This document shows, piece after piece, positions 1 through 64,000 of a stretch of 64,000 nucleotides of DNA. This DNA is from Anaerolineaceae bacterium (lineage in GTDB: Bacteria > Chloroflexota > Anaerolineae > Aggregatilineales > Phototrophicaceae). The notes under the pieces were generated by a model. The model did not search any database and was not told where the DNA came from. It worked only from the letters and a program-made list of their open reading frames with translations. Numbering within the stretch: the first letter of the stretch is position 1; each line of letters begins with the position of its first letter. A program made the translations under genes and the position numbers. Where the stretch lies: the NCBI GenBank assembly GCA_002702065.1, contig NZXX01000001.1, forward strand, positions 2,356,001 through 2,420,000, read 5' to 3'.

Positions 1-1047
1 ATCAACCGGTATGCCCGTAAAGAAAATCTGCTCAAGGAAAAAGACGGAAACTTTTCCGGCGAGCACACGCTTGAAGGTATCACCGCAATCGTGAGTGTGA
101 AACACCCGCAGCCTCAGTTTGAAAGCCAGACAAAAGTCAAGCTGCTCAACCCAGAGGTGCAAGGCGCTGTTTCGCAGGTCGTGTCCGAAAGTTTCATGGA
201 GTTTCTCGAGGTCAATCCCCGTGAAGCCCGCCGCATTGTCGAGAAATGTTTGACCAGCAAACGCGCCAGCGAAGCCGCCCGTAAAGCCCGTGATCTGGTG
301 CGCAGTGGTCCCAGCCTGCTGGAAAGCAGCACCTTGCCGGGTAAACTCGCCGATTGTTCATCGCATGGCCCGGAAGCCGAAATTTACATCGTTGAGGGTG
401 ATAGCGCCGGTGGCAGCGCCAAACAAGGCCGCGACCGCCATTTCCAGGCGATCTTGCCGCTGCGTGGTAAGATCCTCAACACAGAACGTGCCCGGCTGGA
501 CAAAGTCCTGGATAACAACGAAATCAAGGCCATGATCTCGGCACTGGGTACCGGCATCAGCGAAGATTTCCGTGTAGAGAGGCTGCGCTACGGACGAGTC
601 ATCATTATGACTGACGCGGATGTCGACGGCAGCCACATTCGCACCCTGCTGCTGACCTTCTTCTTCCGCCATATGCAGCCATTGATCCAGGAAGGCCATT
701 TGTATATTGCACAGCCACCCATCTACCGGCTGCAACAGGGCAAGAACATCGAGTACCTGTACGCGATTGCCGGGATGAATGAAGCCGAACTGTTAAACCG
801 GTCGCTCAACAAATACAACAGCCCAGACAAGGTGCGCGTTAACCGCTATAAAGGTCTTGGCGAAATGAACCCGGACCAGTTGTGGGAAACCACGATGGAT
901 CCGTCTACTCGTACGCTGCTTCAGGTCACGATTGAAGATGCCGCCGAAGCCGACCGCGTCTTTGATATGCTCATGGGGAGCAGCGTGCCGCCGCGCAAAC
1001 GCTTCATCCAGACGCACGCGAAGAACGTCCGCAATCTGGATGTCTAG
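1..1047 (+). CDS. gyrB: DNA gyrase subunit B, C-terminal part (5' end outside window)
   Basis: Frame open from base 1 ([16 protein letters not shown]...). TOPRIM motifs [20 protein letters not shown] and [24 protein letters not shown]-terminal [20 protein letters not shown]... Confidence 0.96.
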
Positions 1048-1083
1048 TTGTCGAACTCAAAATCAGTGGCGATAAATACGAAT

Positions 1084-1112
1084 AAGCACCCGGTTGGGTG
1101 CTTTTCTTTTGC
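1084..1112 (+). terminator. intrinsic terminator after gyrB
   Basis: AAGCACCC-GGTT-GGGTGCTT perfect 8-bp stem followed by TTCTTTT. Confidence 0.85.
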
Positions 1113-1115
1113 CCG

Positions 1116-1493
1116 TTAATCACAGGCGACGATAGCATCAATTTCAACCTCAGCCATTAAACCCAACCCCGTTACTTCGACCGTTGCACGTGCAGGCAGG
1201 GGTTCGCTGAAATATTCACGATAGATGGCATTCAGTTCCCCCATTTTGGAGATGTCCGTCACATAGATGTTGACCTTGACGACATCATCCATCGAGGAAC
1301 CGGCGGCAGTGATGATCGCTTTCAGGTTTTCCATCGCCTGCCGGGTCTGCGCGGCAAACCCCTCTTTGACCTTGCCGTCGATGCCCTTCCCAATCTGGCC
1401 GGATACAAACGCAAAACCTTTCATCTTGACGGCCAGCGAAAACGGATTGGTCGGCGTCGGCACAAGTGGGGTCGTCACAGATTCTTTTTGCAT
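1116..1493 (-). CDS. RidA/YjgF/UK114-family enamine/imine deaminase
   Basis: 125 aa; typical RidA ending LPARATVEVTGLGLMAEVEIDAIVACD, plus FVSGQIG. Confidence 0.9.
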   Translation of the reverse strand: MQKESVTTPLVPTPTNPFSLAVKMKGFAFVSGQIGKGIDGKVKEGFAAQTRQAMENLKAIITAAGSSMDDVVKVNIYVTDISKMGELNAIYREYFSEPLPARATVEVTGLGLMAEVEIDAIVACD

Positions 1494-1504
1494 TCAGGTT
1501 TCTC

Positions 1505-2545
1505 CTAATTTGATTCAACCGGGGTATTGGTTTCCCAGAGCGGTTCAAGCTGGGGATGAATACAGCGTACATAGTGCCCGCCCTCCTGTTGGGCCAGTGC
1601 CGGTTCGGGGTCCAGGCATTCTGGCGTGGCAAACTGGCAGCGCGGCGCAAAACGACAGCCGGACGGGATATTCATGGCATTTGGCAATTCGCCATCGAGG
1701 TCTGGTCGTTCGCGCACAACATCCGGGTCAACCACTGGCACCGCGTTTAGCAGCGCACGTGTATACGGATGGTTGGCGTTGTGCATCACTTTTGAGGTCG
1801 GTCCAATCTCGACCACCTTGCCCAGATACATGATCGCTGTCCGGTCGCACAGATACTGCACCGTCGACAGATCATGCGAAATAAAAATGATCGTGACACC
1901 CAGGTTCCGCCGCAGTTCATCGAGCAAGTTGAGAATGCCGCTGCGGATGGAGACATCCAGCATTGACACCGGCTCGTCGGCTACCAGCACGCGTGGTTCC
2001 AGCACAATGGCGCGGGCGATGGATACACGCTGCCGCTGACCACCGCTCAGTTTCTGAGGATGACTGTCGAGCAGCGTGTCGTCGGCATTGAGGCCGGAGA
2101 GTATCAGGGCGCGGCGCACCCGTTCGCGCAGCTCCCGCTTATCACGAATGCCATTGACCATGAGGGGTTCGGCGACGGTACGATAGATGGTGAAGTGCGG
2201 GTTCAGTGTCGAATACGGGTCCTGAAAGATAATTTGCACCCCGCGACGAAACTGCGGCATCTCCTGCTTGCTCATATGGGCGATATCCTTGCCCTCAAAC
2301 AGGATTTTGCCGCTGGTAGGCGTTTGCAGGCGCACGATCAATTCGCCGAGGGTACTCTTGCCCGAGCCACTTTCCCCCACCAGACCCAATATCTCGCCGG
2401 AAGCCACGCTCAGGTCGACCCCATCTACCGCTTTAACGTACTTGCGATCACGATCCAGAATATCCGCCAGCAAGCCACGACGCACCTGATACCATTTGTG
2501 AACATCTTGCAATTCAAGGATCGGTGCCGGATTTATTTCAGCCAT
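1505..2545 (-). CDS. oligopeptide/dipeptide-type ABC transporter ATP-binding protein (DppF/OppF-like)
   Basis: Walker A GLVGESGSGKST, signature LSGGQRQRVSIARA, Walker B VLVADEPVSMLD, C-terminal CRFAPRC cysteine motif. Confidence 0.93.
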   Translation of the reverse strand: MAEINPAPILELQDVHKWYQVRRGLLADILDRDRKYVKAVDGVDLSVASGEILGLVGESGSGKSTLGELIVRLQTPTSGKILFEGKDIAHMSKQEMPQFRRGVQIIFQDPYSTLNPHFTIYRTVAEPLMVNGIRDKRELRERVRRALILSGLNADDTLLDSHPQKLSGGQRQRVSIARAIVLEPRVLVADEPVSMLDVSIRSGILNLLDELRRNLGVTIIFISHDLSTVQYLCDRTAIMYLGKVVEIGPTSKVMHNANHPYTRALLNAVPVVDPDVVRERPDLDGELPNAMNIPSGCRFAPRCQFATPECLDPEPALAQQEGGHYVRCIHPQLEPLWETNTPVESN

Positions 2546-3593
2546 GAGGAGATGTTCCGTTCATTGGTGACGCGAAGGTATCCCGTGTCGCGCTTTCCGG
2601 GTTCCATGTGGCTTCATTGCCAGCCAGGTTCAGCATTTCTTCCGCTTTATCGACATAATGACAGGCCGCATAATGCCCAGGCCGTACTTGAACCAGCGGT
2701 GGTTCTTCGGATGTGCAGCGTTCGGTTGCAAACGGACAACGAGATGCAAAACGACAACCCGTCGGCGGCGGTGCCAGCTTCGGTGGATGACCGGGTATCG
2801 AGATCAGTCGATGTGGATGGCGTATATCCGGAAAGGCATTCTTCAACCCCATCGTGTAGGGATGCGCGGGCCGTTTCAGGACGTCGCCAATCGGGCCGAA
2901 TTCAGCAAATTTCCCGGCATACATCACCGCCACCAGATCACAGGTTTCGGCAATCACGCCGATGTCGTGCGAGATGTACACCATCGCAAATCCGAACTGC
3001 TTTTGCAGCTCGATAATCTGCTTGAGAATGCGGTCCTGAACAATGACGTCCAGCGCGGTAGTCGGCTCATCCGCAATAATCAGGCGCGGGTTCAACGCCA
3101 GCGCCATCGCTATGACCAGCCGCTGTTTCATGCCGCCGCTGAGCTGATGCGGGTAATCGTTCAGCCGCTGCGGGGCGATCCCGACCAGTTGACACAGACT
3201 TTCGGCGCGTGTTTCAGCTTCCTTCTTCGACATGGGGTCATGTGCCTGTATCGCCTCGACGATCTGATCACGCAGGCGATAGACCGGGTCCAGGCTGTTC
3301 ATGGCACTCTGGGGCACCAGCGCGATGTCTTTCCAGCGCACGGCGTTCAGTGCCTCCGGGCTCAGGTCCAGCAGCTCGGTGCCGTCCCAGCGGATGCTCC
3401 CCCCCGCGATCCGCGCAGGCCGCGGCAGCAGTTTCATCAGCGTCTTGGCAACGGTGGTCTTGCCACAGCCGGACTCCCCCACAATGCCCAGATTCTGCCC
3501 GATGTCCAGTTTGAAACTGACCCCGTCGACAGCCTGCACCGGTGGGGACCCGGCATACGTAACTTTCAGATCATTGACTTCTAATAGCGACAT
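2538..3593 (-). CDS. oligopeptide/dipeptide-type ABC transporter ATP-binding protein (DppD/OppD-like)
   Basis: [52 protein letters not shown]. Confidence 0.93.
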   Translation of the reverse strand: MSLLEVNDLKVTYAGSPPVQAVDGVSFKLDIGQNLGIVGESGCGKTTVAKTLMKLLPRPARIAGGSIRWDGTELLDLSPEALNAVRWKDIALVPQSAMNSLDPVYRLRDQIVEAIQAHDPMSKKEAETRAESLCQLVGIAPQRLNDYPHQLSGGMKQRLVIAMALALNPRLIIADEPTTALDVIVQDRILKQIIELQKQFGFAMVYISHDIGVIAETCDLVAVMYAGKFAEFGPIGDVLKRPAHPYTMGLKNAFPDIRHPHRLISIPGHPPKLAPPPTGCRFASRCPFATERCTSEEPPLVQVRPGHYAACHYVDKAEEMLNLAGNEATWNPESATRDTFASPMNGTSPHG

Positions 3594-3596
3594 CGA

Positions 3597-4460
3597 CTAT
3601 TCCACAAGATTAGGATTGGCGATTGGTTCGAGCGCACGCGTGATAAAGTAGCTGGAAATCACCACCAGGACAATTGACAGGCCCGGCGCCATCATCCACC
3701 ACCACGCCTGCCGCATCGCGCCGCTGGCAAAGGCGGTCTGTAAAATGATGCCCCAGCTCATCGCCTGCGGTGGCCCAAAGCCGAGAAAACTGATGCTGGC
3801 TTCGGCAATAATGGCCCAGCCAATCGTGATAGGCACGTACATTAAGATGACTGGAAAAATATTGGGCGCGATGTGCTGGTAGAGAATGCGGGCGTCGGAC
3901 GCACCGGCGACCCTGGCCGCCTTGACAAATGGTCGCTGCGACAGCGATAGCACCAGTGCCCGGATGACACGCGCAGGCGACCGCCACATAATCAGTGTCA
4001 TGACCAGCACCAGGTTGAACACGCTGGGCCCCAACAGGCCGACAAGCAGAATCGCAAACGGTTCAAACGGAATCGAATAACTGATATCCACCAGCCGCAT
4101 CAGAAAATCGTCGACCCGCCCCCCGAAATAACCGGCAATCAGCCCGACATTGGCGCCGATCAGCGCGACGGAAAGCGCCGACAAAAATCCGACCAGCAGC
4201 GCAACCCGGCTGCCATAAACCACCTGGCTAAAAATATCGCGGGCGAGGTTGTTGGTGCCAAACAGGAAACGGGTCGAGGGCGGTTCGTACTTCAGCGCAA
4301 CATCCGTCTCCGCATCAGTGATAATCTCATCCGGGTCATAAGGGGCGATCTGTGGCGCAAACAGGGCAACGACCGCAAACAACACGATCACGACCAGGCC
4401 AAACAAAGCCATTTTGTCAGCCAGAATTGCGCGAAAGATGAGGTTCATATTGGAAAACAT
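3597..4460 (-). CDS. ABC transporter permease (DppC-like)
   Basis: Binding-protein-dependent permease; FGTNNLARDIFSQVVYGSR and ASISFLGFGPPQAMSWG. Confidence 0.92.
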   Translation of the reverse strand: MFSNMNLIFRAILADKMALFGLVVIVLFAVVALFAPQIAPYDPDEIITDAETDVALKYEPPSTRFLFGTNNLARDIFSQVVYGSRVALLVGFLSALSVALIGANVGLIAGYFGGRVDDFLMRLVDISYSIPFEPFAILLVGLLGPSVFNLVLVMTLIMWRSPARVIRALVLSLSQRPFVKAARVAGASDARILYQHIAPNIFPVILMYVPITIGWAIIAEASISFLGFGPPQAMSWGIILQTAFASGAMRQAWWWMMAPGLSIVLVVISSYFITRALEPIANPNLVE

Positions 4461-4468
4461 GGGCGGCC

Positions 4469-5449
4469 TCAGTGATAACTAATGCGCGGATCGAGATAGG
4501 CATAGGCGAGATCGGCAAGCAGATTCATGAGCAGAACCATGACCGCCAGTAACAGAAATGCACCCTGCGCGACCGGAAAATCCTGCCGGGTGACCGCCTG
4601 TACGATCTCGCGCCCCAACCCCGGCCAGGAGAACACCACCTCGATCACTGTCATACCGCCCAGCGCCATGCCGATATTGACAGCAGCGGCGGTCACAACC
4701 GGCAAAATACTGTTACGGACGGCGTGGCGGTAGATGACCTGACGTTCCGGCAGGCCTTTCGCGCGCGCCATTTCGATGTAATCTTCGTTGAGGGTCTCCA
4801 GCACAGTATTACGCAACAGCAATAGCGGCAGCGTCATGGTGTACAACCCGGAGACCACCACCGGCAAAATCAGGTGATGCAGGAAGTCGATATTGAAGTA
4901 CTTCTCAAAATCGTTCGCCGCGATATACCCAACAGAGCGCATCCCGGAATGCGGAAACCAGCCCAGATAGAACGAAAAGATCGTTACAGCCAGCATCCCG
5001 GTCCAGAACTGCGGTGCAGAACGAAAGAACAGTGTAAAAGAGAGGCCGACACTTTCGCTCAGTCTGCCACGACGGGTGGCGAGAAAGGCCCCGCACACGA
5101 TGCCAATGGGATAGGCAAACAGAAAGGAGGCCAGCGCCAGGACTATGGTGTTGCCAACCCGGCTGCCCAGATGCTCCAGCACCGGTTCGCGCGAAAAGAA
5201 CGAAATCCCGAAGTCGCCACGCAGCAGATTACCGATGTAATGAAGGTACTGTTCGCCAATAGGACGATCCAGCCCAAAGCTTTGCAGCAGCGCTGCCCGC
5301 GTCTCAGCCGGGAATGTCGGGTCCACAACCATCGTGGTCGGGTCGCCCGGCAACAGCCGAAACAGCACAAACACCATAGTCGCAATGACCCAGATGGTGA
5401 TGATTGTCTGAAAGATGCGGCGAAACAAATACCCACGTATATTGACCAT
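4469..5449 (-). CDS. ABC transporter permease (DppB-like)
   Basis: N-terminal RIFQTIITIWVIATMVFVLFRLLPGDP; EYIEMARAKGLPERQVIYRHAVRNSILPVVT. Confidence 0.93.
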   Translation of the reverse strand: MVNIRGYLFRRIFQTIITIWVIATMVFVLFRLLPGDPTTMVVDPTFPAETRAALLQSFGLDRPIGEQYLHYIGNLLRGDFGISFFSREPVLEHLGSRVGNTIVLALASFLFAYPIGIVCGAFLATRRGRLSESVGLSFTLFFRSAPQFWTGMLAVTIFSFYLGWFPHSGMRSVGYIAANDFEKYFNIDFLHHLILPVVVSGLYTMTLPLLLLRNTVLETLNEDYIEMARAKGLPERQVIYRHAVRNSILPVVTAAAVNIGMALGGMTVIEVVFSWPGLGREIVQAVTRQDFPVAQGAFLLLAVMVLLMNLLADLAYAYLDPRISYH

Positions 5450-5575
5450 TTCAACCCCTCAAGTGTGCAGGCAGGTTGATTATCCCGATTGCGGCGGGGC
5501 GGGCAGCCGTGTCGCGCTGGCTCCCCATCCCAAAGTGCGCACCTATAGTGAATGTGCTGTACAGGCCCAACTCGG

Positions 5576-6712
5576 CTAGCTCGATAGGTCGATGCGCTCC
5601 ACATCCCCTTCGCGATACTTACTCAAGCGGGACTCGTCAAGTTCAAAGCCCAAACCAGGTCCGGTCGGGACGACAAAGCCACCATCCTTCATGGCAATCG
5701 GTTCCACGCCCAGGTCTTCGCTTAACAATGCCTGTCCGCTCATCTCGCAGCCGAGGTCAATGCTGGGGCTGGAACCCGCCAGATGCAAACCCGCCGATGC
5801 GCCGATGACACTCTCCAGCGCCCCGCCGACATAGCCGCGCATCCCAAAAGCCTGCGCCAACCCAGCCATTTTCTTCGAGTTCAACAGCCCGCCGGGGCCA
5901 ATGATATAGATGCTCACATAGTCTGCGGCGCGGTTCTTGGCGATGTTCGCCAACGCTTCGAGCGACTTCGCCGCTTCATCGGCCATGATCGGAATCGGCG
6001 ACTGGCGCGTAATTTCGATCATGCCCTCGATGTCATTCATGTGAATCGGCTGTTCGAGGAAGTCGAGCCGGTAGGGGGCCAGCATCTGTGTCACCCGAAT
6101 GGCCGTTTTGAGGTCATAGGCCTGGTTCGCGTCCGCCCGAATGCTGATGTCATCACCCAGCTCCTGGCGCAGCGCCTTGACCATCTCGACATCGTCTTCG
6201 GCAGCCTGCCGTCCGGTCTTCACCTTAAGGATGCGCCAGCCACGCTCGACCATACGAACCGCCTCATCGACTGCCGTTTTGGTGTCGACAATCGGCAGCG
6301 ACCAACTAATCGGCACCGCGTCGCGCACCTTGCCTCCCAGCAGGTTATAGACCGGCGTGTTCAGGGCTTTACCGGCAATATCGTAGGCCGCCATGATGAG
6401 GGCACCCTTCGCGCGCTGGTTGCCCGGCACAGCCCGGTTGAGCGCGGTAGTCAGGGCTTCCTGATTGAAAGGGTCGTGCCCCAGTATGGCCGGGACAAGC
6501 TTCGTGCGAAGAACGACGCGTACAGTCCCAGGTGTCTCGCCAAGCTGCGAATGACCCACCATATGGGGTGCCTCGCCAACCCCAATGATGCCTTCATCGG
6601 TATACAACTTGACCACGACATTTTCCTGGTTGGTCGTCGTACCAATTGCCATTTGATGTGGGCGCACGACAGGGATCTTGAGCGATTGAATCTCAACCGC
6701 GGTGATTTTCAT
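5576..6712 (-). CDS. mandelate racemase/muconate lactonizing enzyme (enolase superfamily) protein
   Basis: KxK motif (LKVKTG), metal-ligand motifs IRADANQAY, FLEQPI, IMADEAAKS. Confidence 0.9.
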   Translation of the reverse strand: MKITAVEIQSLKIPVVRPHQMAIGTTTNQENVVVKLYTDEGIIGVGEAPHMVGHSQLGETPGTVRVVLRTKLVPAILGHDPFNQEALTTALNRAVPGNQRAKGALIMAAYDIAGKALNTPVYNLLGGKVRDAVPISWSLPIVDTKTAVDEAVRMVERGWRILKVKTGRQAAEDDVEMVKALRQELGDDISIRADANQAYDLKTAIRVTQMLAPYRLDFLEQPIHMNDIEGMIEITRQSPIPIMADEAAKSLEALANIAKNRAADYVSIYIIGPGGLLNSKKMAGLAQAFGMRGYVGGALESVIGASAGLHLAGSSPSIDLGCEMSGQALLSEDLGVEPIAMKDGGFVVPTGPGLGFELDESRLSKYREGDVERIDLSS

Positions 6713-6931
6713 ACTTCTCTCCTGTAGAGTTTAGCCATCAAGAGTTGTTCGTCTCAGTACACTGGCCCGGTCTTGCACCCTATCCTCAATCGTGCCCAAC
6801 AACCGAGTGCGATGGTGAGAAATTGTTATACGCATTGCCAAGCGACCACTCACGATTAAATGCGATGTTGGATAAAGGAGGCCAGTTGATCAGCGTGATG
6901 CTCACAACAGGCCCCCTTCCCTGTTCAGAAC

Positions 6932-8560
6932 TTATTCCGCCGGGAACAGCAGTCGCCCGCTGTCATCCCAGCTGTAACCAGCATCGGTCAGAATCTGCCG
7001 CGCAGCTTCCAGGTCGAAGCTGGGGAACGTCAGGTCCGGGTCATGCCAGGCGGCATTGGCCGGGGCGATAAATCCGGCACCGGGAACCGCGTAGCCATCC
7101 AGCAGCGTGTTGACAATGGTGTCATAGTCGATGGTGTGGGCGATGGCCTGACGGAACGCTGGATCATCGAAGGGCGGAATACGCAGGTTGAAGCCCACGT
7201 AGTACACGCCGAAGTCCTGCTCCTCGATACGTGTCAGATAGTCATACTGCTCCAGTTCCTCGATCTGCGTCGGCAGCAGACGACGATCCGGCATCTGGAC
7301 ATCACCGCTGACCAGACCCTGGAACAACGCATCCGGGGTGGCATACACCACGCTGGAGAAGCTGTCGATTTCGGGTGCCTGGAAGTGGTCCTTGTAAGCC
7401 ATCAGCGTCAGCACTTCACCACGCTGCCAGCCACCCCAACTGAAGGGGCCGCTGCCAATCGGGTTGTCCACCTGGGCTTCGGCCAGCACACCATCCACGT
7501 TTTCCCAGATGTGCTTGGGAACGATCAGAATCTGGGAGAAGGTCGCCTGAAACAGCGCCGGATAGGGCTGGCTGAGGTGGAAGATCAGCGTGTAATCATC
7601 GACCTGTTCCACTTCTTCAATCGGGTCCAGGAACGGGGCGTAAATCGCCGCACCTTCTGCCTTCTGGATGTCGTAGCTGTACTTCACATCTTCGGCGGTA
7701 ACCGGCTCGCCATCGTGGAAGGTCATGCCCTGCCGCACATTGACCTGCACGGTGGTATCGTCGATCACTTCCCAGCTCTCGGCAGCCCACGGTTCGACCG
7801 TGCCGTCAGGCCGGACGCGCCCCAGCATGTCGTAGATCAGACGCAGGATGTCGGTGTTGGCACCACCTGTCACCGGCGCAAACAGGTTGACCGTATCGAT
7901 GTCACCGGCTTTACCCATCGCCAGCATCCGCTGATCGGTAATGGGTGTCATGCTCAGCAGGTTCCAGATGTTGAACAGGCCCTGCCCCATCATCGGTGTT
8001 GGGTTTTCGAATAGCGTGTTGTTGTAGGCCGTTACTTCTGTGACGTGATACAGCGCAATCGCTGGTAAATCTTCCGCCAGCTTCTGCTGGGTCTGATAAA
8101 CCAGATCCTGCCGCAGCGCCTCATCCATTGTGGTTCGCTGCGCTTCGATCAGGGCATCATATTCTTCGCTGCAATACCCCTGATAATTGACGCCGGTATC
8201 GACACCTGGGCAGGTAAACGGACGATTCAAAAGCACGTCAGGGTCCAGCCGTTCCGGTCGGCTGACGTAGCCGGAGATAAAGGCATGGAAGTCATCATTC
8301 GGCGGGCTGTTTAAGCGTTGCGACAAGGCCTGGAAGTCCATACCTGTCACCTCGACACTGAGACCAAGCTCTTCCCACGCCTGAGTCAGCAACAAACCTG
8401 CTTCGTAACGAATGGGGTCATAGCTGGCGGTGGGAATAATAAACTGGAGCGTGGAGATTTCAGAACCTTCCTGTAAAGCGGGTTTTGCAAACGCGTTGAA
8501 CCCCCCTAAAGACAAGAAGCCGACAACGAGAAACAGCTTGAAAAGGAAACGTTGACGCAT
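6932..8560 (-). CDS. ABC transporter substrate-binding protein, family 5 (peptide/Ni type) with apparently circularly permuted domain order
   Basis: ATG at 8560 with RBS GGAGGATGG; signal peptide MRQRFLFKLFLVVGFLSLGGFNAFA. C-terminal-type SBP_bac_5 segment (SYDPIRYEAGLLLTQAWEELGLSVEV...YCSEEYDALIEAQ...) precedes the N-terminal-type segment (GTVEPWAAESWEV...VRQGMTFHDGEPVTAEDVKYSYD). Confidence 0.85.
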   Translation of the reverse strand: MRQRFLFKLFLVVGFLSLGGFNAFAKPALQEGSEISTLQFIIPTASYDPIRYEAGLLLTQAWEELGLSVEVTGMDFQALSQRLNSPPNDDFHAFISGYVSRPERLDPDVLLNRPFTCPGVDTGVNYQGYCSEEYDALIEAQRTTMDEALRQDLVYQTQQKLAEDLPAIALYHVTEVTAYNNTLFENPTPMMGQGLFNIWNLLSMTPITDQRMLAMGKAGDIDTVNLFAPVTGGANTDILRLIYDMLGRVRPDGTVEPWAAESWEVIDDTTVQVNVRQGMTFHDGEPVTAEDVKYSYDIQKAEGAAIYAPFLDPIEEVEQVDDYTLIFHLSQPYPALFQATFSQILIVPKHIWENVDGVLAEAQVDNPIGSGPFSWGGWQRGEVLTLMAYKDHFQAPEIDSFSSVVYATPDALFQGLVSGDVQMPDRRLLPTQIEELEQYDYLTRIEEQDFGVYYVGFNLRIPPFDDPAFRQAIAHTIDYDTIVNTLLDGYAVPGAGFIAPANAAWHDPDLTFPSFDLEAARQILTDAGYSWDDSGRLLFPAE

Positions 8561-8599
8561 GTTGACCATCCTCCTGCTAACGTGCTTTGACTGCGAGAT

Positions 8600-8615
8600 A
8601 TACCACTGGTCCGAC
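8600..8615. promoter_or_regulatory. candidate GntR-family operator half (copy 1)
   Basis: ATACCACTGGTccGAC; the 11-bp core ATACCACTGGT recurs at 8838 in the same divergent intergenic region. Confidence 0.4.
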
Positions 8616-8836
8616 AAGCAGACGAGGTGCCTTAGTGCACTAATTATGGTGCCATTTTTTACCTTGTCAACTATTCCCAACGATTAGAATAGCTATTTCG
8701 CCCTAAACACTTGTCATATGTCAACAAGATGAAAAGAGGTTGATTGGCGATTATTGACGAACTTTTGCTCGGTTTCAGGCTGATTCAAGCAGGCTGAGGA
8801 AAAAACTTGATTGCATATCGAATAATCCTGTGATAC

Positions 8837-8855
8837 CATACCACTGGTATGACCA
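8837..8855. promoter_or_regulatory. candidate GntR/FadR-family operator (copy 2)
   Basis: CATACCA-C-TGGTATG perfect 7-bp inverted repeat overlapping TGGT-ATG-ACCA, which fits the TGGTnnnACCA FadR/PdhR-type operator. Confidence 0.5.
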
Positions 8856-9047
8856 CAGAACACAGCAGCTTTACAAATGTCAAATTTTTACCGTTCATGA
8901 GCCTGTACTTAACATGCATGTAAGGGTACGGGCAAAGTCGCCCAAGTATAGTACTATGAATACTGGGCGAACCAGTCGAAGCGGCTGGTGGCTGCATCAA
9001 CAACAACGTTTGACAAGTGTTTTTTGGTCATGCAAGGAGGTCCATTC

Positions 9048-9791
9048 ATGGACAATAATGAGCTTTTTCAGGCAGTTAAGAAGGTCCGCGTCTCGGACGG
9101 TGTGGTCGAGCAAATTCTCGGTTTGATTGAACAGGGCCGACTGAAACCCGGCGATCAACTGCCCAGTGAACGCGAACTCGTGGAACTGCTGCGGGTTGGC
9201 CGGGCCACCGTGCGCGAGGCCCTGCGCATGCTCGAAGTTCAGGGCATGATTACGGTTCGTCCGGGCAAAGGCGCTTTTGTCGCCGACGATATCAACCGGA
9301 TTTCCGGGCACGAGGCTATTCGTATCTGGCAGATGGAACATGCCAACGAAATTCTCGACCTGCTGGAAATTCGCGAAGCACTCGAGCGACGTGCCGCCTA
9401 TCATGCTGCCCAGCGCGCCAGCAAGAATATCATCAAGGAACTCCAGGAAGTATTCGACGAGGCCGAACAATGTGTCGAAAAAGGCGATATCGCCCGCCTC
9501 GGCTATGTGGATCATCGGTTCCACAGCCTGCTGGGCAAGGCTAGCGGTAACCCTGCCCTATCCCAGATTATTGATGCTCTTGGCGAAACAATGCCCAGTC
9601 CGATCCGCTCCATTCAGCGGCTGCCAGGGCGCGGGAAACAATCCCTAGAGGAACATCGTGCCATTCTCCACGCCATTATGAACGGCGATGCCGAAGGTGC
9701 GGAGGTGGCCGTTTCGGAGCATATTCGCAGCTTATGCGAACTGCTCAAGTCACTCAGTAACGAAAGCAGCGTTGTACCAGAGGTCAAGTGA
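9048..9791 (+). CDS. GntR-family (FadR/FCD subfamily) transcriptional regulator
   Basis: wHTH GDQLPSERELVELLRVGRATVREALRMLEVQGMITVRPGKGAFV plus C-terminal FCD helical domain; RBS GGAGG 8 bp before ATG. Confidence 0.93.
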   Translation: MDNNELFQAVKKVRVSDGVVEQILGLIEQGRLKPGDQLPSERELVELLRVGRATVREALRMLEVQGMITVRPGKGAFVADDINRISGHEAIRIWQMEHANEILDLLEIREALERRAAYHAAQRASKNIIKELQEVFDEAEQCVEKGDIARLGYVDHRFHSLLGKASGNPALSQIIDALGETMPSPIRSIQRLPGRGKQSLEEHRAILHAIMNGDAEGAEVAVSEHIRSLCELLKSLSNESSVVPEVK

Positions 9792-9808
9792 ACATAACGT
9801 GTGTTCAC
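9788..9808. repeat. intercistronic inverted repeat
   Basis: GTGAACA-TAACGTG-TGTTCAC, overlapping the gntR stop and upstream of the next CDS. Confidence 0.5.
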
Positions 9809-9832
9809 CTTTCAATCAGGGAGTGAAAACGA

Positions 9833-10912
9833 ATGGGTTCTATTGAGCGAATTCTCGTCATGGGTGCCGGCCCCGGTGGTTTGGCAAATGCCGCTGTTCT
9901 AGGCAGTCAGGGTAGTCATGTTACACTGTTCAACCGCTCACTTGACCGCCTTCAAGGGACTATCCGGCGCGGCGGTGTCGAAATCGAAGGTTCGCTTGGC
10001 GAGGCGTTTGTGCCCGTTCCGAAGATCACAGATGATATCGAAGACGCGATGAAGGATGCCCAGCTCATCCTCATCGTTGTCCCGGCCTATGGGCAAATGT
10101 CCATGCTCGATCTGATCATCCCCCATCTGCGCCCCGGCCAGATTATCTTTTTCCTGTGCGGCTCGGTCGGCTCACTGGAAGGCGCGCTGCGCATGAAGGC
10201 CGCCGGTATCGACCTGAACAAAGTCTTTATTGGCGAAACCGCCACCCTACCCCAGTCGGCCCGCGTGGTTGGCGAAAGCAAGGTCCGCATTCTGGCGCGG
10301 GCAAAGGCCATGGTCCGGCTCTCCGTATTCCCCGGACACAACATTGACCACGTCGTTGAGACTCTGGGCGATACCTTCAAACTCAATGCGAAACGCAACG
10401 TGCTGGAACCCGGCCTCAACAACCCCAATTTTCTCGTTCACCCGGCACCCATGCTGCTCAACTACGCGGCCATTGAGCGTGCTGAAGGCATGTTCTCGCT
10501 GATGAACGAAGGCATGACTGACGGTGTGCTGCGCTGCCTCGACGCAGCGGATGCCGAACGGACCAGCATTCAGGCCGCACTCGGTCTGGAAGTACTGCCG
10601 GTTGATGACATGTATATCGAACAGGGCAGCAGCCCGGATGTCTACCGGACCAAGGGCGAACCCTTTAAGCTGCGGGACCGCATCTGGTCTCGATACATTG
10701 ATGAAGATGTCCCCTACGGCTCCGTTATGCTGTCCTCGCTGGGCCGCATGATCGGCGTGCCAACGCCTGTTTACGACAGCATCAACACCATTATGTCGGT
10801 TGTGGAGCAAAAAGACTTCGTGTCAATGGGCCGTACCGTCGACAAACTGGGCATAGCCGGGCTGGATCGTGAGCAGTTGATGCACTATCTGGAAACCGGC
10901 GAGCGTCCCTGA
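9833..10912 (+). CDS. NAD/NADP octopine/nopaline (opine) dehydrogenase-family protein
   Basis: N-terminal Rossmann ILVMGAGPGGLANAAVLGSQGSHVTLFNRS; conserved LNNPNFLVHPAPMLLN region typical of the octopine DH C-terminal domain. Confidence 0.8.
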   Translation: MGSIERILVMGAGPGGLANAAVLGSQGSHVTLFNRSLDRLQGTIRRGGVEIEGSLGEAFVPVPKITDDIEDAMKDAQLILIVVPAYGQMSMLDLIIPHLRPGQIIFFLCGSVGSLEGALRMKAAGIDLNKVFIGETATLPQSARVVGESKVRILARAKAMVRLSVFPGHNIDHVVETLGDTFKLNAKRNVLEPGLNNPNFLVHPAPMLLNYAAIERAEGMFSLMNEGMTDGVLRCLDAADAERTSIQAALGLEVLPVDDMYIEQGSSPDVYRTKGEPFKLRDRIWSRYIDEDVPYGSVMLSSLGRMIGVPTPVYDSINTIMSVVEQKDFVSMGRTVDKLGIAGLDREQLMHYLETGERP

Positions 10913-11014
10913 CCAACGCCGGTTCATCGCATCATCGTGAACATTGTGCCGGATATTGCATCTGGCAATAACGCTGCAAGCTAATCGTCGCAACTGGATA
11001 GAATGGGGTAATCC

Positions 11015-12028
11015 ATGGCGCAGGTAGAGTTCGGCCTCGGTTTTTCACACACATTGTCTCTCGATGAAGGGTTACGCATCACCCAGCGGGCGGAGGAATT
11101 GGGTTTTGCTGCAGTCTATGTGGCAGACCAGACCTTCTTCCAGGACCCGTTTGTCATCATGGCGTACTGGGCAATGCAGACCCAGCGCATCAAGCTGGTG
11201 CTGGCCGTGACCAATCCCTACACGCGACACCCGGCCCAAGTTGCACGGTCCATTGGGGTCCTCAGTGACATCACAAAGGGACGCGTTGAACTCGGCATTG
11301 GCGCGGGCAACCGGCGCGAACTGCTGCTGCCAATGGGCCACGAACAGACTGCCGCTGCCGACCGATCGCGGGAGATGGCGGCGATTGTACGCGATCTGCT
11401 GCATGGCAAAACCGTCCATTATCGCAGCGATTATGTCGTCGCCGATGAGATCAAACTCGACTGGGAACCAGCCTACCCCGATGTGCCCATCATTATCGGG
11501 GCGCGCGGTGGAAAGATGCTGGAAGTCGCGGGTGAGCTGGCAGATGGTGCGATTATCGGCGCATTGATCTCGGATGGCGGTCTGGATTATGCCCTGGGCG
11601 CGGTCGAACGCGGCGCTCAGCGGGCAGGACGTTCACTGGATGATGTCGCCATCACCAGTTGGGTGACCACTGTCCTCGCGGATGACTACGAAACCGCAGC
11701 AGGCCGCATCACCAATTCGGTTGCTCACATCATCGGCGGTGCGCCCATTTCACTGCTGAAAGCCATCGGTCTCGAAGACGACTACATTAACCAGATCAAA
11801 GCCACCTATGCGGAAGGCGGACAGGAAGCCGCCAAACAGCACGTCACCCGGCGCGAGATCGACATGCTGGCACTGGTGGGAACTGCCGATGACATCAGCG
11901 AAAAGATCGAGCGACTGACGCAGCGCGGGATTCATCAGGTCAGCCTGCGCGTCCTGGCCGCCGACTGTGATACGACGATTGCGCAGATCGAGCGTTTGGC
12001 CCGCGAGGTTCTGCCGAACTTCAAATAA
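11015..12028 (+). CDS. LLM-class flavin-dependent oxidoreductase (possibly F420-dependent, MER-like)
   Basis: Luciferase-like barrel; TNPYTRHPAQVARSIGVLSDITKGRVELGIGAG. Confidence 0.85.
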   Translation: MAQVEFGLGFSHTLSLDEGLRITQRAEELGFAAVYVADQTFFQDPFVIMAYWAMQTQRIKLVLAVTNPYTRHPAQVARSIGVLSDITKGRVELGIGAGNRRELLLPMGHEQTAAADRSREMAAIVRDLLHGKTVHYRSDYVVADEIKLDWEPAYPDVPIIIGARGGKMLEVAGELADGAIIGALISDGGLDYALGAVERGAQRAGRSLDDVAITSWVTTVLADDYETAAGRITNSVAHIIGGAPISLLKAIGLEDDYINQIKATYAEGGQEAAKQHVTRREIDMLALVGTADDISEKIERLTQRGIHQVSLRVLAADCDTTIAQIERLAREVLPNFK

Positions 12029-12082
12029 TTCAAAATCTCTCTCACCGACGAGCAAACAGGCGATTCACCTTAGTGAAAAACG

Positions 12083-12112
12083 ATCCGCCAGCTACGCCTA
12101 TGATTGGCGGAT
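12083..12112. repeat. intercistronic hairpin
   Basis: ATCCGCCA ... TGGCGGAT 8-bp stem between the LLM and M24 genes; no T-tract. Confidence 0.45.
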
Positions 12113-12145
12113 AACCTTATCCAACCGTTAATAAAGGGGACTAGT

Positions 12146-13369
12146 ATGAGTGCCAGTACATCTACAGGCCTGAGACAGCCTGAATATGCCATGTTTCCGA
12201 CCGAGGAATATCTGGAGCGCGTGCGCAAAGCACGGCTGTTGATGGAAGAACGCGGCGTGGACGCGCTCTTGCTGACGGCAAAAGAAAATGTCGTCTATTT
12301 TTCGGGTATCCGCACCATTGGCTGGACCTCCAAACATCGCCCGGTGGGGGTCATCGTGCCACGTGAAAGCGATAAACCCGTCATCAGCGTCATTCCGGAA
12401 ACGCTGTATGACGTCTCCTTTCATTCCTCATGGGTCGATGAAATTCGCCCCTGGGGTGGCTGGCGCCGCAGCGACGCCGTGCCGGACCCGATTATCGGCA
12501 TCGAAAACGCGATCAAGGAACTGGGCCTCGAAAGCGGCACCATCGGCCTGGAACTGGGTTACGGGCAGCGAATCGCCATGTCGCAGGAAGATTTCGCCGA
12601 CCTGCAAAGCCGGCTAAAAGGCACGACCATCGTCGATGCTTCGGGCATCATCTGGGACCTGCGCATGATTAAATCTGACCGCGAAGTCGAGGCACTGCGC
12701 AAAGCCTGCGACGCCACCAACAAAGCCTTCGAACGTGGCTTCAGCAGTATCTACCCCGGTATGCTGGAGCGCGAACTGGCCGCCAACATCATGTCCGAAC
12801 TGGCGCTGGAAACCCAGGAAATCCCTGGCTTTCTCATGATCCGCTCCGGTCCGATGAAATATGGCATGGTCAATGTACTGCCGTTCGAGAAACCTATGCA
12901 GCCCGGCGACATCGTGGTGGTGGATGTCGGCGCCAATTACAACTACTACTGGTCCGATTTTATGCGCATGGCCTGCATCGGCGAACCCAGTGCCGAACAG
13001 CGCCGCTTTTTTGAAGCGGAAAGCAAATCACAGCAGGCGGGTGTGGATGTAATCCGGCCCGGCATTAAACTGCATGAAATCTTTGATGCCTGTTACGACT
13101 CACTCATGGACAGTCATATGAAGGAGCACGTTCCGGGGCTGGAGCGTGTGGGGCATGGTGTCGGGCTGGACCCGCACGAGCCGCCCAGCATTTCCAAAAC
13201 CAGCCAGGTCATCGCCCAACCCAATATGATCCTCACCGTCGAGCCGATCTTCTGGGACAAGCCAGACCATGTCATCGGCAACTTTGCGCTCGAAGATCAA
13301 GTGGTGGTAACGGAAACCGGACACGAAATTCTGAGCACCTTTTCCAAAGAACTGTACATCGTCGATTAA
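12146..13369 (+). CDS. M24-family metallopeptidase (Xaa-Pro aminopeptidase/creatinase-like)
   Basis: Metal ligand motifs VDVGANYNYYWSDFMR, GHGVGLDPHEPPSI, LTVEPIFW, FALEDQVVVTETGHE; RBS AAAGGGGA before ATG 12146. Confidence 0.9.
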   Translation: MSASTSTGLRQPEYAMFPTEEYLERVRKARLLMEERGVDALLLTAKENVVYFSGIRTIGWTSKHRPVGVIVPRESDKPVISVIPETLYDVSFHSSWVDEIRPWGGWRRSDAVPDPIIGIENAIKELGLESGTIGLELGYGQRIAMSQEDFADLQSRLKGTTIVDASGIIWDLRMIKSDREVEALRKACDATNKAFERGFSSIYPGMLERELAANIMSELALETQEIPGFLMIRSGPMKYGMVNVLPFEKPMQPGDIVVVDVGANYNYYWSDFMRMACIGEPSAEQRRFFEAESKSQQAGVDVIRPGIKLHEIFDACYDSLMDSHMKEHVPGLERVGHGVGLDPHEPPSISKTSQVIAQPNMILTVEPIFWDKPDHVIGNFALEDQVVVTETGHEILSTFSKELYIVD

Positions 13370-13381
13370 CGCAACCCAATG

Positions 13382-13419
13382 GTCTCCAAAGCCAGTCTCG
13401 GTTGGCCGGCTTTGGAGAC
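13382..13419 (+). terminator. hairpin, probable transcription end of the plus-strand arm
   Basis: GTCTCCAAAGCC ... GGCTTTGGAGAC perfect 12-bp stem just after the M24 stop; lacks a strong U-tract. Confidence 0.55.
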
Positions 13420-13708
13420 ACTGACGGTTCGTCGAACATTTGGCGAGCCAGATCTCCCGGTACTGGCCACCGGGTTCCCGCGCCCAGTCACCTCAATTTA
13501 TCGTCGGGCAAATCATATCTTGCAGAAATAATTCCCCATCATGAACATACGTCAATTGTCGTTTTCGTAGATCGACCTCAGTTTATTAAGCACGTTGAGA
13601 ATTCGCTCACTGCCTGCGCAATCATTGATTTAGACGCCTGCGTAGATATTCCTGGCTGGTTTCATTACCCTCGTGGTTGCTTGTTCTTAATCGGAGAGAA
13701 GGGTCTAT

Positions 13709-14761
13709 ATGAAAACCAGACAGCGGGCTGCGCAGGGCAGTCTATTATTGGCATTGCTCCTCATGCTGAACATCGTATCAATCATCCCCGCCGCGGGGCA
13801 GGAAAATACGCAATGCGACGCCGGTTTTCGCCTGTTCGATCATGAATATCTGGCGACAGAACCGGTCTGTATCCCGGAGAATCCGCAGAAAGTCGTGGTC
13901 GCATGGGCCTTTAATGCCACGGCGCTGCTGCGCGCAGATGTGCCTATCATCGGCACGAACAGCATTGCATTCAATCAGGGGCAGTTCCCGGAATGGGCCG
14001 ATGACCTTGGACAGATCACCGATGTCGGACGGCCTCTCAACCTTGAGGTAATACTGGGGCTATCCCCTGACCTGATTATTACATCTGATTTCGATGCAGA
14101 AGGCAATGAGGATGCCCTGTCCAGCATTGCGCCGACCGTCTTGTTTACCTGGGAAGGCACCCATATCTGGCGTGATGTCGCCCAGCTGATGTTTGATGCT
14201 GCGGGACGGCTGAAGGAATATGACGCGTTGATGATCGAACAGGAAACACGCGCTGCCGAGCTGGGTGCCCTGATTGATGATCCGCAGGCCATTGAGCTTT
14301 CAATTGTCAATGTTCGTGCAGACCGCATATTGTTGTATACACAATACTCGCCCGGCGGCATGATCGTCGAGGAGGTTGGGTTCAGTCGGCCAGAGGTCCA
14401 GTTGTGGCCCGATGCTGAATCACCTGCTTATCTACGAGACATTTCGTTTGAGGAATTACAGCAGGCCGATGGCGATTACATCCTCATATTCGGCGGATTT
14501 GCGCTGGACGAAGATGCACAGGTAACACTCGATGAATTGCTGGAAAGTCCACTCTGGCAATCACTGGGTGCTGTACAGGCTGATCGAGTCTACATCTCCA
14601 ATGTGAACTTCGCCGGCGGTGATATTGGCAATGCTCATGCCATGTTGGATGAACTGGCAGCCGCCTTTGGTGTGGCCGACGACTTCAGCCCCAACCCCTA
14701 TATCACTCGGGCCGAAATCCCGGCTCGCGCACCCGAAGCGACCGAGGAAGCCGCTGGCTGA
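13709..14761 (+). CDS. ABC-type Fe-siderophore/cobalamin-like periplasmic substrate-binding protein
   Basis: Signal peptide SLLLALLLMLNIVSIIPAAGQ; PBP2 type III features PQKVVVAWAFNATALLRADVPIIGTNS, NLEVILGLSPDLIITSDF. Confidence 0.85.
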   Translation: MKTRQRAAQGSLLLALLLMLNIVSIIPAAGQENTQCDAGFRLFDHEYLATEPVCIPENPQKVVVAWAFNATALLRADVPIIGTNSIAFNQGQFPEWADDLGQITDVGRPLNLEVILGLSPDLIITSDFDAEGNEDALSSIAPTVLFTWEGTHIWRDVAQLMFDAAGRLKEYDALMIEQETRAAELGALIDDPQAIELSIVNVRADRILLYTQYSPGGMIVEEVGFSRPEVQLWPDAESPAYLRDISFEELQQADGDYILIFGGFALDEDAQVTLDELLESPLWQSLGAVQADRVYISNVNFAGGDIGNAHAMLDELAAAFGVADDFSPNPYITRAEIPARAPEATEEAAG

Positions 14762-14841
14762 TAAACCAAACCCACTGTGTGCAGCCCGTCTGTTGCGATG
14801 GGCTGCACCATATTCGTGGACAGCTGATGTGTCAGTCTATT

Positions 14842-15906
14842 TCAGTCGGATACAGGTGTGGCCTGGGCCTGCATCGCAGCAACCCCCGTTAAATTCAGTT
14901 CTTCCGCAAAGTGGCAGGCAGCTAACCTCCCCGGCTGAATCTCGCGCAGCGGCGGTGTATCGGTTTTGCAGACTGCCTCGGCGTACGGGCAGCGCGGGTG
15001 GAAATAACAGCCAGATGGCGGATTGGCAGGGTCGGCGACATCGCCTTGCAGCACGATCCGTTTTTTCTGGGACTTCGCGCTGGGGTCGGTGATGTGCACG
15101 GCAGAAAGCAGCGCTTCGGTATAGGGGTGTAACGGACGCTGGTAAAGCTGTTTCGTGGGGGCGATTTCAACGATTTTGCCCACATACATCACCGCAACGC
15201 GCGTGCTGATATGTTTGACCACGCTGAGATCATGCGAAATAAACAGGTAGGTCAGGTCCAGCCGCTGTTGCAGGTGTTTGAGCAAATTCAGAATCTGAGC
15301 CTGTACCGAGACGTCGAGCGCGGAGACAGGTTCATCAGCAATGATCAACTGCGGGTTGAGCGCCAAAGCACGCGCCACACCGAGCCGCTGCCGCTGCCCG
15401 CCACTAAACGCATTCGGATAGCGGGAAAGATATTCCGGACGCAGGCCCACCAGCCGCAGCAGTTCGGCAACACGTCCTTCCAGGTCCTTACCTTTGGCGA
15501 CATTGTTCAGGCGCAGCGGCTCCCCCACAATCTCGAGGACCGTCTTGCGCGGGTTGAGCGAGGTAAATGGGTCCTGAAACACCATCTGCATGTGCTGGCG
15601 CATCGGGCGCAGTTCATTGTTGTTTAACGGTGCCAGATCAGTGGGCGACGTGTCCGGGCCATCCGGGCGAAAAAGAATCTGTCCTGAGGTGGGGTTCAGC
15701 AAGCGGATGATCAGTCGTCCGGTGGTGGTCTTGCCACAGCCACTTTCGCCCACCAGGGCCAGCGTCTCACCGTGATACAGATCGAAGGAGACGTCATCCA
15801 CCGCTTTGACATAACCCGTTGTACGCGATAAAAAGCCGGATGACAGTGGAAAGTATTTTTTTAATCCCTTTACGTCAAGCAGTTTGTAGGCAGCTTTGTC
15901 AGTCAT
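14842..15906 (-). CDS. oligopeptide-type ABC transporter ATP-binding protein (OppF-like)
   Basis: [52 protein letters not shown]. Confidence 0.93.
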
Positions 15907-16946
15907 CGGGTTACTTCCTCAGATGGCGCATTCGGCTTTTCGATGGCAGGGTCATAGAGCACACAGCGAACCTGCTGCCCGTTTTCCAGCGTGATGAGGG
16001 GTGGTTCGATCTGGTCGCAGACACCCACTATCGCATGATCGCAGCGCGGGTGAAACGGGCAACCGGTCAAGCGGGTATAAGGATCAGGCACCATACCGCG
16101 CACTGTTTGCAGCCATTCCCGGTCCTGCTCGATGCGCGGCAGCGACTCCAGCAGGCTGACCGTATAGGGATGACGGGGATTACTGAAAATATCCTCGACC
16201 CGGCCACGCTCGACTTCGCGCCCCAGGTACATGACGACCACCTCATCCGCCATTTCCGCAATCACGCCCAGGCTGTGCGTGATAAAAATAATCGCCATGT
16301 TGAAATCGTTCTGAAGCTGCTGCATCAGTTCCAGAATCTGGGCTTCGGTCGTCACGTCCAGCGCAGTCGTCGGTTCATCCGCAATCAGCAGGTTAGGCCG
16401 GCAGGACAGCGCCATGGCAATCATCACACGCTGGCACATGCCGCCGCTCAGTTGATGCGGATATTTGTCAAGCTGGCTTTCCGGCTTGGGCAGATGCACC
16501 TGCTGCAGCATTTCAAGCGTGCGGATTCGCGCTTCCTGCTTGCTCACATTCTGATGCAGCAGAATATTCTCCGCGATCTGATCGCCCACCGTGTGAACCG
16601 GGCTGAGCGAGGCACGCGGCTCCTGAAAAATCATCGAGATTTCGGCACCGCGAATCCGGCGCATTTCATCACTCATGGGCGGCAGCGTCATCAGGTCGAT
16701 GGTTTCGGCATTTGTACGGTGATACAGAATCTGCCCGCCGACGACGCGCCCCGGTGGTCGGACAATGTTGAGGATGGAGCGCGCGGTCATGCTTTTGCCA
16801 CAGCCACTTTCGCCGACCACGCCAACCACCTGACCGCGTTTGACGCTGAAGTTGGCCCCATCAACAGCGCGCACCATGCCCTCGGGGGTATTGAACTGCA
16901 CCTGAATATCCTTCACTTCGATGAGTGTATCGGTGGTGGATACCAT
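15903..16946 (-). CDS. oligopeptide-type ABC transporter ATP-binding protein (OppD-like)
   Basis: [53 protein letters not shown]. Start placed at [15 protein letters not shown]. Confidence 0.92.
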
Positions 16947-16950
16947 ACCG

Positions 16951-18153
16951 TTATATCCTCCCGGAGTAGGGATCAGCTGCATCGCGCAGGCCATCACCCA
17001 CAAAATTGAACGCCAGTACCGCCACGATCACAAAAGCCGCCGGGGCCAGCAGCCAGGGGTAAAGCGCAATGACCTGAACCTGCTGCGCGTCTTTCAGCAG
17101 CACCCCCCAGCTAATCGTCGGCGCTGTCAGGCCCAGGCCGAGAAAGCTCAGGGCGGTTTCACCCAGGATCATGCCCGGAATGGCCAGTGTCAGATAGACA
17201 AGCACGTAGCTCATAAAGGAAGGAATCAGGTGCGACCAGATCAAATACCATTCACTGGCCCCGGCCTGCCGCGCCGCCAACACAAAATCCTCATTTCGCA
17301 GCGACAGGAATTTCCCGCGGACGACACGTGCCAGCGTCGTCCAGCCCACAAACGAGAGGATGAGAGTCACGCCGAAGTACATCTGCACCTGCGGCCAGTT
17401 CGGGGGTAGCGCGGCGGCCAGCGCCATCCACAACGGAATCGTCGGCATGGAACGAATAAACTCGATCATGCGCTGGATCAGCAGGTCCGGCATACCGCCA
17501 TACAAACCGGAAACACCACCCAGCATCAGCCCGAACACCAGACTGAGCATCACCCCCACCAGGCCAACCGTCAGCGAAATGCGCGCGCCGTGTAGAACGC
17601 GCGAAAACAGATCACGCCCAAAATTATCCGACCCCAGCGGATATAAGGGGCCGATTTCGGATGGGTCCGCACCGACAATACCAAAAAGGTGCACATCCGT
17701 ATCGATGATGCCCCACAAACGATAGGGTTCACCCCGCACGAACAACCCAACCGGGTAGCGCGGTCCTTCGACATCCTCGACGAAAATTCGCTCGAAATTG
17801 ACGCGGTCAACCTCGCTCTTGAGTTCGTAGACGAACGGCAGGCTAAAGTTGCCATCCGCATCGACCAAATGAATCGTGCGTGGCGGCGCATACACATAGC
17901 GGTTAAAACGCGCCTGTGGGTCGTAGGGGCTCACAAAGTCTGCAAACAGCATTGCCAGATACATCACAATCAGAACAAAAGCACCAAGCAACGCCAGCTT
18001 GTTTTTGCGAAAACGCAGAATCATCAACTCTCGTGGCGAGAGAAAGTCGACGGTCTGTTCCTCAGCGCTTTGAATAGTGCTGTCGACCCAGCCTTGCTCC
18101 TCCCAGACAGTGACTGCCGGGGAGTCTCGGTTCACGGAATTGTCTGTAGTCAC
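16951..18153 (-). CDS. ABC transporter permease (OppC-like) with large extracytoplasmic insertion
   Basis: LGSDNFGRDLFSRVLHGARISLTVG, ETALSFLGLGLTAPTISWGVLL. GTG start overlaps the stop of the upstream permease (GTGA). Confidence 0.9.
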   Translation of the reverse strand: MTTDNSVNRDSPAVTVWEEQGWVDSTIQSAEEQTVDFLSPRELMILRFRKNKLALLGAFVLIVMYLAMLFADFVSPYDPQARFNRYVYAPPRTIHLVDADGNFSLPFVYELKSEVDRVNFERIFVEDVEGPRYPVGLFVRGEPYRLWGIIDTDVHLFGIVGADPSEIGPLYPLGSDNFGRDLFSRVLHGARISLTVGLVGVMLSLVFGLMLGGVSGLYGGMPDLLIQRMIEFIRSMPTIPLWMALAAALPPNWPQVQMYFGVTLILSFVGWTTLARVVRGKFLSLRNEDFVLAARQAGASEWYLIWSHLIPSFMSYVLVYLTLAIPGMILGETALSFLGLGLTAPTISWGVLLKDAQQVQVIALYPWLLAPAAFVIVAVLAFNFVGDGLRDAADPYSGRI

Positions 18154-19145
18154 TCTGAATGATCTCCGAAACGTATACGTGGATCTACCCAAGCAAGCAG
18201 GATGTCCGACAACAGCGTGCCGACCACCGTAAGTGCGCTCAGGATCATAAGAAAACTGGCGGCCAGAAACATGTCCTGGGTAATGAGTGCCGACCACAGC
18301 AGGGGGCCAGCCGTCGGCAACCCCAGCACCAGCGACACCAGCACGGACCCGGATACAATCGCGGGCAGCTGCCAACCCACAGTGCTCAAAATCGGGTTGA
18401 GGGCCACGCGCACCGGATACTTCCAGACCATGCGGCCTTCTTTCAGCCCTTTCGCCCGTGCCGTTTCGACATAGGGTTTGCCCAGCTCATCGAGCGTCGT
18501 TGCCCGCATGATGCGCATGATCTCGGCAACACTGGCTGTACCCAGCACCAGCACCGGCAGCCACAGATGCTTCGCCATATCCCAGACGCGCAGCAATGAC
18601 CAGGGCGCGTCCTGAAATTCCGGCGAAAACAGCCCGCCTGCGCTCATGCCAAAATACTTGATGCCCACATACATCAGGATAAGCGCCAGCAGAAAGCCGG
18701 GTGTCGCAACACCGATGAAACCAAAAATTGTCAGCACATAATCGAGAAAGGTGTACTGACGGGTTGCAGAAAAAATGCCCATGGGAATAGCCAGGCCATA
18801 GCCCACGATGAGCGTCAGGACCGAAATAAACATAGTAATCATAATGCGCTCACCAATCAGTTCTGCCACAGGCCGGTTCCAATAGAAGGACTGGCCCATA
18901 TCGCCCTGTAGAAAATTGGTGACCCACTTGAAATACTGCGAAATCATGGATTCGTCGAGGCCATACTGCACGCGCAGCGCTTCGATTTCATTCTGGTCAA
19001 CAATCTGGCCGCTGGCGGACAGGTTGGCCACATAAGTCGTCAGGAAGTCACCCGGGGGGAGCTGAATCACAATAAAACTGAAAATCGATATTGCCACAAG
19101 AGTCGGAACAGCCTGTAGGGTTCGTCGGATAATGTAAGCACGCAT
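18150..19145 (-). CDS. ABC transporter permease (OppB-like)
   Basis: MRAYIIRRTLQAVPTLVAISIFSFIVIQLPPGD; YVETARAKGLKEGRMVWKYPVRVALNPI. Confidence 0.92.
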   Translation of the reverse strand: MRAYIIRRTLQAVPTLVAISIFSFIVIQLPPGDFLTTYVANLSASGQIVDQNEIEALRVQYGLDESMISQYFKWVTNFLQGDMGQSFYWNRPVAELIGERIMITMFISVLTLIVGYGLAIPMGIFSATRQYTFLDYVLTIFGFIGVATPGFLLALILMYVGIKYFGMSAGGLFSPEFQDAPWSLLRVWDMAKHLWLPVLVLGTASVAEIMRIMRATTLDELGKPYVETARAKGLKEGRMVWKYPVRVALNPILSTVGWQLPAIVSGSVLVSLVLGLPTAGPLLWSALITQDMFLAASFLMILSALTVVGTLLSDILLAWVDPRIRFGDHSE

Positions 19146-19207
19146 AAACACCTCTAACCTGTGAATGGGGGTGCCCGCGCGACACCCCCACCGACAAAAA
19201 GCGTGAG

Positions 19208-21205
19208 TTACGATTGTTTGAAGAAGAATTGTTCAGGATGTACCGGGATGGTCCGGATGAGCGCAAAGCCCCAGATCCCTTCAGCGGGGAAATTAATGAG
19301 GTTCTGCTTCAGCACGACTGGCTTGGGCACACCCACCGCCGAGAAGGCCGGCAGGTAATCGTAGTACCAGTCCCACATTTCGCGGGCGATCGCCAGATGC
19401 TCTGCTTCGTCAGCCGTCGTACGCATGGCATTCCAGCGGTCATACTGTTCGCGGACTTCAGCCGGCGGCTCTTCCTCAATTTCGCTGGTGCCGGGGTTGA
19501 ACAGCGCCAGCTCCCACGGCCTGCCCCACTTGGCATTGGTCAGGCCAGGTAGCATCACACGCGGGAAGTTCGGCCAGGTGATATCGGAAATATCCCCTTC
19601 CCAGGCCGTCATATCAAGATCATTGGCCGCGATCAGTTCTTCAAGCAGCGTACGGCTGATCGGGCGAATAGTCACATCCAGGCCAATATCACGCCAGTAG
19701 TCACGTGCCAGCTCGAAAGTCGGCCCCATATCCGGCTGCACCGTATCGTACTGGATCACCCAGGACGCCCGGCTGCCATCCGGGAAGAGGCGGAAGCCCT
19801 CGCCATCCCGGTCGGCATAACCGGCAGCGTCGAGCAGTTCGTTCGCTTGATCCACATCATAAGCAGCCCAGTGGTCAGCATCCCCCTCCTGGTAATACTT
19901 GGAGTTGGGCCACATCGCCCACTGCCGCACCTCGCCCAGCCCAAAATGGACCAGTTCGTTGATCTCATCGCGATTCAACGCCAGCGACAGCGCATGACGA
20001 ACGTCTTTGTTCTGGAAGAACTCGCGCAGTTGTGGTTCTTTCGCCGTCAGGTTCGGGTAGAAAATGACCTTGCCCGGTGTTGTCGACTGCCACAGGAAAA
20101 TGCGTAAATTGGCCGAATCTGTACTTGCCTGATAAAGCGGCAGGTCCTGCAACGAGGAAAAGTGCCCATACAGGTCCAGTTCCCCGGCGATGAGCCGCGC
20201 CGTTTGGGTTTCACCATCAGCCACAATGTCGACTTCTACGCGGTCAATATAGGGAAGCTGTTTACCCTCGGTGTCAACTTTCCAGTAGTACGGGTTGCGC
20301 TCGTATGAATGGCGTTCCGGGCTATCCCCCACGCGAACGTAGGCGGTCATGGCTGGCAGGTCGATTTGCGCCGGCAGCGTCGACCCGACACGCATCTTAT
20401 CCTGGAAGAACTGAATCCAGGTCTCGAAACCGGCTTCTTCGACCATTCCCTGCAATTCATCCGCATCGGCATAGTCGGCGTGGAACTGCTCACCATAATG
20501 CCGCGGTGACCACAGACCACCCTGGCTGCCCGCATAGAAGCACTGAGACAGGATAATCAATGGATAAGGCGCTGCAAATGTCAGCTTCAGGGTTGTGTCA
20601 TCAATGGCTTCCATACTCAACGGCGTGCGGTCCGGACCAATGCGCCAGTCGCTGGCCGGCCCGGCGGGGAAGAGTTCGTCATTCATCTGCATATCTTCCC
20701 AGCCGAAAATGAAGTCAGCGGTCGTGAACGGTGCGCCGTCCGACCACTTCAACCCAGGGCGAAGATGCAGCGTTTGTTCGGTGGCATCATCGTTAAATTC
20801 CCAGCTTTCGGCCAACCCGCCGACAACGCTGGAGAAATCGGAATCGATGCGCAGGATCAGTTCGGTACCCATCACGGCCTGCGGATCACCAAACAGGTTA
20901 TTGGGGTTGGCGATCACAACACGGGCTGTCCCCCCATATGTGCCCACTTCTTCCAGCGGGGTGATCACTTCCGGTTCCGGTGGCAGGCGCTCATCGACCA
21001 TCGGCAGTTCACCGGCATCGACGCGTTCCCGCAGCATCGGCGCTTCTTGATACTGGCTCTGTCTGGCCGGGGCTGTACCCGGACGTGGTGAAGCTGCTGC
21101 ACTGGCGAGCGCAGCAGTAATCCCCTGGGCCTGGAGCAGACCCGCAGTGGCGCTGAATGCAGACAGTTTCAGCATATCTCGACGTGACAGAAGCTGTTTT
21201 GTCAT
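19208..21205 (-). CDS. ABC transporter substrate-binding protein, family 5, probable Tat substrate
   Basis: N-terminus MTKQLLSRRDMLKLSAFSATAGLL (Tat-like RR). Canonical SBP_bac_5 order: GGLAESWEFNDDATEQTLHLRPGLKWSDGAPFTTADFIFGWE ... DYWRDIGLDVTIRPI. Confidence 0.92.
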   Translation of the reverse strand: MTKQLLSRRDMLKLSAFSATAGLLQAQGITAALASAAASPRPGTAPARQSQYQEAPMLRERVDAGELPMVDERLPPEPEVITPLEEVGTYGGTARVVIANPNNLFGDPQAVMGTELILRIDSDFSSVVGGLAESWEFNDDATEQTLHLRPGLKWSDGAPFTTADFIFGWEDMQMNDELFPAGPASDWRIGPDRTPLSMEAIDDTTLKLTFAAPYPLIILSQCFYAGSQGGLWSPRHYGEQFHADYADADELQGMVEEAGFETWIQFFQDKMRVGSTLPAQIDLPAMTAYVRVGDSPERHSYERNPYYWKVDTEGKQLPYIDRVEVDIVADGETQTARLIAGELDLYGHFSSLQDLPLYQASTDSANLRIFLWQSTTPGKVIFYPNLTAKEPQLREFFQNKDVRHALSLALNRDEINELVHFGLGEVRQWAMWPNSKYYQEGDADHWAAYDVDQANELLDAAGYADRDGEGFRLFPDGSRASWVIQYDTVQPDMGPTFELARDYWRDIGLDVTIRPISRTLLEELIAANDLDMTAWEGDISDITWPNFPRVMLPGLTNAKWGRPWELALFNPGTSEIEEEPPAEVREQYDRWNAMRTTADEAEHLAIAREMWDWYYDYLPAFSAVGVPKPVVLKQNLINFPAEGIWGFALIRTIPVHPEQFFFKQS

Positions 21206-21332
21206 GTTTTCCTCCAATAATTATTTCGCAATGACTATTTCAAAAACAGGTTGTGGTGTGATGGTGCTCCTTTCCCGACCCCTCTATTATGCAGAGATTT
21301 GCCGCTGCCAGCCAAAACCACACAGCGACAAC

Positions 21333-21872
21333 CTATCTGTTGGATTCAGCCTGCGCGTCACGCGCCGCCATCCATTCAACAGCGTTAAAGGTGGCCCCGG
21401 TGCTGGTCATCAGAATGAAATTCAGCATCGGCAGCCAGTAATGATAATCCTCAACGGTTGCCCCCTGGCAGCTCAGGCTGTACTGCCAATGGTCCCGGTA
21501 ATACAGCACGGTATGCCGTTTGCGCACCTGATGATCGACGATAAAAGTATACAAAAAATCGAACCCAAAACGATGTTTCTCATCGAAGGGTTCGAAATTT
21601 AGCAGTTGATAGTCAGTCAATTCTTTCAACCCGGCTTCGATGCCTTCCCGCAGGAGTGAGCGATCATCGCGGGTTATCGGGGTTTCGAGGTCGCGCACCT
21701 CGACCATGAAGCTGGTGCTGATGTCATCCTGTTGCGGCGTGACCGCTACTTGATGCGCAGCGTCATCAAATTGGAGAATATGCCAGTCGGAAGGATACCA
21801 GAAGGAAAATCGTTGCTTTGGATGGTTGTAGAGAGCAGCCCCACGAAAACTGGGGCGGGCATGTGTTGCCAT
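21333..21872 (-). CDS. conserved hypothetical protein (PsbP/DUF1795-like fold suspected)
   Basis: 179 aa ORF; FSFWYPSDWHILQFDDAAHQVAVTPQQDDISTSFMVEV resembles PsbP/DUF1795-type proteins. Confidence 0.6.
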   Translation of the reverse strand: MATHARPSFRGAALYNHPKQRFSFWYPSDWHILQFDDAAHQVAVTPQQDDISTSFMVEVRDLETPITRDDRSLLREGIEAGLKELTDYQLLNFEPFDEKHRFGFDFLYTFIVDHQVRKRHTVLYYRDHWQYSLSCQGATVEDYHYWLPMLNFILMTSTGATFNAVEWMAARDAQAESNR

Positions 21873-21921
21873 GCAGCGCCAATACCTTTCAAATAAATTT
21901 ACTTGACGTCATAAATTATCG

Positions 21922-21931
21922 ATGCTAGCAT
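21922..21931. promoter_or_regulatory. palindrome in divergent promoter region
   Basis: ATGCTAGCAT 10-bp perfect palindrome between the minus-strand ORF (start 21872) and the plus-strand gntR (start 21937). Confidence 0.35.
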
Positions 21932-21936
21932 AATCA

Positions 21937-22671
21937 ATGCCTGTAAGTTTGTCAAGCTGTCAGACAGGTGGACCATTGAAACTGGAGCGAGCTACCCTTG
22001 CCGAGCAGATTGCTGCCAATTTGCTTGAATATATCCGCGATGCCGGCTTGAACCCCGGCGAGACGCTGCCATCGGAAGCCGATCTGGTGGCCGATTTTGA
22101 TGTGAGCCGCCCCATCGTGCGCGAGGCGCTCAAATATCTGGAAGGCCGCGGCGTCATCGAAATTGAGAATGGCAAGGGGGCGATTATTCGCCCAATTGAC
22201 GATAAACCCCTCAGTCATTATTTCCAGATTGCGTTGATCCTGCACCAGCAAACCCTGATGGAGCTGCTGGAGGTACGGCAGGCGCTTGAAGTACAGGGCG
22301 TCATGCTGGCAGCCGAGCGACGGACAGATGAACAGCTTGCTGCCCTACGGGCCATCGTTGATGAAATGAAAGACGCGATGTGGGACCTGGAGCGTTATGT
22401 GGAGCTGGATGCCCGCTTCCATGAACAGATCGCCGAAGCCAGCCACAATAAAATGCTGTTTCATGTCATCAAGTCGATTCGTCGGGCTGCCAAAGACCTC
22501 ATGTTCGAGGTGCAGCAGCGCCGCCTGGAATCCGCCGAGGAATTACAGCGGGTGCAGTGGTTACATGCACAAATAGCCGAGACAGTCGCCGCGGGTGATC
22601 CGGAAGCGGCTGCCAACGCCATGCGTCAACATTTTGCCGAGGCCGTGACCAAGCTGATTGACCCGGAATAA
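21937..22671 (+). CDS. GntR-family (FCD subfamily) transcriptional regulator
   Basis: wHTH LNPGETLPSEADLVADFDVSRPIVREALKYLEGRGVIEIENGKGAII plus FCD domain. Start could be a few codons downstream. Confidence 0.9.
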   Translation: MPVSLSSCQTGGPLKLERATLAEQIAANLLEYIRDAGLNPGETLPSEADLVADFDVSRPIVREALKYLEGRGVIEIENGKGAIIRPIDDKPLSHYFQIALILHQQTLMELLEVRQALEVQGVMLAAERRTDEQLAALRAIVDEMKDAMWDLERYVELDARFHEQIAEASHNKMLFHVIKSIRRAAKDLMFEVQQRRLESAEELQRVQWLHAQIAETVAAGDPEAAANAMRQHFAEAVTKLIDPE

Positions 22672-22697
22672 TTATTGCATTTACGGTGAATAACTTT

Positions 22698-23708
22698 ATG
22701 CCGACAACAACCCCCATCAATTTGCACGATGCGGCGGTGCGCGTTCGCCGCTGGTGCGACGCCGTCGCGGTACCTGACCAGCCATACGGCACGTACCGCT
22801 TCCGAATGGATGATCCCGCCAACTTTTACGCCTCCTGTGATGTCGCCATCATGCGCTGGATGACCGGTGAAAACCTCCGCGAAACACTCAGCGCCACGCA
22901 GCGCCAGCAGTGGGTTGCGGTAATCAACAGCTATCAGCAACCCCACGACGGCCATTATGGGCCAGAGATGAATCATCACATTGCCCATGCCAACGGCACC
23001 GCCTCGAAGGCGCTCAGTGCACTGGGCGGGTCTTACCGGTATCCGGTCGGGTTTTTCCGCCTGTTCAACACCCCTGAGAAAGTCGGCCCGTGGCTGACAC
23101 AAATACAGTGGACCAACTCATGGAGCGCATCCCATCTGGTGATTGGCGGTCCTGTTCTGTGGATGAACTATCGCCTGGCGACGGACGAATGGAAAGCCGC
23201 CTGCTTCGCCTGGTTTGATGCCGAAGTGGATCAGTTCGGGACCTGGCCGCGCACCATCCCCTACGACAACACCAACCCGCTCACACCGATTGGCTGTGGT
23301 GTGCACATGTGGCCGCTGTATCGTCACGCGGGTCGCCCGGTTCCGCAGCTGGAATATCTGGCAGACCTCGCGCTGGACACACAACAACCCGCTGGCTACT
23401 GGGACCGGGTCGGTGGTTACGGCACGCTGGATGCTTTGTATGTGCTGGCGGTCGCTGTCGAGCAGGACTTGCCACGCAGCCCGGCCTACCGAGATGCGGT
23501 CGCCCGCTATGTACCCACTCATTTTGCAGCGATGAACACGGCGTGGCGCACCAGGAATGCGCACGAAGTGCAGGGCTGGACCGGCTGCATCGGTTATATG
23601 CAGCGAACCCTGCCCGATCGATTCGCCGGTGATATGCGCTGGGGCGACATTTTTGACCTGAAGGAATTATTTGATCTGGATACCGTGCTGGGGGAACACA
23701 TTATCTGA
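22698..23708 (+). CDS. uncharacterised cytoplasmic protein A (alpha/alpha-toroid-like), tandem paralog of the next CDS
   Basis: Long ORF, no signal peptide; extensive co-linear similarity to 23800..24792 (PYGTYRF/PYGTYKF, NFYAS, GYWD.V..YGT.DALYVLAVA.E, CIGY.QR.LPD.F.GD.RWGDIFDL). Confidence 0.8.
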   Translation: MPTTTPINLHDAAVRVRRWCDAVAVPDQPYGTYRFRMDDPANFYASCDVAIMRWMTGENLRETLSATQRQQWVAVINSYQQPHDGHYGPEMNHHIAHANGTASKALSALGGSYRYPVGFFRLFNTPEKVGPWLTQIQWTNSWSASHLVIGGPVLWMNYRLATDEWKAACFAWFDAEVDQFGTWPRTIPYDNTNPLTPIGCGVHMWPLYRHAGRPVPQLEYLADLALDTQQPAGYWDRVGGYGTLDALYVLAVAVEQDLPRSPAYRDAVARYVPTHFAAMNTAWRTRNAHEVQGWTGCIGYMQRTLPDRFAGDMRWGDIFDLKELFDLDTVLGEHII

Positions 23709-23799
23709 AACCAACCACTCGTTCAAAACAGTCTTTCGCCTGAATATTCGCCTTATTTACAGCAGTGATTCCAATTCACGCCACGATCAGGGAAATCTC

Positions 23800-24792
23800 A
23801 TGTCCGAAAAAATTGATTTGAACCAGACAGCCGAACGCATTGCGCGGTGGTGCGAAGACCGGCGCGTGCCGGACGCACCCTATGGCACCTACAAATTCAC
23901 CGCCCACGACGACCCCAATTTTTACGCCTCGGCAGATATTGCCATCATTCGCTGGATCATTGGCGAAGACCTGAAAACCGCGCTCACACCTACCCAGCGG
24001 GCAGAATGGGCCGGCGTCATCAACAGCTATCAGAACCCGATTGATGGGCGCTTTGGCCCGGAGATGGGGCATCATGTGCTGCACGCCAACGGATCAGCCA
24101 CCAATGCGCTGTGCATCCTGGGCGAGCGCTACAAATACCCGGTCCGGTTTTATGACCTGTTCAATACCCCGGAAACCATCGGCCCCTGGCTGTCAAACAT
24201 CAATTGGAACAACGCCTGGGGCGCGTCGCATCTTATCTGGGGTGGCCCTGCCCTGTGGATCAATTCCGCCAAAGCGACACCGGAATGGAAAGAAGCCTGC
24301 TTCGCCTGGTTCGAACAGCAACTAAATCAATTCGGATCATGGCCCAAGGATTTTGCCTACTCGCTGACTCCGCCGATTAGCCCCCTGGGCTGCGCCGTGC
24401 ATGTGTGGCCGCTGTATCGACACACGGGGCGTCCGGTGCTGGGGCTGGAGGTGCTGGCCGATTATGTCACCGACTGGCAGAACCCTGAAGGTTACTGGGA
24501 TGGGGTAAGCAAGTACGGGACGATGGACGCGCTCTATGTGCTGGCTGTGGCAATTGAGGAAGGTTTGCCCAATCAGAGCAGCTACCGCGATGCGCTCTAT
24601 CGCTACATGAAGGTTCATTTCCCGGCAGGGCGTGCATCCTGGGTTTCCGTCAATGCCCATTACGTGCTGTGCTGGTCAAGCTGCATCGGCTATCTGCAAC
24701 GCGCGCTGCCAGACGAATTCAGCGGTGACATCCGCTGGGGGGACATATTCGATCTGAGCGAAATCTACCAGTTAGATGCGGTCCAGATATGA
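23800..24792 (+). CDS. uncharacterised cytoplasmic protein B (alpha/alpha-toroid-like), tandem paralog of the previous CDS
   Basis: ORF with start MSEKIDLNQTAERIARWC; co-linear paralog of protein A. Confidence 0.82.
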   Translation: MSEKIDLNQTAERIARWCEDRRVPDAPYGTYKFTAHDDPNFYASADIAIIRWIIGEDLKTALTPTQRAEWAGVINSYQNPIDGRFGPEMGHHVLHANGSATNALCILGERYKYPVRFYDLFNTPETIGPWLSNINWNNAWGASHLIWGGPALWINSAKATPEWKEACFAWFEQQLNQFGSWPKDFAYSLTPPISPLGCAVHVWPLYRHTGRPVLGLEVLADYVTDWQNPEGYWDGVSKYGTMDALYVLAVAIEEGLPNQSSYRDALYRYMKVHFPAGRASWVSVNAHYVLCWSSCIGYLQRALPDEFSGDIRWGDIFDLSEIYQLDAVQI

Positions 24793-25892
24793 GTTTACCG
24801 CTTTCATTAACGCATTCGCATCCGGCGGTGTGGCAAATGCCGGTGCTGGAGGCGTTTCGCAAGAATGTGCTGGCACGTGCCTACGCCGACATCAACACCG
24901 GCTGGGAAGACACGTTGATTCCGCTCGGCCTTGTGCTGGCGGGCCGCGCATTCGATGACGCAGCAATGGTGAACTGGGCCGCTGAGTGGTCAGCCTATCA
25001 TCTGGCCGTAGAACCACAGTCACCCTCAACCGAAGCATTTCGCAATCAGAATTCCGGCGACCCTCTGCGCGGCCTGTACCTCACGCCCTATTGCGGGGAA
25101 TGGGGCAGCGCGATGGTATTTGCCGAGCTGCACGACCACCAGGCGGATGACCAACTGCTCAAGGCGGTTCGGCTGCTGGCGGATCACATTATCGACGGCA
25201 GCATCCGGGTTGGCGACGGCATCATTGCGCATGGGCACTGGTCGCAAATTCCCTGGGTGGATACGCTGTACTACAGCGCAGCGCCCCTCGCACGAGCCTT
25301 TCGCCTGACCGGTGAGGCACGCTATGCGCGTGAAGCCGTCGATCAGTGCCTGCTGCACGCCCGCTACCTGCGCGATCCGCAAAGCGGGTGCTTCTTCCAT
25401 GAAGTGCATATCGATACGGGTGAACGTACCAACTGGCTGTGGTCGCGCGGGAATGGCTGGATCATCATGGCGCTGGCCGACACACTGCGGCACTGCCCTG
25501 CCGATATGCAAGGCTGGAGCGAGGTACTGGATATTTACCGATCAATGGTCGTCGGCTTGCTGCGTTTGCAGCATCCATGTGGCCTGTGGCGCATCGTGCC
25601 GGAAAATGAGGAAGCGCATCTGGAAACCAGCGGCGCGATCATGATTGCCACCGGCCTGACAGTAGGCATCGCGGAAGGCTACATCAACCGGACCACAGCC
25701 GCCAATGTCTTGCGGACATGGTATGAAGTGCTGACATGGATCACCCCAGACGGCCGTCTGATGGGTTGCCAGACACCAGCCGGGGCCGGAGGTTGGGAGA
25801 CACACAAACGCTCTGTGATTGGTGAACGCACCTATGGAACCGGCAGTTTATTACGATTGGCAGCAGAGATGCATAAAGGTGGATTGATATGA
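24789..25892 (+). CDS. glycoside hydrolase family 88/105-like (unsaturated uronyl hydrolase-like)
   Basis: WVDTLYYSAAPLARAFRLTGEARYAREAVDQ, WLWSRGNGWIIMALAD (WxRGNGW hallmark of GH88/105), LETSGAIMIATGLTVGI; ATGA overlap with the upstream gene. Confidence 0.85.
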   Translation: MSLPLSLTHSHPAVWQMPVLEAFRKNVLARAYADINTGWEDTLIPLGLVLAGRAFDDAAMVNWAAEWSAYHLAVEPQSPSTEAFRNQNSGDPLRGLYLTPYCGEWGSAMVFAELHDHQADDQLLKAVRLLADHIIDGSIRVGDGIIAHGHWSQIPWVDTLYYSAAPLARAFRLTGEARYAREAVDQCLLHARYLRDPQSGCFFHEVHIDTGERTNWLWSRGNGWIIMALADTLRHCPADMQGWSEVLDIYRSMVVGLLRLQHPCGLWRIVPENEEAHLETSGAIMIATGLTVGIAEGYINRTTAANVLRTWYEVLTWITPDGRLMGCQTPAGAGGWETHKRSVIGERTYGTGSLLRLAAEMHKGGLI

Positions 25893-26578
25893 CGACATTG
25901 TGGCAGGATGATGCAGACCTGTTCGCACTGATGAAGCGGGAATTGTTCACGGCGGTGGTCGGCGACGTGATGGACGTGGTCGGACTGACCCGGCAATTTC
26001 TGCCCCCAGAGATTAAACCCCTGTCTGATGACATGGTGCTAGTCGGTCGTGCCATGCCGGTGCTCGAAGCCGATTGCAGTGGAAACCTGATCGGACACAG
26101 TGGCGAGAAACAGCCATTTGGCCTGATGTTCCGTGCGCTGGACGATCTGAAACCGGGTGAGGTTTATCTGTGTACCGGTGCCTCCCCCACCTACGCCCTG
26201 TGGGGCGAATTGATGAGCACCCGTGCCATGCAGCTAGGGGCGACCGGCGCGGTCGTCAACGGCAGTTCGCGCGACACACGGGCGATTCTGCAACTTGGCT
26301 TCCCAACGTTTTCGCAGGGGCGCTATGCTCAGGATCAGGGTGTGCGGGGCCGCGTTATCGACTTTCGCTGCCCGCTGGAGTTTGCCTCCGGTGTGAAGGT
26401 GCAGCCGGGTGACATCGTGTTTGGCGACATTGACGGTGTCGTCATCATCCCGCAGGAGCAGGAAACCGATGTGATTATGGCAGCGCTGGAAAAAGTGCGC
26501 GGCGAGAACAAAGTACGGCAGGCGATCCTGGGTGGCATGTCTGCTACCGACGCCTATGAAACATTTGGAATCATGTAA
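25889..26578 (+). CDS. RraA-like / HMG-CHA aldolase-family protein
   Basis: GDVMDVVG, LKPGEVYLCTGASPTYALWGELMSTRAMQLGATGAVVNGSSRDTRAI, VQPGDIVFGDIDGVVIIP. Confidence 0.88.
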   Translation: MTTLWQDDADLFALMKRELFTAVVGDVMDVVGLTRQFLPPEIKPLSDDMVLVGRAMPVLEADCSGNLIGHSGEKQPFGLMFRALDDLKPGEVYLCTGASPTYALWGELMSTRAMQLGATGAVVNGSSRDTRAILQLGFPTFSQGRYAQDQGVRGRVIDFRCPLEFASGVKVQPGDIVFGDIDGVVIIPQEQETDVIMAALEKVRGENKVRQAILGGMSATDAYETFGIM

Positions 26579-26586
26579 CAGCCCAC

Positions 26587-26613
26587 AGCACGTGGTCTTG
26601 CAAGCCACGTGCT
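26587..26613. terminator. hairpin between convergent genes
   Basis: AGCACGTGG-TCTTGCAAG-CCACGTGCT 9-bp stem. Confidence 0.6.
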
Positions 26614-26646
26614 TCACCTTGCCCCATTACCGCGCTTTTATAGTGC

Positions 26647-27894
26647 CTAACGGGCCACGCGATAATAGAGCCAGCCCATGCTTCGCCGGATGAGCTTGTT
26701 TTCGTAATAGCGAACCATGGCCGGTACATACATGCGGTTGAACAACCAGCTCAGCCACCGCCCACCCGGCAGCTGCGGCAGGCTGTTTTCGACCAGCTTT
26801 ACCTTCTTGCGCCGGGGTTCCACACGCTGTACCGGCTGTATTTGTTCGAACCGGAGATTATGCCATACACGCTTGGTCGTGTATTCACTCGCCTTGTAGC
26901 ACGGCACATAACCAAGCATCTGACTTTCAGAATAGACGGCATCAAAATCAGCCTGCGAGTAATGCTTTTCGCGGCCAATACCTTTGTTGTAGCTCACGAC
27001 AAAAACGGGGGTCGATGATGGCCGGACCAGGGGTTTCAGGTACGCATTGGAATGATTCGTGGATGGCAGCGAATGATTCTCAAACAGCAGGTAATCCTGA
27101 AGCGCGGCCAACTGCGGCATATCCGTACCATAAAACAGGCGGGTGTCGAAGCGCGGGTCGAAACTGTTGGTGCCAAAAACCTTCCCGGCAGCATGGACCT
27201 GATCCGCAAGTTCGCCCACCAGATTCATCAGCCTGCGAACGCGAAAGTCCGCATAAGCTTCAAATAGGTCGGTCTGCCGATGAAACAGGCCAGGAATGCC
27301 GGAGCCGACTTCCTGCCGGAACAGCTGCTGGCAATAGTCGCAGCGGCACCCAAAAAAGGTGGATCGGCTTTTGCCCAACATGACCGGGAACAACCCGAAA
27401 TGCATGTTGTCGACAAACACGCCGTCAACGTCTTCTTGCAGCGCCAGCGCCACCTTGCTGTGAATGTATTCGCGAAATGCCGGGTTGTTGGGACAAGTCA
27501 GTTTGCGCCCCCGATGATACGGGATCAGGTAACCGCGATGGTCCCGGCAGTAATAATCATGATCCTGATTATCCGCCCAGACCAGATTCGTGCCCTGCAC
27601 ATAGGCATGCGTTCGGATGCCCAGCCGCCGAAAATGAACCAGCCGTTCGCGCAGAAACTGATAGTCATCCTGCTCAGTCGCCTCAGAAAAGCCCCACGAA
27701 TAACTCACCCAGGCATCCGTAATGCCGAGTTTGTCCTTCGCCTGTTGAAGCTGATCGTAGTCGTAGGACTGCCACAAACTGGAACGATCAATCTTGTGAA
27801 AGGGATACTTAAGCCGAATCATCCTTTCTGTGCCTGGTCCTGCCCAGCAATACATGCCAGCACGCGGTGATTGACTCATAACCTGATGATTCAT
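26647..27894 (-). CDS. hypothetical glycoside-hydrolase-like TIM-barrel protein
   Basis: HAYVQGTNLVWADNQ, VDGVFVDNMHFG (acidic residue at a barrel strand), CRCDYCQQLFRQE motif seen in GHL-type hypothetical glycosidases. Confidence 0.55.
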   Translation of the reverse strand: MNHQVMSQSPRAGMYCWAGPGTERMIRLKYPFHKIDRSSLWQSYDYDQLQQAKDKLGITDAWVSYSWGFSEATEQDDYQFLRERLVHFRRLGIRTHAYVQGTNLVWADNQDHDYYCRDHRGYLIPYHRGRKLTCPNNPAFREYIHSKVALALQEDVDGVFVDNMHFGLFPVMLGKSRSTFFGCRCDYCQQLFRQEVGSGIPGLFHRQTDLFEAYADFRVRRLMNLVGELADQVHAAGKVFGTNSFDPRFDTRLFYGTDMPQLAALQDYLLFENHSLPSTNHSNAYLKPLVRPSSTPVFVVSYNKGIGREKHYSQADFDAVYSESQMLGYVPCYKASEYTTKRVWHNLRFEQIQPVQRVEPRRKKVKLVENSLPQLPGGRWLSWLFNRMYVPAMVRYYENKLIRRSMGWLYYRVAR

Positions 27895-27999
27895 CTATGC
27901 TTCTACCTACCCTACCCTAACGACCGTCTGTTTGTTTGAATGACAACTCACGACTGCGCGGTGTCTTTACAGCTTACCGCCGCTTCAGCGGATCATGTA

Positions 28000-28431
28000 T
28001 TAAGTTTCCTCAGATGATTCAGGCGTTAATCTGGATGAACGAACAGTCATGCGCACAAAATGCTGCATGTTCATCACGTGCAGAGCCAGCCGCGCCAGCC
28101 GCGGAAAAGCCATCCGGCCTGTTTCAGCGTCCAGTGGTTCCATGTGGTCAATCTGGTAGACCCGGCCATGCCAGAGGATTGCACAGCCACCGGCAGCCTG
28201 AACGTTCTTGTACCAGTCAACATCGGGGCCATAGGTCAATTCAACGACAAAGCTATTTTCAGCCACACCCAGAATAATCGGCGTTTCATAGTGTTTGCCA
28301 CTGCGCCGCCCCACATGCTGGACAATCGCGAATGGGCCAACGTTAGTTCGCGCCATCCGCCGAGTCAGCGGATTCAAGGTGTGTTTCAGTATGATGAGAA
28401 AGCGACTACGGATTTGCTGCCGAAGCGTCAT
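28000..28431 (-). CDS. deazaflavin-dependent nitroreductase (DDN/DUF385)-family protein
   Basis: VGRRSGKHYETPIILGVAENSFVVELTYGPDVDWYKNVQAAGGCAILWHGRVY. Confidence 0.8.
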   Translation of the reverse strand: MTLRQQIRSRFLIILKHTLNPLTRRMARTNVGPFAIVQHVGRRSGKHYETPIILGVAENSFVVELTYGPDVDWYKNVQAAGGCAILWHGRVYQIDHMEPLDAETGRMAFPRLARLALHVMNMQHFVRMTVRSSRLTPESSEET

Positions 28432-28602
28432 AATGCGGCCTGCATGTCGATGACTGAGCAACCCCGGCGCCATACCATCGCGTCTGCGATTGACGTACTG
28501 TGGTCCAGAGTTGATCGAGCCGAAGACCCTATCATCGCTCAATTGGGTATGATTTACCACAAAGTCGGCCAAAGATGTGCTGGGTACAGCAGCGAAAGCC
28601 AC

Positions 28603-29625
28603 CTAAGCTGGTGATTCACGCAGCGGCAAAATCATCTCACGGTCGATCTTGATGGCGATGGTTTCGCCTTCAGCTGGCACAAGCGCAGCAAAAGAGGGGA
28701 TGTGAAAAGTAAAACGGACCCCGGATTCGTGGCGCATCCGCATCCGGTAAGAATCACCCTGAAACACGCGCTCCTCAATTTCCCCATCGAGCATGCCTCT
28801 GCCCGAATCAACCACGTGTATCCCCAGCGGATGGACCAGCAATGCCTCGCTTTTTTCTGGCACCTCGAATGTACCAACCGGGGTGTGCGCCACACCGTTT
28901 TGAGAGCGTTCAACCGGCACAATGTTATTCAGCCCCAGAAACCGAGCGACAAAAGTCGTCCGCGGCCTGCGGTAAATATCTTCCGGTATCGTAACCTGCT
29001 CGATCTGACCTGCGTTCATTATCGCGATGCGATCTGCAATGGCAAACGCTTCTTCCTGATCGTGTGTAACATAAATAGCGGTCAGACCAATCTGCTTGAT
29101 AATCTGACGCAGTTCAACCACCAACCGGGTCCGCAGCGCCGCATCCAGCGAACCCAATGGTTCGTCCAGCATCAGCAAACGTGGTCGCGGCGCAAGGCTG
29201 CGGGCAAGCGCCACCCGCTGCCGTTCGCCGCCGGAAAGCTCCCCGACATCACGCTGTTCAAAACCTGCCAGCCCGACAAGGCGGATCACCTCATCCACGC
29301 GCTGCTGATCATCCGCAACCGGGCGCATGCGCAGACCAAACCCGACATTCTCCGCCACATTCATGTGCGGGAACAGCGCAAAATCCTGAAACATCAGACC
29401 AAAATCGCGCTGGTGTACGGGCGTTGCCATGATGGAATTCCCGTTAATGCGCACGTCGCCGCCGTCCGCGTGTTCCAGCCCGGCCACAATCCGCAGCATG
29501 GTGGTTTTGCCGCAGCCGCTGGGCCCCAGCAAACACACGATCTCACCCTGATCAACGGGCAGGTTGATGCCACGCAGCACAGCCTGCCCGTCAAACGCGC
29601 GCGTGACATTGATAATATCCAGCAT
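28603..29625 (-). CDS. ABC transporter ATP-binding protein (thiamine/Fe/spermidine type)
   Basis: CLLGPSGCGKTTMLRIVAGLE, LSGGERQRVALARSLAPRPRLLMLDEPLGSLDA, C-terminal TOBE-like region. Start at MLDIINVTRAF. Confidence 0.9.
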   Translation of the reverse strand: MLDIINVTRAFDGQAVLRGINLPVDQGEIVCLLGPSGCGKTTMLRIVAGLEHADGGDVRINGNSIMATPVHQRDFGLMFQDFALFPHMNVAENVGFGLRMRPVADDQQRVDEVIRLVGLAGFEQRDVGELSGGERQRVALARSLAPRPRLLMLDEPLGSLDAALRTRLVVELRQIIKQIGLTAIYVTHDQEEAFAIADRIAIMNAGQIEQVTIPEDIYRRPRTTFVARFLGLNNIVPVERSQNGVAHTPVGTFEVPEKSEALLVHPLGIHVVDSGRGMLDGEIEERVFQGDSYRMRMRHESGVRFTFHIPSFAALVPAEGETIAIKIDREMILPLRESPA

Positions 29626-31304
29626 CAAAATTCCCCAATTCCAGCGGTGCGCACGCGCTCGATAACAATGAAGCTGATCGCGCATACAGTCATCAACAGC
29701 ACACTCATGGCCATTGCCTGCCCCAGATTCAACGCCCCCGGCTGCCCCAGCAGGCGAAAGATGACGACCGGCATTGTCGGGATATTGGGACGGGTCACAA
29801 ACAAGGAGGCGCCAAATTCGCCCATGCTGATGGTAAACGCAAATGTCGCCCCCACCACAATGCCCCGACTGATCAATGGCACATCTATCCAGCGCCACAC
29901 CTGAAACGGCGACGCCCCCAGTGTCCGGGCGGAATCACGAATATTCGGGGCGATGCGGTTCAGCGCAGGCAATACGCTGCGCACGACAAACGGCATTGCT
30001 ACCAGCGTATGCGCAATGGGAATCAACGCCGGCGAGGCGCGCAAATTCAGCGGCGGTTCATCCAGCGCAATAATAAACCCGAACCCCAGCGTCACCGCAC
30101 TGGTCGCCAGCGGCAGCATGAACAACGGGTCCAGCCATCGGGTCCATCGGGACTGTCGCTGCCCCAGCAGGTAAGCTGTCAGAACGCCCATCGAAACCGC
30201 CAGCGCAACCGTCACCAGCGCAAAAGCGACCGAATTACCGATGGATTGCAGCGGTGGCACGAACAGCACCGATGAACGCGCATTGACGCTCAACTCCTGA
30301 TAGTAACGCAGGGACCAGCCCTCCGCTGTTGACAGCGAACGGACGACCAGCGCCAGCAGCGGTGTAAACAACAAAACGACCATCAGCAGCACGATGGCGA
30401 TAACACTCAGCTTTTCGCGCCAGCCGCGCGGCGCACGAGCCACCTGCTGGACCGCCTGCAAATCAACGGCGGTTTGGCGCTGCAACCGCGTATAAACCAC
30501 CATCATGGCGAACATCAGGCCGATCTGCGCCAATGACAGCCCGGCAGCCACCGGCAGGTTAAACAGGTTGACCGCCTGCTGGTAAATCTCAACTTCCAGC
30601 GTCGCGAACCGGGGGCCACCCAGAATGATGATGATGCCGAAGCTGGTAAAAGTAAAAATAAACACGAGCAAACTGGCGGCCAGAAGCGCAGGTCGGAGTA
30701 CCGGCAGGCGGATCGACCACCACAGCCGCCAGCCGTTCGCCCCCAGCACACGTGCCGCTTCTTCCATGCGCGGGCTTTGATTCATCCAGAAGCTGGTGAG
30801 AATGCGCAGCGCCACAGCAAAGTTATAAAACACGTGCACGATCAATATAATCGTCAGCGTTCGTTCCAACTGAATGGGCGGCGAGTCGAACCCCCACGTC
30901 GACACCAGCCAGTTATTGATAATACCGTTATCGCCGATGAGTGCCTTAAATGCAGTGGCAACCACGACCGTCGGCAGCACAAATGCCAGCGTCGACAGCG
31001 ACAGCAGCAGCAGCTTGCCGGGGAAACGGTAGCGCACAAACACATAAGCCGTCGGCAGTGCCAGCGCCAGCGTCAACACGGTGGACAGAGCCGCCTGCCA
31101 GATCGTGAACCACAACGTATCCGTAAAGGCAGAAAGCTGCCCAATCACGCTCAGGTCGAGCGTGCCTTCGGGCGCAAAGCTGACATCCAGAATGGACGCC
31201 AGCGGATAGAAGAAAAAGAGCGCCAGAAAGAGGAGCGGCACCAGCAACAGCCCGCGCCGCCCCCAAACCGCCGCGTTGGCTAACGCAGAACGGTGTCTGT
31301 CCAC
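29625..31304 (-). CDS. ABC transporter permease, two fused permease domains (ThiP-like)
   Basis: Two binding-protein-dependent permease modules (EEAARVLGANGWRLWWSIRLPVLRPALLAA and RDSARTLGASPFQVWRWIDVPLISRGIV). Start uncertain: GTG 31304 or TTG 31316. Confidence 0.88.
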   Translation of the reverse strand: MDRHRSALANAAVWGRRGLLLVPLLFLALFFFYPLASILDVSFAPEGTLDLSVIGQLSAFTDTLWFTIWQAALSTVLTLALALPTAYVFVRYRFPGKLLLLSLSTLAFVLPTVVVATAFKALIGDNGIINNWLVSTWGFDSPPIQLERTLTIILIVHVFYNFAVALRILTSFWMNQSPRMEEAARVLGANGWRLWWSIRLPVLRPALLAASLLVFIFTFTSFGIIIILGGPRFATLEVEIYQQAVNLFNLPVAAGLSLAQIGLMFAMMVVYTRLQRQTAVDLQAVQQVARAPRGWREKLSVIAIVLLMVVLLFTPLLALVVRSLSTAEGWSLRYYQELSVNARSSVLFVPPLQSIGNSVAFALVTVALAVSMGVLTAYLLGQRQSRWTRWLDPLFMLPLATSAVTLGFGFIIALDEPPLNLRASPALIPIAHTLVAMPFVVRSVLPALNRIAPNIRDSARTLGASPFQVWRWIDVPLISRGIVVGATFAFTISMGEFGASLFVTRPNIPTMPVVIFRLLGQPGALNLGQAMAMSVLLMTVCAISFIVIERVRTAGIGEF

Positions 31305-32326
31305 GCCTGAATCCAATCTGCACGGTTCGCTTCAAGCTCAGCGGCATCGATGACTACCGGTTCTTCCACAACCTGCGCATGATCCAGGAAAATCTGCGGC
31401 AGTTCGGCTTCCTGGTTCACCGGGAAGACAAACATTTGCAACGGAACATCCTCCTGAAATTCAACCCCAAGCATGAAGTCGATCAACTGCTGCGCTTCCT
31501 CAACCTTGTCGGTCCCTGCCAGTATCCCGGCGAATTCAATCTGCCGGAAGCACGTCTGCGGCGCAACAACAGACGCTGTCGGTGCGGTTTCTGGCGGCGT
31601 TTCCATAAAGTACACTTCTACCGGCGGGCTGCTGGCATAACTGACCACCAGCGGATAGGTTCCCTCACCACCAGACGCGCCGCTGAACTCGCCGTAATAG
31701 GCTGTTTCCCAGCCATCCACCACCCGCACCTCATTCTCGACCAGATCCGTCCAGTAATCGAGGTACGTATAATCCCCTTCGGTGCCAAACACACCAATCG
31801 TCGTCAGCAGGAAAGCCAACCCCGGTGACGATGTGGCCGGATTCTCGACAACCAGCAGCCCTTCATAGGCCGGGTCGGTCAGGTCGGTCAGGCTTTGCGG
31901 CACAGCCAGTTCGTTTTCTTCAAAATAGGCCACATCATAATTGAGGCACACATCGCCATAGTCAATCGGTGTAACCCGGTGTTCCTCATCAAGCACGAAA
32001 TCTTCCGGTACATTTTCCAGCATCGGTGATTCGTATGGCACAAACAACTCATTTTCCAGCCCGCGGCTCAGAAATGTATTATCAATGCCAAACATGACAT
32101 CCGCCAGCGGATTGCCCTTGCTCAAAATCGACTGATTGACCATTTGCCCGGCATCGCCACCCGGCAGGATTTCAAGCGTGATGCCGGTTTCCGCTTCAAA
32201 AGCAGCCTGCACATCCTCACTGATGTTGAAACTGTCATGGGTTATTAAGGTCAACACATTGTCCTGCGCCGTTGCCGGTGCCACCACCAGCAGCAGCAAG
32301 ACCACCACACCGATAAGTTGCTTCAT
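31280..32326 (-). CDS. thiamine-type ABC transporter substrate-binding protein
   Basis: MKQLIGVVVLLLLVVAPATAQDNVLTLITHDSFNISEDVQAAFEAETGITLEILPGGDAGQMVNQSILSKGNPLADVMFGIDNTFLSR; downstream of a TPP riboswitch. Confidence 0.9.
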   Translation of the reverse strand: MKQLIGVVVLLLLVVAPATAQDNVLTLITHDSFNISEDVQAAFEAETGITLEILPGGDAGQMVNQSILSKGNPLADVMFGIDNTFLSRGLENELFVPYESPMLENVPEDFVLDEEHRVTPIDYGDVCLNYDVAYFEENELAVPQSLTDLTDPAYEGLLVVENPATSSPGLAFLLTTIGVFGTEGDYTYLDYWTDLVENEVRVVDGWETAYYGEFSGASGGEGTYPLVVSYASSPPVEVYFMETPPETAPTASVVAPQTCFRQIEFAGILAGTDKVEEAQQLIDFMLGVEFQEDVPLQMFVFPVNQEAELPQIFLDHAQVVEEPVVIDAAELEANRADWIQAWTDTVLR

Positions 32327-32340
32327 TGCAGCCTCCATGA

Positions 32341-32378
32341 TAATAAAAACCACCCCTGCCGGTGTCATGCAAGGGTGG
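32341..32378 (-). terminator. intrinsic terminator/expression platform of TPP riboswitch
   Basis: On the minus strand CCACCCTTGC-ATGACACCG-GCAGGGGTGG then TTTTTATTA. Confidence 0.8.
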
Positions 32379-32398
32379 CGAAATGCTATCACTGGAAG

Positions 32399-32486
32399 CA
32401 CTCCCTACGCCGGCATGATCCGGATCAGGTTAAGGGTCGATGCGGCATTACGCATCCTCTCAGCCCGCTTGCGCGAACTCCCCTGG
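32399..32486 (-). ncRNA. TPP (thiamine pyrophosphate) riboswitch, THI element
   Basis: Minus strand reads GGGGAGTTCGCGCAAGCGGGCTGAGAGGATGCG...CCCTTAACCTGATCCGGATCATGCCGGCGTAGGGAG, with conserved CUGAGA and CCUGAUCYGGAUxAUxCCGGCGUAGGGA. Confidence 0.97.
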
Positions 32487-32539
32487 TTCACATATACAGT
32501 TGCGATTAGTATAACCAGCGTCGCATAGAGACGCAATAG

Positions 32540-33367
32540 TTAACCCGCATCGGAGCGCGTATCTGCCAGAAACCCGGCCAGATAATCGTCAAATTTTCCG
32601 GCATTACAGGCGTCGACATAGCGCATGAATTCACCCCCGCCTACGGGATACAGCGGATAGCAGCTGGTGGGCCACGCCCCCTGCGGCGCATGGATAATAT
32701 AATCTGTCGCCGGTGCAGGCAGCATCTGCCCATCGACGGAGGGTTCGACCTGCTCTACGATCCGTTCTACTGTGACAATCACGGTCCGGGCGATATAGGC
32801 CAGTTCCATGTCGATACCGAGGTTATTATTCAGCTTGACGTTCCCATGCCGGTCTGCCTCAAGCCCGTGCAGCACCGCGATATCCAGCGGAATCGCCGGG
32901 AAGGCCATTAATTCCTCACCAGAGTATGGGTCCGCAATCGTTCGAACATCGGGCCGCAGTGCGGGCAGATCCGTGCCAACCCAGGCATTCGACGGCATGA
33001 ACCCAATCGCACTCATAGTCGCCCGCATGCCCATCACGATACTGGCTTCGGTTTCTTCCATGATGTGGATGCTGCCTTTTTGCGCCGCTTCGGTGAACAT
33101 CGGGGCCAGGCCGAACGATTCCAGCCCGAAGTAGACGCTGCGCACCGTGCCGACGCAGCCCGCCCCCACCAGCAAATCGGATTCGATCCCGGCGGTAAAG
33201 CACAGCAGCGTCAAATCTTTCGGACGATGGTCGCGCCGCAGCAGCGCCCGTACAAACGCCAGTGGCCGCCGGTAGACTGTCATCCCACCGAGCGCAATCG
33301 TCTGCGCATCCTGCACCAATTCTGCCGCATCGGACAGGGAAATCATTTCATAAAGCGGTTTCATCAA
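32540..33367 (-). CDS. CoA-transferase subunit A-like protein
   Basis: MKPLYEMISLSDAAELVQDAQTIALGGMTVYRRPLAFVRALLR...LDIAVLHGLEADRHGNVKL; family I CoA transferase alpha fold. Confidence 0.8.
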   Translation of the reverse strand: MMKPLYEMISLSDAAELVQDAQTIALGGMTVYRRPLAFVRALLRRDHRPKDLTLLCFTAGIESDLLVGAGCVGTVRSVYFGLESFGLAPMFTEAAQKGSIHIMEETEASIVMGMRATMSAIGFMPSNAWVGTDLPALRPDVRTIADPYSGEELMAFPAIPLDIAVLHGLEADRHGNVKLNNNLGIDMELAYIARTVIVTVERIVEQVEPSVDGQMLPAPATDYIIHAPQGAWPTSCYPLYPVGGGEFMRYVDACNAGKFDDYLAGFLADTRSDAG

Positions 33368-33372
33368 TCGTA

Positions 33373-33732
33373 TTATCCTGACTTCAGCAATTTCTCTCGG
33401 TCTGCCTTCTTCAATCCCTTGACCACCAGCTCATAGGATTGGTCGATCATTTCGAGCACTTCATCGTCGGGGACACTGCCATCCACCGTAATCGTGTTCC
33501 AGTGTTTCTTGTTCAAATGATACCCTGGTTTGACCGCCGGATACGTCTGCCGCAGTATTTCCGCCAGAACCGGGTCACACTTCAGGCTGATCGTCGGCGG
33601 GTTGGCCCCTACGGGAATCAGCGCAAACATTTTCCCCATTACCTTGAACACTTCAGCGTCCGGCCCAAACGGAAATTCCGCTACAGCGCCGTTTTTGCTC
33701 AGGCAGTAATCGCGCAGCATCGCTCGATTCAT
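33373..33732 (-). CDS. MmcQ/YjbR-family protein
   Basis: MNRAMLRDYCLSKNGAVAEFPFGPDAEVFKVMGKMFALI...HLNKKHWNTITVDGSVPDDEVLEMIDQSYELVVKGL. Confidence 0.9.
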   Translation of the reverse strand: MNRAMLRDYCLSKNGAVAEFPFGPDAEVFKVMGKMFALIPVGANPPTISLKCDPVLAEILRQTYPAVKPGYHLNKKHWNTITVDGSVPDDEVLEMIDQSYELVVKGLKKADREKLLKSG

Positions 33733-33875
33733 GCAAGTCCCCCTGTCAGACATCAGCAGTCTTGCGATTCTACCATCAAATATCACATTTACAGGACTCT
33801 CACATCGCGTTCAGGGTGCCGCCAAATGATGATGCTATAATGTGCACAACGAAACACTTCTGGAGTATGGGTTCC

Positions 33876-35114
33876 ATGAAATTGACCACCAATCTGCTCG
33901 AACGCGCGCGCCAGATACCGCCATCGATTGTCATGGTGGTGATCTTTATAACGGGTTTTGCGCTCGGCAGCCAAACGACCGCAACCTTCGCTCATCACCC
34001 GGACCAGCAGTACGCGCAACCGGCGGGGTCAGATGAGTTGTTTGAAGCCTTCTGGCAGGTCTATGACCTGATCGAGGAAGAATTTGTGTCGCCGCACAAC
34101 CAACCCATCGAGCCACAGATACTCGTCGATGGCGCCATTCAGGGCATGGTCGAAGCCCTTGAGGATGAAAACAGCGGTTACATGAACCCCGAACTCTATC
34201 CGGTGCTGTTCGATGACCTGTCCGGCGCAATTGAAGGCATTGGTGTGGTCATCCGCGACAATGAAGAACTGGGCGGCATTGAGGTCGTCAACATTCTGGA
34301 AGGCACGCCGGCGGCGCAGGCCGGAATCCAGATCGGCGATATATTCGCAACGGTCAACGGTGAGGACGCCTTCGACTTCAACCAGATGGAGCTGGCTGCG
34401 CGGGTACGTGGCGCTGCCGGAACAACAGTCGAAATTACCATGCTGCGCAACGGCGAGCGCGTGGAATTCACCCTCACCCGTGCGCGTATCGAAATCCCGA
34501 ATATTGAATCACATGTGATCGAAGATACCCATATCGGCTATATCAAGCTGCACGAGTTCACGTCGGAGGCGCGCACCGAGATCGACGCCGCCATCGACTC
34601 GTTGAATCCGGAAATGCTCGACGGACTGGTGCTGGATTTCCGTGGAAACCCCGGGGGGCTGCTCACCAGCGCCATTGATGTCGCCAGCGCGTTTATCGAA
34701 GAAGGCCCGATACTGGTCGAAGACTTTGGCAGCGACCGGGAGCAAATTTTTCAGGCGAATGGCACCTATCGCGATCTAACCATCCCCCTCGTCATACTCG
34801 TTGACGAACGCAGTGCCAGCGCGTCCGAGCTGGTCGCCGGTGCGCTGCAAGATACCGGCGCTGCGACAATCATCGGCGAAACCACCTTTGGCAAAGGCAC
34901 CGTCCAGAGTGTGCAGAAGCTGGTCAATGGCGGCGGCCTTCGGCTCACAATTGCCCGCTGGCTGACACCCAACCGTCACTGGATACATGGTGCGGGCATT
35001 ACACCAGACATCATCGTCGATTGGGACCCGGAGACCTTTGACGAGATAGAAGACCCGCAGCTGGACAGGGCCATCAGCCATCTTCAGGAGGTGTTATTCA
35101 CACCGATTGAATAG
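33876..35114 (+). CDS. S41-family carboxy-terminal processing peptidase (CtpA-like) with PDZ domain
   Basis: [97 protein letters not shown]. Confidence 0.93.
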
Positions 35115-35181
35115 CTGCGAAATCCATAAATTTGCGTTAGCATCAGGCACCGCATGAACCAGCAACAAGGATGAAACCAGC

Positions 35182-35922
35182 ATGGAAATACTTGGCATTG
35201 ATATTGGCGGCTCAGGGATCAAGGGCGCGCCCGTCGATACGGACAAAGGCGAACTCAGCGCCGACCGCCATCGCATCCCAACGCCCCAGCCATCGACGCC
35301 AGAAGCGGTCGTCAACGTGGTTGCTCAGATTGTCGAACATTTCGAATGGAACGGTCTGATCGGGTGCACCTTCCCCGCCATCATCAAGAACGGCGTCACC
35401 CACAGCGCGGCCAATGTCGACAATGCCTGGATCGGCTTTGAAGCGGAAAAAATGCTGCGCCAGCAAACGGGTTGCTCACTGCTGCTTATCAATGATGCCG
35501 ACGCCGCCGGGATTGCCGAAATGAAGTTTGGCGCAGGCCGCGAAGCCGAGGGCGTCACCATTGTACTGACGCTCGGCACCGGCATTGGCAGTGCCATCTT
35601 TGTTGACGGTGAGTTGCTGCCCAACACCGAACTCGGCCATCTGGAGATCAAAGGCAAGGAAGCCGAAAAATGGACAGCGGACAGCATCCGCAAGAAAAAA
35701 GACCTGGCCTGGAATGAATGGGGCGAGCGGTTGAACACCTACCTCAGCCACCTGGAATTTCTTTTTTCACCAGACCTGATTATCCTGGGCGGCGGGGTCA
35801 GCAAGAAGTTCAACAAGTATGAATCGTATCTTACGACCCACGCCCCCTGTGTGCCGGCCAAGCTGCGCAACGAAGCGGGTATTGTCGGTGCCGCGATGGC
35901 AGCCCAGCGGATGGCGCATTAA
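35182..35922 (+). CDS. ppgK: polyphosphate glucokinase / ROK-family kinase
   Basis: [70 protein letters not shown]. Confidence 0.88.
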
Positions 35923-36581
35923 ACGTCCTGATACAGAATGGCAGAAAATGCCAGTTCGCCCCCGGCGTAGCGGATAATGCGCCCGGCGGCCATATCAATC
36001 GCATTCTGCACCGCGTCAACCGGTGTCACCCCGCAGCCATCAACAAATAGCAGCACGTTGATGGTTGCGTCAGTAATTTTGGTATAGTCCGCGTCGCGGT
36101 GGTTGAAGTCCCAGCAAACCACCCGCGCCTGATCCGCATAAATCAGTTCACCCGCGTCAATCGCCTGCGGCCCATCGCTGCCCATGGTTTCGATGGATTC
36201 GCCTTCATGCGCAAACCGCAGTTCAACCGGGAACTGCAAACAATCGGCATCATAGGCTGCAATCGGGATCAAGGTTTCGACCGACGCCAGATTATAGGCA
36301 TCGACGACATTGTTGATATCCGGCAGGCCCCGCCCCCGCGTGATCCGCCGCAGCAAGGCTTCTGCGCTGGGGTTGCGTTTACCGGGGTCGGCCCCGAATG
36401 CCCGGTAGATTTCCCGGTATGCTTTAACCGCATCCAGCGAACCGAGGTTAATCCCCTGATATTCCTGCATCAATGTTTCGGCGGTCTTGGCTTTGAGCGC
36501 ATTCAACTCTGCGCTGCTGCTGGCAACCTGAACCCCTCGGATCAAGGCGACACCAATACGCAGATCGGAGAACTTCTCCAT
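35919..36581 (-). other. B3/B4 (PheRS-beta editing-like) domain fused to LysRS C-terminus
   Basis: [59 protein letters not shown]...[27 protein letters not shown]. Confidence 0.85.
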
Positions 36582-38246
36582 GACATCATCGTGAATGTGC
36601 AGCGTATTGCCATAGACCGCGTCTGACCGGCGTTCCATCACCCGAAAACGGGCCGACGCCTGATACTGAATATTCTCCACCTGCTGCAACCGGCGCAGCG
36701 CAAACTCATGGTCGAGCGCAGCCAGCAGTTCACCGGCACGCGGCCCACTGGTGCGCCCCAGAAACGCCAGATAAACCACCTGAAACGCCTGCCCCGGCTT
36801 CATCCCCGACTCGGTCGCGATGTCATAGATGGCTTTGTGAATAGCTTCGCCGGATGGTGAATCCTGCCGGCGGAACCAATCCACAAATTCAGAAAGGAAA
36901 GCACGCTGCGGCTCAGACAGATTGCGGGCGACCTGTGGCACTTTATCCTGCACGACGATAACCGCATTCTCCGGCGCGAAGCGCTGCAACCAGACCTGCA
37001 CATAGTTCACGCGCTTGCCGATTTCTTCCAATTCCTGCGGCAGCAGCGGCCCGCCCTTGTGTCCCTCAAAGTGCGCATGAATATCAATACCCGGAATCTG
37101 GGCGACTGTGACCACATGGGTGAAGCGCGGCCTGTACAGGGAGACGATGGGGTCATCTGCCGAGATTTGAGCCAGTTCAAAAATCCGCTTCTGCCAGGCC
37201 TCGTCCGGCTCATTCGTCTCCTGGAAGTAGTTTTCCGCAGCTGTGTCATACTCGTCGAACAACCGGGGCACGGCGTCTTTGTCCAGGTTGAAGTTGATCG
37301 CAGTACGGGGGCGCGTGCGCACCAGCAAATAACGCAGCAGTTCCGCCGGGAGCGCGTCGATCACTTCCTTGGCGGTGAATCCAATCCCCTTGGACGAACT
37401 CATTTTGCCGCCTTCCAGCAGCAGGAATTCATAAGGCATATTCGCCGGGGGTTCGGCCTGGAATACACGCCGCGCCACCGCTTCGGCCACATCGCGTGAG
37501 CCACCCTCAATCGAATGATCCATGCCCGCGCCTTCGACATTGACGCCCAGCACCTGCCAGCGCGCTGCCCACTCCAGTTTCCAGGGGAGTTTACCGTTGC
37601 CGTCAAATGGGCTGACCGCCCCTTCATGGCCGCAGCCCTGCGCATAATCCATCGAGTCCGGCTCGCAGCGATAGTAAACCTTTTCGCCGTCAAACTTGTA
37701 GACGCGCGTCATGGCGATGCGACCGCAGTTTTCGCAGATGGGGTTGAACGGAAACCAGTCGTCGGCGCGTTCAGAATTGCTGACTTCCAGATAAATCTGG
37801 CGAACGGTGGCGGCATGTTCCAGCACCTGACGGATCACATCGTTCATGCGGCCAGAGCGATATAGTTCGCTCATGCGATACGGTGTTGGGAAAATGCCCA
37901 GTGCGTTCTGCGCCGCCATAAATTCATCGTAGAAATATTCGGCGTAGCTGCGCGCGCTGCCATCCGGCGCGGGAATCACACACAGGGGTTTACCCAGATA
38001 GGGCTTATAGAGGTCATAAGAAAGGCTTGGCGGCACCGCGTCCAGGGCATCATAATCGTCGCTGCCATAAAAGAACGTCGCTTCGCGGCCAGCAGCTTTG
38101 GCGGCCCGGTAAATGACGTCATGAATCACCGGCCCTCGCAACGACCCCACATGTGCACTGCCGGAATATGTTTTCGAGTCGTTGAGCACGATGGATTCAT
38201 AGTCAAGCTCAGCGACGAATTGATCTGCCCAGTATGGTACAGCCAT
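35919..38246 (-). CDS. lysS: class I lysyl-tRNA synthetase with C-terminal B3/B4 tRNA-editing-like domain
   Basis: HIGH-type [11 protein letters not shown] and KMSKS-type GGKMSSSKG; class I LysRS body to about [27 protein letters not shown]; then a B3/B4 domain. Confidence 0.9.
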
Positions 38247-38265
38247 GACAACCCCTGTATAACAC

Positions 38266-38301
38266 AAATAAAAAGGCACGGATGTGTGCGCAAGCCGTGC
38301 C
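38266..38301 (-). terminator. intrinsic terminator of the aminotransferase gene
   Basis: Minus strand GGCACGG-CTTGCGCACACAT-CCGTGCC-TTTTTATTTG. Confidence 0.8.
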
Positions 38302-38343
38302 CATTATATTATTCCGTGCGCATACAATCCAGCACGGAATTGA

Positions 38344-39567
38344 TTACATTTTTTCCGGCATGTCCTCTGCCATCAGCACGGCTTCGATGCGTTCCAGCGC
38401 CCAGTCCAGTTCTTCGCGGTTGACGACCAGCGGCGGCGCGAACCGAATGACGTGTTCATGCGATTCTTTGCAAAGGACTCCATTCGCCAGCAGCCGCAAG
38501 CAGAATGGCCGGGCACCGCCCAGTTCCGGCTTCAGTTCCACACCGATGAGCAGCCCTTTACCCCGCACTTCCTTGACGAAGGGGCTTTCAATCGATTGCA
38601 GGCGATGCAGCAGATAGGCGCCCATCTCGGCAGACCGTTCCGCCAGCTGCTCATCTTCTATGACATGCAGGGCTTCGCTGGCAATCGCACACGCCAACGG
38701 GTTTGCCCCAAACGTGCTGCCATGCTCACCCGGTACAAACAACCCCAGCAAATCCGCTTTGGTGGCAATGGCCGATACAGGGAAGATGCCACCGCCCAGG
38801 GCTTTCCCCAGAATCAGAATATCGGGTTCGATCCCATCATGCTGGTAACAGAAGCGCTTCCCCGTGCGTCCCAGCCCAACCTGAATTTCATCCAGCAGCA
38901 GCAGTACTTTGTGGCGGTTACAAATATCACGCACCGCCGCTAGATACCCGTCCGGTGGCACATTAATGCCGCCTTCGCCCTGAATCGGCTCGACCAGGAA
39001 GCCAACTGTATTGGGCGTAATGGCCGCTTCCAGCGCTGCCACATCACCAAATGGCACAAAGCGGAAACCCGGCGTCAGCGGGCCGAAATCGTGCTTGTAC
39101 AATTCTTCGGACGAAAAGCTGATCACGGTCGTGGTTCGCCCATGAAAGTTGCCGTCACAGACGATAATCTCCGCCTGATCGTGCGGCACACCCTTGACCC
39201 GATACCCCCATTTGCGCGCCAGCTTGACCGCTGTTTCGACCGCCTCGGCGCCCGTGTTCATCAGAAGCGCCTTGTCCATGCCACAAAATTCGGACAGTTG
39301 TTGCAGCAGCGGCCCAACCTGATCATTGTGAAAAGCGCGGGCTGTCAACGTCACCCGATCCATCTGCCGTTTGGCAGCCTCAAGCAGACGCGGGTGCCGG
39401 TGACCGTGGCTGACCGCTGAATAGCCACTGAGCATATCGATATAACGCTGGCCTTCAACATCCGTGACCCAGACACCCTCTGCTTCAGCGATGACCACCG
39501 GCAGGGGCTTGTAATGCTGGGCGCCATACTGTTCTGTCTGTGCGATGATCTGCTCCGAAATCGTCAT
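38344..39567 (-). CDS. rocD: ornithine aminotransferase
   Basis: Class III PLP aminotransferase; YIDMLSGYSAVSHGHRHPRLLEAAKRQMDRVTLTARAFHNDQ, LLLLDEIQVGLGRTGKRFCYQHDGIEPDILILGKALGGG. Confidence 0.92.
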   Translation of the reverse strand: MTISEQIIAQTEQYGAQHYKPLPVVIAEAEGVWVTDVEGQRYIDMLSGYSAVSHGHRHPRLLEAAKRQMDRVTLTARAFHNDQVGPLLQQLSEFCGMDKALLMNTGAEAVETAVKLARKWGYRVKGVPHDQAEIIVCDGNFHGRTTTVISFSSEELYKHDFGPLTPGFRFVPFGDVAALEAAITPNTVGFLVEPIQGEGGINVPPDGYLAAVRDICNRHKVLLLLDEIQVGLGRTGKRFCYQHDGIEPDILILGKALGGGIFPVSAIATKADLLGLFVPGEHGSTFGANPLACAIASEALHVIEDEQLAERSAEMGAYLLHRLQSIESPFVKEVRGKGLLIGVELKPELGGARPFCLRLLANGVLCKESHEHVIRFAPPLVVNREELDWALERIEAVLMAEDMPEKM

Positions 39568-39726
39568 ATCGAGGCTCCTTGACCTTCAGGCTAAGTTTTG
39601 GACAATCTGCATAATTTTTTCTATCGAAATTATACAATATTTTGCCTGAAGCTTATATGATGTCCCTCAAGGTTTCATCGCTGATCCTGCACAAAAAAGT
39701 GCCGCTTATTTCATACTGAGGCCACG

Positions 39727-40020
39727 TTAATCTTCTGTCGACACCGTGCGCAAATATTGGTCGATGACAACGCGCAATTTTTCCTCATCCAAACTGTTGA
39801 CAGCCCGCGCCTCCGGGTAAATCATCAGGTTCGGCCCAGCGCCGCACATACTCAGACAATTGGCGATTTCCAGCTTGAGCGGCCCCGGAAACTGATCGCC
39901 GTTGATGTCGAAAACCGCCGTTTCGAGCTGTTGATACAGCCGCTTGGCACGCCGCCCGGCATTGCAGTACTGCCCCATGCACAGGACGACGCGCTTGCGT
40001 TTTGGCGTCTCGCTGGACAT
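39727..40020 (-). CDS. thioredoxin-like [2Fe-2S] ferredoxin-domain protein
   Basis: VVLCMGQYCNAGRRAKRLYQQL...LEIANCLSMCGAGPNLMIYPEA (four-Cys pattern of the NuoE/shethna-like thioredoxin-like ferredoxin). Confidence 0.85.
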   Translation of the reverse strand: MSSETPKRKRVVLCMGQYCNAGRRAKRLYQQLETAVFDINGDQFPGPLKLEIANCLSMCGAGPNLMIYPEARAVNSLDEEKLRVVIDQYLRTVSTED

Positions 40021-41642
40021 CAGAACGCCGCGACCACGCCATCAGCCCGCGGTTCCGTACCACCAAACAGGACGCCGGTATACGGGTCACGCCGGATAAT
40101 CTGCCCTCGTCCGAACGCCTTGCGGCCACGTCCACTCATCGGTCGCACCTGATGCCCCATCTCGGCGAGCCGCGCCATCGTCTGCACCGGAATGCCTTCT
40201 TCCAGCAGCACAGTGCCATCCGGTTTGCCATCTTCGATGTACCAGCGCGGGCGGTTGAGCGCAGCCTGCGGGTTCAGGTCATCATCCACCATCGCGCTCA
40301 TCACCTGAAAATGGCCCTGCGGCTGCATGAAACCACCCATCACACCGAAGCAGCCCCAGAACTCGCCATCGCGCAGCGCCATACCAGGGATAATCGTATG
40401 ATACGGACGTTTGCCCCCTTCGAGCGAATTGGCGTGGCCCGCTTCCAGCACAAAACCAGCACCCCGGTTTTGCAGCCAGACGCCGGTATCTTTTGCCACA
40501 ATGCCCACACCAAAACCCATATACAGGCTCTTGATAAATGAACAGGCATTGCCGTCACCATCGACCACGCACAGATAAATCGTATCCGACCCCTTCGGCA
40601 GTTTGCCGTAGGTCGGTGGCGGCGTCATGGTTTTATCCGCCGCGATCAACCGGGCGCGTTCCTCGGCATACCGCTGGTTGAGCAGATCATCAACCGGCAC
40701 CTGCGACCTGGACATGTCCGCGATATACTGCCGCGCATCGGCCCATGCCAGCCGCATACACTCAATCATCAGGTGAAGGCGCTCCGGTGAATCCCACGCC
40801 AGCGAGCGCAGATCAAACACCGAGGCAATATTCATGGCCTGCAACGCCGCCAGCCCCTGACCATTCGGTGGACATTCGTAAACCGTCACGCCGCGATAAT
40901 TCGTCAGAATCGGTTCGTCCCAGGTTGAGTGATGATTTTTCAGGTCGTCCTGTGTCATCACGCTGCCCTGCTGCTGCAACGATGAAACAATCGCTTCGGC
41001 CACCGGGCCGCTGTAAAAAGCATCCGGCCCACCTTCCGCAATCGCCCGCAGAGTCTTCGCCAGCGATGTTAACTGCACCACCTGCCCCACCTGCGGTGCC
41101 CGTCCATGCGGCAGATATTCTTCGGCGTTGACCGCATTCTTGATAAATGTTTCGCCCGCCTGCCAGCTGGTGCCAAACGACGGTGCTACCGGATACCCCT
41201 CGCTGGCGTAATGAATGGCGTCCACCAGCACATCAGCCAAAGTCATGGTCCCGTGCCGCCGCAGCAAATCATCCCACCCGCGCACCGCCCCCGGCACCGT
41301 CACCGCGTGGGCATGAAACGGGTTCATCTGCGACCAGCCCTGCGCGACCAGATCATCCCGGTTCAGGGCCGCCGGCGCACGCCCGCTTCCGTTCAATGCG
41401 CTGACGCGTTTGGTCTTCGCATCAAAAAACAGGGCGAAACAATCGCCGCCAATGCCACATGCGCCCGGTTCGGTTACGTTCATGACCGCAGACATGGCGA
41501 CCGCCGCATCGGCTGCGTTGCCACCCTGCCGTAATATATTCAACCCTGCCTGCGCGGCCAGTGGATTACTCGCTGCGGCCATCCCTCTGCGAGCCATGAC
41601 CATTGCCCGCCGCGAGTCAAAATCATATGATGTCGGTTGCAT
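40020..41642 (-). CDS. gamma-glutamyltransferase-family protein (Ntn hydrolase), no signal peptide
   Basis: GGNAADAAVAMSAVMNVTEPGACGIGGDCFALFFD; KGSDTIYLCVVDGDGNACSFIKSLY autoprocessing region. Stop/start TGATG coupling with the ferredoxin gene. Confidence 0.9.
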   Translation of the reverse strand: MQPTSYDFDSRRAMVMARRGMAAASNPLAAQAGLNILRQGGNAADAAVAMSAVMNVTEPGACGIGGDCFALFFDAKTKRVSALNGSGRAPAALNRDDLVAQGWSQMNPFHAHAVTVPGAVRGWDDLLRRHGTMTLADVLVDAIHYASEGYPVAPSFGTSWQAGETFIKNAVNAEEYLPHGRAPQVGQVVQLTSLAKTLRAIAEGGPDAFYSGPVAEAIVSSLQQQGSVMTQDDLKNHHSTWDEPILTNYRGVTVYECPPNGQGLAALQAMNIASVFDLRSLAWDSPERLHLMIECMRLAWADARQYIADMSRSQVPVDDLLNQRYAEERARLIAADKTMTPPPTYGKLPKGSDTIYLCVVDGDGNACSFIKSLYMGFGVGIVAKDTGVWLQNRGAGFVLEAGHANSLEGGKRPYHTIIPGMALRDGEFWGCFGVMGGFMQPQGHFQVMSAMVDDDLNPQAALNRPRWYIEDGKPDGTVLLEEGIPVQTMARLAEMGHQVRPMSGRGRKAFGRGQIIRRDPYTGVLFGGTEPRADGVVAAF

Positions 41643-41741
41643 GAGGCATCACTTTCCTGTCGTCGTTGATTAGGCGATGGGAAGATTATAGGGTCAAACC
41701 CAGGGGCTTTCAAAATCCACTGGTATACTTAGGTTGCAATC

Positions 41742-42470
41742 ATGGAGAACAGAACGATGCAGGCGGCAAACCACATCCTGATTATCGAAGATGACCCCGC
41801 CGTTGCCAGCAGCCTGCAAGATGGCCTGCAACGGGATTCATACCGTGTCGCCTGGAAATCCACCGGCTCGGATGGGTTGCACTATGCCCGCCAGCACAAC
41901 CCGCATCTGATCATTCTCGACGTCCGTTTGCCCGATGGCTCTGGCTTCGATTACTGCCGTCAGATGCGCCAGAATGGTATTCGCCAACCGATTATTATGC
42001 TGACCGTGCAGCGCGATGAAATGGACAAAATCCTTGGGCTGGAAATGGGGGCTGATGATTATGTCACCAAGCCCTACAGCCTGCGCGAACTGCGGTCGCG
42101 GGTTCGGGCTCAACTGCGCCGGGCCTATGGCGAACTCTCCAACGCAGACGCCGACCAGTTCTATGTGGGCGATCTCATTATTGACCGGAGTCGCGGCCTG
42201 GTTCAGCGAGATAACCAGCCGATATACCTGACACCAACCGAGTTTCGCCTGCTGGTCTTTCTCGCGCGCCATCGCGGTCAGGCGCTGACCCGCACACAAT
42301 TACTCGACGAGGTGTGGGGCTACGACAGCGATGTTGAAAGCGAACGCATCGTCAACGTGCATATCCGCCGCCTGCGCGAAAAGATCGAGGTTGATCCCGG
42401 CCAGCCTGCCCTTATCCTCACCGTACCCGGTGTCGGCTACCGGTTGGCCGAGCAGGTTACGAGATTGTAA
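41742..42470 (+). CDS. OmpR-family response regulator
   Basis: Receiver IIEDDPAVASSLQDGL, IILDVRLPDGSGFD, ADDYVTKPYSLREL plus winged helix TRTQLLDEVWGYDSDVESERIVNVHIRRLREKIE. Confidence 0.95.
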   Translation: MENRTMQAANHILIIEDDPAVASSLQDGLQRDSYRVAWKSTGSDGLHYARQHNPHLIILDVRLPDGSGFDYCRQMRQNGIRQPIIMLTVQRDEMDKILGLEMGADDYVTKPYSLRELRSRVRAQLRRAYGELSNADADQFYVGDLIIDRSRGLVQRDNQPIYLTPTEFRLLVFLARHRGQALTRTQLLDEVWGYDSDVESERIVNVHIRRLREKIEVDPGQPALILTVPGVGYRLAEQVTRL

Positions 42471-42542
42471 CCAGATAGCAATCCACACGAAATTTTCCGG
42501 CGTAAACTTAAGCGAACAACATAACGATCACAGGTTCAACTC

Positions 42543-44213
42543 ATGTCCATACGATGGAGATTACCACTGACCTATGCCGCAATCGCACTGATTGCCGCGC
42601 TGGTGCTGGGCGCGGTGCTGCTGACCACCCTGCGCAGTTATTACGCCCAGCAAGAGTGGGATTATCTGCACAGCAACGCCATCGCCCTGCAAGCAATCGT
42701 CAACCGTCTGACCGACCAGCGAGTCCCCCAGGCCACGATTGATGCGCAGCTCAACACCATGGCGTTTCTGTCGCAACTGCGCGTCCAGCTGCTGGATTCA
42801 GACAAGAACGTTCTTAGCGACTCCGGCCTGCCACAAGACAACATCCTGACGGTTGAGGGTCGCGCCGGCATTCGGGTGCTGACACGCGAAGCAGAATTAA
42901 CGACGACTGCCGCAGAGGGCACAACCTCCCAACTCTGGTTCTATTCCCCCAACGGCACAGAACGCATCGACGAACAGGCGAACCATCTACCCTTGCTTAG
43001 TCCCACACAGGCCGATCCGGAAACCATCCCCCAGTTCGATATCCTGATCGCAGACGGGACGACAGAGGCCGTCCAGTTTGCGATGCCTGCTCGCCGCACG
43101 CTGTTTGGTTTTAACCTCAACGATACCAGCGACCTGCATATCGGCCAGTTTTCCGACCAGGCGGTTGAACTGCCGGTTGCGTTCGGCAGCGCAGGCCTCA
43201 GCTACCTGCGTCTGTCTCAGGGTCCCGCCTATGGCCTCGAAATTCTGGATGGCGTCGCCCGCGCCTGGTTTGTCGCCAGCGTTGTCGCCGTCATCCTGGC
43301 CGCGCTGGCAGGTCTGTACATCAGCCAACATATCAGCGCCCCGCTGTTGGCGCTCACCCAGGTTACTTCGAAAATGTCAGTCGGTGACCTGTCCGCCCGT
43401 GCGCAAATCAACGGCAAAGACGAGGTTGGCGTGCTGGCCCATTCGTTTAACGACATGGCCAACCGTGTCGAGGAAACCATTCTGACGCTGCGCCGGTTTG
43501 TGGCCGATGCTGCCCACGAACTGCACACGCCCCTCACTGCCCTGCGGACCAATATCGAACTGATTGCTGATGAGCAACAGGCTGATGAACAGCAGCGGTT
43601 TATTGATCAGGCGCTCGCCCAGATCAGCCGGTTGGAAAGCCTGACCAATGACCTGCTGGAACTCTCCCGCCTGGAGTCGAACGAAGATGCCCCCAGCTTG
43701 GGCCGCGTCAATCTCAGCGCATTGGTCCGCGAAACCAGCGAAATTTACGCGTCCCAGGCAGAACAGAAGGACATCAATTTCCACATCACCCTGCCCGCGC
43801 AAGACGTCTTCATCCCGGCGCATGAACATCAACTGCAACACGCCCTTACCAACATGCTGGAAAATGCCATCAAGTTCACACCCGCCGACGGCAGCATCCT
43901 GGTTGCGCTGAATGAGCACAACGCCACCGAAGTCGAATTGACCGTTCAGGACACCGGCATCGGCATCCTCGATGAAGACCTGCCCCAGCTATTCAGCCGC
44001 TTCCACCGGGGCCGCAATGCCGCCGCGTACCCCGGCAGCGGGCTCGGTCTGGCAATTGTGCGCGCCATTGCTCAGGGACACAACGGCAGCATCACTGTCC
44101 GCCAGTGCAGACCGGGTACGCGTTTCATCTTTACCCTGCCGATTCAACCAGATTCGGCACCTTCAGATCACGCACTGGTTCAGCTTGACAGAGCAAAGTC
44201 CGCACTTATATAG
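42543..44213 (+). CDS. HAMP-containing sensor histidine kinase
   Basis: HAMP region SAPLLALTQVTSKMSVGDLSARA; HisKA FVADAAHELHTPLTALRTNIELI; HATPase NMLENAIKFTP, DTGIGILDEDLPQLFSRFHRG, GSGLGLAIVRAI. Confidence 0.95.
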   Translation: MSIRWRLPLTYAAIALIAALVLGAVLLTTLRSYYAQQEWDYLHSNAIALQAIVNRLTDQRVPQATIDAQLNTMAFLSQLRVQLLDSDKNVLSDSGLPQDNILTVEGRAGIRVLTREAELTTTAAEGTTSQLWFYSPNGTERIDEQANHLPLLSPTQADPETIPQFDILIADGTTEAVQFAMPARRTLFGFNLNDTSDLHIGQFSDQAVELPVAFGSAGLSYLRLSQGPAYGLEILDGVARAWFVASVVAVILAALAGLYISQHISAPLLALTQVTSKMSVGDLSARAQINGKDEVGVLAHSFNDMANRVEETILTLRRFVADAAHELHTPLTALRTNIELIADEQQADEQQRFIDQALAQISRLESLTNDLLELSRLESNEDAPSLGRVNLSALVRETSEIYASQAEQKDINFHITLPAQDVFIPAHEHQLQHALTNMLENAIKFTPADGSILVALNEHNATEVELTVQDTGIGILDEDLPQLFSRFHRGRNAAAYPGSGLGLAIVRAIAQGHNGSITVRQCRPGTRFIFTLPIQPDSAPSDHALVQLDRAKSALI

Positions 44214-44220
44214 TAAGGCT

Positions 44221-44904
44221 ATGATTAACCCGAAGGCAGTCATCGAGCATACCGAATGGGTCTGGAGCGTCGCAGTCGATGTCGTGATTTTCACGCTGCG
44301 CAATCGCGATCTTCAGGTCCATGTGATCCAGCGGCAGGATCACCCGGGTTACTGGTCGCTGCCCGGCGGCATTGTGGGGGCGACGGAAGCGCTGGAAGAA
44401 GCTGCCATGCGTCAGTTGCGAGAGCAAACAACCGTTGATGACGTGTATTTGCAGCAACTTTTCACATATGGCGACCCCCAGCGCGATTCGCGCCGGCGCG
44501 TGATCAGCGTGGCGTACTTTGCGCTTTTGGCTGCGGACCGAATCAAACCGGACGGTGATGAAAACCGTGCCTGGTGCAGCGTTTATGACCTGCCGCCAAT
44601 GGCATTCGATCATGCCCGCATGGTGGATGATGCCCTCACACGACTGCGCTACAAGATCGAATATTCCGCCGCCGCCTTCGAGCTGATGCCAGAGGAATTT
44701 ACATTGCGCGAACTTCAGGAAGCGTACATGACGATCCTCAACGATCACCGGCTGGACAAGGCGAATTTTCGCAAAAAGATTCATGAAGCACGCATCGTCG
44801 AACCGGTTAATCGCTATCAGAAAACTGCCGGACGCCCGGCCCGGCTCTATCGTTTCCGCAAGGATGCACGTCTGGAAAGCAAGGCACGCCGGTTCTTTCC
44901 CTAA
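44221..44904 (+). CDS. NrtR-like regulator: degenerate Nudix domain plus winged helix
   Basis: N-terminal Nudix fold GGIVGATEALEEAAMRQLREQTTVDD; C-terminal FTLRELQEAYMTILNDHRLDKANFRKKIHEARIVEPV...GRPARLYRF typical of NrtR. Confidence 0.85.
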   Translation: MINPKAVIEHTEWVWSVAVDVVIFTLRNRDLQVHVIQRQDHPGYWSLPGGIVGATEALEEAAMRQLREQTTVDDVYLQQLFTYGDPQRDSRRRVISVAYFALLAADRIKPDGDENRAWCSVYDLPPMAFDHARMVDDALTRLRYKIEYSAAAFELMPEEFTLRELQEAYMTILNDHRLDKANFRKKIHEARIVEPVNRYQKTAGRPARLYRFRKDARLESKARRFFP

Positions 44905-44949
44905 TCGAACGTTTAAATTTCTGAGCAATGCACCTGAACAGGACTAACC

Positions 44950-45993
44950 ATGCGTACAGTCGAATGGCACAACGGGCAGGTTCGTATGATCGACCAGCGG
45001 GAAATCCCCTGGAAGCTTGTCACCGTTGATTTACCCGATTATCAAGCTGTTGCCGAAGCCATCAGCAACATGACCGTGCGCGGCGCACCCGCGATCGGCG
45101 CATCAGCCGCGTTTGGCATGGCGCTGGCGGCGCGCAATAGTTCAGCCACCGACCTGGCCGGGTTGCTGGCTGATCTGGAACAAGCGGCACAGGTATTGAA
45201 GGCATCGCGCCCCACTGCCGTAAACCTGGCCTGGGCTGTCGACAGGCTCATGGACATCGCCCGCAGCGGTGAATTTTCCAACCCCGATGACCTGCGTGAA
45301 GCGCTGCTCAAGATCGCCCAGCAAATTGCCGACGAAGATGTCGCGATCAACAAGCGTATGGGCCAGCACGGTGCCGCGTTAATCAAGGACGGCGACACCA
45401 TCCTGCATCACTGCAACACCGGCGCGCTGGCGGCGGTGGATTGGGGCACCGCGTTGGGGGTTATCCGCGCCGCCCACGAACAGGGCAAACAAATTCATGT
45501 CCTGCTCGACGAAACACGACCGCGCCTGCAAGGGGCACGGCTGAGCGCGTGGGAACTGGAACAATACGGCATCAGCTACGATATTCTGCCGGATACCGCC
45601 GCCGGTTATTACATGCAAAAAGGCGAAATCAGCATCGCCATGGTGGGGGCAGATCGCATTGCGGCCAATGGCGACGTCGCCAACAAGATCGGCACCTATC
45701 AGATTGCGGTGCTGGCAAAGGAGAATAACATTCCGTTTTATACGGTGGCACCTACATCGACTGTCGACCTATCGCTGGCATCCGGTACAGACATCCCGAT
45801 TGAGCAGCGAGACCCCGGCGAAGTTCGCGCACCCTACGGCAACGCCATCGTGCCCGACCATTACAAGGCACGCAACCCAGCCTTCGATGTCACGCCGAAC
45901 CGCTATGTGGCAGGCATTGTCACCGAGAATGGCATCGCCCGCCCACCGTTTGAAGACAGCCTGCGCCGTGCTGTTGCGGGGGAAAGCCTGTGA
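44950..45993 (+). CDS. mtnA: S-methyl-5-thioribose-1-phosphate isomerase
   Basis: MTVRGAPAIGASAAFGMALA, ILHHCNTGALAAVDWGTALGVIRAAHEQGK, LLDETRPRLQGARLSAWEL, MVGADRIAANGDVANKIGTYQIAVLAKENNIPFYTVAPTST. Confidence 0.97.
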   Translation: MRTVEWHNGQVRMIDQREIPWKLVTVDLPDYQAVAEAISNMTVRGAPAIGASAAFGMALAARNSSATDLAGLLADLEQAAQVLKASRPTAVNLAWAVDRLMDIARSGEFSNPDDLREALLKIAQQIADEDVAINKRMGQHGAALIKDGDTILHHCNTGALAAVDWGTALGVIRAAHEQGKQIHVLLDETRPRLQGARLSAWELEQYGISYDILPDTAAGYYMQKGEISIAMVGADRIAANGDVANKIGTYQIAVLAKENNIPFYTVAPTSTVDLSLASGTDIPIEQRDPGEVRAPYGNAIVPDHYKARNPAFDVTPNRYVAGIVTENGIARPPFEDSLRRAVAGESL

Positions 45994-46427
45994 CGGATAA
46001 CCACTGGAGCAAATTACCGCCCGGCCCGCAACTGCGCCGCATCATTGCCGAACGGCTGGGCTGGCACATGCGCAAAATCCCGGTTGGGCATGAAGGCATC
46101 GCTTATGATTATCTGATCTATGACAATAATGACCGGTTCATTTACCAGCGCGAGGCGAAACCCGATGAACTGGAAAATGAGGCCACCATCATCGACCAGA
46201 CATGGATGGCCGCCGTTCAGGACGACGAATGTCCACCCTGGGATGAAGACCTGAGCGAAGCGCTCGACCTTGCCTATGGCATGGAACGGGAAATCTGGCA
46301 GGAAAACGGCACTGTCTACGCCTGGGTCAAATCAACCGACTACACCGCCGAAGCCGATACCGAGCCGCTGGCCGTCGTTCGGGCGTGGCTGGCCGCCACG
46401 GCAGACGACCCGGCCTATTTTCATTAA
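45990..46427 (+). CDS. hypothetical protein
   Basis: 145 aa ORF; GTGA overlap with mtnA supports translation; no family recognised. Confidence 0.65.
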   Translation: MTDNHWSKLPPGPQLRRIIAERLGWHMRKIPVGHEGIAYDYLIYDNNDRFIYQREAKPDELENEATIIDQTWMAAVQDDECPPWDEDLSEALDLAYGMEREIWQENGTVYAWVKSTDYTAEADTEPLAVVRAWLAATADDPAYFH

Positions 46428-47743
46428 CGGTTCCAGAACGATTCTGGCAGCGCCAGCGTGTTTGACGGACGCTCGCCCGTCAGCCGTAGTTGACCATCAC
46501 GCGTGTGCAGCAGCAGCACAAAATCCGGATAATCCGAAGTGCGATACTGCCACTCGCCGATGCTGTACAAACTCAGCTTGCCATGTGCCCGCCACACGGT
46601 GATGACATACGGCAAGCGATGGTACAGCGCATCCACCATGGCTTCCGTCTGGCTCATATCCGCCCGGCGCGCCAGCATACTGAGCGCGTTGCGCAGCCGC
46701 TTCGAATCAAAAGGCCCGCGAAACGACCAGATTTGCCGCGGCGCGTCCGCATTTTGCAGCAGCGGCGCAATCGTCTCCGGCTCGTCCGATCGCACTTCAT
46801 CCAGCACCAGACACTGCGGCTCCTTGGCCAGCGCCGCTCCGATTTGTTCGCCAAACGTCACCCCGCGTGTGGTTTCGTCCGGCCACTGCGTCGTTAACCG
46901 TTCGATTCCGTCTGGCAGACGCAGCTCACTGGCCCGTTCCACCGCGACCGCGCGGTCCGCGTTGGGCAGCGTCTGTAACAGAACACTCAGCAGCGTTGTT
47001 TTGCCGGATTCCGCATCCCCCACCACCACAAACCCGTGCGGCGACTGGACAATCGCGTTCAGTAACGCCGCTGCCGGTTCAGACAGAAAGCCAGTATCAA
47101 TCAATGTCTCAACAGATGGCAGCTGCCGGGGATGCACCCGTATATCGGCGTGATAGCCAAAGGACATCAGCGGCGTAATGACGGTCATACAAACCGGACG
47201 ACCGTCGATCATCAGGCCGGTTTCGATAAAAGGCTGGCTATCATCCAGGTCCGCCCCGGCGTCCATCAGCAAGCGCCGCAGAATACGCCGGAAATGACTC
47301 TCGTCGTCAAACAAGGGCCCAACCGGCTCCAGATCACCATGTCCATAACGCACCGCAGCCCGGTCCACCCCTTCCAGCGAGATCGTGGTCACCCGGTCAT
47401 CCAGAAACAGCGCATCCAGCGGTCCATAACCAAACAGCGCACTATACGCCGCGTTCATCAACGCTGCCTTGTCCTGCTGGCTCAGGTGAACAGACTCAAC
47501 AGCCAGCACGTAATCGACCGTGGGCAGCAGCAGCTTGAGCCGTTTGGCCGCCGTATCAGCCTCTTTGAGCAATGGTGATTCGGCGTACTCCTCGATAAAC
47601 TCCCGTTCGACGCGTTCCACCAGCGCCCGCTGCGATACGTGCCGCTGTCCCAGCTGAGCCGATAGCAACTGCGGTTCGCGTCCCCGGTCCGCGTCACGCC
47701 GCAACTGTTCCCACGAACTTTTTAACTCGTCATCATGGCTCAC
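46424..47743 (-). CDS. CpaF/VirB11-like secretion ATPase (orphan)
   Basis: Walker A GDAESGKTTLLSVLLQ, Walker B QCLVLDEVRSDEPE, N-terminal GYGPLDALFLDDRVTTISLEG typical of the CpaF family. Confidence 0.85.
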   Translation of the reverse strand: MSHDDELKSSWEQLRRDADRGREPQLLSAQLGQRHVSQRALVERVEREFIEEYAESPLLKEADTAAKRLKLLLPTVDYVLAVESVHLSQQDKAALMNAAYSALFGYGPLDALFLDDRVTTISLEGVDRAAVRYGHGDLEPVGPLFDDESHFRRILRRLLMDAGADLDDSQPFIETGLMIDGRPVCMTVITPLMSFGYHADIRVHPRQLPSVETLIDTGFLSEPAAALLNAIVQSPHGFVVVGDAESGKTTLLSVLLQTLPNADRAVAVERASELRLPDGIERLTTQWPDETTRGVTFGEQIGAALAKEPQCLVLDEVRSDEPETIAPLLQNADAPRQIWSFRGPFDSKRLRNALSMLARRADMSQTEAMVDALYHRLPYVITVWRAHGKLSLYSIGEWQYRTSDYPDFVLLLHTRDGQLRLTGERPSNTLALPESFWNR

Positions 47744-47749
47744 AATACA

Positions 47750-49033
47750 TCACTCCAACATACTCAGGTCAACGGGTTCCAGATCAGAATTATCGCATGG
47801 CTGCCGCCCCACCTTGGCCATCTTGATCCACTGATCACCCGGTTTAACCCGGACAATATCCATCGAATAATCCGTACTGGTTGACGAATCATTTTGAAAG
47901 AAGCGGGACCCCACGCCATACATATCAACCGGGACGTTTTCGCGTTCGTAATTTTCAATACGTGCCCGGTCAAAACCACCGGATGCTACGATTTTCACCT
48001 GTCGACAAAAGGCTTTTGCTTCGTCAACCCATGCCTGCGGGACATTCCAGCGCTCCCAGGCGGCGTCCATCGAATCCCGAACCAGATGAATTAGTTGCGG
48101 GTTGATGCCATACGGCCCATCCGGCTCCAGCGACACATCACGCACGTTGCTGCTGGTGTCGATGCGCACCCCATGCAGTGTCCAACGCCCCCTGGATTCC
48201 GCATCACCGGATTCCAGTGCTGCGCGATAATAAGGCCAGTATGCATCCAGAATTGCCAGCGACGCCGCGACCGTATCATTATTAAAATCAACCAGCGCGA
48301 TACGCGGAACCTCAACCGGAACATGCCGCGCATAGGCGACCATCGCGTCAGCAGTATCACCCAGAAAGCTGGAAATCAGCGCGTGAGGCACAGTACCGCC
48401 ACCTTCACCACCCCACCATGCGCCTTGAGCATCCGTGCTGACCAGCGCGTTCATCTGCTGGTTGAAGTCATGGTTGTAGCGCTGAACAGCCAGCCAGTAG
48501 GCGTAGCCGTCGATGGCCTGCACATCGGGCAGGTCGAAACGTGCCGGAAAGAATAATATGGGCTTTCCGTTGGATACTTCGAGCACATGGTAGACATTCG
48601 TCGCCACGCGTGAGGCCCGTGTGAGTACGCCCAGCATTGCCGTTTCAAGCAGGGCGAAATCCCGATAGCGCCCGCGCACCTTGATCACCGGCTGCACCTC
48701 CATCGGGTTACCGGCATAGGTGGTAAACACGCCATCAGCAACGGCTTCCACATCGAGCTGCGCGCTGGTATCCACAAACTGGTTTCCCTCAAAATAGCCG
48801 GTTGCGTGTTTCAAAATCGCCAGCGCCACATCGACCCCCGCCACCAGTGTCCGTGGCTGGCGGCGATTGAAATACTGCGCCTCGACAGGCATATCGCCCA
48901 GATCAGACGACACGCCCTCAAGAATCTGGACCACATTGGCAAAATACTGATCACTGTAAACGCCGCGTCGCAAACCCTTTACGTCCAGTTTGATCTGTTG
49001 ATTTGTGATTCGTTTATGGTCAAAAACGGTCAT
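47750..49033 (-). CDS. nicotinate phosphoribosyltransferase-family protein
   Basis: LDVKGLRRGVYSDQYFANV, FFPARFDLPDVQAIDGYAYWLAVQRYN, VRIDTSSNVRDVS, VKIVASGGFDRARIENYE. Confidence 0.85.
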   Translation of the reverse strand: MTVFDHKRITNQQIKLDVKGLRRGVYSDQYFANVVQILEGVSSDLGDMPVEAQYFNRRQPRTLVAGVDVALAILKHATGYFEGNQFVDTSAQLDVEAVADGVFTTYAGNPMEVQPVIKVRGRYRDFALLETAMLGVLTRASRVATNVYHVLEVSNGKPILFFPARFDLPDVQAIDGYAYWLAVQRYNHDFNQQMNALVSTDAQGAWWGGEGGGTVPHALISSFLGDTADAMVAYARHVPVEVPRIALVDFNNDTVAASLAILDAYWPYYRAALESGDAESRGRWTLHGVRIDTSSNVRDVSLEPDGPYGINPQLIHLVRDSMDAAWERWNVPQAWVDEAKAFCRQVKIVASGGFDRARIENYERENVPVDMYGVGSRFFQNDSSTSTDYSMDIVRVKPGDQWIKMAKVGRQPCDNSDLEPVDLSMLE

Positions 49034-49124
49034 TGGGTTTACCCTTTTACTTGAATTCGAGCGTGTCCACATGACTGTGGTATACTGCACGACGGTCTTC
49101 CGCAAGCCAGCTCAGGAACAGTTC

Positions 49125-50102
49125 ATGAACATTATCATAACCGGATCAATCGCCTATGACTATTTGATGCGTTTCCCCGGTCGCTTTACCGACCACCTGA
49201 TTGGGGAACAACTTCATCAAATCAGCCTCAGCTTTCTGGTCGACGACATGACCAAACACTGGGGGGGGGTTGCTGCCAATATCGCTTTCAACACAGCCAT
49301 GCTCGGCCTCAGAACCCACCTGATGGGCACCACTGGCCGCGACTTCCCGGATTACCGCCGTTGGCTGGATAATGTCGGTGTCGATACCAGCACCGTTCGG
49401 CAAATTGATGAAGTCTTCACCGCATCATTCTTCGTCAACACTGATCTGGACAACAACCAGATCGCGTCCTTTTATACCGGTGCGATGGCCTATGCCAAAA
49501 ATTATTCGATTGCGGATGTCTACGAAGGCCAACCGGACCTCGTCGTTATCTCACCGAACGACCCGGACGCGATGATCAAGCTCGCCCGCGAATGCCGCCA
49601 GCGCGCTATTCCGTTCATGGCCGACCCCAGCCAGCAAATCCCGCGGTTTACCAGCGACCAGCTTCTCGAAACAACCGAAGGCGCCAGAATTCTGATCGTC
49701 AATGCCTACGAGGCCGGTGTCCTGTGTAAACAACTTGGGCAAACTATTGACGATTTACAAGCGCAGCACGAAATTCTGGTTGTCACGCAGGGGGCCAGCG
49801 GCGCGCTCATCTATCATCAGGGCCAAAAAATCGATGTACCAGCCTTTCCCGTGGATGCTATCCTCGACCCAACCGGGGCAGGCGACGCATTCAGAGCAGG
49901 CTTTCTGCGCGGGATGGCAGCCGATTTCCCCCTCCAGTTGTGCGGCATGATGGGTTCATTGTGCGCCTGTTACGTACTGGAACAGGTGGGAACCCAGAAT
50001 CACAATTTCACCGTATCCGAGTTTGTTCAGCGTTTCCGTCAACATGCCGACGACGAAGGTTTGCTCGATTCGCTGCTGGTCGAGGCCAGCGTATCCGGTT
50101 GA
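49125..50102 (+). CDS. PfkB-family carbohydrate/adenosine kinase
   Basis: MNIIITGSIAYDYLMRFPG, HWGGVAANIAFNTAMLGL, ILDPTGAGDAFRAGFLRG. Confidence 0.9.
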   Translation: MNIIITGSIAYDYLMRFPGRFTDHLIGEQLHQISLSFLVDDMTKHWGGVAANIAFNTAMLGLRTHLMGTTGRDFPDYRRWLDNVGVDTSTVRQIDEVFTASFFVNTDLDNNQIASFYTGAMAYAKNYSIADVYEGQPDLVVISPNDPDAMIKLARECRQRAIPFMADPSQQIPRFTSDQLLETTEGARILIVNAYEAGVLCKQLGQTIDDLQAQHEILVVTQGASGALIYHQGQKIDVPAFPVDAILDPTGAGDAFRAGFLRGMAADFPLQLCGMMGSLCACYVLEQVGTQNHNFTVSEFVQRFRQHADDEGLLDSLLVEASVSG

Positions 50103-50184
50103 GGGATGCCCCCAAGATACTGGCGACAAGTCCACAATCGTGTGCTACAATCGCCGCATTCTCGGCATGAAACAGGAGTAATGA

Positions 50185-51462
<1,278 letters not shown>

Positions 51463-51511
51463 TCGTTTGCGCTATACCAACTTATCTGTGACAAACTTCA
51501 AGGGAGGAAGG

Positions 51512-53977
51512 ATGATACACAGACATTTGCGAGTGTTCCTCAGCGTACTGGTGTTGGGGCTGCTTCTGGCAGTCGGTACCGGTGTATTTGCCCAGGACAA
51601 TGCGATGGTGCGCTTTGTGCACGCTATCCCTGGCGCAGCAACCGTTGACATCTATGTCGATGGTGAGCTAACCGCGACCAACGTGGAATTTGGCGGCGCA
51701 ACCGCCTATATCAACATTCCGGCGGCACAGCATCAGATCACCGTGACACCGGTCGGCGCAACCACATCTCTGTGGGAGCAGAATTTTACGCCTGGTGCGG
51801 CAAAAGCCTATACCCTGGTCGCTTCATCATTCGATGAGCCGGTCGAGTTTACCGTCTACGAAGACCTGCTCGAAGCGCTGCCACTGGGCGAAGCCCGCTT
51901 TACCACCATTCACGCCATTGCCGACGGCCCTGCTGTTGACGTGGTGCTGGACGATGGGCGCCCGCTGGTGCTGGAACAGACTTATGACCAGCCATTTGGC
52001 ACGCTCGATGTCCCGGTATTCAGCTACAATCTGGCTGTGGTCCCCACGGGTGAAAGTGTCGATAACGCTATCCTGACCCTGGATGATGTCGCACTCAACA
52101 CCGGCACGTCGTACATGCTGCTGCTCTATGGCACAGCCGCCAACCCGCAATCGACCCTGCTCTCCGCCACTACCCAACCAGAATCCGCTGATAGTGGCTT
52201 CCTGCGGCTGGTTCACGCCGTACCGGATGCCCCGGCTGTGGATGTCTATATCGGTGATGCCGGCATCCTTGCCGCCACACTGTCGAACCCGGCAGATGGC
52301 AGCAACAGCACAGGCTATATCGCGGTTCCGGCAGGCGATTACAGCGTGGAACTGCGCGCCGCTGGCACTGAAGATACGCTGCTCACCACCGATGTGTCGG
52401 TTAACAGCGGTGAATATACAAGCGCTGTTGTCCTCGGCACCGCCGATGATCTGACGATCAGTGTCCTGAACGACAACGTCGCCAGTTTGTCCGCGAATGA
52501 AGCACTCTTGCGCGTGATCAATGCAGGCACCGGCGCGATTTCAACCGCGTTGTCTGACGGCACAACCGTTGCCACAGACGTAGCCGCCGGCGAGGACAGC
52601 GGCTTCACGGCCCTTGCACCCGCCCTGCTGAGTGTGGAAGTATCCGGTGAAGGTGGAAACAACGCCCTGACCGATCAGCCATTCTACGGCGGCGTCTTCT
52701 ATGACCTGCTGGCACTGGACGACTCGGTTGTTGTCAATCAGGCTGCGCTGGCGCAGGGCATTGGCAGCGCACCGGGCGCCAGCTCCGCGACACTGGTCGC
52801 CGCTGAACCCACCCTGCCAGCTCCGGTAGTCGAACCGACCGCCGCCCCGGCAGCGGTGGAACCGACTGCTGCACCTGCGCAACCACCCACGCCCGCACCC
52901 ATCGCGGTGCCGACTGAGGCCGCCCCAACCGGACGCGTGTTTAACCTGAACGTGGATGCCAACCTGCAACTGCGTCAGTACCCCAGTTCGGATGCGCTTT
53001 CACTGGGTGTTGTACCATTTGGTACGATCTTCACAGTGAATGGTCGTGAAGGTGAGCTGGCCGAAATCTTCATCAGCGCCACGCAGATTCCGCCCGACTA
53101 CGAATATGTCGATCCGGTATCACTGCTGCCGGATGAAGATACCGACCTGAACCCTGAAGAAACCTGGCTTAATGTGACCTACAACACGCCCGATGGCGGC
53201 ACCATCGACGCCTGGGTCCGCGCAGATTTCATTGATGTACGCGATACCGATGGCGATCAACTGCCACTGCGTGAACTGGAAACGGTGCCCGGCAACCGCC
53301 CCGGCGAGTCGCGCAATACCGATATTCAGTCACCGCAGGCGCAGGAAGATGTCGTCACCGTTCGCGTGATCAACCTGGATGCCAGCGCCAACCTGAACGT
53401 GCGCCGTACACCGGAAACCACAGGTGAGGTGCTTGCCCAACTGCCGCTCAACACGGTTGCAGAATACGTCGGCAGCAGCGAAGATGGCGAATGGATTTAC
53501 CTGCGTTACGCGGCACCGGAAGGTGTCACGACCGCCGGGTGGTCCAGCACCGCTTTCCTGGAGCTTATGCTCAATGGCGAGGCGACCGACGTGGAAACGC
53601 TCGAAATGGAAGGGCTGTACAACATCACCGACCTCAGCCAGCGAGGTTCGCAGACAGTGGGCGCGGCCCCGGTCGCAGCCCCCACCGTTGACCCGACTAT
53701 CGACGCTGTGGTCGCCGAAGTGGCGCTGGACCCGGGTGCGAACCTGAACCTGCGTCGTAACCCCGAAGTGAATGCGGAAGTTCTGGCGCAGATCCCCAGC
53801 GGCACCCAGCTGATCGTCAGCGAACGAACAGAAGATGCCCAGTGGCTGAACGTCACCTATGAAGGGGTCGAAGGCTGGATTGCGGCCCAGACGGACGATG
53901 CCGTGTTTGTGCGGCTGTCCTTCAACGGTGCACCCTTTACCATCGAAGAGGTGCCAGTTACCGCATCTGCCGGTTAA
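51512..53977 (+). CDS. secreted DUF4397-repeat protein with P/A-rich linker and SH3-like repeats
   Basis: RBS AGGGAGG; signal peptide; repeats VRFVHAIPGAATVDIYVDG / FTTIHAIADGPAVDVVLDDG / [21 protein letters not shown]; linker VEPTAAPAAVEPTAAPAQPPTPAP; SH3-like LDASANLNVRRTPETTGEVLAQLP and LDPGANLNLRRNPEVNAEVLAQIP. Confidence 0.88.
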   Translation: MIHRHLRVFLSVLVLGLLLAVGTGVFAQDNAMVRFVHAIPGAATVDIYVDGELTATNVEFGGATAYINIPAAQHQITVTPVGATTSLWEQNFTPGAAKAYTLVASSFDEPVEFTVYEDLLEALPLGEARFTTIHAIADGPAVDVVLDDGRPLVLEQTYDQPFGTLDVPVFSYNLAVVPTGESVDNAILTLDDVALNTGTSYMLLLYGTAANPQSTLLSATTQPESADSGFLRLVHAVPDAPAVDVYIGDAGILAATLSNPADGSNSTGYIAVPAGDYSVELRAAGTEDTLLTTDVSVNSGEYTSAVVLGTADDLTISVLNDNVASLSANEALLRVINAGTGAISTALSDGTTVATDVAAGEDSGFTALAPALLSVEVSGEGGNNALTDQPFYGGVFYDLLALDDSVVVNQAALAQGIGSAPGASSATLVAAEPTLPAPVVEPTAAPAAVEPTAAPAQPPTPAPIAVPTEAAPTGRVFNLNVDANLQLRQYPSSDALSLGVVPFGTIFTVNGREGELAEIFISATQIPPDYEYVDPVSLLPDEDTDLNPEETWLNVTYNTPDGGTIDAWVRADFIDVRDTDGDQLPLRELETVPGNRPGESRNTDIQSPQAQEDVVTVRVINLDASANLNVRRTPETTGEVLAQLPLNTVAEYVGSSEDGEWIYLRYAAPEGVTTAGWSSTAFLELMLNGEATDVETLEMEGLYNITDLSQRGSQTVGAAPVAAPTVDPTIDAVVAEVALDPGANLNLRRNPEVNAEVLAQIPSGTQLIVSERTEDAQWLNVTYEGVEGWIAAQTDDAVFVRLSFNGAPFTIEEVPVTASAG

Positions 53978-54006
53978 CCACACCTGATCTTTACAGTGAA
54001 ATACAG

Positions 54007-54038
54007 AGTCCCGCAGCCCAACTGCGGGACTTTTGCTT
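54007..54038 (+). terminator. intrinsic terminator
   Basis: AGTCCCGCAG-CCCAA-CTGCGGGACT 10-bp perfect stem then TTTGCTT. Confidence 0.85.
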
Positions 54039-54094
54039 AGTTTCTCGGTTCAACATACAATGAGAATCGTGGTCAGTAACTGTTGAGGTCGTCC

Positions 54095-56194
54095 ATGCGC
54101 CGTATCTGCTTGTTTGCCTTCCTGATGATCTTTGCTGCTGCCTGTGCCAGCACCCCAGAGCCAACGGCCACGCCGACCGAAACCCCGCTGCCCACGCTCA
54201 CACCGACCGCCACCCTGCCGCCAGAGCCCACCCCCCTGCCCAGCGTGCAGGAATTAACCCGTGCCACAGATCCGTCCCAGCAGGCATTTTTGAGCGTCGT
54301 TCACGCTGCCGCCGGAGCACCCATCTTCGACATCTATGTCGAACGTCTGGCAATTGCGGCAAACCTGAACTTTGGCGGTTCGACCCAACCATCCGGTATC
54401 GTCGCCGGCGACTATTTCCTGCGCGTCGTGCCCAACGGCGTTCGTCCCGATGCAGGCGAAGTCCTGTATGAAACTCAGCTCTCACTGGAGGGGGGCGATT
54501 CGCTGCTGCTGTTGTTCACGGGCTCGGTGGATAACCTCTCAATGGCTTATTTCCCGCAGCCGCTGGACCCGCTCGAAGCCAATCAAAGCCGGGTCACCGT
54601 CATCCATGCCATTCCTGATGGGCCACCCCTGACCATGCAGCAAAACGGCGCCGATCTTACAGTGCCCATGTCGTTCGGCAATGCCGCCTTCCCGGTGGTG
54701 CTGCCCGCTGGTGAAACGACGCTGGATTTTGCCGTCGATGGTGTCAATCGCCTGAGCTATCCCATCAACCTGCGGGAACAATTTAGTTATGTCCTGGTGA
54801 TCGCAGGCGATGCTGCCAGTATCGAAAATGCCACCATCATCCAGACGCGCAATTCGGTGCCGGGCCTTGTGCAGATCCGTGCCGTTCATGCATCACCCGA
54901 CATCGGGCCGGTGGATATTTTCCTGAACGATGAACCTCTCGCCACCAATCTGGAATATACACGCGCCAGTGACCGCCAACCCCGCGCAGCGCAGGTTTAT
55001 CAAGTCGATGTTTTTGCGCCCGGTGTCGACCGGCGCGCCGTCGAACCCCTGCTTCGCAGTCAGGTAATCGCCAACAGCGGCGAAAGTCTGTCGATCATCC
55101 TGATAGGCTCGACGCAGCGGTTACAACTGCTACCCTACCGTGAAGACACATCCCCAACCGTGCCAGACGAAGCGCGCATTGCCTTCATCAACACTATCGA
55201 GCAGGCGCCCAGAGTCCGCATCGACTTGCAGTATCGCGTCCTGATGGAAGCCGGCGAGTTGGGTTATGGGCAGCCGCCCAGCGTTGTGGACCTGCCAGCG
55301 ATAGTACACCGTTTTTCGATCCTCGAAGTAGAAAACGGCAGCCCGTCGGAACTGGTCGAGCTGGCTGAAGACGTTCAGCTGGAAGCAGGCCGCAGTTATC
55401 TCTATCTCATCACTGGCCGCATCAATGACCCTCCCGTTATCCTCAGCGAGAATCTGGGTATCAACGAAGCATTCATCGACACGGAAGACAGTGACGCCCC
55501 GTTGACCCCGACCCCGGAGATTCCAACCAGCATTCGCTTTATCAATGCCGTTAATGGAGGCTTGCCGCTGGATGTGCTGGTGGACGGACAGAGTTTCGCC
55601 AGTAACCTGACTTATGGGCAGTCCAGCACCGTCAGCATGATTGGCTCAGGCGACCACACGCTGGAGGTCCGTCAAGTCAACAACGGTCAAAGCGTGCTGA
55701 GCTTCGACACACCACTCGAAGTTTCGACGCCGTATACGGTTGTTCTTTTTGGCTTCGGCACCGAGGTTGAATATCTGCTCCTCGATGACTCGGAGCGCAT
55801 AACCGAGGGGGATGCACCGCTGGTGCGGCTGATCAACCTGACGACCTTTGGCGAGTTTACCGCTGCTCTGGCCGAATCCAGAGCCGAAACGGTGACTGAC
55901 GGCCCGACAATCTTCAGCGAGTCCCCCGGTTCGGAGAACTTCCGTCGGTCGATGGCCTTTGGTGTCGATCGCCTGCGAACCGTCACCGAGGTCGAAGGGC
56001 GTGTGTCCTCAAACGTCGGACTGGCGCCACTCGGCCCGCACGATCTCCACATCATTGACGTCGGCATCAATATGATCGCGGCCTCCATTCGTGGTGTGGA
56101 TTTCAGCCCCGGTGCCTATTACGATGTCCTGATTTATCAGAACCGCGATTCCGCCCAGGTCGAGGGCTTTGCCGTGCGCTATCCCGCTGGTTAA
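54095..56194 (+). CDS. DUF4397-repeat lipoprotein
   Basis: Lipobox-like MRRICLFAFLMIFAAACAS, TPT-rich linker, repeats AFLSVVHAAAGAPIFDIYVERL / VTVIHAIPDGPPLTMQQNG / VQIRAVHASPDIGPVDIFLNDEP / IRFINAVNGGLPLDVLVDGQ. Confidence 0.87.
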   Translation: MRRICLFAFLMIFAAACASTPEPTATPTETPLPTLTPTATLPPEPTPLPSVQELTRATDPSQQAFLSVVHAAAGAPIFDIYVERLAIAANLNFGGSTQPSGIVAGDYFLRVVPNGVRPDAGEVLYETQLSLEGGDSLLLLFTGSVDNLSMAYFPQPLDPLEANQSRVTVIHAIPDGPPLTMQQNGADLTVPMSFGNAAFPVVLPAGETTLDFAVDGVNRLSYPINLREQFSYVLVIAGDAASIENATIIQTRNSVPGLVQIRAVHASPDIGPVDIFLNDEPLATNLEYTRASDRQPRAAQVYQVDVFAPGVDRRAVEPLLRSQVIANSGESLSIILIGSTQRLQLLPYREDTSPTVPDEARIAFINTIEQAPRVRIDLQYRVLMEAGELGYGQPPSVVDLPAIVHRFSILEVENGSPSELVELAEDVQLEAGRSYLYLITGRINDPPVILSENLGINEAFIDTEDSDAPLTPTPEIPTSIRFINAVNGGLPLDVLVDGQSFASNLTYGQSSTVSMIGSGDHTLEVRQVNNGQSVLSFDTPLEVSTPYTVVLFGFGTEVEYLLLDDSERITEGDAPLVRLINLTTFGEFTAALAESRAETVTDGPTIFSESPGSENFRRSMAFGVDRLRTVTEVEGRVSSNVGLAPLGPHDLHIIDVGINMIAASIRGVDFSPGAYYDVLIYQNRDSAQVEGFAVRYPAG

Positions 56195-56263
56195 GGCTGG
56201 CATACAGCGACCAATCCGCTATAATCCTGCGGACTATCCAGGCAAATCAACGGGAAGATCAGC

Positions 56264-57202
56264 GTGAGGGTTCTCATCACGGGCGCAACCGGATTCGTCG
56301 GCGGCCATCTGGTTCAATATCTGTCGCAAGCTGCCGAAACCACAGAGATACACGGGACAACCCTTTCGGCAGATCAATTGACGCCCGGTGTTCAGCTGCA
56401 TCAGGTCAACCTGACGGACGAAGAAGCCGTCCACACCCTGCTGCAAAGCATTCAGCCGGACCAGATCTATCATCTGGCAGCACAGGCCTCCCCACGGCAA
56501 TCATTCGCCGATCCCTGGAACACCTTGAAGAACAATATTCAGGCCCAGTTAAACATTATTCTGGCCTGTATCAACCTGAGCATCGCACCGCGCATACTGG
56601 TTATCAGCTCCGCCGAGATTTACCAGGCTGGCAACCAGCCCATTGACGAAGCCACGCCCTTAAACCCAACAAGCCCCTATGGAGTCAGCAAGATCGCACA
56701 GGACATGCTGGCGTTGCAATATGCGCAATCGAACCGCCTGCCGATCATGCGCGCGCGTCCGTTTAATCACATCGGCCCCGGCCAGAGCGAAGGCTTTGTC
56801 GCACCGGATTTTGCGACCCAAATCGCACGCATTGAAGCCGGGATGCAGGAGCCAGTCCTGGAGGTCGGCAATCTGGCGGCGCAGCGCGATTTTACGGATG
56901 TCCGAGATGTGGTCCGCGCCTATCACCTGATTGTCGAACAGGGTCAACCAGCGGACGTGTACAACGTCGCCTCCGGCAAGGCGATCAGCATTCAGAATAT
57001 ACTCGATATTTTGCTGAGCTACAGCACCCGCGACATTGAGGTGCGGGTTGACCCGGCCCGGTTTTTGCCCATTGATGTCCCCATCAAACAGGGCAATGCA
57101 GACCGCTTGCGTCAGGCGATGGGCTGGCAGCCCACGATCAGTCTCGAACAAAGCCTGCTGGACATCCTCAATGAATGCCGCCAGCGCATTCAAACAACCT
57201 AA
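56264..57202 (+). CDS. rmd: NAD-dependent epimerase/dehydratase, GDP-6-deoxy-mannose reductase-like
   Basis: SDR MRVLITGATGFVGGHLVQYL, SSAEIYQ..., SPYGVSKIAQDML, RPFNHIGPGQSEGFVAPDFA; adjacent to gmd. Confidence 0.82.
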   Translation: MRVLITGATGFVGGHLVQYLSQAAETTEIHGTTLSADQLTPGVQLHQVNLTDEEAVHTLLQSIQPDQIYHLAAQASPRQSFADPWNTLKNNIQAQLNIILACINLSIAPRILVISSAEIYQAGNQPIDEATPLNPTSPYGVSKIAQDMLALQYAQSNRLPIMRARPFNHIGPGQSEGFVAPDFATQIARIEAGMQEPVLEVGNLAAQRDFTDVRDVVRAYHLIVEQGQPADVYNVASGKAISIQNILDILLSYSTRDIEVRVDPARFLPIDVPIKQGNADRLRQAMGWQPTISLEQSLLDILNECRQRIQTT

Positions 57203-58989
<1,787 letters not shown>

Positions 58990-59038
58990 AAAACGAGGGA
59001 TTATTCTGTACAATGGCGGCGAAAGGGATTCTTGAGCC

Positions 59039-59971
59039 GTGACCGACTTGTCCATCATCATCGTCAGCTGGAACGTCGCCGCCCTGCTGGCTGCCTGCCT
59101 GGATAGTATTGCACAGAGCCTGTCGCAGTCAGCTCTACAGGTTGAAATGATTGTGGTGGATTCCGCCAGCAGCGATCATAGCGTGACGCTGGTGCGGGAA
59201 AACTACCCGCATGTAACGCTGATACCACAGAATGAAAACTCCGGTTTCGTCGTCTCCAACAATATCGGCTTGCGCCAGGCCAATGGCCGGTATGTGCTGC
59301 TGCTCAACCCGGATACGGAAGTCATCGGCGATGCACTGGACCAGATGGTCAGCTACCTGGACAATCACCCTTCTGTGGGGATCGTTGGCCCGCACACGCT
59401 CAACACAGATGGCACCACCCAGTCCACACGCCGTCGCTTCCCCACCATGATGACCGCGCTCTTTGAAAGTACCTGGCTGCAAGCCTATGCGCCGCGCCAC
59501 GTTCTGGACCAGTATTACGTGACCGACCAGCCCGATGATGGCGTTTTTGACGTGGATTGGGTGCAGGGTTCGGCGTTGATGGCCCGGTGTGCCGTCTACG
59601 ATGAAATCGGCGGGCTGGACCCCGGTTATACCATGTTCTCCGAAGAACTCGACTGGTGTCATCGTGCCAAAGCGGCAGGCTGGCAGGTGGTTTATCTCGG
59701 CACCGCGCAGGTCATCCATCACGGCGGCAAGAGCACCGAACAGGTCGTCGCCCGCCGCCACATTCACTTTCAGGAGAGCAAGCTGCGCTACTTCCGCAAA
59801 TTTCACGGGCCGTTTTCCGCCCAATGCCTGCGCATCTTTCTGCTGCTGAACTACGCCATCCAACTGCTGCTGGAAGCGGGCAAAGCTCTTGTCGGCCACA
59901 AGCGAGCGTTGCGCCAGGAGCGCGTGAAGCAGTACTGGCAGGTCCTGCGCTCCGGCCTGAAGGTCAGTTAA
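59039..59971 (+). CDS. glycosyltransferase family 2 (rhamnosyltransferase-like)
   Basis: LSIIIVSWNVAALLAACLDSI, LLLNPDTEVIGDALDQMVSYLD, VDWVQGSALMARCAVYDEIGGLDPGYTMFSEELDWCHRAKAAGW; GTG start. Confidence 0.93.
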   Translation: MTDLSIIIVSWNVAALLAACLDSIAQSLSQSALQVEMIVVDSASSDHSVTLVRENYPHVTLIPQNENSGFVVSNNIGLRQANGRYVLLLNPDTEVIGDALDQMVSYLDNHPSVGIVGPHTLNTDGTTQSTRRRFPTMMTALFESTWLQAYAPRHVLDQYYVTDQPDDGVFDVDWVQGSALMARCAVYDEIGGLDPGYTMFSEELDWCHRAKAAGWQVVYLGTAQVIHHGGKSTEQVVARRHIHFQESKLRYFRKFHGPFSAQCLRIFLLLNYAIQLLLEAGKALVGHKRALRQERVKQYWQVLRSGLKVS

Positions 59972-61110
59972 TGCGCATCGGCATCGTCACCGGAGAATAC
60001 CCACCGATGCAGGGTGGCGTGGGCGCCTATACGGCCATCCTCGCCCGGCATCTGAGCGCAACCGAGGATGTACGGATCTTCAGCACCGAGGCGGCCCACA
60101 GCGCAGATATTCCGCTGACCAATACCCTGCGTTCATGGGGCTACGGCAGTCTGCGGGCCGTCGCGGATTGGGCGCAAACAAACCAATTGGATGTCCTCAA
60201 TCTGCAATTTCAGACAGCTGCGTTCAATATGTCGCCCTGGGTCCATTTCCTGCCCGATGTGGTACATCAGGTGCCAGTTGTCACAACCTTTCATGACCTC
60301 CGCTATCCCTACCTGTTCCCCAAAGCCGGGCCGCTGCGCGACTGGATTGTCCATCATCTGGCGGGCGCATCAACCGGGGTCATTGTCACCAACCATGAAG
60401 ACGCCATCCAGGTCAACTATCTGCCGCGTCATCAGTTGATTCCCATCGGCAGCAATATCACGAACGCCCTGCCAGCGGATTATCAGCCGGGTGAATGGCG
60501 CACGCGCGCTGGCGCAACCGAGTCTGACTTTTTGCTGGGCTACTTCGGGCTGATCAACCGCAGCAAAGGGCTTGATACCCTGCTCAACAGCCTGGCGCAG
60601 TTGCGGACGAACGGTGTTCCGGCACGCCTGCTCATCATCGGTGGCACAACCGGCAGCAACGACCCGACCAACGCCGCTTATCTCAAGGAGATTGAACAGG
60701 CCATCAACACGCTCAAGTTGAATGACTACATCCATCGCACCGGCTACATCGAGGATGAAATGACGGTCGGCAGCTACCTCAGCGCGTGTGATGCGGTTGT
60801 CCTGCCATTCACCGATGGCGCATCATTCCGGCGTGGCAGTCTGATGGCAGCGATTCATTACGGCTGTCCGGTGGTCACCACGACACCCTATGTGCCCATT
60901 CCCGAATTTGTGCCCGGTGAGAATATGATGTTTGTCCCGGCATCTGACCCCGAAGCCCTGACCCGCGCCCTGATCGATCTGCACGCAAATCCGACCCTTC
61001 GTGCCCGGCTGCACACAGGCGCGGCGAGCTTGGCGCAACATTTCGACTGGCAGGCGATCAGCGACGCGTACATCGCGTTCTTTCATCGTGTGCTTGAGGC
61101 ATCGGCATGA
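59971..61110 (+). CDS. glycosyltransferase family 4/1
   Basis: MRIGIVTGEYPPMQGGVGAYTAILARHL, LGYFGLINRSKGLDTLLNSLAQL, ADQ-type C-terminal GSLMAAIHYGCPVVTT; overlaps the previous stop (TAATG). Confidence 0.92.
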   Translation: MRIGIVTGEYPPMQGGVGAYTAILARHLSATEDVRIFSTEAAHSADIPLTNTLRSWGYGSLRAVADWAQTNQLDVLNLQFQTAAFNMSPWVHFLPDVVHQVPVVTTFHDLRYPYLFPKAGPLRDWIVHHLAGASTGVIVTNHEDAIQVNYLPRHQLIPIGSNITNALPADYQPGEWRTRAGATESDFLLGYFGLINRSKGLDTLLNSLAQLRTNGVPARLLIIGGTTGSNDPTNAAYLKEIEQAINTLKLNDYIHRTGYIEDEMTVGSYLSACDAVVLPFTDGASFRRGSLMAAIHYGCPVVTTTPYVPIPEFVPGENMMFVPASDPEALTRALIDLHANPTLRARLHTGAASLAQHFDWQAISDAYIAFFHRVLEASA

Positions 61111-63359
61111 TGGCTGAAAAGCGCATTCTGACCGTTATCCTCGCGGCGTATCTGCTGCTGGCGATTATCTATAGTGTCATGACGCCCATTTTCGAGGCAT
61201 CCGACGAGCTGTGGCATTATCCGATGGTGCAGCACATTGCGACCACCGGGCAGCTTCCGGTGCAGGACCCTTCTAACATCGGCCCGTGGCGACAGGAGGG
61301 CAGCCAGCCACCCCTTTATTACATGTTGGCCGCGCTGCTCACCGCTGGCATCGACACATCCGACATGACCCATATCCGGCGCCAGAATCCCCATGCCGAT
61401 ATCGGCGTTGTGCTGCCCGATCACAATATCAACATGATGACCCATCGCACCGTAGCGGAGGCCTTCCCCTGGCGCGGGACCGTACTGGCCGTGCATGTGG
61501 CGCGGCTGTTTTCAGTCATGCTCGGGCTGGGCACGGTTTATGTCACCTACCGGCTGGCAGCGGCAGTCTTCCCGGCAGAACCCACCATACGACTGGGGGC
61601 GGCAGCGCTGGTCGCCTTCCTGCCCATGTTCCTGTTCATCAGCGGGTCCGTCAACAATGACAACCTCTCCAACCTGCTCGGCAATTGGCTGCTCCTGCTG
61701 ATCGTGCGTCTGGTCACCATGCAGCGGCCACCCCACTGGCGAGATTACGTGCTGATCGGCCTGGTTACGGGCGCGGGTTTGCTAGCCAAGTTCAATATCG
61801 GGTTCCTGACGCTGCTGGTCGCCGTGGCGTTGATCGTCGTCAGTATGCGCCAGCGCGATTGGCGGCCTCTGGTGATCGGCGGATTGGTTTCCGGTACGCT
61901 CACCATCCTGATTGCAGGCTGGTGGTATGTGCGCAACCAGCAGCTTTACGGTGACCCCACCGGGCTGAACGTCTTCCTCGACATCGTCGGCCGGCGGTTG
62001 GTGGTGGCAAATCCAGCACAATTATGGAGCGAACGGCAGAGCTTTCTGCAAGCTTTCTGGGGCTTCTTCGGCGGCGTTAACTTGCCCTTGCCCCAACTGG
62101 TTTATCTGATCTTCAACCTGATCGGCGCAGTCGGGTTGATCGGCGCGGGCCTGTTTTTGCTCCTGAAGCTGACGCGCAGACCATTAAGTTTGCCAGCTTT
62201 CAGTGGCTGGATTCCGGCGCTGTTTACCCTCATCTGGCCGCTGGTGACCTTTATCTCTTACCTGCGCTGGACAGCTGAAACGCCCGCATCACAGGGGCGG
62301 CTGGTGTTTGGGGCGCTGTCGGCCATCAGTCTGTGGCTGGTGGTCGGTCTGGTGTGGTGGCTGCCCCGCCATTTCCGGCCAGTGATTATGAGCGTTACAG
62401 CGGGCTATTTTTTTATCGTTGCGGCAGCAGCACCCTTTCTGGTCATCGCGCCAGCCTACCGCGTACACGCTGTGTCTGAGCAAGCCGACAGCCCACTTGC
62501 GGTATTCGCAGCGCCGGAGCAAGGCAGCGTTCAACTGCTGAGTGCCAATATTCAGCCCGGCAGCGAACAGGTCCGGCCAGAGCAATACGTCATGCTCGAT
62601 ACCCTGTGGGCCATCGACCAGCCGTTCGAGCGCGACTGGAGCCTGTTTGTTCATCTGGTGACACCCGATGAAGTCATCCTCAGCCAGCGCGACGTCTACC
62701 CGGCGCAGGGTCTGCTGGCCACATCGGACCTAGCCGCCGGTCAGCAGTGGCGCAGCCCGATCGCCGTCTGGGTACCGCCAGCAGCTTACACGCCCATGTC
62801 GCTCGAAGTCCGCGTTGGGTGGTATCATCTGCCCACTGGCGAGCGACTCATGCTGGAAAACGGCAGTGAATTTGTCTCAATTGGGCAGGTTGACCTGCTG
62901 CCGCGTGAAAGCACGCTGAATGTCCCTAACCCGATCCGCATCAACTTTGGTGGGTCGATCGAACTCGTCGGTTATGACATTACGGACCTGAGCCCTGCCG
63001 CCGGAGAAACTATCAACCTGACGTTGTACTGGCGGGCGCAGCAGCCGGTCGAAGAAGATTACAAGGTCTTTACCAGCATCATCGATATGACCACCCTGAC
63101 CAAGTACGCCGCCAGCGACGCCATGCCAGCTGAATGGACCCGCCCCACCTCGACATGGGAAGCAGGCGAAATCATTGCTGATACACATACACTGGCCGTC
63201 ACACCCGATGCTGTACCCGGCATTTACGAACTGCAAATTGGCCTGTACAAAGAAACCGATGCCGGGCTTGAGCGACTGCGCATATTCACGCCGGATGGTG
63301 GTCAGGCTTTTGATGTGACGTATCTGAGCCGGGTGCGCATTGAACCTGCGGAGCGTTAA
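61107..63359 (+). CDS. polytopic membrane protein, probable DUF2142/GT39-like glycosyltransferase
   Basis: Multiple TM segments; YSVMTPIFEASDELWHYPMVQHIATTGQLPVQ...EGSQPPLYYMLAALL, large extracytoplasmic C-terminal domain. Confidence 0.78.
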   Translation: MMAEKRILTVILAAYLLLAIIYSVMTPIFEASDELWHYPMVQHIATTGQLPVQDPSNIGPWRQEGSQPPLYYMLAALLTAGIDTSDMTHIRRQNPHADIGVVLPDHNINMMTHRTVAEAFPWRGTVLAVHVARLFSVMLGLGTVYVTYRLAAAVFPAEPTIRLGAAALVAFLPMFLFISGSVNNDNLSNLLGNWLLLLIVRLVTMQRPPHWRDYVLIGLVTGAGLLAKFNIGFLTLLVAVALIVVSMRQRDWRPLVIGGLVSGTLTILIAGWWYVRNQQLYGDPTGLNVFLDIVGRRLVVANPAQLWSERQSFLQAFWGFFGGVNLPLPQLVYLIFNLIGAVGLIGAGLFLLLKLTRRPLSLPAFSGWIPALFTLIWPLVTFISYLRWTAETPASQGRLVFGALSAISLWLVVGLVWWLPRHFRPVIMSVTAGYFFIVAAAAPFLVIAPAYRVHAVSEQADSPLAVFAAPEQGSVQLLSANIQPGSEQVRPEQYVMLDTLWAIDQPFERDWSLFVHLVTPDEVILSQRDVYPAQGLLATSDLAAGQQWRSPIAVWVPPAAYTPMSLEVRVGWYHLPTGERLMLENGSEFVSIGQVDLLPRESTLNVPNPIRINFGGSIELVGYDITDLSPAAGETINLTLYWRAQQPVEEDYKVFTSIIDMTTLTKYAASDAMPAEWTRPTSTWEAGEIIADTHTLAVTPDAVPGIYELQIGLYKETDAGLERLRIFTPDGGQAFDVTYLSRVRIEPAER

Positions 63360-63360
63360 A

Positions 63361-64000
63361 TTGACTACGCGAAGACAAGACCTACGGGCAATCGTCCTGC
63401 TGCTCATGCTGTGGGTGCTGTTCTTCTGGCGACTGCTGACCCCTATCGCTGGCGATCAGGCGTCCGTTACGCGGGGCGATTTTTCGGGCCAGTTTTTCAC
63501 CTTCGCGTCCTATCAGTATGACCGGCTCACGGCGGGCGAAGTGCCGCTCTGGAACCCGTACAACAACAGCGGTTTGCCCTTCCTGGCCGATACACAGGCT
63601 GCCGTCTTTTATCCACCGCGCCTGCTGACCATCGCCCTCAGCAATCTGTCAGGCGGCTGGCATTACCACGCGCTCGAACTGGAAATGGCCGTTCATGTGC
63701 TGGTGTTTTCCCTGCTGATGTACCTTCTGGTCCGCCGCATGACGCTCAAGCAGACAGGCAGCAGCATCGGCGCATTGGCCGCCGCCATCATCGCCAGCTA
63801 TGGCGGTTTTCTCAGCGGGTATCCGGTTCAGCAGCTTGCCATCCTCGAAGCAGCGATCTGGCTGCCGATGGCTGTGTTAGGTGTTTTCGAAGCGACTCGT
63901 TCGCCAAAGCTGCAATGGCATTGGCTAGTGCTGGCTGGCGTGGCGCTCGGTCTGTCATGGATGGCGGGGCACCCGCAAACGTCATGGTTCCTCACCTATC
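63361..64000 (+). CDS. polytopic membrane protein (YfhO-like), truncated by window end
   Basis: Not in the supplied ORF track. Read from TTG 63361: LTTRRQDLRAIVLLLMLWVLFFWRLLTPIAGDQASVTRGDFSGQFFTFASYQYDRLTAGEVPLWNPYNNSGLPFLADTQAAVFYPPRLL..., open to the end. Confidence 0.75.
   Translation, partial: MTTRRQDLRAIVLLLMLWVLFFWRLLTPIAGDQASVTRGDFSGQFFTFASYQYDRLTAGEVPLWNPYNNSGLPFLADTQAAVFYPPRLLTIALSNLSGGWHYHALELEMAVHVLVFSLLMYLLVRRMTLKQTGSSIGALAAAIIASYGGFLSGYPVQQLAILEAAIWLPMAVLGVFEATRSPKLQWHWLVLAGVALGLSWMAGHPQTSWFLTY

Follow-up and report, generated by a model that had tools for sequence, protein, structure and literature searches.

The window analysed here, a stretch of 64,000 nucleotides from the genome of an Anaerolineaceae bacterium (contig NZXX01000001.1), carries on its minus strand a gene (6932–8560) for a family-5 solute-binding protein (SBP) of 542 residues and raises the question of whether an SBP of the DppA/OppA type has been circularly permuted in nature and has remained a working component of its importer. 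Such a permutation, with the C-terminal part of the SBP_bac_5 domain placed first and its N-terminal part last, had been proposed from sequence alone, and our analysis has confirmed this arrangement. The gene is a single uninterrupted open reading frame extending from an ATG at 8560 to a stop at 6932–6934, with an AGGAGG Shine-Dalgarno-like site (8570–8575, minus strand) located 9 nucleotides ahead of the ATG. In the encoded protein, a hydrophobic stretch marks a signal peptide and leader of about residues 1–37 (8450–8560) without a lipobox. It is followed by the canonical C-terminal segment (residues 38–203; 7952–8449), a short junction linking the old C terminus to the old N terminus (residues ~204–209; 7934–7951) and the canonical N-terminal and middle segment (residues ~210–542; 6935–7933), which comes last. 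The boundaries of the original prediction thus require only a small correction, with the swapped part starting at about residue 38 instead of ~34 and the join placed at ~204–209.

The permuted order is evident in each of the comparisons of the protein with its relatives. SBP_bac_5 is the only Pfam family that matches the protein (PF00496, 240.8 bits compared to a curated cut-off of 32.4), and it does so in two stretches, the main one covering residues 254–535 with profile positions 1–284. A search of the whole genome assigned profile positions 1–286 to the C-terminal side (E 2.1e-64) and positions 287–358 to the N-terminal side of the protein (E 2e-4). The check named in the original prediction, a reversal of profile coordinates, is thus passed, as these do not rise monotonically along the chain and their order departs from the canonical direction from N to C, which identifies the protein as a permuted variant and not as an ordinary SBP_bac_5 member. 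An equivalent correspondence is found with solved structures, where residues 26–346 of the AppA chain (1xoc) match residues 215–533 of the query and residues 361–491 match residues 39–175. In a profile-profile comparison between 31 permuted sequences and an alignment of canonical proteins, residues 38–203 were mapped to canonical positions 375–530 (E 6.4e-31) and residues 210 to ~535 to positions 57–374 (E 1.6e-81), while five column-shuffled controls did not yield a match (probability ≤0.24%). Both segments are present once and tile the canonical paralog without loss or duplication, with the cut located at 374/375 and the join leading from 530 to 57. The remaining SBP_bac_5 genes found in the source genome are single canonical stretches, with the exception of one that shows a different permutation. 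This includes the second SBP of the window (19208–21217), which is matched by PF00496 positions 2–348 in one stretch and hence serves, as suggested, as a control with canonical order. The protein at 8560–6932 thus represents a naturally occurring circular permutation of the SBP_bac_5 order. Its best score to characterised NCBIfam family-5 equivalogs, including Opp4A, DppA, NikA, CntA and others, is 135 bits and falls below the cut-off of 650, and the swapped order escapes standard annotation because the Pfam match resembles an ordinary truncated match.

The same order is found in many relatives, which we refer to as type 1. Within the same family, 35 of 98 genomes contain matches at E ≤ 1e-60, nearly all of which span both parts in one collinear alignment, and among the 29 loci retrieved from this family besides the window, 28 are single open reading frames that show the permuted order, the remaining one being truncated by the end of its contig. 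A profile search of the class identified matches in at least 22 of 396 genomes (12 in the same family and 10 in eight other families) and a search of the phylum in at least one genome of another class, both numbers being lower bounds since scoring was limited to the three best candidates of each genome. At 11 loci from other families and the one other class, all untruncated proteins are permuted. Full-length or nearly full-length profile matches were also obtained in Halorussus salinisoli, Haladaptatus litoreus, a Candidatus Rokuibacteriota MAG and a Candidatus Baldrarchaeota MAG, and the 11 loci of these two haloarchaea and two MAGs again show the permuted order. The homologs are 30–50% identical, with columns that are conserved across the clade. 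An alignment of 20 of them shows a common start after the signal peptide and a common end at '..AGYsWDddGrLlyP', and in most homologs the chain ends at or shortly past the same point. A broader scan of contigs returned proteins in canonical order only, where the order was readable. This does not show an absence of the permutation elsewhere, because the profile search did find permuted genes in five of the genomes behind these loci, four of them outside Chloroflexota. The permuted order is thus real and inherited by independent genomes, which also upholds the earlier exclusion of a simple frameshift or truncation and satisfies the proposed search for homologs sharing the order.

Type-1 proteins carry hydrophobic N-terminal signals, with a lipobox-like motif detected in 19 of 52 by inspection and a regular expression only, and most haloarchaeal members show Tat-like motifs in their leaders. 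At a site occupied by 'GWxxxxDP' in many canonical proteins, and by 'GWGADYPD' in the second type of permutant described below, most bacterial members contain an 'RPERxDP'-like motif, which hints at an altered pocket. We also observed an apparent C-terminal transmembrane segment in the sequence of the permuted SBP of the Baldrarchaeota MAG (L228:5093–6808), which may be tethered at its new C terminus. In-frame stops flagged in some relatives resemble the terminal stop, as inferred from the ends of the reading frames.

The structural consequences of the permutation are illustrated in a model predicted by AlphaFold2 from an alignment of 31 permuted sequences that contained no canonical protein, where the chain forms a single confident fold (pLDDT 90.4, pTM 0.85). 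A first model, for which 20 close sequences had been aligned, was of low confidence (pLDDT 71.9, pTM 0.67) and its Foldseek result added little, the higher confidence of the second being a consequence of its more diverse alignment. The 50 best PDB matches found by Foldseek are all SBPs of the family-5 type, with TM scores of 0.43–0.58 over ~330–390 columns. This search is bound to the order of the chain, so that a single part of a permuted protein should align, in agreement with the ~350 columns covered. The confident modelling of the permuted sequence as a single protein agrees with the prediction, although no permutation-aware superposition has been performed. None of 60 PDB sequences matched by the permuted profile shares its order. 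The cut is located at about position 340 of DppA, between the helix containing '..ARQILTDAGY' and the next strand 'LQFIIPT'. The known domain limits of OppA and DppA place the joined old ends in domain I, whereas the new ends fall into domain III. The initial proposal that both old termini reside in domain I is thus retained and refined by the location of the new termini inside domain III.

The permuted SBP is located at the head of an operon whose genes follow on the minus strand in the order SBP, MR_MLE, DppB, DppC, DppD and DppF. The enolase-superfamily enzyme (MR_MLE, 5576–6712), which starts 219 bp behind the stop of the SBP, in agreement with the ~220 bp initially stated, has muconate cycloisomerases as nearest solved relatives and scores below the NCBI subfamily cut-off. 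DppB- and DppC-type permeases (4469–5449 and 3597–4460) and a DppD-type ATPase with ABC_tran and oligo_HPY domains (2538–3593) come next, and a DppF-type ATPase (1505–2545) was recognised from its open reading frame by its sequence and by ordered homologs at other loci. On the plus strand, a divergent GntR/FCD regulator (8988–9791) is followed by an octopine/nopaline dehydrogenase family protein (9833–10912), a luciferase-like monooxygenase (LLM) family oxidoreductase (11015–12028) and an M24 peptidase/creatinase family protein (12104–13369). Much of this arrangement is retained at a locus from another family (L119), which contains GntR, the permuted SBP, MR_MLE (71% identity), LLM, DppB-C-D-F and the opine dehydrogenase (53% identity). 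In one set of 13 loci, 12 have permease or ATPase genes of the Dpp type next to the permuted SBP, as do most loci of a second set, and no such matches were found within the stretch read at L114, L222 and L226. The enzymes encoded next to the permuted SBP differ between subclades, from which it is inferred that their ligands probably differ as well. The assumption of a small carboxylated, peptide- or opine-like compound as the cargo in the window is a guess from neighbouring enzymes only, for which there are no binding data. In five loci (L110, L111, L112, L113 and L115), open reading frames of ~700–750 residues that match DppD, probably DppD-DppF fusions, are found downstream of the permuted SBP. 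The window also contains a second Opp/Dpp-type operon (14842–21217, minus strand), which includes the SBP with canonical order, and, between both peptide-type operons, a Peripla_BP_2 binding protein of the iron/siderophore type (13709–14761, plus strand).

The history of the permutation was investigated in trees that were built after re-ordering the permuted sequences in silico. In a tree of such de-permuted sequences, the 41 members of type 1 were united in a single clade (support 1.0). After addition of divergent archaeal members, type 1 still requires a single change on the full-length tree, with an SH-aLRT support of 78. Trees of the separate halves leave the widest type-1 clade unresolved, and the type-1 sequences do not all group with each other in them. 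A single origin of type 1 within canonical family-5 proteins thus appears likely but is not proven, with only moderate support for the most divergent archaeal members. The suggestion of a tandem duplication followed by trimming remains a proposal only, as no intermediate was seen. One candidate for such an intermediate, an open reading frame of 1427 residues (L057:3334–7614) in a Fibrimonadaceae MAG, was rejected, as it combines a GH9 cellulase domain with one canonical SBP_bac_5 domain.

The second permuted SBP of the source genome (G000:C10:88182–89819, L183, minus strand), which we refer to as type 2, places profile positions 63–365 ahead of 1–49, with a cut at ~118–127 as judged by comparison to HbpA and DppA (~118/127 in DppA). 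Collinear homologs are present in 157 of 396 genomes of the class (E ≤ 1e-110), and the order is common to all 30 sequences read, including the query. Genes for DppB and DppC follow L183. In five loci (L193, L194, L202, L207 and L212), a SBP_bac_3 or Peripla_BP_6 domain is fused ahead of the type-2 SBP in one open reading frame of ~790–1010 residues. On the same full-length tree, type 2 requires one change with a support of 100, which amounts to two changes in all as compared to 32.9 for shuffled labels. Type 2 forms a separate clade, which implies at least two permutations within family 5.

Taken together, our results are very likely best explained by a working extracytoplasmic SBP with a naturally permuted DppA/OppA-type fold, whereby its function is inferred and supported by no data on expression, binding or transport. 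According to this mechanism, the old C terminus would have been fused to the former N terminus of the mature protein, with the chain reopened in domain III, by an old and inherited permutation that most simply was one event among canonical family-5 proteins. The protein would be exported, its two lobes would close like a Venus flytrap on a small solute and the solute would be handed to the adjacent DppBCDF importer. The exported and often lipid-anchored N terminus would have moved to the lobe opposite to that of canonical relatives. The assignment of this lobe rests on the known domain limits of OppA and DppA.

Among the alternatives, a repeated permutation at the same cut point, with separate archaeal and bacterial origins, is the one that survives best. 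It would be compatible with the split of type 1 in trees of separate halves and with the support of only 78 for its union, but we consider it unlikely in light of the single change required on the full-length tree and the agreement of both cut and join. Even less probable is a loss of the transport role, with the protein acting instead, for example, as a sensor. This view could draw on the few loci without adjacent permease or ATPase matches, but it is opposed by the Dpp-type genes found next to the permuted SBP in most loci and by the complete operon of the window. A decayed or non-functional remnant of two fused gene fragments, which the lack of functional data would permit, is all but excluded by the exact tiling without gaps or duplication, the presence of a signal peptide and a ribosome-binding site, the conserved columns across the clade, the intact operon and the high-confidence predicted fold. 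Finally, an assembly error or recent local rearrangement in one strain, which one genome alone could not have ruled out and for which it might be held that many relatives are draft assemblies, can be practically dismissed because dozens of genomes assembled independently, named haloarchaeal strains among them, show this order at 30–50% identity.

Among the closest counterparts, the family-5 SBPs AppA from Bacillus subtilis (1xoc) and DppA from E. coli (1dpe, 1dpp) are homologous to both parts of the window protein, which is encoded with a DppBCDF-type importer. In contrast to these proteins, its parts are swapped, with the old termini joined and the new ones located inside domain III. Natural circular permutation of the binding protein of an ABC importer has been described for the glucose-binding protein TpMglB-2 (Tp0684) from Treponema pallidum, where it is conserved in a clade and ligand binding has been retained (PMC4990184), although this protein belongs to another class of SBPs (type I / cluster B) and reflects a separate event. 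Permuted topologies among SBPs of ABC importers were also found for glycine betaine-binding proteins by structure comparison with CPSARST (PMC2395249). These belong to another family, and the relationship was detected from structure and not from sequence order within one Pfam family. The type-2 protein L183 shares with the window protein its affiliation with family 5, its permuted nature and the neighbouring DppB and DppC genes, but it differs in its cut (~118/127 in DppA), its separate clade and a retained 'GWGADYPD' motif. In line with the original statement that no described permuted DppA/OppA-type SBP was known, we did not find any permuted family-5 SBP in the literature searched, which mostly did not cover subscription papers, and such absence is no proof. 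The permuted family-5 SBP is thus real and apparently undescribed, whereas permutation was already known in other SBP clusters.

A bolder reading, towards which we lean with some reservation, holds that family 5 has undergone at least two permutations with different cuts, both of which have given rise to widespread functional lineages, one of them ranging from Chloroflexota as far as haloarchaea and one Asgard MAG, and that the relocated tethered terminus has altered the anchoring of these receptors, their fusion to other binding proteins or their docking on DppBC. Binding proteins of family 5 rank among the most common transport receptors. As suggested by the permuted lineage, docking on a DppBC-type importer does not depend on one fixed anchored terminus or on one fixed order of the lobes. 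The two different permutants in one genome constitute a natural experiment on where the fold tolerates new ends, which is useful for the design of biosensors.

What the first reader, a model, noticed from the sequence alone, without database searches (positions are those of the whole stretch)
35919..38246. Class I lysyl-tRNA synthetase fused to a PheRS-type B3/B4 editing-like domain
The 775-aa protein contains a complete class I LysRS (HVGS, KMSSS) followed by a 220-aa C-terminal B3/B4 module (nt 35919-36581: [51 protein letters not shown]...[26 protein letters not shown]). B3/B4 is the PheRS-beta editing fold that also occurs as stand-alone proteins. Class I LysRS is not known to edit in cis. 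Inference: a cis-deacylation/editing or tRNA-quality-control module for mischarged tRNA(Lys), or a tethered trans-editor. I am not aware of a characterised fusion of this type.
Basis: partly seen in the sequence, partly recalled or inferred. Interest (0 to 1): 0.78.

Follow-up and report, generated by a model that had tools for sequence, protein, structure and literature searches.

The report
Lysine tRNA synthetase with built-in editor
In some Chloroflexota bacteria the only enzyme that attaches lysine to its tRNA carries, at its end, a whole extra domain with the fold of a known tRNA error-correcting enzyme; the domain became attached to two unrelated versions of that enzyme, so it is probably a proofreading part that no lysine synthetase was known to have.

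Summary
Window 35919-38246 (-) encodes 775 aa: a complete class I LysRS (aa 4-521, end to end with 1IRX) plus a 235-aa C-terminal B3/4 domain, above Pfam's cut-off. A model of that domain alone (pLDDT 95) fits CtdA, the canavanyl-tRNA deacylase, over its whole length (Z 27, 2.3 A). It fits PheRS-beta B3/B4 less well (Z 18.6). The gene is the only LysRS in a 99.5% complete genome. Class II LysRS is absent from all 14 class I LysRS genomes tested and present in 6 of 6 controls. Same-family relatives keep the fusion with an ornithine transaminase upstream (4 of 4); a sister genus has the same gene at the same place without the domain and without the transaminase. Two genomes of another family in the order (one frame-shifted) carry the same B3/4 subfamily on a very different LysRS core: one clade for the domain, two origins for the core. 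B3/4 is also fused to TyrRS elsewhere in the phylum, and stand-alone copies lie in trp operons and beside NRPS genes. The best reading is a post-transfer editing module for tRNA(Lys) mischarged with lysine look-alikes. Activity, substrate and cis or trans action are untested. I found no description of this architecture in the open-access library.

The parts
35919..38246 (-). fusion gene: class I LysRS + C-terminal CtdA-like B3/4 domain, 775 aa
   Evidence: translate and family scans
36684..38237 (-). complete class I LysRS core (aa 4-521)
   Evidence: aligned end to end with 1IRX; TIGR00467 366 bits
38142..38153 (-). HVGS signature (HIGH-type), aa 32-35
   Evidence: sequence; position conserved in A1
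37392..37406 (-). KMSSS signature, aa 281-285
   Evidence: sequence; alignment A1
36681..36920 (-). alpha-helix-cage anticodon-binding domain (Anticodon_2), aa 443-522
   Evidence: Pfam
36627..36680 (-). poorly conserved junction (aa 523-540) between LysRS and B3/4
   Evidence: lower conservation (0.50-0.80 aa identity over aa 531-560 against 0.68-0.80 in LysRS)
35922..36626 (-). CtdA-like B3/4 domain, aa 541-775
   Evidence: AlphaFold pLDDT 95.2, pTM 0.91; CtdA 9f7e Z 27.1 rmsd 2.3 over 222 residues
36033..36419 (-). Pfam B3_4 core, aa 610-738
   Evidence: E 1.1e-23
36072..36107 (-). motif [12 protein letters not shown] (aa 714-725), [FL]N[HY]RD[AS]Dx[TS]K[IV]T in all six Lys-fused domains; the great majority of other family members have W-x-W-R here
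   Evidence: alignments
38344..39567 (-). ornithine--oxo-acid transaminase gene, 97 bases upstream on the same strand; upstream of the fused gene in 4 of 4 family members
   Evidence: TIGR01885 502 bits against a cut-off of 378; L043 and L045; tail in L010
35182..35922 (+). polyphosphate glucokinase, convergent, overlaps the fusion gene's end by 4 bases; marks the same locus in relatives with and without the domain
   Evidence: NF045942 344 bits; L110 and L115

Best explanation
This is the cell's sole lysyl-tRNA synthetase with a tethered post-transfer editing module. The class I core charges tRNA(Lys). The appended CtdA-like B3/4 domain hydrolyses the ester bond when the attached residue is a lysine look-alike rather than lysine, so the polypeptide is a double-sieve enzyme. 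Shown here: the complete synthetase, the complete domain with the CtdA fold, its purifying selection, its being on the only LysRS, and its presence on two unrelated LysRS cores. Inferred: that it hydrolyses aminoacyl-tRNA, that the tRNA is tRNA(Lys), and that the substrate is a basic amino acid close to lysine. Not resolved: whether the 3' end of the same bound tRNA can swing to a domain placed beyond the anticodon-binding domain, or whether the domain works on tRNA bound by another copy or just released.
For: (1) Fold and nearest solved relatives: CtdA, Z 27.1 over 222 residues, sequence E 3.6e-16; CtdA is reported to be a stand-alone deacylase (PMC10018355). (2) Sole LysRS: one PF01921 gene, no class II LysRS over the cut-off in 14 of 14 class I LysRS genomes, present in 6 of 6 controls. 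(3) The domain is conserved with the frame kept in four same-family genomes. (4) The same B3/4 subfamily sits on two phylogenetically separate LysRS1 cores: domain clade 96/86 (94/83), cores rejected as one clade (AU p 1.6e-60). (5) B3/4 is also fused to TyrRS, and in several of those genomes the only other PF00579 gene is of TrpRS length; the domain is repeatedly joined to synthetases. (6) A structural Asn of the PheRS editing site (Asn-beta-250) is kept as N652 (PMC3275996).
Against: No activity is shown. No catalytic residue of CtdA is known to me, so catalytic competence could not be checked. [quoted passage not shown] The W-x-W-R motif of CtdA is replaced. The domain is attached after the anticodon-binding domain, the far end from the tRNA 3' end in GluRS-like enzymes (general knowledge). 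The full-length model was too poor to place the domains (pLDDT 51). A sister genus lives with class I LysRS without the domain.
Confidence: 0.72

Rival explanations
1. The B3/4 domain is a non-catalytic tRNA- or ribosome-binding appendage that raises tRNA affinity or localises the synthetase.
For: Appended RNA-binding domains are common on synthetases; the B3/4 fold also occurs in a human 40S ribosome complex with LRRC47 (8xp3, Z 10.6); His and Glu of the PheRS site are absent; position next to the anticodon-binding domain.
Against: The whole domain is closest to an active deacylase (Z 27.1). Positions such as N652, D705, N715, R717, D718 and K723 are invariant in five fused proteins including the 31%-identical one.
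Confidence: 0.15
2. The domain edits another aminoacyl-tRNA, for example an arginine-analogue- or ornithine-related tRNA product, and is merely carried by LysRS.
For: The closest characterised relative, CtdA, acts on tRNA(Arg) (PMC10018355). An ornithine transaminase lies upstream of the fused gene in 4 of 4 family members and is missing beside the unfused gene. A solo relative (L114) lies next to an acetylornithine-aminotransferase-like gene by inspection.
Against: Fusion to LysRS on two separate cores points to tRNA(Lys). Ornithine itself is reportedly not charged by class I LysRS (PMC8001834). The fused domains are not in the CtdA clade.
Confidence: 0.1
3. Passenger domain, assembly artefact or decaying fusion without function.
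For: Two of the relatives are MAGs, and one fused copy (G421) is frame-shifted.
Against: Intact single ORF in five genomes, constraint on codon positions, high-confidence fold.
Confidence: 0.03

Closest known systems
CtdA, canavanyl-tRNA(Arg) deacylase (PDB 9f7e, 9mkl; PMC10018355)
   Same: same fold over the entire length, E 3.6e-16, Z 27.1
   Different: CtdA is a stand-alone protein acting on tRNA(Arg); the Lys-fused domains form another clade and replace WNWRQ by [FL]N[HY]RD[AS]D
PheRS beta-subunit B3/B4 editing domain
   Same: same core fold (Z 18.6), Asn of the editing site kept, attached to a synthetase
   Different: class II host enzyme with further beta-subunit domains; [quoted passage not shown]
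Class I LysRS (TIGR00467, 1IRX)
   Same: complete catalytic and anticodon-binding domains, HVGS and KMSSS
   Different: the solved member (1IRX) is 523 aa and has no editing domain; here plus about 235 aa
[quoted passage not shown]
   Same: B3/B4 module joined to a class I synthetase that normally lacks it, to clear a mischarged tRNA
   Different: laboratory construct with an archaeal PheRS module; here natural, on LysRS, with a CtdA-like module
AlaX/ProXp/ThrRS-ed type editing modules
   Same: modules known both stand-alone and fused to synthetases
   Different: unrelated folds (general knowledge); a 2024 table does not list B3/4 as shared between families

Membership tests
Class I lysyl-tRNA synthetase | TIGR00467 lysS_arch over cut-off with full-length match | tested here: met
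   366.5 bits against 147.6, aa 6-522 to 3-513 of 515 model positions; 1IRX 4-521
Class I lysyl-tRNA synthetase | HIGH- and KMSKS-type signatures | tested here: met
   HVGS aa 32-35, KMSSS aa 281-285
Class I lysyl-tRNA synthetase | charges tRNA(Lys) with lysine | not testable with these tools
   indirect: only LysRS candidate in the genome
B3/4 domain (PF03483) | match over the gathering score | tested here: met
   84 bits against 29.3; all 43 members of A3 match
CtdA canavanyl-tRNA(Arg) deacylase | CtdA fold over the full length | tested here: met
   Z 27.1, 222 aligned, rmsd 2.3
CtdA canavanyl-tRNA(Arg) deacylase | falls in the CtdA clade with the WNWRQ motif | tested here: not met
   separate clade 96/86; FNHRD instead of WNWRQ
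CtdA canavanyl-tRNA(Arg) deacylase | stand-alone protein | tested here: not met
   fused to LysRS in one ORF
CtdA canavanyl-tRNA(Arg) deacylase | hydrolyses canavanyl-tRNA(Arg) | not testable with these tools
   needs assay
[quoted passage not shown]
   A663 and F734, while the same genome's PheT keeps H and E; residues named in PMC3275996, position of E. coli Glu334 from memory
PheRS beta subunit | other PheRS-beta domains next to B3/4 | tested here: not met
   only class I synthetase domains and B3_4 found over the cut-off
cis-editing aminoacyl-tRNA synthetase | deacylation of mischarged cognate tRNA by the same polypeptide | not testable with these tools
   architecture only

The most novel reading that the evidence does not exclude
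B3/4 is a general plug-in aminoacyl-tRNA editor. In Chloroflexota it was joined to class I LysRS on two separate cores and to TyrRS, and serves as a free protein for tryptophan and for peptide-antibiotic amino acids. Class I LysRS lineages that lost class II LysRS thereby gained the first cis-editing lysyl-tRNA synthetases.
Probability: 0.5. Interest if true: 0.82.

Novelty: new variant of a known kind. Interest (0 to 1): 0.7.

Why it matters
In the reviews read here, LysRS editing is described as pre-transfer (class II LysRS, PMC7373986) and no editing domain is listed for class I LysRS (PMC11580382). A natural LysRS with a CtdA-like module would show that B3/4 spreads between synthetases as AlaX-type modules do. 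It also gives a direct experiment on which lysine look-alikes threaten translation, with matched enzymes with and without the domain at the same locus in related organisms.

Tried and rejected
Full-length AlphaFold model with five sequences: pLDDT 51, unusable, so domain geometry was not assessed. Split-gene idea: the sister genus with unfused LysRS1 shows only one further B3/4 match per genome, and in G212 it is of the trp-operon type. Redundant LysRS: no class II LysRS over cut-off. Defence-system link: PADLOC no match. tRNA or riboswitch nearby: none found by ARAGORN in the window or by Rfam at gathering scores in 34000-42000. Fusion elsewhere: none on plasmids at >= 80% coverage; the class I LysRS genes outside the order that I extracted (loci, checked) gave no B3/4 match. 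Some phylum rows had open frames over 650 aa that were not extracted, so further fusions there are not excluded. Archaeal genomes could not be used as a search centre. Ornithine as the edited residue: disfavoured because class I LysRS is reported not to charge it (PMC8001834).

Full report
What is there. The minus-strand ORF 35919-38246 encodes 775 aa. Its first two thirds are a complete class I LysRS (TIGR00467 366 bits; 1IRX 4-521) with HVGS and KMSSS. Its last 235 residues carry B3_4 (PF03483, E 1e-23). A model of this part alone, built on 43 related domains, has pLDDT 95.2. Its best matches among solved structures are the two CtdA entries (9f7e Z 27.1, rmsd 2.3, 222 residues; 9mkl Z 26.6), well ahead of PheRS-beta (Z 18.6, 177 residues). 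It is therefore a full CtdA-type module, not only a B3/B4 core.

Place in the cell. The genome (6.8 Mb, 99.5% complete; its named relatives are Anaerolineae MAGs) has one class I LysRS gene, this one, and no class II LysRS over the cut-off. Across 20 genomes, 14 of 14 with class I LysRS lack class II LysRS and 6 of 6 controls have it. The fusion protein is thus the sole candidate for lysine charging.

Relatives. In 154 genomes of the order, nine have class I LysRS. Six of these carry a C-terminal B3/4 domain: four in the window's family, and two in another family, of which G421 is frame-shifted. Three genomes of one sister genus have it without the domain; one of these, G324, is split over two contigs. 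At that locus the neighbour is the same convergent polyphosphate glucokinase. An ornithine--oxo-acid transaminase gene precedes the fused gene in all four family members; beside the unfused gene an ABC permease-like gene stands there instead, by inspection. In G310 a saccharopine-dehydrogenase-type gene, as in lysine catabolism, follows.

Two cores, one domain. A tree of LysRS cores puts the two fused groups far apart, and holding them together is rejected (AU p 1.6e-60). A tree of the domains puts the six fused domains in one clade (96/86; an earlier tree 94/83). Either the same B3/4 subfamily was joined to LysRS twice, or a fused domain was passed from one LysRS to another; the data do not separate these. 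Long branches are present in the LysRS tree, so the depth of separation should not be over-read.

The domain family around it. The nearest solos lack the W-x-W-R motif (L030, L034, L163). The next nearest (L160, L161) lie beside NRPS genes with condensation and adenylation domains. The genome's own stand-alone B3/4, and those of G212 and G310, sit between genes that read as trpC and trpF in trp operons by inspection. In eleven sampled genomes B3/4 is N-terminally fused to TyrRS. In six of these the only other PF00579 gene is short, of TrpRS length, so the fused one is probably the sole TyrRS; the others have a third PF00579 gene.

Pocket. [quoted passage not shown] the genome's PheT keeps both (residues from PMC3275996). 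All six fused domains share [FL]N[HY]RD[AS]Dx[TS]K[IV]T where CtdA has WNWRQ. The two acidic residues could suit a basic side chain; that is speculation.

Mechanism. I propose post-transfer editing of mischarged tRNA(Lys) (confidence 0.72). Shown: architecture, fold, conservation, sole LysRS, association with two cores. Inferred: hydrolysis, tRNA and amino acid. The domain follows the anticodon-binding domain, so action in trans on a tethered or neighbouring tRNA is as likely as action within one complex. Class I LysRS is reported to need tRNA for activation (PMC7373986) and not to charge ornithine (PMC8001834), which makes a close analogue of lysine a more likely target than ornithine.

Novelty. 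No paper in the open-access library was found to describe it, and a 2024 table of domains shared between synthetase families does not list B3/4 (PMC11580382). Subscription papers and InterPro counts were out of reach, so an automatic database record of the architecture is likely to exist. Both components are known kinds; the combination is a new variant.

Noticed in passing
L103:2426-4432, L104:1290-3566, L105:754-2826, L106:1627-3618; L164, L166-L171: Natural TyrRS proteins with an N-terminal B3/4 domain in several families of the phylum; probably the only TyrRS in six of the eleven genomes. They resemble the laboratory iodo-TyrRS-B3/B4 chimera.
   Followed up: partly
L121:3942-4691 (window's genome, C7:2577516-2578163), L124, L125: A stand-alone B3/4 protein with WCWRQ motif sits inside the trp operon between genes that read as trpC and trpF, suggesting an editor for a tryptophan-related mischarging.
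   Followed up: partly
L160, L161: Stand-alone B3/4 genes directly beside NRPS genes, possibly self-protection against a non-protein amino acid.
   Followed up: partly
L114:2903-3646: Stand-alone B3/4 whose end overlaps the open frame of an acetylornithine-aminotransferase-like gene.
   Followed up: no
family of the window's genome (G000 against G163, G055, G178, G252): Class I and class II LysRS replace each other cleanly between genera of one family; no genome tested had both.
   Followed up: partly
L049 (G421:C4): The second-lineage fusion in G421 is broken by a frame shift in the LysRS part; sequencing error or decay not decided.
   Followed up: no
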